Shown here: positions 1-14,634 of the stretch, piece after piece
Layout: every line of letters begins with the position of its first letter
Numbering within the stretch: position 1 is the first letter of the stretch
Source: an uncultured bacterium
Lineage (GTDB): Bacteria; Bacillota; Clostridia; Lachnospirales; Lachnospiraceae
Assembly (NCBI GenBank): GCA_946543095.1
Contig: CAMNLO010000009.1
Span: forward strand, 1-14,634
Length of the DNA stretch: 14,634 nucleotides
Reading direction: 5' to 3'
Position numbers and translations under genes: made by a program
Notes under the pieces: generated by a model
Told to the model about the DNA's origin: nothing
The model's input: the letters and a program-made list of their open reading frames with translations, nothing else
Databases searched by the model: none

Positions 1-195
1 TGCCAGCTCATTGCTCAGCGCCACCCGGCTTTCCTTGACCTTCAGGATCAGGTTCTCTCCCAGTGAGCTGACAACGCTCACCTCTCCTCCGATGTGAAAG
101 CCAAGATCTTCCAGGTGCTGTTTGACCTCCGGGCTTCCGCCCATCTTCTTTATGATCAGAGACTTTCCTTGGTCCGCATAGATCAGAGGCATCAT
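1..195 (-). CDS. feoA: FeoA-type ferrous iron transport protein, partial (C-terminus outside window)
   Basis: The 65 visible residues begin MMPLIYADQGKS and have the small SH3-like FeoA pattern: a 'hLEDLGFHIGGEVSVVS' turn with the conserved L-G-(F)-x-x-G-x-x-V signature, then alternating beta strands ending VALSNELA. FeoA proteins are usually about 70-80 residues, so nearly the whole gene is present and only the last few codons are lost at the window edge. FeoA is a small cytoplasmic partner of the FeoB Fe(II) transporter; feoB would be expected just beyond position 1. Translation can start at either of two adjacent ATG codons (195 or 192), preceded by an AAGGGAG ribosome site. The promoter upstream is near-consensus and covered by two metalloregulator-like operators, and a DtxR-type regulator lies divergently at 432, so iron repression is the natural inference. 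Confidence 0.85.
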   Translation of the reverse strand, partial: MMPLIYADQGKSLIIKKMGGSPEVKQHLEDLGFHIGGEVSVVSSLGENLILKVKESRVALSNELA

Positions 196-227
196 GATTT
201 TTCTCCCTTTGCCCATGGCAATGAATT

Positions 228-245
228 GGTTAGATTCCTCTAACC
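228..245. promoter_or_regulatory. Operator dyad 1, GGTTAG-N6-CTAACC (probable DtxR-family site)
   Basis: GGTTAGATTCCTCTAACC is a perfect 6-bp inverted repeat with a 6-bp spacer. The half-sites resemble the TTAGG/CCTAA arms of DtxR/IdeR boxes. It covers about +1 to +18 of the predicted feoA transcript. Assignment to the adjacent regulator is inferred from position and half-site similarity. Confidence 0.7.
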
Positions 246-252
246 GACTCAC

Positions 253-281
253 AGTATAATTAGTCTTCGCTAACTTGTCAA
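253..281 (-). promoter_or_regulatory. feoA promoter (TTGACA-N17-TATACT)
   Basis: Read on the minus strand, TTGACA (281-276) is followed after exactly 17 bp by TATACT (258-253), a near-perfect sigma-A promoter. The predicted transcript start is near 246, about 50 nt before the feoA ATG. One TTAG-N6-CTAA dyad sits in the spacer and the other lies at the transcript start, so a bound repressor would block RNA polymerase. Confidence 0.8.
260..273. promoter_or_regulatory. Operator dyad 2, TTAG-N6-CTAA (probable DtxR-family site)
   Basis: TTAGTCTTCGCTAA repeats the core of the neighbouring dyad with the same 6-bp spacing. It lies entirely inside the -35/-10 spacer of the feoA promoter. The dyad centres are 30 bp apart (about three helical turns), so two repressor dimers could bind the same DNA face. 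Confidence 0.6.
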
Positions 282-352
282 GCATGAATCTCATCTTGCT
301 TTAAAAAAACCTCGCAATTTCGATTGAATGCAATTGATTATTGTGATAAGCT

Positions 353-371
353 ATTGCTAATCGTTATCAAT
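353..371. promoter_or_regulatory. 19-bp dyad upstream of the DtxR-type gene, possible autoregulatory or Fur-like site
   Basis: ATTGCTAATCGTTATCAAT is an inverted repeat in which the ATTG, TAA/TTA and CAAT blocks mirror each other with two mismatched pairs outside the 3-bp centre. The size and AT-rich layout resemble Fur-type 19-bp boxes more than the TTAG-N6-CTAA sites near feoA. It lies between a possible extended -10 (TGTGATAAG, 342-350) and the regulator's start. The protein that binds it cannot be told from sequence. Confidence 0.45.
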
Positions 372-431
372 CTATGAAAGGAACGAAGTTTGTCGCCGGC
401 CTCGCTAAAAGTGCTCGGCATGGAGGAAATC

Positions 432-818
432 ATGGCACTGCAGGAATCGGGAGAAATGTATCTGGAAACCATCTATGTGCTTTCCCAGACTTCAAATGCT
501 GTCAGAGGCATTGATATCGGCGAGCATATGGGGTTTTCCAAACCCTCCGTCAGCCGGGCGGTGGGGCTTTTGAAAAATGAAGGGCTGGTGAAAAAGGATG
601 GGGACGGCTTTATCCGGCTGACAGAAGCGGGAGAGATCCTGGCGAAACGCATCTATGAGCGTCACACGGTGCTCTCTAAACTACTGATGGATCTGGGAGT
701 GGATGAAGAGACCGCCACGGAGGATGCCTGCCGCATCGAGCACTATATCAGTGACAAATCCTTTGAAGCCATCAAAGCGCGAATGCGGCAGACTTCTCCC
801 ACCGGGGAGATATCCTGA
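432..818 (+). CDS. DtxR/IdeR-family metal-dependent transcriptional regulator, probably iron-responsive
   Basis: This is a 128-residue one-domain DtxR/MntR-type repressor: a winged helix-turn-helix (residues about 24-65, with FSKPSVSRAVGLLKNEGLV as recognition region) and a short dimerisation/metal domain. It lacks the SH3-like C-terminal domain of classical DtxR. The primary metal-site residues can be read: Met9 and Glu12 in GEMYLETIY, His78 in RHTVL, and Cys100, Glu103 and His104 in ACRIEHYIS. Met and Cys at these places match the iron-type DtxR/IdeR, whereas MntR has Asp and Glu. The start chosen is ATG 432, with GGAGG at 422-426 (5-nt gap), giving the usual MALxESGExYLE N-terminus. An in-frame TTG at 390 with its own AAAGGA site would add 14 atypical residues and is the alternative. 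It is divergent from feoA, which is its likely target. Confidence 0.88.
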   Translation: MALQESGEMYLETIYVLSQTSNAVRGIDIGEHMGFSKPSVSRAVGLLKNEGLVKKDGDGFIRLTEAGEILAKRIYERHTVLSKLLMDLGVDEETATEDACRIEHYISDKSFEAIKARMRQTSPTGEIS

Positions 819-1693
819 TGCCTTATATCCATGTAGATGATCTGAGTCTTCCGGAGCTTTCCTGCTACTCGGAAAAGCATGAGGTGCAGCTTCTCCGCGC
901 CAATGAACCGGCCCCTGGACTTTTTGTGGCGGAAAGCGCCAATGTGATACAAAGGGCCCAGATTTCCGGCTGCGAGCCGGTGTCCTTTCTGGCGGAGGAA
1001 AAACGGGCGGAGGCGGAATTTGCCCCGCTCTTTGCCCCCTGGCCCGAGGTGTCTGTGTACACCGCGGACCTGGAGCTCATCAGCCGTCTCTCCGGCTATT
1101 CCATGATGCGGGGAGTGCTTGCCCTGATGAAACGAAAGCCTCTGCCGGATCCGGAGGAGCTGTGCCGGGAAGCGAAGCATATCGCGGTGCTGGAGAATGT
1201 GATGAATCCCACTAATCTGGGGGCTATCTTTCGCAGTGCCGCAGCCCTTTCCATGGACGCCCTGCTCCTGGCCAAAGGCTGCACGGATCCGCTCTACAGG
1301 CGCTCCGCCAGAGTCAGCATGGGAACAGTTTTCCAGATCCCCTGGACATGCTTCGGGAAAGGGCTTTCCTGGCCGGAGGAAGGTATCCGGATGCTGAAGG
1401 AGCAGGGATACCGGATCCTTGCCATGGCCTTGAGGGAGGATGCCATTCCGTTACAGGAATTCAGGTCTGCTCCGGGGGAAAAGCTTGCGGTTCTGTTCGG
1501 CAGCGAAGGCTATGGATTGGAGGAAGAAACCCTGAAGCTTTGCGATGATATCCTTATGATCCCCATGGGACGGGGAGTGGATTCCCTGAATGTGGCAGCG
1601 GCCTCCGCCGTGGCGTTCTGGGAGATCGGAAAAACAATGAGCAGGCTTTTCGATCCGGTAGAGCAGCAGGGGAATCAGATTCCCCCCGTTTAA
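818..1693 (+). CDS. TrmH/SpoU-family RNA 2'-O-methyltransferase
   Basis: This 291-residue protein has the family's substrate-binding N-terminal part and C-terminal SPOUT (trefoil-knot) methyltransferase domain. The three SpoU motifs are clear: NPTNLGAIFRSAAAL at 130-144 (motif I, catalytic Arg139), LFGSEGYGL at 226-234 (motif II) and IPMGRGVDSLNVAAASAVA at 248-266 (motif III, knot and S-adenosylmethionine loop). It should methylate a ribose 2'-OH in tRNA or rRNA; the exact target cannot be told. Its ATG shares one base with the TGA of the preceding regulator gene (TGATG), implying translational coupling, although the two functions are unrelated. Its last 243 bp are overlapped by a convergent gene on the other strand. 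Confidence 0.9.
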   Translation: MPYIHVDDLSLPELSCYSEKHEVQLLRANEPAPGLFVAESANVIQRAQISGCEPVSFLAEEKRAEAEFAPLFAPWPEVSVYTADLELISRLSGYSMMRGVLALMKRKPLPDPEELCREAKHIAVLENVMNPTNLGAIFRSAAALSMDALLLAKGCTDPLYRRSARVSMGTVFQIPWTCFGKGLSWPEEGIRMLKEQGYRILAMALREDAIPLQEFRSAPGEKLAVLFGSEGYGLEEETLKLCDDILMIPMGRGVDSLNVAAASAVAFWEIGKTMSRLFDPVEQQGNQIPPV

Positions 1694-2239
1694 AGAGCGG
1701 ATACAATCCGACAGATCTGCAGCTTTCCGGTACGGATACTGGGCGTTTTTGATATCGTAAAGCCCCCTCTCCCTGAGGATCGCCACATAATGCATGTGGA
1801 GCGGATCCTTCTTCGGATGAAAGAGCAGAACGAAGGCAGCCCCCGGATCCCCTGCCTGATAGGGCAGCTCCTGCCCCCCGGGGGCATATCTCATCTCACA
1901 GGAAAGCCCCTGCTTCCGGAAAAACGCAGCCAGGCTTTTCGGCAGGACCCCGGCTTTTCCAAACAGGGCCTCTCCGTTTTTCTCAAACCATTCCACCAGC
2001 TCTGTAAGCTCTGCCCGGATCCCGAAATACCTGAGCACATTAAAGGCGGCCAGGATCCCGCAGCCGTTCCCGCTGATATCTCCCATCCCGTAAGGGATCC
2101 CGGAAACGGCAGCATGTCTCTGGTCCTCCAGATAGCCCTCCGGTAAGGGGCCCGGAAGCGCTCCCTCCACATGGCGGGAAGCATAGCCCCCGAAGACTCC
2201 CAATATGTCATAGCAAAACAGTTTCAGCCCGTTCAACAA
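1451..2239 (-). CDS. Papain-like/C39-like cysteine protein of unknown function
   Basis: A 262-residue frame. SGNGCGILAAFNVLRYFG (about residues 56-73) has the form of the catalytic-Cys helix in C39-like peptidases (Cys60, with Asn58 as a possible oxyanion residue). MHYVAIL (His150) and YDIKNAQ (Asp162/Asn165) would supply the His and Asn/Asp, so a complete papain-like triad is visible. Spacing and overall size fit the BtrH/C39-like fold, but I cannot name a family member. There is no clear signal peptide, so it is probably cytoplasmic. The start is TTG 2239 with an AGAGGGG site 7 nt upstream. Residues after about 196 run antisense to trmH motifs II and III and look unlike a conserved domain, so the natural stop may have been lost. 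It has its own promoter and lies downstream of the lsr terminator. Confidence 0.6.
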   Translation of the reverse strand: MLNGLKLFCYDILGVFGGYASRHVEGALPGPLPEGYLEDQRHAAVSGIPYGMGDISGNGCGILAAFNVLRYFGIRAELTELVEWFEKNGEALFGKAGVLPKSLAAFFRKQGLSCEMRYAPGGQELPYQAGDPGAAFVLLFHPKKDPLHMHYVAILRERGLYDIKNAQYPYRKAADLSDCIRSLNGGNLIPLLLYRIEKPAHCFSDLPERHGGGRCHIQGIHSPSHGDHKDIIAKLQGFFLQSIAFAAEQNRKLFPRSRPEFL

Positions 2240-2282
2240 GGATACACCCCTCTCAAGCCCTCTCCAGTTCTCTTTTCATGCG

Positions 2283-2320
2283 GTGATATCGAACATATCA
2301 CAAGCACGGGGGAATTGCAA
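2283..2320 (-). promoter_or_regulatory. Promoter with overlapping perfect dyad, upstream of the C39-like gene
   Basis: On the minus strand TTGCAA (2320-2315) is followed after 17 bp by TATGTT (2297-2292) with an extended TGA before it. A perfect 7-bp inverted repeat GTGATAT-cgaac-ATATCAC (2283-2301) covers the -10 and the predicted start, as expected for a repressor operator. The binding protein is unknown. Confidence 0.5.
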
Positions 2321-2348
2321 ATGGAATAGAGACACGGTCTTCAGCAGC

Positions 2349-2378
2349 AAAAGAGGAGGATGCGAAAGCATCCCCCTC
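2349..2378 (-). terminator. Intrinsic terminator of the lsrACDBF operon
   Basis: An 11-bp stem with one A-C mismatch (2353-2363 with 2368-2378) is closed by a four-base loop, and on the minus strand it is followed by TTTT (2352-2349). It lies 37 bp beyond the lsrF stop and just upstream of the next minus-strand promoter, as expected for the end of the lsr transcript. Confidence 0.75.
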
Positions 2379-2414
2379 CCAATAGCATCAGATATTCAGT
2401 TTACCGGAAGCCCC

Positions 2415-3293
2415 TTAGTGGGATAATTCCTCAAAGAACTCAAAGGCTTCCTTGTCCGTGAATCCTTCGTGGACGATCTTGTGCACCGCCTGGGCCATTG
2501 CCACGGGATGAGTGGACTGGAAGATATTTCTGCCCATATCCACGCCGGCCGCGCCGCCCTGCATGACCTTGTAGGCAAGGTTTAAAGCATCCTTCTCCGG
2601 AAGCTTCTTTCCGCCTGCGATCACCAGGGGTACGGGACAGGCCGCAGCCACCTCTTCGAAGTTCTCACAGTAGTAGGTCTTCACGATCTGGCAGCCCAGC
2701 TCCGCAAGGATCCTGGTAGCCAGCTTGAAGAACCGGTCCGTCCTCTCCATCTGCTTTCCGACTGCCACAACGCCCAAAGTCGGAATACTGTACTTTAATC
2801 CGGCGTTAATGACCCTGGAAAGGTTTTCCAGGCTGGAGAGCTGTCCGTCGGCCCCCACAAAGGTCTGCACTGCCATACAATCCGCGTTCATCCGGATCGC
2901 GTCCTCGATGTCCACTGCCACCACCTCATGGGAGAGGTCATCGTCCAGCATAGAGGAGCCGGAGGTGACGCGAAGCGCCACACCGCAGGTGTTGCTTGCG
3001 GGAACACAGGTACGCAGCGCGCCTCTGGTGGCCATGAGCACATCCACGTAGGGAAGCAGGGGCGGGATCACCAGATCCAGCCGCTCCAGCCCGGAGGTGG
3101 AGCCCATGAAATAGCCGTGGTCAAAGGCGAACATCACTGTATGTCCTGTCTTCGGGTTGAAGATCCTGGACAGATGCTTCTTCATGCCCCAGTCCAGACT
3201 GTTGGCGCCCTTCACATGGAAATCACCCATGTTGGCAAAAGGCTCTGCAATGTGATAATCCTTCGGGACTTTTAATCCGTCTTTGTCTGCCAT
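2415..3293 (-). CDS. lsrF: LsrF, 3-hydroxy-5-phosphooxypentane-2,4-dione thiolase
   Basis: At 292 residues this is the length of the E. coli protein (291), and long blocks match it: NSLDWGMKKHLSRIFNPKTG (31-50), FAFDHGYF (55-62), VIAGGKKLPE (224-233) and GVDMGRNIFQSTHPVAM (250-266). It is a class I aldolase-fold (beta/alpha)8 enzyme; Lys205 in VKTYY corresponds to the Schiff-base lysine. LsrF transfers the acetyl group of isomerised phospho-AI-2 to CoA, giving dihydroxyacetone phosphate and acetyl-CoA, and so ends the signal. It is the last gene of the minus-strand lsr operon, 18 nt after lsrB, with an AAGGCGG ribosome site. Its substrate is the product of LsrG in enterics, and no lsrG is present here. 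Confidence 0.95.
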   Translation of the reverse strand: MADKDGLKVPKDYHIAEPFANMGDFHVKGANSLDWGMKKHLSRIFNPKTGHTVMFAFDHGYFMGSTSGLERLDLVIPPLLPYVDVLMATRGALRTCVPASNTCGVALRVTSGSSMLDDDLSHEVVAVDIEDAIRMNADCMAVQTFVGADGQLSSLENLSRVINAGLKYSIPTLGVVAVGKQMERTDRFFKLATRILAELGCQIVKTYYCENFEEVAAACPVPLVIAGGKKLPEKDALNLAYKVMQGGAAGVDMGRNIFQSTHPVAMAQAVHKIVHEGFTDKEAFEFFEELSH

Positions 3294-3311
3294 AATGTAA
3301 TACCGCCTTCT

Positions 3312-4496
3312 TTAGAAATTGTAATCCTTTACATTGTCAGCCGTGAACACGACACGCTCGGGAAGAAGCACCACGCCGTTGTTCTCTGCTGCAGTCTCCT
3401 GGCCTTCCACCAGATCGCCGTTGGGAACCACATCCACGCTGCCGATACCGGGAACTTCCACGCTCTCGCCTGCCTTGATGGTGTTGCCGGCTGCGATGTA
3501 AGCTGCGAAGTAGCAGCCCAGAGCACCCTGGACACCGCAATCCCACAGACCCCATCTCTCAAGGATGTTTGCGTCCAGATAAGCGGTCATTCCGGAAGGT
3601 GTGCAGAAGCCGGTGATGGTGATGTCGTCCTTGGTCAGGCCCTTGCTCTGGGCAGCCTGGCACTGTCCGGGAAGAGCGGTGGAGTCGTTGCAGATGATCA
3701 GGTCCACGTCGGGGTTTGCATCCAGAACAGCAGTACCGATCTCCACGGACTTCTGAGGATCCTGCTCTGAATAGTAGGGATCATGCACCACTGTCCAGTT
3801 AGGATAGGTCTTCTTGATGTACTCTTCGCCGGCCACATACCAGGAGTTCTGGTCAGCCACGGAAGGGTTGGAATAATGCCACACATACTTGATGGCATCC
3901 TTTGCGGGATCCTTGCCTCTGTTCTTTAAGGCATCGGCGCCCATATCCACCAGCATGGGTCCTAAGATCCCTGCGGTACCCTGGGAGACCATCAGTGCAC
4001 GGGCATCGGGAGAAACATCGGAGTCCCAGGTGCAGACCACGATCCCCTGGCTCTGGGCTTCCTTTAACTTCTCGTCAAGAGCACTGGCGTCCACAGAGGA
4101 GATGGCGATGGCATCCACGCCCTTGTCCATTGCTTCCTGGATCGCTTCCAGCTGATCGTTCACGGATGCGGAAGCACGGCCGATGTAATCAACGGTGATG
4201 CCCCAGTCAGCCGCATACTTCTGTGCGCCTGCATTTGCTGCCTCGAAGAATGAGTTGCCGGTGACCTTCGGGATCAGGGCCACGGTCTTGCCGGCGATGT
4301 CGCCGCCTGCTGCCGCTGCTGTGTCAGCGCCGGCATCCGGTGCCGCCTCAGCGGGCTTTGCTTCGCTGCCTGCTGCTTCAGCGGGCTTTGCCGCATCCGC
4401 TCCGCCGCCGCTGGGCGCAGTGGCGCCGCCGCAGCCGGCCAGTAAAGCAGCTACCATGCTCAATGCAAGGATGGATGAAATCAGTTTCTTTTTCAT
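3312..4496 (-). CDS. lsrB: LsrB, AI-2-binding lipoprotein of the Lsr ABC transporter
   Basis: A 394-residue periplasmic-binding-protein-type receptor, here a membrane-anchored lipoprotein: residues 1-21 form a lipoprotein signal ending LAGC (Cys22), followed by an Ala/Pro/Gly/Glu-rich linker to about 66, then the two-lobed binding fold. The match to E. coli LsrB is extensive (TWDSD, PSVADQNSW, GLWD, VLLPERVVF). Of the six AI-2 contacts known in enteric LsrB (Lys35, Asp116, Asp166, Gln167, Pro220, Ala222), four are kept (Lys77, Asp158, Asp215, Gln216) and two differ: Asn270 for Pro and Ser272 for Ala. It lies 79 nt after lsrD with a GGGAGG site 11 nt before the ATG. A ribose receptor is the alternative, but the lsrF/lsrK neighbours and the closing ...ERVVF...YNF block favour LsrB. 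Confidence 0.93.
   Translation of the reverse strand: MKKKLISSILALSMVAALLAGCGGATAPSGGGADAAKPAEAAGSEAKPAEAAPDAGADTAAAAGGDIAGKTVALIPKVTGNSFFEAANAGAQKYAADWGITVDYIGRASASVNDQLEAIQEAMDKGVDAIAISSVDASALDEKLKEAQSQGIVVCTWDSDVSPDARALMVSQGTAGILGPMLVDMGADALKNRGKDPAKDAIKYVWHYSNPSVADQNSWYVAGEEYIKKTYPNWTVVHDPYYSEQDPQKSVEIGTAVLDANPDVDLIICNDSTALPGQCQAAQSKGLTKDDITITGFCTPSGMTAYLDANILERWGLWDCGVQGALGCYFAAYIAAGNTIKAGESVEVPGIGSVDVVPNGDLVEGQETAAENNGVVLLPERVVFTADNVKDYNF
4348..4391. repeat. Direct repeat encoding the LsrB linker
   Basis: The 14-mer TCAGCGGGCTTTGC occurs at 4348-4361 and 4378-4391, 30 bp apart, encoding two in-frame AKPAEA units ten residues apart. It lies in the flexible tether between the lipid anchor and the binding domain, where in-frame length change would be tolerated. 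Confidence 0.7.
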
Positions 4497-4548
4497 TGCT
4501 TTTTTAACCTCCCATTAAAAGTTTTGGATGATGAAGCTTAAAGTTCTA

Positions 4549-4572
4549 TATTTCAGGGGATTACCCGAAATA
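4549..4572 (-). promoter_or_regulatory. Intercistronic hairpin between lsrD and lsrB
   Basis: A stem of 6 + 3 bp with a one-base bulge (TATTTC/GAAATA and GGG/CCC, loop of five) begins 3 nt after the lsrD stop. There is no proper U-run behind it, so full termination is unlikely. Such hairpins often protect or set off the transcript part for the binding protein, which is needed in excess over the permeases; that role is inferred. Confidence 0.45.
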
Positions 4573-4575
4573 CCA

Positions 4576-5607
4576 TTAGGATGTTTTCTTCTTTGGCATG
4601 AAGAATCTGTAAAGCTTTCCGCTCTCCGCCAGGGCTCTGCCCACCACGATGATGATCAGGATCACACCCACCGGAAGATCCAGATTCTGGGAGCTGACCC
4701 CGAAGCAAAGGGGAAGTCCATAGCGCAGGATGCAGATGATGATAGAGGCCAGGGCCGTCCCGATGATGCTGCCCTTCCCGCCTGTGGAAAGGGTTCCTCC
4801 CAGCACCACCGCCGTGATGATGGAAAGGGTGAAGGTGGCGCCCAAATCGCTTTTGGCAGAGTCCACATTGGAGGTCAAAAGGATCCCGGAGATCGCCGCA
4901 CCAATGCCCGTCAGGATATAGGTGCTCATGATGACCAGCCTGGTGTTGATGCCGGAATACTCCGCAGCCTGAGGGTTCACGCCGATCAGGAAGATTTTTC
5001 TGCCGTATTTCGTCATGTGCAGTAAAACGCTGCACAAAATGATCAGTACAATGTAAATGAAGATCTGGGTGGGCAGAAAACCGAAGAGCATTCCCTTCCC
5101 CAGAAACCGGAAACCAACGAACGCACCGGTCTCCGTTTTGGAGGGAAAACCGCTGATGCCCTGATAGGCCGGTGTCTTGGACATACCGGAAATCAGCAGG
5201 CCAAGCCCCGAATACAGGAAGCTCCCTCCCAGCGTCACCACCATGGGCTGCACGCCGCAGTAGGCGATGAAGAAACCGGATAAGGCGCCGCAGAGTGCTG
5301 CCGCAAGGATCGCCAGAAGCACGGAGACCCAGATGTTTAAGCCCCCGTCGGACCAGGAGACGCCGATGATGATAGAGGTCAGGCCGATGATGGAGCTGGC
5401 CTGGATGTCAATGCCTCCGGTGATCATGACAAAGGTCACGAACAGGGCGATGATGCAGATGCTGATATAATTGGTGATGCTGGAAAGGATGGAGGCAGGC
5501 CGCAGGAACTTGGCGGGATTCGCCGCGCCGAAGACCACAAACTCCAGCACCAGCAGAATTAACAGGATGAACTCCCATCTCTTGAACAGCTGTTTTACAA
5601 GCTTCAT
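4576..5607 (-). CDS. lsrD: LsrD, AI-2 ABC transporter permease
   Basis: A 343-residue polytopic membrane protein of the BPD_transp_2 (ribose/AI-2) permease family, with about 8-10 hydrophobic segments by eye. Diagnostic stretches match E. coli LsrD: VLEFVVFGAANP (20-31), MITGGIDI (61-68) and AKSDLGATF (251-259) followed by ITAVVLGG. GVNPQAAEYSGI (209-220) is the cytoplasmic loop that docks on the ATPase. LsrC and LsrD form the membrane channel and share LsrA. Its ATG overlaps the lsrC stop by 4 nt, so the two subunits are translationally coupled. The basic tail KKKTS lies on the cytoplasmic side by the positive-inside rule. Confidence 0.92.
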   Translation of the reverse strand: MKLVKQLFKRWEFILLILLVLEFVVFGAANPAKFLRPASILSSITNYISICIIALFVTFVMITGGIDIQASSIIGLTSIIIGVSWSDGGLNIWVSVLLAILAAALCGALSGFFIAYCGVQPMVVTLGGSFLYSGLGLLISGMSKTPAYQGISGFPSKTETGAFVGFRFLGKGMLFGFLPTQIFIYIVLIILCSVLLHMTKYGRKIFLIGVNPQAAEYSGINTRLVIMSTYILTGIGAAISGILLTSNVDSAKSDLGATFTLSIITAVVLGGTLSTGGKGSIIGTALASIIICILRYGLPLCFGVSSQNLDLPVGVILIIIVVGRALAESGKLYRFFMPKKKTS

Positions 5608-6632
5608 ACCTCTGCCCCTCCCTTCGCGTCCGTATCCGCTTTTGTCAGGGCGGTCCTCATCAAAAGTCTTTTCCTTCTGGCGTTCTCAATGGCGCTTCTC
5701 TGGGCCAGGGCGTCGATCACCACGATGGTGATCAGCATGATGCCCGTTATGGCGTCGTCATAGGTGGAGGGCAGCCCGATGAACACCAGCATTCTGGTGA
5801 CGGAGCTCATGATGATGGCCCCGATGGCCGCGCCGGCGATATTGCCCAGGCCTCCGGAAAGGGAGATGCCACCCAGGACACAGGCCGCAATGGCGCTCAT
5901 TTCATAGCCGTTTCCGGCGCTGATGGTGATCTGTCCGTACTTGGAAGCAAAGGCCACTCCCGAGATCCCCGCAAAGACGCCGCTTAAGACATAAGCTGCC
6001 ATCTTTGTCCAGAACACCGAGATCCCCACCAGGTTTGCACCGCCGGGATTGTCTCCCACCGCGATGAAATACTTGCCCCTTCTGGTCCTGGTGAGGAGCA
6101 GGTGGGCGATGATGGCGATCACAAACACGATGGCATAATACCATGTGATGCTGGCGAAGCAGACCTGGGTGCCGTAGCCGGTGAAATCCCCGGCGAAATT
6201 TTCCACGGTCTTCCCCTGGGAAACGATGTACACAAGTCCCCGGATGACGCCGCAGGTACCTAATGTAAAGATCAGGGAGGGCACTCCGAAATAGGCAACT
6301 CCCAGTCCGTTGATGATGCCCACCACTGTCCCGATGACCACCGCCAGGATCAGCATCTTTACGGGAGAACCCTTCTCCTGGGCGATGAGACCGGATATGG
6401 CCGCCATGAGCCCCATGGTGGAGCCGATGGAAACATCGATCTCTCCCGTCATGATCACAAAGGAGATCCCCACCGCCAGAAGGGTGAACACCACGCTGGC
6501 GTTAAAGCAGGCCACGATATTGTCGTAGGTCAGGAAATCGGAATTGATGAGCCCCGTGAGAATGATCAGGGCAATGAGAAACAGGAGGCTGGACATCCAG
6601 CGTACCTGAAGGATATTCTTGATCTTGCTCAT
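5604..6632 (-). CDS. lsrC: LsrC, AI-2 ABC transporter permease
   Basis: A 342-residue integral membrane protein, the same length as E. coli LsrC, in the BPD_transp_2 family. Its first membrane segment is about 14-30; the family motifs are MTGEIDVSIGS (61-71), the ATPase-docking loop GDNPGGANLVGI (193-204) and LGGISLSGGLGNIAGAAIG (253-271). It pairs with LsrD to carry AI-2 across the membrane. Position second in the operon, directly after the ATPase, is the enteric order A-C-D-B. The start overlaps the lsrA stop by 4 nt (coupled translation). The last 30 or so residues are hydrophilic and less conserved. Confidence 0.92.
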   Translation of the reverse strand: MSKIKNILQVRWMSSLLFLIALIILTGLINSDFLTYDNIVACFNASVVFTLLAVGISFVIMTGEIDVSIGSTMGLMAAISGLIAQEKGSPVKMLILAVVIGTVVGIINGLGVAYFGVPSLIFTLGTCGVIRGLVYIVSQGKTVENFAGDFTGYGTQVCFASITWYYAIVFVIAIIAHLLLTRTRRGKYFIAVGDNPGGANLVGISVFWTKMAAYVLSGVFAGISGVAFASKYGQITISAGNGYEMSAIAACVLGGISLSGGLGNIAGAAIGAIIMSSVTRMLVFIGLPSTYDDAITGIMLITIVVIDALAQRSAIENARRKRLLMRTALTKADTDAKGGAEV

Positions 6633-8128
6633 GAAGCCGCCTCCTTCACAATGCCGAAGGACGCGCTGGTCAATGCATCCTGAGTGATATCCGCGTGGTC
6701 AAACTCGCCGTTGATCCTGCCGTTGTAAACAGTAATGGAACGGTCGGCAAGCCCCATGATCTCTTCCATATCCGAGGAGATCATCAGCACAGCCACTCCC
6801 TCTTCCTTCAGCTTCTGAATGATATGATAGACATCTCCTCTGGCGGCAGCATCAATGCCTCTGGTGGGCTCGTCCAGGATCACCACCTTGGGCTTTGTGG
6901 AAAGAGCTCTTCCGATGACCACCTTCTGCTGGTTTCCGCCGGAAAGCGAAGACATCAGATCCGCCAGGGAAACGATCTTCGTCCGGAAATCGTCAACATA
7001 TTTCTGGGAGATCCCGTTTTCGGATTTCTTATCGATGAGAAAGCTTCCCACCGCCTTGCCGTTCAGCAAAGCGCTCGTCGTGTTTGCTGCAATGGAGCTG
7101 ATGCCGAAGATCCCGTGATAATGCCTGTCCTCCGGCACATAATTGATCCCGGCCTCCAGGATCTGCTTTGTGGAAAGACCGGTGATATCCTTTCCTTCCA
7201 GGAAAACCTTGCCGGAAAGCACCTTATCCCGTCCGAAAATGGTGCTCACAAGCTCGGTCCTGCCTGCTCCCACCACTCCTGCGATGCCCAGGATCTCTCC
7301 CGGATACAGGTTAAAGGTGATATTGCTGAAGCCGTAGCCGGAGAGATCCTTCACCTCCATCACCGGCTTTAATTTCGAATAGTCAATGGCTTTGTATTCC
7401 CTGCTGCCATGGTCCTTGTGCTCCGTATCCGGGGGCAGAAGGCCCTGCACCAGCATCTCTTTCGTGAAATCCGCCACAGGCCCGCTTAAGGTCACCACGC
7501 CGTCCCGCATGATGGCCACGTGGGTGGCGATCTCGAAGACCTCCCCCAGACGGTGGGTGATATAGATCAGGGCAATGCCCTTTTTCTTCAGATCCTGAAC
7601 TACTTTAAACAGGGAACGGACCTCGTCGAAGGTCAGGGCGCTGGTGGGCTCATCCAGGATCAGGATCCTAGCCTCCCGCATCATGCCCTTTAAGATCTCC
7701 ACCAGCTGCTGCTCCGCGATGGATAAGGTATTTGCCTTTCTCTGCAGATGCAGGTCGAAGCCCAGCTCCTGAATGCACTGTTCCAGACGCTTCTTTAATA
7801 CGGAAGCGCTTTCCTTAAATCCCATCAGGATGTTCTCTTCCACCGTCATATTGGGGAAAAGAAGAGGTTCCTGAGGCACCATGTAGATCCCAAGCGCAAG
7901 TGCCTGAGAGGGCTGCGTGATCGCCGCTTTCTCCCCGGCCACCCGGATTTCGCCTTCATCCGGCTGATAGATCCCCATGATGATCTTCATCAGGGTGCTC
8001 TTACCGGCTCCGTTTCCGCCGATCAGCGCCAGGACCTCTCCGCCCTTCAGCTCCATACTGATGCCTTTTAAGACTGCGTTGGTCCCGAAAGACTTATAAA
8101 TATTCTTTACCGAGAGCATGCTTTCCAA
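6629..8128 (-). CDS. lsrA: LsrA, AI-2 ABC transporter ATP-binding protein
   Basis: A 499-residue tandem ABC ATPase of the sugar (CUT2/ribose) type. Domain 1: Walker A GGNGAGKST (38-45), Walker B ILILDEPTSAL (155-165), H-loop His192, and a degenerate signature LSIAEQQ. Domain 2: a degenerate Walker A GVVGAGRTE (284-292), a canonical LSGGNQQK signature (395-402) and Walker B VVILDEPTRGID (415-426). One good and one altered site is usual for RbsA/LsrA proteins. It powers LsrCD. The start is TTG 8128, with GGAGG at 8140-8136 and a 7-nt gap; the nearby ATG at 8133 is out of frame and too close to that site. An in-frame ATG at 8119 is possible but has poorer spacing. It is the first gene of the minus-strand lsr operon. 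Confidence 0.93.
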   Translation of the reverse strand: MESMLSVKNIYKSFGTNAVLKGISMELKGGEVLALIGGNGAGKSTLMKIIMGIYQPDEGEIRVAGEKAAITQPSQALALGIYMVPQEPLLFPNMTVEENILMGFKESASVLKKRLEQCIQELGFDLHLQRKANTLSIAEQQLVEILKGMMREARILILDEPTSALTFDEVRSLFKVVQDLKKKGIALIYITHRLGEVFEIATHVAIMRDGVVTLSGPVADFTKEMLVQGLLPPDTEHKDHGSREYKAIDYSKLKPVMEVKDLSGYGFSNITFNLYPGEILGIAGVVGAGRTELVSTIFGRDKVLSGKVFLEGKDITGLSTKQILEAGINYVPEDRHYHGIFGISSIAANTTSALLNGKAVGSFLIDKKSENGISQKYVDDFRTKIVSLADLMSSLSGGNQQKVVIGRALSTKPKVVILDEPTRGIDAAARGDVYHIIQKLKEEGVAVLMISSDMEEIMGLADRSITVYNGRINGEFDHADITQDALTSASFGIVKEAAS

Positions 8129-8182
8129 GGCATTTCCTCCACAACTGTTTCATTGAAGATGCTACTGTAACAATATAATCTG

Positions 8183-8211
8183 ATAATAGCCCGCTTACTG
8201 CTCTTTGTCAA
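8183..8211 (-). promoter_or_regulatory. lsrACDBF promoter (TTGACA-N17-TATTAT)
   Basis: On the minus strand TTGACA (8211-8206) is followed by TATTAT (8188-8183) after exactly 17 bp. The predicted start is near 8176, leaving a leader of about 48 nt before the TTG start of lsrA. A strong core promoter implies that control is by repression rather than by need for an activator. Confidence 0.8.
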
Positions 8212-8222
8212 GAAAAAATCTT

Positions 8223-8250
8223 ACAAATGTTTCGACTTATTTTCATTTGT
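8223..8250. promoter_or_regulatory. Candidate LsrR operator, lsrA side (ACAAATG-N14-CATTTGT)
   Basis: A perfect 7-bp inverted repeat, ACAAATG at 8223-8229 and CATTTGT at 8244-8250, with half-site centres 21 bp apart (two helical turns). It lies about 46-74 bp upstream of the predicted lsrA start, just behind the -35. The same half-sites recur on the lsrR side, and nowhere else in the window did I notice such a pair. Confidence 0.7.
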
Positions 8251-8341
8251 GTTTTCGGAGTTCCATTTTTGCTTGTGTATTTTGTCAGTCAGAGCAGAAG
8301 CTTTTTTGTTCGAAAATATACTTATTTGATAAAAAACCGCA

Positions 8342-8370
8342 TTGACATACAGAATATTGATTGCTATACT
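8342..8370 (+). promoter_or_regulatory. lsrRK promoter (TTGACA-N17-TATACT, extended -10)
   Basis: TTGACA (8342-8347), a 17-bp spacer and TATACT (8365-8370), with TG one base before the -10, give a very strong sigma-A promoter. The predicted start is near 8377. The hexamers and spacing are the same as in the feoA promoter. Transcription would run through the lsrR-side dyad at once, fitting autorepression. Confidence 0.82.
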
Positions 8371-8385
8371 TACTGCTAAGACAGC

Positions 8386-8412
8386 ACAAATGTTGTCGTT
8401 TTATACATTTGT
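8386..8412. promoter_or_regulatory. Candidate LsrR operator, lsrR side (ACAAATG-N13-CATTTGT)
   Basis: ACAAATG at 8386-8392 and CATTTGT at 8406-8412 repeat the dyad found on the lsrA side with one base less between the arms (centres 20 bp apart). It lies at about +10 to +36 of the predicted lsrR transcript, where bound protein would block early elongation. Some inner bases (TGTT, TCG) are also shared with the other copy. Confidence 0.7.
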
Positions 8413-8469
8413 ACGCCCCTTTTCAGGGTGATTTTGCGCTCATTTTCTTTATTATCGATCATCAAAAAT

Positions 8470-9423
8470 ATGCATGCAGTGAATCAGATAACCGACCGGG
8501 AGATCCTGGATTATGAAGAAGCGCTGATGTCGAAGGCCGCCTGGTATTACTACTACGACGAGCTGACTCAGCAGCAGATCGCCGAGAAGCTGGGGGTTAC
8601 CCGGGTACGGGTCATCCGGCTGCTGGATAAGGCAAAGAAAACGGGAGTCGTGCGCTTTCAGATCCGCTCGGACTCCGAGAAGCGCCTGCTCGCGGAGCAG
8701 AAGCTGATCTCCCTTTTTGGCCTGGAGGACTGCTTTGTGGTCCCTGCCACGGTTTCTCCGGAAGACACCAACGAGAATATCGCCAGAGCCGCTTCCATGT
8801 ATATCGGCAGCCGGATCCCGGAGGAAGCTTTCATCAATGTGGGCTACGGAGACACCTCCGGCCGGATCCTGAACCATCTGGCCATCCGGGCGGAACGGGC
8901 CCTCTCCTGCGTTTCCTTAACCGGGGGAGTCAGCTACTACCTCCCCAACGCCAATTCCAGCGTGTTCAATTCGCGCCTGTACCTGATCCCCACGCCGCTC
9001 ATCGCCTCCACGGACGAAATGGCGGAAGCCATGCGGACGGAAAAATCGGTGAAGGACGTGGAGCGGCTGATCCCACTCTCCTTTATGACCGTGGTGGGCA
9101 TCGGCTCCATCGGACCGGAGGCCACGATCCTCACCTCGGGGATCCTTTCCCAGAACGATTTTCTGGTGCTGCAGAGAAACGGCGCCGTGGGAGATGTGTT
9201 AAGCCACTTTATCGATCAGGACGGCAATATCGTGGCGTCCGACCTGGAGAAGCGGATCATCTCCACTCCCCTGGAAACCTTAAGAAGTCTGAAGAATGTG
9301 ATCGGTGTGGCCGCGGGACTCAATAAGGTCCCGGCGATCCTGGCCACCCTGAGAGGCGGATACATCGGGACTTTGATCACGGACGAGGACACCGCCCTGG
9401 AGCTTTTAAAGGCGGTGGAGTAG
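8470..9423 (+). CDS. lsrR: LsrR, SorC-family repressor of the lsr genes
   Basis: From ATG 8470 the protein is 317 residues, the length of E. coli LsrR. It has an N-terminal helix-turn-helix (about 31-62, ELTQQQIAEKLGVTRVRVIRLL) and the SorC sugar-phosphate-binding domain, with matching blocks LTGGV, TPLIAS, VKDV, VGIG and GAVGDVL, the last being part of the effector pocket. In enterics LsrR represses both lsr operons until phospho-AI-2 releases it. The start is uncertain: ATG 8470 has no clear ribosome site; an in-frame GTG at 8428 and an ATG at 8527 (weak GAAGAAG site) are the alternatives. It is divergent from lsrA, with lsrK downstream in the same direction and a candidate operator in its own leader. 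Confidence 0.92.
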   Translation: MHAVNQITDREILDYEEALMSKAAWYYYYDELTQQQIAEKLGVTRVRVIRLLDKAKKTGVVRFQIRSDSEKRLLAEQKLISLFGLEDCFVVPATVSPEDTNENIARAASMYIGSRIPEEAFINVGYGDTSGRILNHLAIRAERALSCVSLTGGVSYYLPNANSSVFNSRLYLIPTPLIASTDEMAEAMRTEKSVKDVERLIPLSFMTVVGIGSIGPEATILTSGILSQNDFLVLQRNGAVGDVLSHFIDQDGNIVASDLEKRIISTPLETLRSLKNVIGVAAGLNKVPAILATLRGGYIGTLITDEDTALELLKAVE

Positions 9424-9442
9424 GCTCGCCGCTGTTGCAAAA

Positions 9443-9475
9443 GACCCTGCCGGGTCAGATGGGAGGCATGTATTG
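9443..9475 (+). promoter_or_regulatory. lsrK translation start region: small hairpin, GGGAGG site and two-codon ATG-TAT-TGA frame
   Basis: A 5-bp hairpin GACCC-TGCC-GGGTC (9443-9456) lies just before the GGGAGG site (9461-9466). The first start codon after it, ATG 9468, is read ATG-TAT-TGA, and this stop overlaps the TTG (9473-9475) that opens lsrK, 6 nt from the ribosome site. A terminate-reinitiate arrangement or simple TTG initiation would both lower LsrK output. Confidence 0.45.
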
Positions 9476-11041
9476 AGTAAAGAACAGTATCTTATGGCAG
9501 TGGATGCCGGAACAGGGAGCGTGAGAGCCGTCCTGTTTGACACCGCAGGAGGTCAGAAGGGCGTGTCTGCCAGGGAATGGGAGCATCTCTCCGATCCCCG
9601 CTATCCCGGCAGCATGGATTTTGACTGGAAGCACAACTGGGAGCTGGCCAGCTCCTGCATCCGGGATGTGATCAAAGACACCGGCATCGCTCCGGAGGAC
9701 ATCGCCGCCGTTTCCACCACCTGCATGAGAGAAGGGATCCTTCTCTATGATCGGGATGGCAATGAGATCTGGGCCTGCGCCAATGTGGATTCCCGCAGCA
9801 CGGACGAGGTGGCGGAGCTGGTGAAGAAGGATCCGGAGCTGGAAAAGGAGTTGTATCTGGAATCCGGCGAAGCCTACGCCCTGGGCGCTCTCCCCAGACT
9901 TCTCTGGGTGAAGAACAAAATGCCGGAGATCTATGAAAAGACCGCCAGGATCGGAATGTTCAACGACTGGCTGATCTATAAGCTGACAGGCGTGATGCCC
10001 ATCGAGCCCAGTAACGGCTCCACCACGGGCATCTTCGATCTGAAAAAAAGGGACTGGGATCCTTCCATCGCCGGAAAGGTAGGCATCAGAGAGGATATCT
10101 TCCCCAAGGTCTACGAATGCGGAACGAAGGTTTCCGCCGTCAATGAAAAGGGAGCCTCGGACACAGGCCTGGCCGTAGGGACTCCCGTGGTGGTGGGCGG
10201 CGGCGATTCCCAGCTGGGCTGCATCGGCGTGGGCGTTGTCAAGCCTGATCAGGCAGCCATCTTCGGCGGCAGCTTCTGGCAGTATGAATTCAACACCGCC
10301 GACGGCAAAACGGATCCCGGCTGCAGAGTGCGGGTGAACTGCCATGCGGTCCCCGGTGTCTGGCAGTTTGAAGCCCTGGCCTTTAATCCCGGGCTTGTGA
10401 TGCGCTGGTTCCGGGACGGCTTCTGCCAGAGAGAGGCAGAGATCGCCAAAAAAACCGGCGAAGATATCTACGATCTGATGAACAGGGAAGCGGAAAAGAT
10501 CCCCGCAGGCTCCAACGGCATGATGTGCACCTTTTCTGACGTCATGAACTTCACCTGCTGGAAGCACGCCTCCCCCACTTTCACAAACTTCAGCATCGAT
10601 CCGAAGCTCCATAACCGCTACACCTTCTACCGCGCCATTATGGAGAACACCTGCCTTGTGACCAAGGGACATGTGGACCTGGTGCGGGAGGCCACGGGCA
10701 ACATGCCGAAGGAAGTAGTCTTTGCCAGCGGCGCTTCCAAGAGCCCCCTTTGGTGCCAGATCCTTGCGGATGTCTTAAATCTGCCGGTGAAGGTCCCGGT
10801 GGTGAAGGAGGCCACGGCCTTAGGAGCCGCCATTCTGGCAGGAGTGGGGGTCGGCATCTATAAGGACGCGGAGGAGGGAGCCGCCAAATGCGTCCGGTTT
10901 GACAAAACCTATCTTCCCAATGCCGAGAATCATAAGGTGTATGAGGAAATGTATCCCGTCTGGAGAAAGGTCTACGCTGCGCAGCTTGCGCTTTGCGATG
11001 AAAAGCTGACCCGGAACATGTGGATCGCACCGGGGTTATAA
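9473..11041 (+). CDS. lsrK: LsrK, autoinducer-2 kinase
   Basis: A 522-residue FGGY-family carbohydrate kinase matching E. coli LsrK throughout: LMAVDAGTGSVRAVLFD (7-23), MREGILLYD (85-93), IWACANVDSR (99-108), VVVGGGDSQLGC (239-250, Asp245 as catalytic base), VKEATALGAAI in the C-terminal ATPase domain, and the closing WIAPGL. It phosphorylates imported DPD (linear AI-2) with ATP in the cytoplasm, trapping the signal and making the LsrR ligand. TTG 9473 is chosen as start because GGGAGG lies 6 nt upstream and the nearby ATG is closed at once by a stop. It is about 50 nt after lsrR and in the same operon. The 405-residue open frame on the opposite strand is a shadow. Confidence 0.96.
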   Translation: MSKEQYLMAVDAGTGSVRAVLFDTAGGQKGVSAREWEHLSDPRYPGSMDFDWKHNWELASSCIRDVIKDTGIAPEDIAAVSTTCMREGILLYDRDGNEIWACANVDSRSTDEVAELVKKDPELEKELYLESGEAYALGALPRLLWVKNKMPEIYEKTARIGMFNDWLIYKLTGVMPIEPSNGSTTGIFDLKKRDWDPSIAGKVGIREDIFPKVYECGTKVSAVNEKGASDTGLAVGTPVVVGGGDSQLGCIGVGVVKPDQAAIFGGSFWQYEFNTADGKTDPGCRVRVNCHAVPGVWQFEALAFNPGLVMRWFRDGFCQREAEIAKKTGEDIYDLMNREAEKIPAGSNGMMCTFSDVMNFTCWKHASPTFTNFSIDPKLHNRYTFYRAIMENTCLVTKGHVDLVREATGNMPKEVVFASGASKSPLWCQILADVLNLPVKVPVVKEATALGAAILAGVGVGIYKDAEEGAAKCVRFDKTYLPNAENHKVYEEMYPVWRKVYAAQLALCDEKLTRNMWIAPGL

Positions 11042-11074
11042 CAGGGGAAACACCGGATAATCAGCAGGTTTCAA

Positions 11075-11101
11075 GGGAAACAGAAATGATCAGCGTTTCC
11101 C
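11075..11101 (+). promoter_or_regulatory. Intercistronic hairpin between lsrK and the cupin gene
   Basis: GGGAAAC (11075-11081) and GTTTCCC (11095-11101) form a 7-bp stem with a 13-nt loop. A second GGGAAAC (11045-11051) could compete for the same arm or pair with GTTTC at 11068-11072. There is no U-run, so this is not a terminator; it may affect mRNA stability or set cupin expression apart from lsrK. Confidence 0.35.
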
Positions 11102-11124
11102 GGAAAAAAGAAAAGGAGAGGAAA

Positions 11125-11475
11125 ATGTTCGTAGTACATGAAAATGATTTTGAGTACCGTTTCGGAGACAGCGGCCCCAAGTATCTGATGAAGGGACCCA
11201 GAATGAATTTCGCACTGGTGCAGTTCCAGCCGGGACAGGATTTTACCGCCCACTACCACAACATCATGGAAGAGAATTTCTATATCCTGAGCGGTGAAGT
11301 GGATATCGTGGTGGACGGAAAGGTGAATCACTTAACGGAAGGGCAGATGATCCACATCGAGCCGAAGGAGATCCACTATGTGATCAATCATTACGACAAG
11401 CCTGTAAAGATGGTGAGCACACTGGCCCCCTTCCAGGAGGTGGACAAGGTGGAGGTGCCGGACTACAAATACTGA
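11125..11475 (+). CDS. Small cupin protein of the lsr operon, candidate phospho-AI-2 isomerase
   Basis: A 116-residue single-domain cupin. Motif 1 is complete: Gly37, His43, His45, Glu50 and Gly57, spaced G(X)5HXH(X)4E(X)6G. Motif 2 gives Gly73, Pro80, His84 and Asn88. The 3-His/1-Glu metal site (His43, His45, Glu50, His84) is therefore intact. Start ATG 11125 is preceded by AAAGGAGAGG; the reading frame is open further upstream, into the end of lsrK, but without conserved sequence. It lies 83 nt after lsrK, on the same strand and before a strong terminator, so it is the third gene of the lsrR operon. Related small cupins include sugar isomerases and KdgF-type enzymes. Since LsrG is absent, it may isomerise phospho-DPD for LsrF; this is inference from context, and a dioxygenase or sensor role is also possible. 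Confidence 0.8.
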   Translation: MFVVHENDFEYRFGDSGPKYLMKGPRMNFALVQFQPGQDFTAHYHNIMEENFYILSGEVDIVVDGKVNHLTEGQMIHIEPKEIHYVINHYDKPVKMVSTLAPFQEVDKVEVPDYKY

Positions 11476-11535
11476 GCTGAGGATAAGACTTTTTCACCCG
11501 ATATCACCGTAAGGTGAGAAACAGGGAGGGATGAT

Positions 11536-11580
11536 AATGGGGCTGACGCAGAAGTGATGGCGTCAGCCCCATTTATATTA
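11536..11580 (+). terminator. Strong terminator after the lsrR-lsrK-cupin operon
   Basis: A perfect 14-bp stem (11536-11549 with 11560-11573, AATGGGGCTGACGC on the left arm) with a 10-nt loop is followed by an AT-rich TTTATATTAT stretch. It ends the plus-strand operon 60 nt after the cupin stop. The opposite face could also block minus-strand transcripts from the convergent ribokinase gene, though without a clear U-run. Confidence 0.8.
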
Positions 11581-11644
11581 TGTCAACCGTTTCGGATTTG
11601 TAGCGGGATTAATAACTGAGTTATGTTAACTGCTCTATCTGGAG

Positions 11645-12628
11645 TTATGTAAACTTCAGGATGTCTCCCGAATACCCGCTCTCATCCATCAGCTTCAGCA
11701 CATGCTCCAGATCCGGCAGGCTGGGCAGCGCCCCTTCCCTGCAGACCGTCAGCGCCGCAGCATAAGTGGCAAAATCCATGGCTTCGTTCTCTCCCATACC
11801 GGCGGACAGTGCCGTACAGAAGGAGGCCACGAAAGAGTCTCCTGCGGCAGTAGGGTCCACCACATGCTCCATGGGAATGGCCACCTTCCGGATCAGTTCC
11901 TTCTCCCCATCCAGGATGGAGCCCTTATCTCCCAGGGTCACAAGGACAGAGCCTGCGCCCATGGCCCGGAGCCTGTCCGTGATCTGCATGAGGCCGTTGA
12001 TGTCCACTCCCTTTTCCCCCTTGGGTACGGGGAGCCCCGTCAGGGCTGCCGCTTCTGTTTCATTGGGGGAGAGATATGTCACATGGGACAGGAACTCTGG
12101 GCTTAACTCTACCGCAGGAGCAGGGTTCAGCATCACCGGGACCCTGTTCTTATGCGCCAGCCCGGCCACATACTCGTTGGTCTCCATGGAGATCTCCAGC
12201 TGCAGCAGCACCATATCGTAATCTTTGATCTCTTTTTCCAGGAAGGAAAGATCCCGTGGGGAAAGCTCCAGATTGGCGCCGGGGAGAACAAGGATGCGGT
12301 TCCCCGCGCCCTCGTTCCCCTGCTCTACCTCGATCAGGGCAGCGCCTGTGGCCTTCGTGTCGGAAATATGCACATGGCTGATGTCCACGCCGGCCATCTT
12401 ATGCACGTTCAGCAGGGCCGCTCCGAAGGCATCCTGACCCACGGAGCCGATCATTGTGACCTCCGCCCCCAAAAGCGCACACTGCATCGCCTGATTGGAG
12501 CCCTTCCCCCCGGGAGCGGTACGAAGCTCACTTCCCATGAGGGTCTCCCCCATTTCGGGAATGCGGGGAGCGATCCCGATGAGATCCATATTAAAACTGC
12601 CGACTACCAGTATCTTCGGTCGTTTCAC
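11645..12628 (-). CDS. Ribokinase-type PfkB-family sugar kinase
   Basis: A 327-residue PfkB-family kinase closest in motifs to RbsK: GSFNMD (10-15), GGKGSNQA (40-47), LNPAPA (167-172), NETEA (189-193) and VDPTAAGDSF (257-266, Asp264 as catalytic base in the anion-hole motif). It would phosphorylate ribose or a related sugar at the 5-OH with ATP. I chose GTG 12628 because GAGGA lies 5 nt upstream and the protein then starts MKRPKILVVGSFNMD; ATG codons at 12655 and 12640 would add 9 or 4 residues but have no good ribosome site. It converges on the lsrRK operon and lies 56 nt after the SPFH gene on the same strand. No ribose transporter is nearby, so a link to the Lsr system is possible but unproven. 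Confidence 0.88.
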   Translation of the reverse strand: MKRPKILVVGSFNMDLIGIAPRIPEMGETLMGSELRTAPGGKGSNQAMQCALLGAEVTMIGSVGQDAFGAALLNVHKMAGVDISHVHISDTKATGAALIEVEQGNEGAGNRILVLPGANLELSPRDLSFLEKEIKDYDMVLLQLEISMETNEYVAGLAHKNRVPVMLNPAPAVELSPEFLSHVTYLSPNETEAAALTGLPVPKGEKGVDINGLMQITDRLRAMGAGSVLVTLGDKGSILDGEKELIRKVAIPMEHVVDPTAAGDSFVASFCTALSAGMGENEAMDFATYAAALTVCREGALPSLPDLEHVLKLMDESGYSGDILKFT

Positions 12629-12684
12629 GTGATTCCTCATTCCGGAGCGAATCATGCGGACAAAGTCCGCATGGCGAAGGTCTA

Positions 12685-13998
12685 TCAGGGCTTAGGGGTT
12701 CCGCAGTCGCTGCAGAATTTTCCTTCATTTACCTTGCCGCATTTCGGGCAGGTCCAGGGGCCTGCTTCGGGCCGCTTCTCACCGCATTCCATACAGAACT
12801 TTCCGGTGTTCACCTTCCCGCATTTCGGGCAGGTCCAGCCTGCTGCTTCTTCCGGCTTCTTCTCTCCGCAGTCCATGCAGAATTTTCCGGTGTTCACCTT
12901 CCCGCATTTCGGGCAGGTCCAGCCCCCTGCGGGAGCCGCTGCCGGAGCCTGTGCGGGAGCTGCCTGAGCTGCCTGAGCCTGCTGCTGCGCTCCCATCTGG
13001 AAGAGCTGCCCGGCGTTCATGCCCCCTGCCTGGTTTGCCATGTTCATGCCGGCGAAGGCCATCATGGGACCTGTGCTCTGGTTGGAAGCCGCCGCCTGCA
13101 TCGCGGAGGCTTGTGCCCCTACCAGATGTGCCGCCGCCATATTGGGATCCCTGAGGGTGGCATTCCTCTGCAGCTCCTTGATCATGGCCTCGTCTTCCTC
13201 GGAGGCCTTCATGGAGTTCACGCCGAAGGAAACGATCTCGATCCCTCTTAACTCTCTCCAGTCCTTGGAAAGCTCAGTGTTCAGGGCGTCTGCCAGTTCC
13301 CTGGTGTGCGCCGGCACGGCGGAATAGCGGATCCCCATTTCCGAGATCCTTGCGAAGGCCGGCTGCAGTGCCGTCAAAAGCTCCGATTTTAACTGGGAAT
13401 CAATCTGATCCCTCTTGTATTCCGTGGTCACATTGCCGCAGACATTGGTATAGAACAGGATGGGATCGATGATATGGTAGGAGTATTCGCCGTTGCAGCG
13501 AATGGAGATATCCACATCCAGTCCGATATTCTTATCCACCACGCGGAAGGGCACCGGCGCCGGAGTGCCGTACTTATTCCCCACCAGCTCCTTGGTGTTG
13601 AAGAAGTAAACCCTCTGCTCTCTTGCGGCCTGTCCCCCAAAGGTGAACCTGCGGCCGAAGGTCTTAAAGCTGTCGATAATGGAAGCCCCCAGATTTCCCG
13701 CAAAGATGCTGGGCTCCGAAGAGGTATCATAGGTATACTCACCCGGCTGTGCACAGATCTCCACCACCTTGCCCTGGTCCGTAATGATCATGCACTGTCC
13801 GTCGTTCACCGCGATCACGGAGCCGTTGGAGATCACGTTGTCTTCGCCCTTGTTATTGCTGCCGCCGCGGCCGCTGGTACGCTTCATTCCTCTTGTCATC
13901 AGGACATCCGCCGGCAATGCGTCGCAATAGAAGTACTCTTTCCACTGATCTGCCAGGACACCGCCGCCTGCCGATAATACCGCACTGATCAAACCCAT
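12685..13998 (-). CDS. SPFH-domain protein with three C-terminal zinc ribbons (YdjI-like)
   Basis: A 437-residue protein. Residues about 20-275 form an SPFH/band-7-like domain of the bacterial 'virion core protein' type (WKEYFYCDALPADVLM, GSVIAVNDGQCMII, FFNTKELVGNKYGTP are typical). A Met/Gln/Ala-rich low-complexity linker follows (about 285-358), then three near-identical CxxC...CxxC zinc ribbons at 360-379, 388-407 and 415-433 (WTCPKCGKVN.GKFC..CG). Members of this family in Bacillus (YdjI) occur with PspA-like membrane-stress proteins; none is visible here. There is no signal peptide or strong membrane segment, so it probably acts at the inner face of the membrane or in the cytoplasm. AAGGAGG lies 8 nt before the ATG. 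Confidence 0.88.
   Translation of the reverse strand: MGLISAVLSAGGGVLADQWKEYFYCDALPADVLMTRGMKRTSGRGGSNNKGEDNVISNGSVIAVNDGQCMIITDQGKVVEICAQPGEYTYDTSSEPSIFAGNLGASIIDSFKTFGRRFTFGGQAAREQRVYFFNTKELVGNKYGTPAPVPFRVVDKNIGLDVDISIRCNGEYSYHIIDPILFYTNVCGNVTTEYKRDQIDSQLKSELLTALQPAFARISEMGIRYSAVPAHTRELADALNTELSKDWRELRGIEIVSFGVNSMKASEEDEAMIKELQRNATLRDPNMAAAHLVGAQASAMQAAASNQSTGPMMAFAGMNMANQAGGMNAGQLFQMGAQQQAQAAQAAPAQAPAAAPAGGWTCPKCGKVNTGKFCMDCGEKKPEEAAGWTCPKCGKVNTGKFCMECGEKRPEAGPWTCPKCGKVNEGKFCSDCGTPKP
12740..12920. repeat. Tandem repeats encoding three zinc ribbons
   Basis: The block CATTTCGGGCAGGTCC recurs at 12740-12755, 12821-12836 and 12905-12920, at 81- and 84-bp periods (27 and 28 codons). The second and third units match over a longer stretch (TTTTCCGGTGTTCACCTTCC and more), suggesting the latest duplication lies between them. 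These are coding repeats, not a CRISPR array. Confidence 0.85.
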
Positions 13999-14164
13999 TA
14001 CATTACCCTCCTTATGAAAAACCCGGTGCTTGTGCCGGGGAGCCGCCCGGGGGCAATATCCCTGCGCAGTATCCCCGGAGGTTTCCTGTTGTTGATCCGG
14101 CGCCCGGTGCTACATCACCCAAAGGGATCGGACCCATTCCGTTCACCGGCGCTCATGCTTCATC

Positions 14165-14193
14165 ATTATATCAAATCTGTGCTTCAAAATGAA
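14165..14193 (-). promoter_or_regulatory. Possible promoter of the SPFH gene with a 160-nt GC-rich leader
   Basis: On the minus strand TATAAT (14170-14165) is preceded by TGA, an extended -10; the -35 (TTCATT, 14193-14188) is poor. The start would be near 14158, with a long GC-rich leader to 13998. A small hairpin GCTTCA-AAA-TGAAGC (14181-14195) overlaps the -35 region and may weakly end the upstream gene's transcript. Confidence 0.45.
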
Positions 14194-14198
14194 GCATT

Positions 14199-14630
14199 TC
14201 AGAGGTTCTGAATGATGAATACATGAAAGCTCTGATTCTTCCCGTCATAGGTGAGATATTTCTCGTTCAACCCTGTCTTTACATCGATCAGGGCGCTGAT
14301 CTTATGATCGTCGGCGATGTTCTTGACGGTCTGAAAGGGGATCAGCCCCATCTCCAGATACCCTCCGGAAAGGGCCACGGGATGCTGCTTTCCGTACTCC
14401 ACGCAGTCCTTCGGATTCGTAAACACAATGAGATTTCCCTTCGCATGCAGCACTCCCTGAAAGCAGAACTGCTCCATCAGAAATCTGTCTTTCGGCTGCA
14501 TCGTATAGAGAAATTTTCCCTGAAACAGGTCCCCGATGGCCTGCCAGTCCTTATCCGTCTGATGATTCTTGGAAAGCTTCAGCTTCAGCTGCGCGATCTC
14601 ATCCTCCGAGAAGGGTGCTTCCTTTGCCAT
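14199..14630 (-). CDS. Unrecognised 143-residue protein, possibly SseB-like
   Basis: A soluble, mixed-charge protein beginning MAKEAPFSEDEIAQLKLKL (an amphipathic helix rich in Glu and Lys) and followed by alternating strand and helix stretches. GVLHAKGNLIVFTNPKDCVEYGKQH and ALSGGYLEMGLIPFQTV recall the 'value, then field, then index' pattern of SseB N-terminal-domain proteins, but the likeness is weak and I do not assign a family. No signal peptide or membrane segment is seen. The chosen ATG is 4 bases from the window edge, so its ribosome site is not visible and the gene may begin further upstream. It lies before the SPFH gene on the same strand, separated by 200 nt with a possible promoter. 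Confidence 0.6.
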   Translation of the reverse strand: MAKEAPFSEDEIAQLKLKLSKNHQTDKDWQAIGDLFQGKFLYTMQPKDRFLMEQFCFQGVLHAKGNLIVFTNPKDCVEYGKQHPVALSGGYLEMGLIPFQTVKNIADDHKISALIDVKTGLNEKYLTYDGKNQSFHVFIIQNL

Positions 14631-14634
14631 TGTT

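Follow-up and report, generated by a model that had tools for sequence, protein, structure and literature searches.

LsrG and LsrF make up the described route by which AI-2 phosphate is destroyed, yet a recognisable LsrG occurs in none of the 55 genomes that we searched among carriers of the cupin gene described here; in these Clostridia LsrF is present and the step before it is missing. Which protein takes that step? The original prediction named a small cupin encoded behind lsrK, as a possible non-homologous replacement of LsrG. The window (the whole 14,634-nt stretch that we analysed, from an uncultured member of the Lachnospiraceae) holds two divergent units, lsrR-lsrK-cupin, with the cupin last, and lsrACDBF (8128 down to 2415). 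Scores exceeded the model cut-offs for the AI-2 (DPD) kinase LsrK (9473..11041, plus strand; NF008187, 747 bits, cut-off 528) and for LsrF, the thiolase acting on 3-hydroxy-5-phosphonooxypentane-2,4-dione (2415..3293, minus strand; NF006081, 412.9 bits, cut-off 297), which is 52% identical to E. coli LsrF. For the other products the Lsr models were the best match, all below cut-off: the LsrR-type repressor (8461..9423, plus strand; NF011947, 224 bits, cut-off 486; PF04198) and, on the minus strand, the LsrA-type ATPase (6629..8128; NF011967, 531 bits, cut-off 586), the LsrC-type (5604..6632; NF011961, 215 bits, cut-off 388) and LsrD-type (4576..5607; NF011612, 232 bits, cut-off 500) permeases and the LsrB-type AI-2 binding protein (3312..4496; NF011937, 295 bits, cut-off 384). 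Promoter-like sites precede lsrR-lsrK-cupin (8342..8370, plus strand, TTGACA-17-TATACT) and lsrACDBF (8183..8211, minus strand, TTGACA-17-TATTAT); both are consensus matches only, the stretch containing four such sites where 2.6 are expected. Neither models nor phmmer with E. coli LsrG (E up to 10) revealed an LsrG-like frame in the window.

The cupin gene, our proposed phospho-DPD isomerase (11125..11475, plus strand, 116 aa), starts with ATG after an AGGAG ribosome-binding site of its own. It lies directly behind lsrK as had been predicted, 83 nt past the lsrK stop at 11041, and closes the unit; the further claim that it is the only unassigned enzyme in the lsr transcripts proved right for the window in a family-model search. 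About 60 nt beyond it stands a terminator-like hairpin (11537..11572, plus strand; 13-bp stem, 10-nt loop) with a weak T tail, the region 11530-11585 folding at -28.3 kcal/mol (z -5.81); a separate hairpin listing with a loop limit of 8 does not contain it, its loop being 10 nt. On the far side of the hairpin a ribokinase gene (11645-12655) runs convergent with the cupin and has no match above 100 bits in other lsrK loci, and 12685-13998 encodes an SPFH-like protein with, by eye, three C-terminal zinc-ribbon repeats and no NCBIfam match.

The protein scores 64.5 bits with Cupin_2 (PF07883; curated cut-off 27.2) and matches cupin-type models, not those for LsrG or the ABM family. Cupins carry the motif G(X)5HXH(X)4E(X)6G, which the metal-site residues of the window cupin fit: H43 (11251-11253), H45 (11257-11259), E50 (11272-11274) and H84 (11374-11376), all on the plus strand. 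The predicted 3-His/1-Glu site is thus intact, and the four residues are invariant across 87 aligned homologues (alignment A1, 65 rows of which form structure alignment A2; L059, with a stop codon near its end, and L061, cut by a contig end, were omitted). In L059 (3337-3687) the metal-site residues precede the single stop codon. The predicted model (pLDDT 97, ten strands) has the all-beta cupin fold with this site, and its top fold matches are cupins. Cupins of lyase, dehydratase and other types lie within 2 Z units, and we rejected assigning a function from the fold alone because these nearly tied leading rows span several chemistries; fold neighbours do not prove a reaction. At E 1e-15 the cupin family has 1331 relatives, and among the 120 of these listed none bears a functional name beyond 'cupin' types.

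The tie between this cupin and lsrK is far above chance. The LsrK model, run on 196 genomes of the order to which the window belongs, found seven kinases at 725-784 bits, the next scoring 282, and the cupin alignment found seven strong matches at 164-212 bits, the next best scoring 54. The seven cupin genomes are exactly the seven LsrK genomes, and the cupin adjoins lsrK by coordinates (7 of 7 vs. 0 of 189 others; Fisher 5e-13 with relatedness ignored, the effective number of genomes being smaller than the nominal one because the genomes are related). A separate scan, with one genome per species and the window LsrK as query, covered the best 80 of 183 loci: 77 had the cupin beside lsrK, one of them cut by a contig end, and in the other three the contig ends 2-52 nt past the lsrK match. 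Counting the window, six order loci and the 77 scan loci, the cupin follows lsrK on its strand in 83 of 84 cases, at a median gap of 51 nt (range 12-448); the sole exception is upstream of lsrK on the opposite strand (L039). A search of 72,556 plasmid records for the cupin gave only seven places at E 1e-10 or better, and all seven adjoin lsrK by coordinates, one across the record start. LsrK passed cut-off in two of 398 genomes sampled from the phylum, the window's own and G483, where a very divergent cupin follows it; two LsrK-like kinases of this sample that score below cut-off (379 and 337 bits) have no adjoining cupin. Likewise, among 296 genomes from the phylum of an actinobacterial carrier, all three LsrK over cut-off come with a cupin (two of these loci were already in the per-species scan), and it is absent at a fourth kinase, below cut-off at 486 bits. 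That kinase (G863:C1:3565630-3567159; L148, L149) lies in a 944-codon frame with several other FGGY kinases near.

Chance adjacency to any sugar kinase was rejected, since a cupin of this type is missing from the 1.5 kb or so around all 23 loci of other FGGY kinases that we examined. A second enzyme recurring in the operons was rejected as well: when frames of at least 90 aa from 86 lsrK loci were clustered, a permease-like family occurred in 28 loci and no other family in more than five. The permease-like family (e.g., L078:1720-2766) lies near the lsrF side and by eye resembles an AEC/auxin-efflux-type carrier, with no NCBIfam match. Single loci vary in other ways: one in an assembly labelled Planctomycetota has a tandem cupin pair behind lsrK (L114:9511-9861 and 9898-10251), and a Lacticaseibacillus paracasei plasmid typed as conjugative has a complete lsrF-lsrBDCA-type, lsrR-lsrK-cupin-rbsD locus (L129:5249-14339).

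Whole-genome searches for LsrF and LsrG covered 55 of the 86 genomes behind lsrK loci, many of the carriers being metagenome assemblies of unstated completeness. LsrF exceeded its cut-off in all 55 and LsrG in none; five gave weak LsrG/ABM matches (best 43.7 bits) and the other 50 had no match at E 0.001. The original prediction called for this co-occurrence count, which favours it outside Proteobacteria, where the cupin accompanies lsrK and lsrF and not lsrG. The curated LsrG cut-off of 135 is also missed by alphaproteobacterial homologues, and in a positive control of 11 lsrK-bearing plasmid records all nine with an LsrG partner scored 99-193 bits, seven of them below 135; we therefore judged LsrG presence by score and not by the cut-off alone. 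A Lacticaseibacillus record in the same control had no LsrG-model match, and an E. coli genome among the controls of the whole-genome LsrG search likewise gave none. A phmmer search for a hidden LsrG (E. coli LsrG as query, E up to 10, frames of at least 60 aa) found nothing in the window and the 86 loci, and with E. coli included it found only E. coli's own LsrG. The window's own genome has no ABM match at E 1, an absence that we dropped as evidence because an assembly 68% complete could not by itself settle the matter.

What occupies the cupin's place where LsrG is present? An ABM protein homologous to LsrG sits directly behind lsrK in Ensifer, S. meliloti, Thalassospira, Alloyangia, Tritonibacter and Paracoccus, filling in these Alphaproteobacteria the slot that the cupin fills elsewhere, which also favours the prediction. 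In Roseicitreum the LsrG homologue is upstream, among transporter genes, and none of the seven alphaproteobacterial records has a cupin match above 31.1 bits. The four annotated ones among the six ABM proteins behind lsrK reach 99-121 bits against the LsrG model and share 41-54% identity with the E. coli protein; their loci have no LsrF in the stretch and carry a class II aldolase gene at its usual place, so that the last step of AI-2 breakdown may here too have a non-homologous substitute. These four loci are L130, L132, L133 and L134, and the Ensifer aldolase is related to the aldolase half of rhamnulose-phosphate aldolase/dehydrogenase proteins. LsrG is likewise present, and such a cupin absent, in the E. 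coli K-12 and Klebsiella lsr loci that we opened; among plasmid records, 77 hold an LsrG-type protein and 79 hold LsrK, the genera being largely shared. LsrG (NF007791, ABM fold PF03992) and the cupin share the proposed reaction and the partners LsrK and LsrF but belong to different families with no sequence match, and the cupin is an analogue of LsrG at most, not a family member. LsrG has been described as a 'cofactor-independent monooxygenase' type protein (PMC13220807), whereas the cupin has a metal-site motif.

The pairing of the cupin with LsrK and LsrF in the absence of LsrG has one exception, the Salmonella-type loci. There lsrACDBFG and an epimerase gene are accompanied by a cupin behind lsrK that is 46% identical to the window's, and simple mutual exclusion of cupin and LsrG was rejected: it stands outside Proteobacteria and is not universal, all four Salmonella-type records having lsrG beside the cupin. 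(The Salmonella plasmid records look, by gene content, like moved chromosomal regions.) The Salmonella-type cupin was found in 125 of 5426 E. coli genomes, and in both cases that we opened (L143, L144) it accompanies lsrG and the epimerase gene within an lsr island flanked by yjhX-family genes. The Salmonella protein keeps all four metal-site residues but differs at five positions conserved in at least 95% of 83 clostridial-clade rows (the A1 rows excluding G483, Salmonella, Deinococcus and Lacticaseibacillus): R26 to G, H77 to Q, S98 to F, L100 to K and K108 to S. The protein may have diverged, be redundant or serve another purpose; since lsrG and the cupin stand side by side, the cupin may in Salmonella do something else or nothing that LsrG does not. 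By locus-tag order we take it to be STM4071. STM4071 is listed as a 'hypothetical protein' alongside lsr genes in the profile of a fabR mutant (PMC4804515) and again, as 'STM4071-80', together with the lsr genes in PMC11000858.

The word replacement also implies a direction, and the LsrK tree (41 rows, midpoint root) suggests that the prediction had it probably the wrong way round. One clade unites Proteobacteria and Deinococcus (support 100/99), the other Bacillota, Actinomycetota and Planctomycetota-labelled assemblies (100/96). The cupin occurs on both sides of this split and in the deepest row, G483, and LsrG is confined, among these 41 rows, to Proteobacteria, which points to the cupin as the older partner of LsrK. 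The simplest account would be an ancestral LsrK-cupin pair, a gain of LsrG in Proteobacteria and then loss of the cupin from most of them, Salmonella-type loci keeping both. This evidence is moderate, because support for placing Deinococcus outside Proteobacteria is weak (89/74), the long branch of G483 lies beside the outgroup and the root is a midpoint one; transfer of the cupin between lineages could also contribute. We prefer 'functionally equivalent and probably older' to 'replacement of LsrG'. An earlier survey ranks lsrF and lsrG as the least common lsr genes (PMC3420918).

In most loci with sufficient sequence the cupin shares a unit with lsrR and lsrK. Gene loss was judged in 63 loci that have 8 kb or more ahead of lsrK and 2.5 kb or more behind it, or a 20-kb region. 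Eight of the 63 lack lsrR, A, C, D and B, and all eight keep lsrK and the cupin (one, L036, has just 3.3 kb before lsrK); lsrF is in the stretch in seven and farther along the same contig in the eighth. These eight genomes contain no Lsr-type LsrB (best 113 bits, against at least 292 in 7 of 7 controls; 15 genomes searched) and no close LsrA (best 351 bits, against at least 637 in 4 of 4 controls; 12 genomes searched), although the absence of an importer may be a gap, most of them being metagenome assemblies. The cupin thus stays with the catabolic enzymes once import and regulation are gone, in the extreme case as a bare lsrK-cupin-lsrF operon (L036).

All eight stripped genomes have luxS, as do 28 of the 31 genomes searched, and in 4 of 87 stretches luxS lies less than 10 kb from lsrK-cupin (L040:9998-15012; L037:194-3113 and 9974-12056; L051:2126-4928; L039:18927-19352). 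L040 has, on one strand, lsrK, cupin, a rubrerythrin-like gene, lsrF, luxS and an MTA/SAH nucleosidase gene. In L037 lsrF, luxS and the nucleosidase gene are grouped 7 kb from lsrK-cupin, with a rubrerythrin-like gene between lsrF and luxS; in L051 luxS is directly behind the cupin. Genes for AI-2 synthesis and breakdown are neighbours in these four stretches, in L037 and L040 with the nucleosidase gene present and Lsr importer genes absent.

With a kinase before the cupin and a thiolase after it, the missing reaction, if the E. coli pathway is the guide, would be the keto-shift isomerisation of phospho-DPD. The NCBI names of the two proteins, LsrG and LsrF, are our source for assigning this reaction to LsrG; Marques is reported to have described it in 2011 and 2014. 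On the best available reading the cupin is probably a phospho-DPD isomerase equivalent to LsrG, an activity predicted from sequence and genomic context. LsrK would phosphorylate DPD to phospho-DPD; the cupin's metal ion would hold neighbouring oxygens of phospho-DPD as a cis-enediolate, and a nearby residue would shift a proton between C4 and C3 to give 3-hydroxy-5-phosphonooxypentane-2,4-dione, from which LsrF with CoA would form DHAP and acetyl-CoA. Those two products are where the AI-2 carbons end in the E. coli pathway, according to one account (PMC7828210). The gene and its motif are present, the gene is tied to lsrK and lsrF, and an LsrG-like gene is absent from the carriers searched; the metal, the substrate, the reaction and the product we infer. 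Some observations run against an isomerase: a Deinococcus plasmid, which holds the other cupin of the Salmonella type, has lsrK-cupin with no lsrF or LsrG-like gene in the stretch (a weak LsrG-model match, 41.8 bits, lies elsewhere on the plasmid, away from lsrK), and the three below-cut-off LsrK-like kinases described above lack the cupin.

The strongest alternative, though in our view an unlikely one, is that the cupin acts before isomerisation, opening, hydrating or epimerising ring forms of phospho-DPD much as KdgF might, with the keto shift occurring spontaneously or on LsrF. The substrate of KdgF is an unsaturated uronate that is not phosphorylated, and KdgF structures (PDB 5fpx, 5fpz, 5fq0, 7zyb) are 14-22% identical to the cupin in fold-search alignments. 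Against this, the E. coli K-12, Klebsiella and alphaproteobacterial loci that we opened have LsrG or its homologue and do without such a cupin; in Lacticaseibacillus a D-ribose pyranase, the more natural ring-form enzyme, adjoins the cupin; and all 55 LsrF carriers would be left without a known isomerase. Less probable again is an isomerase elsewhere, either an ABM protein too distant to detect or a sugar-phosphate isomerase encoded away from the locus, with the cupin as an accessory. The weak ABM matches in five carriers could hide such a protein, but the remaining 50 offer no candidate of that family at E 0.001, no other family apart from the permease-like one recurs in more than five of the 86 loci, and loci stripped down to the kinase and thiolase still retain the cupin. 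We think it very improbable that the cupin binds phospho-AI-2 or serves regulation (as a signal buffer or a partner of LsrR): many cupins are ligand-binding domains of regulators, and the unit shared with lsrR and lsrK would fit, but the cupin stays in 8 of 8 loci that have lost lsrR and the transporter genes, and its four metal-site residues never vary in the 87 rows. An oxygen-using role resembling that of acireductone dioxygenase, suggested by analogy because the phospho-DPD enediol is an acireductone, the metal-site type is common to that enzyme and rubrerythrin-like genes stand near the cupin or lsrF in L040 and L037, has equally little to recommend it, as many carriers are, by record titles, rumen or gut Clostridia, which are anaerobes, and LsrF would lose its substrate while being present in 55 of 55.

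Several known systems can be set beside the cupin. Archaeal cupin phosphomannose isomerases (PDB 7zvy, 7zvm) are about 25% identical to the cupin and differ in substrate and partners. The Salmonella cupin shares the slot behind lsrK and the metal-site residues and differs in living with LsrG and an epimerase as well as at the five positions given above. The RASTtk/PATRIC label 'Cupin domain protein in autoinducer 2 (AI-2)-related operon' occurs in Bacillus sp. B87 (PMC8876208, Table 4), where the available part of the table has an LsrF-type thiolase and no LsrG. Compared by label, this is very probably the same cupin association, which annotators had therefore noticed, with neither function nor analysis attached. 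In the open-licence literature that we searched, no paper has both 'cupin' and 'LsrG', none joins 'cupin', 'autoinducer-2' and 'lsrK', and 'cupin' with 'AI-2' and 'lsr' retrieves only the paper with that label.

We put forward a broader scenario tentatively, as possible rather than probable. In it the cupin would be the original phospho-DPD isomerase of AI-2 degradation, replaced later by LsrG in Proteobacteria. Certain Clostridia of gut and rumen would run the whole pathway inside the cell: the nucleosidase and LuxS would make DPD, which LsrK, the cupin and LsrF would convert to DHAP and acetyl-CoA, and neither an importer nor a repressor for AI-2 would take part. What is called 'quorum-signal breakdown' would there amount to salvage of methyl-cycle carbon. 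If the cupin is the isomerase, the pathway would be complete in these gut and rumen bacteria, for which AI-2 would be food as well as signal. The same result would point to a role for a cupin family that counts 1331 relatives at E 1e-15, and would bear on the unstudied gene beside lsrK in Salmonella.
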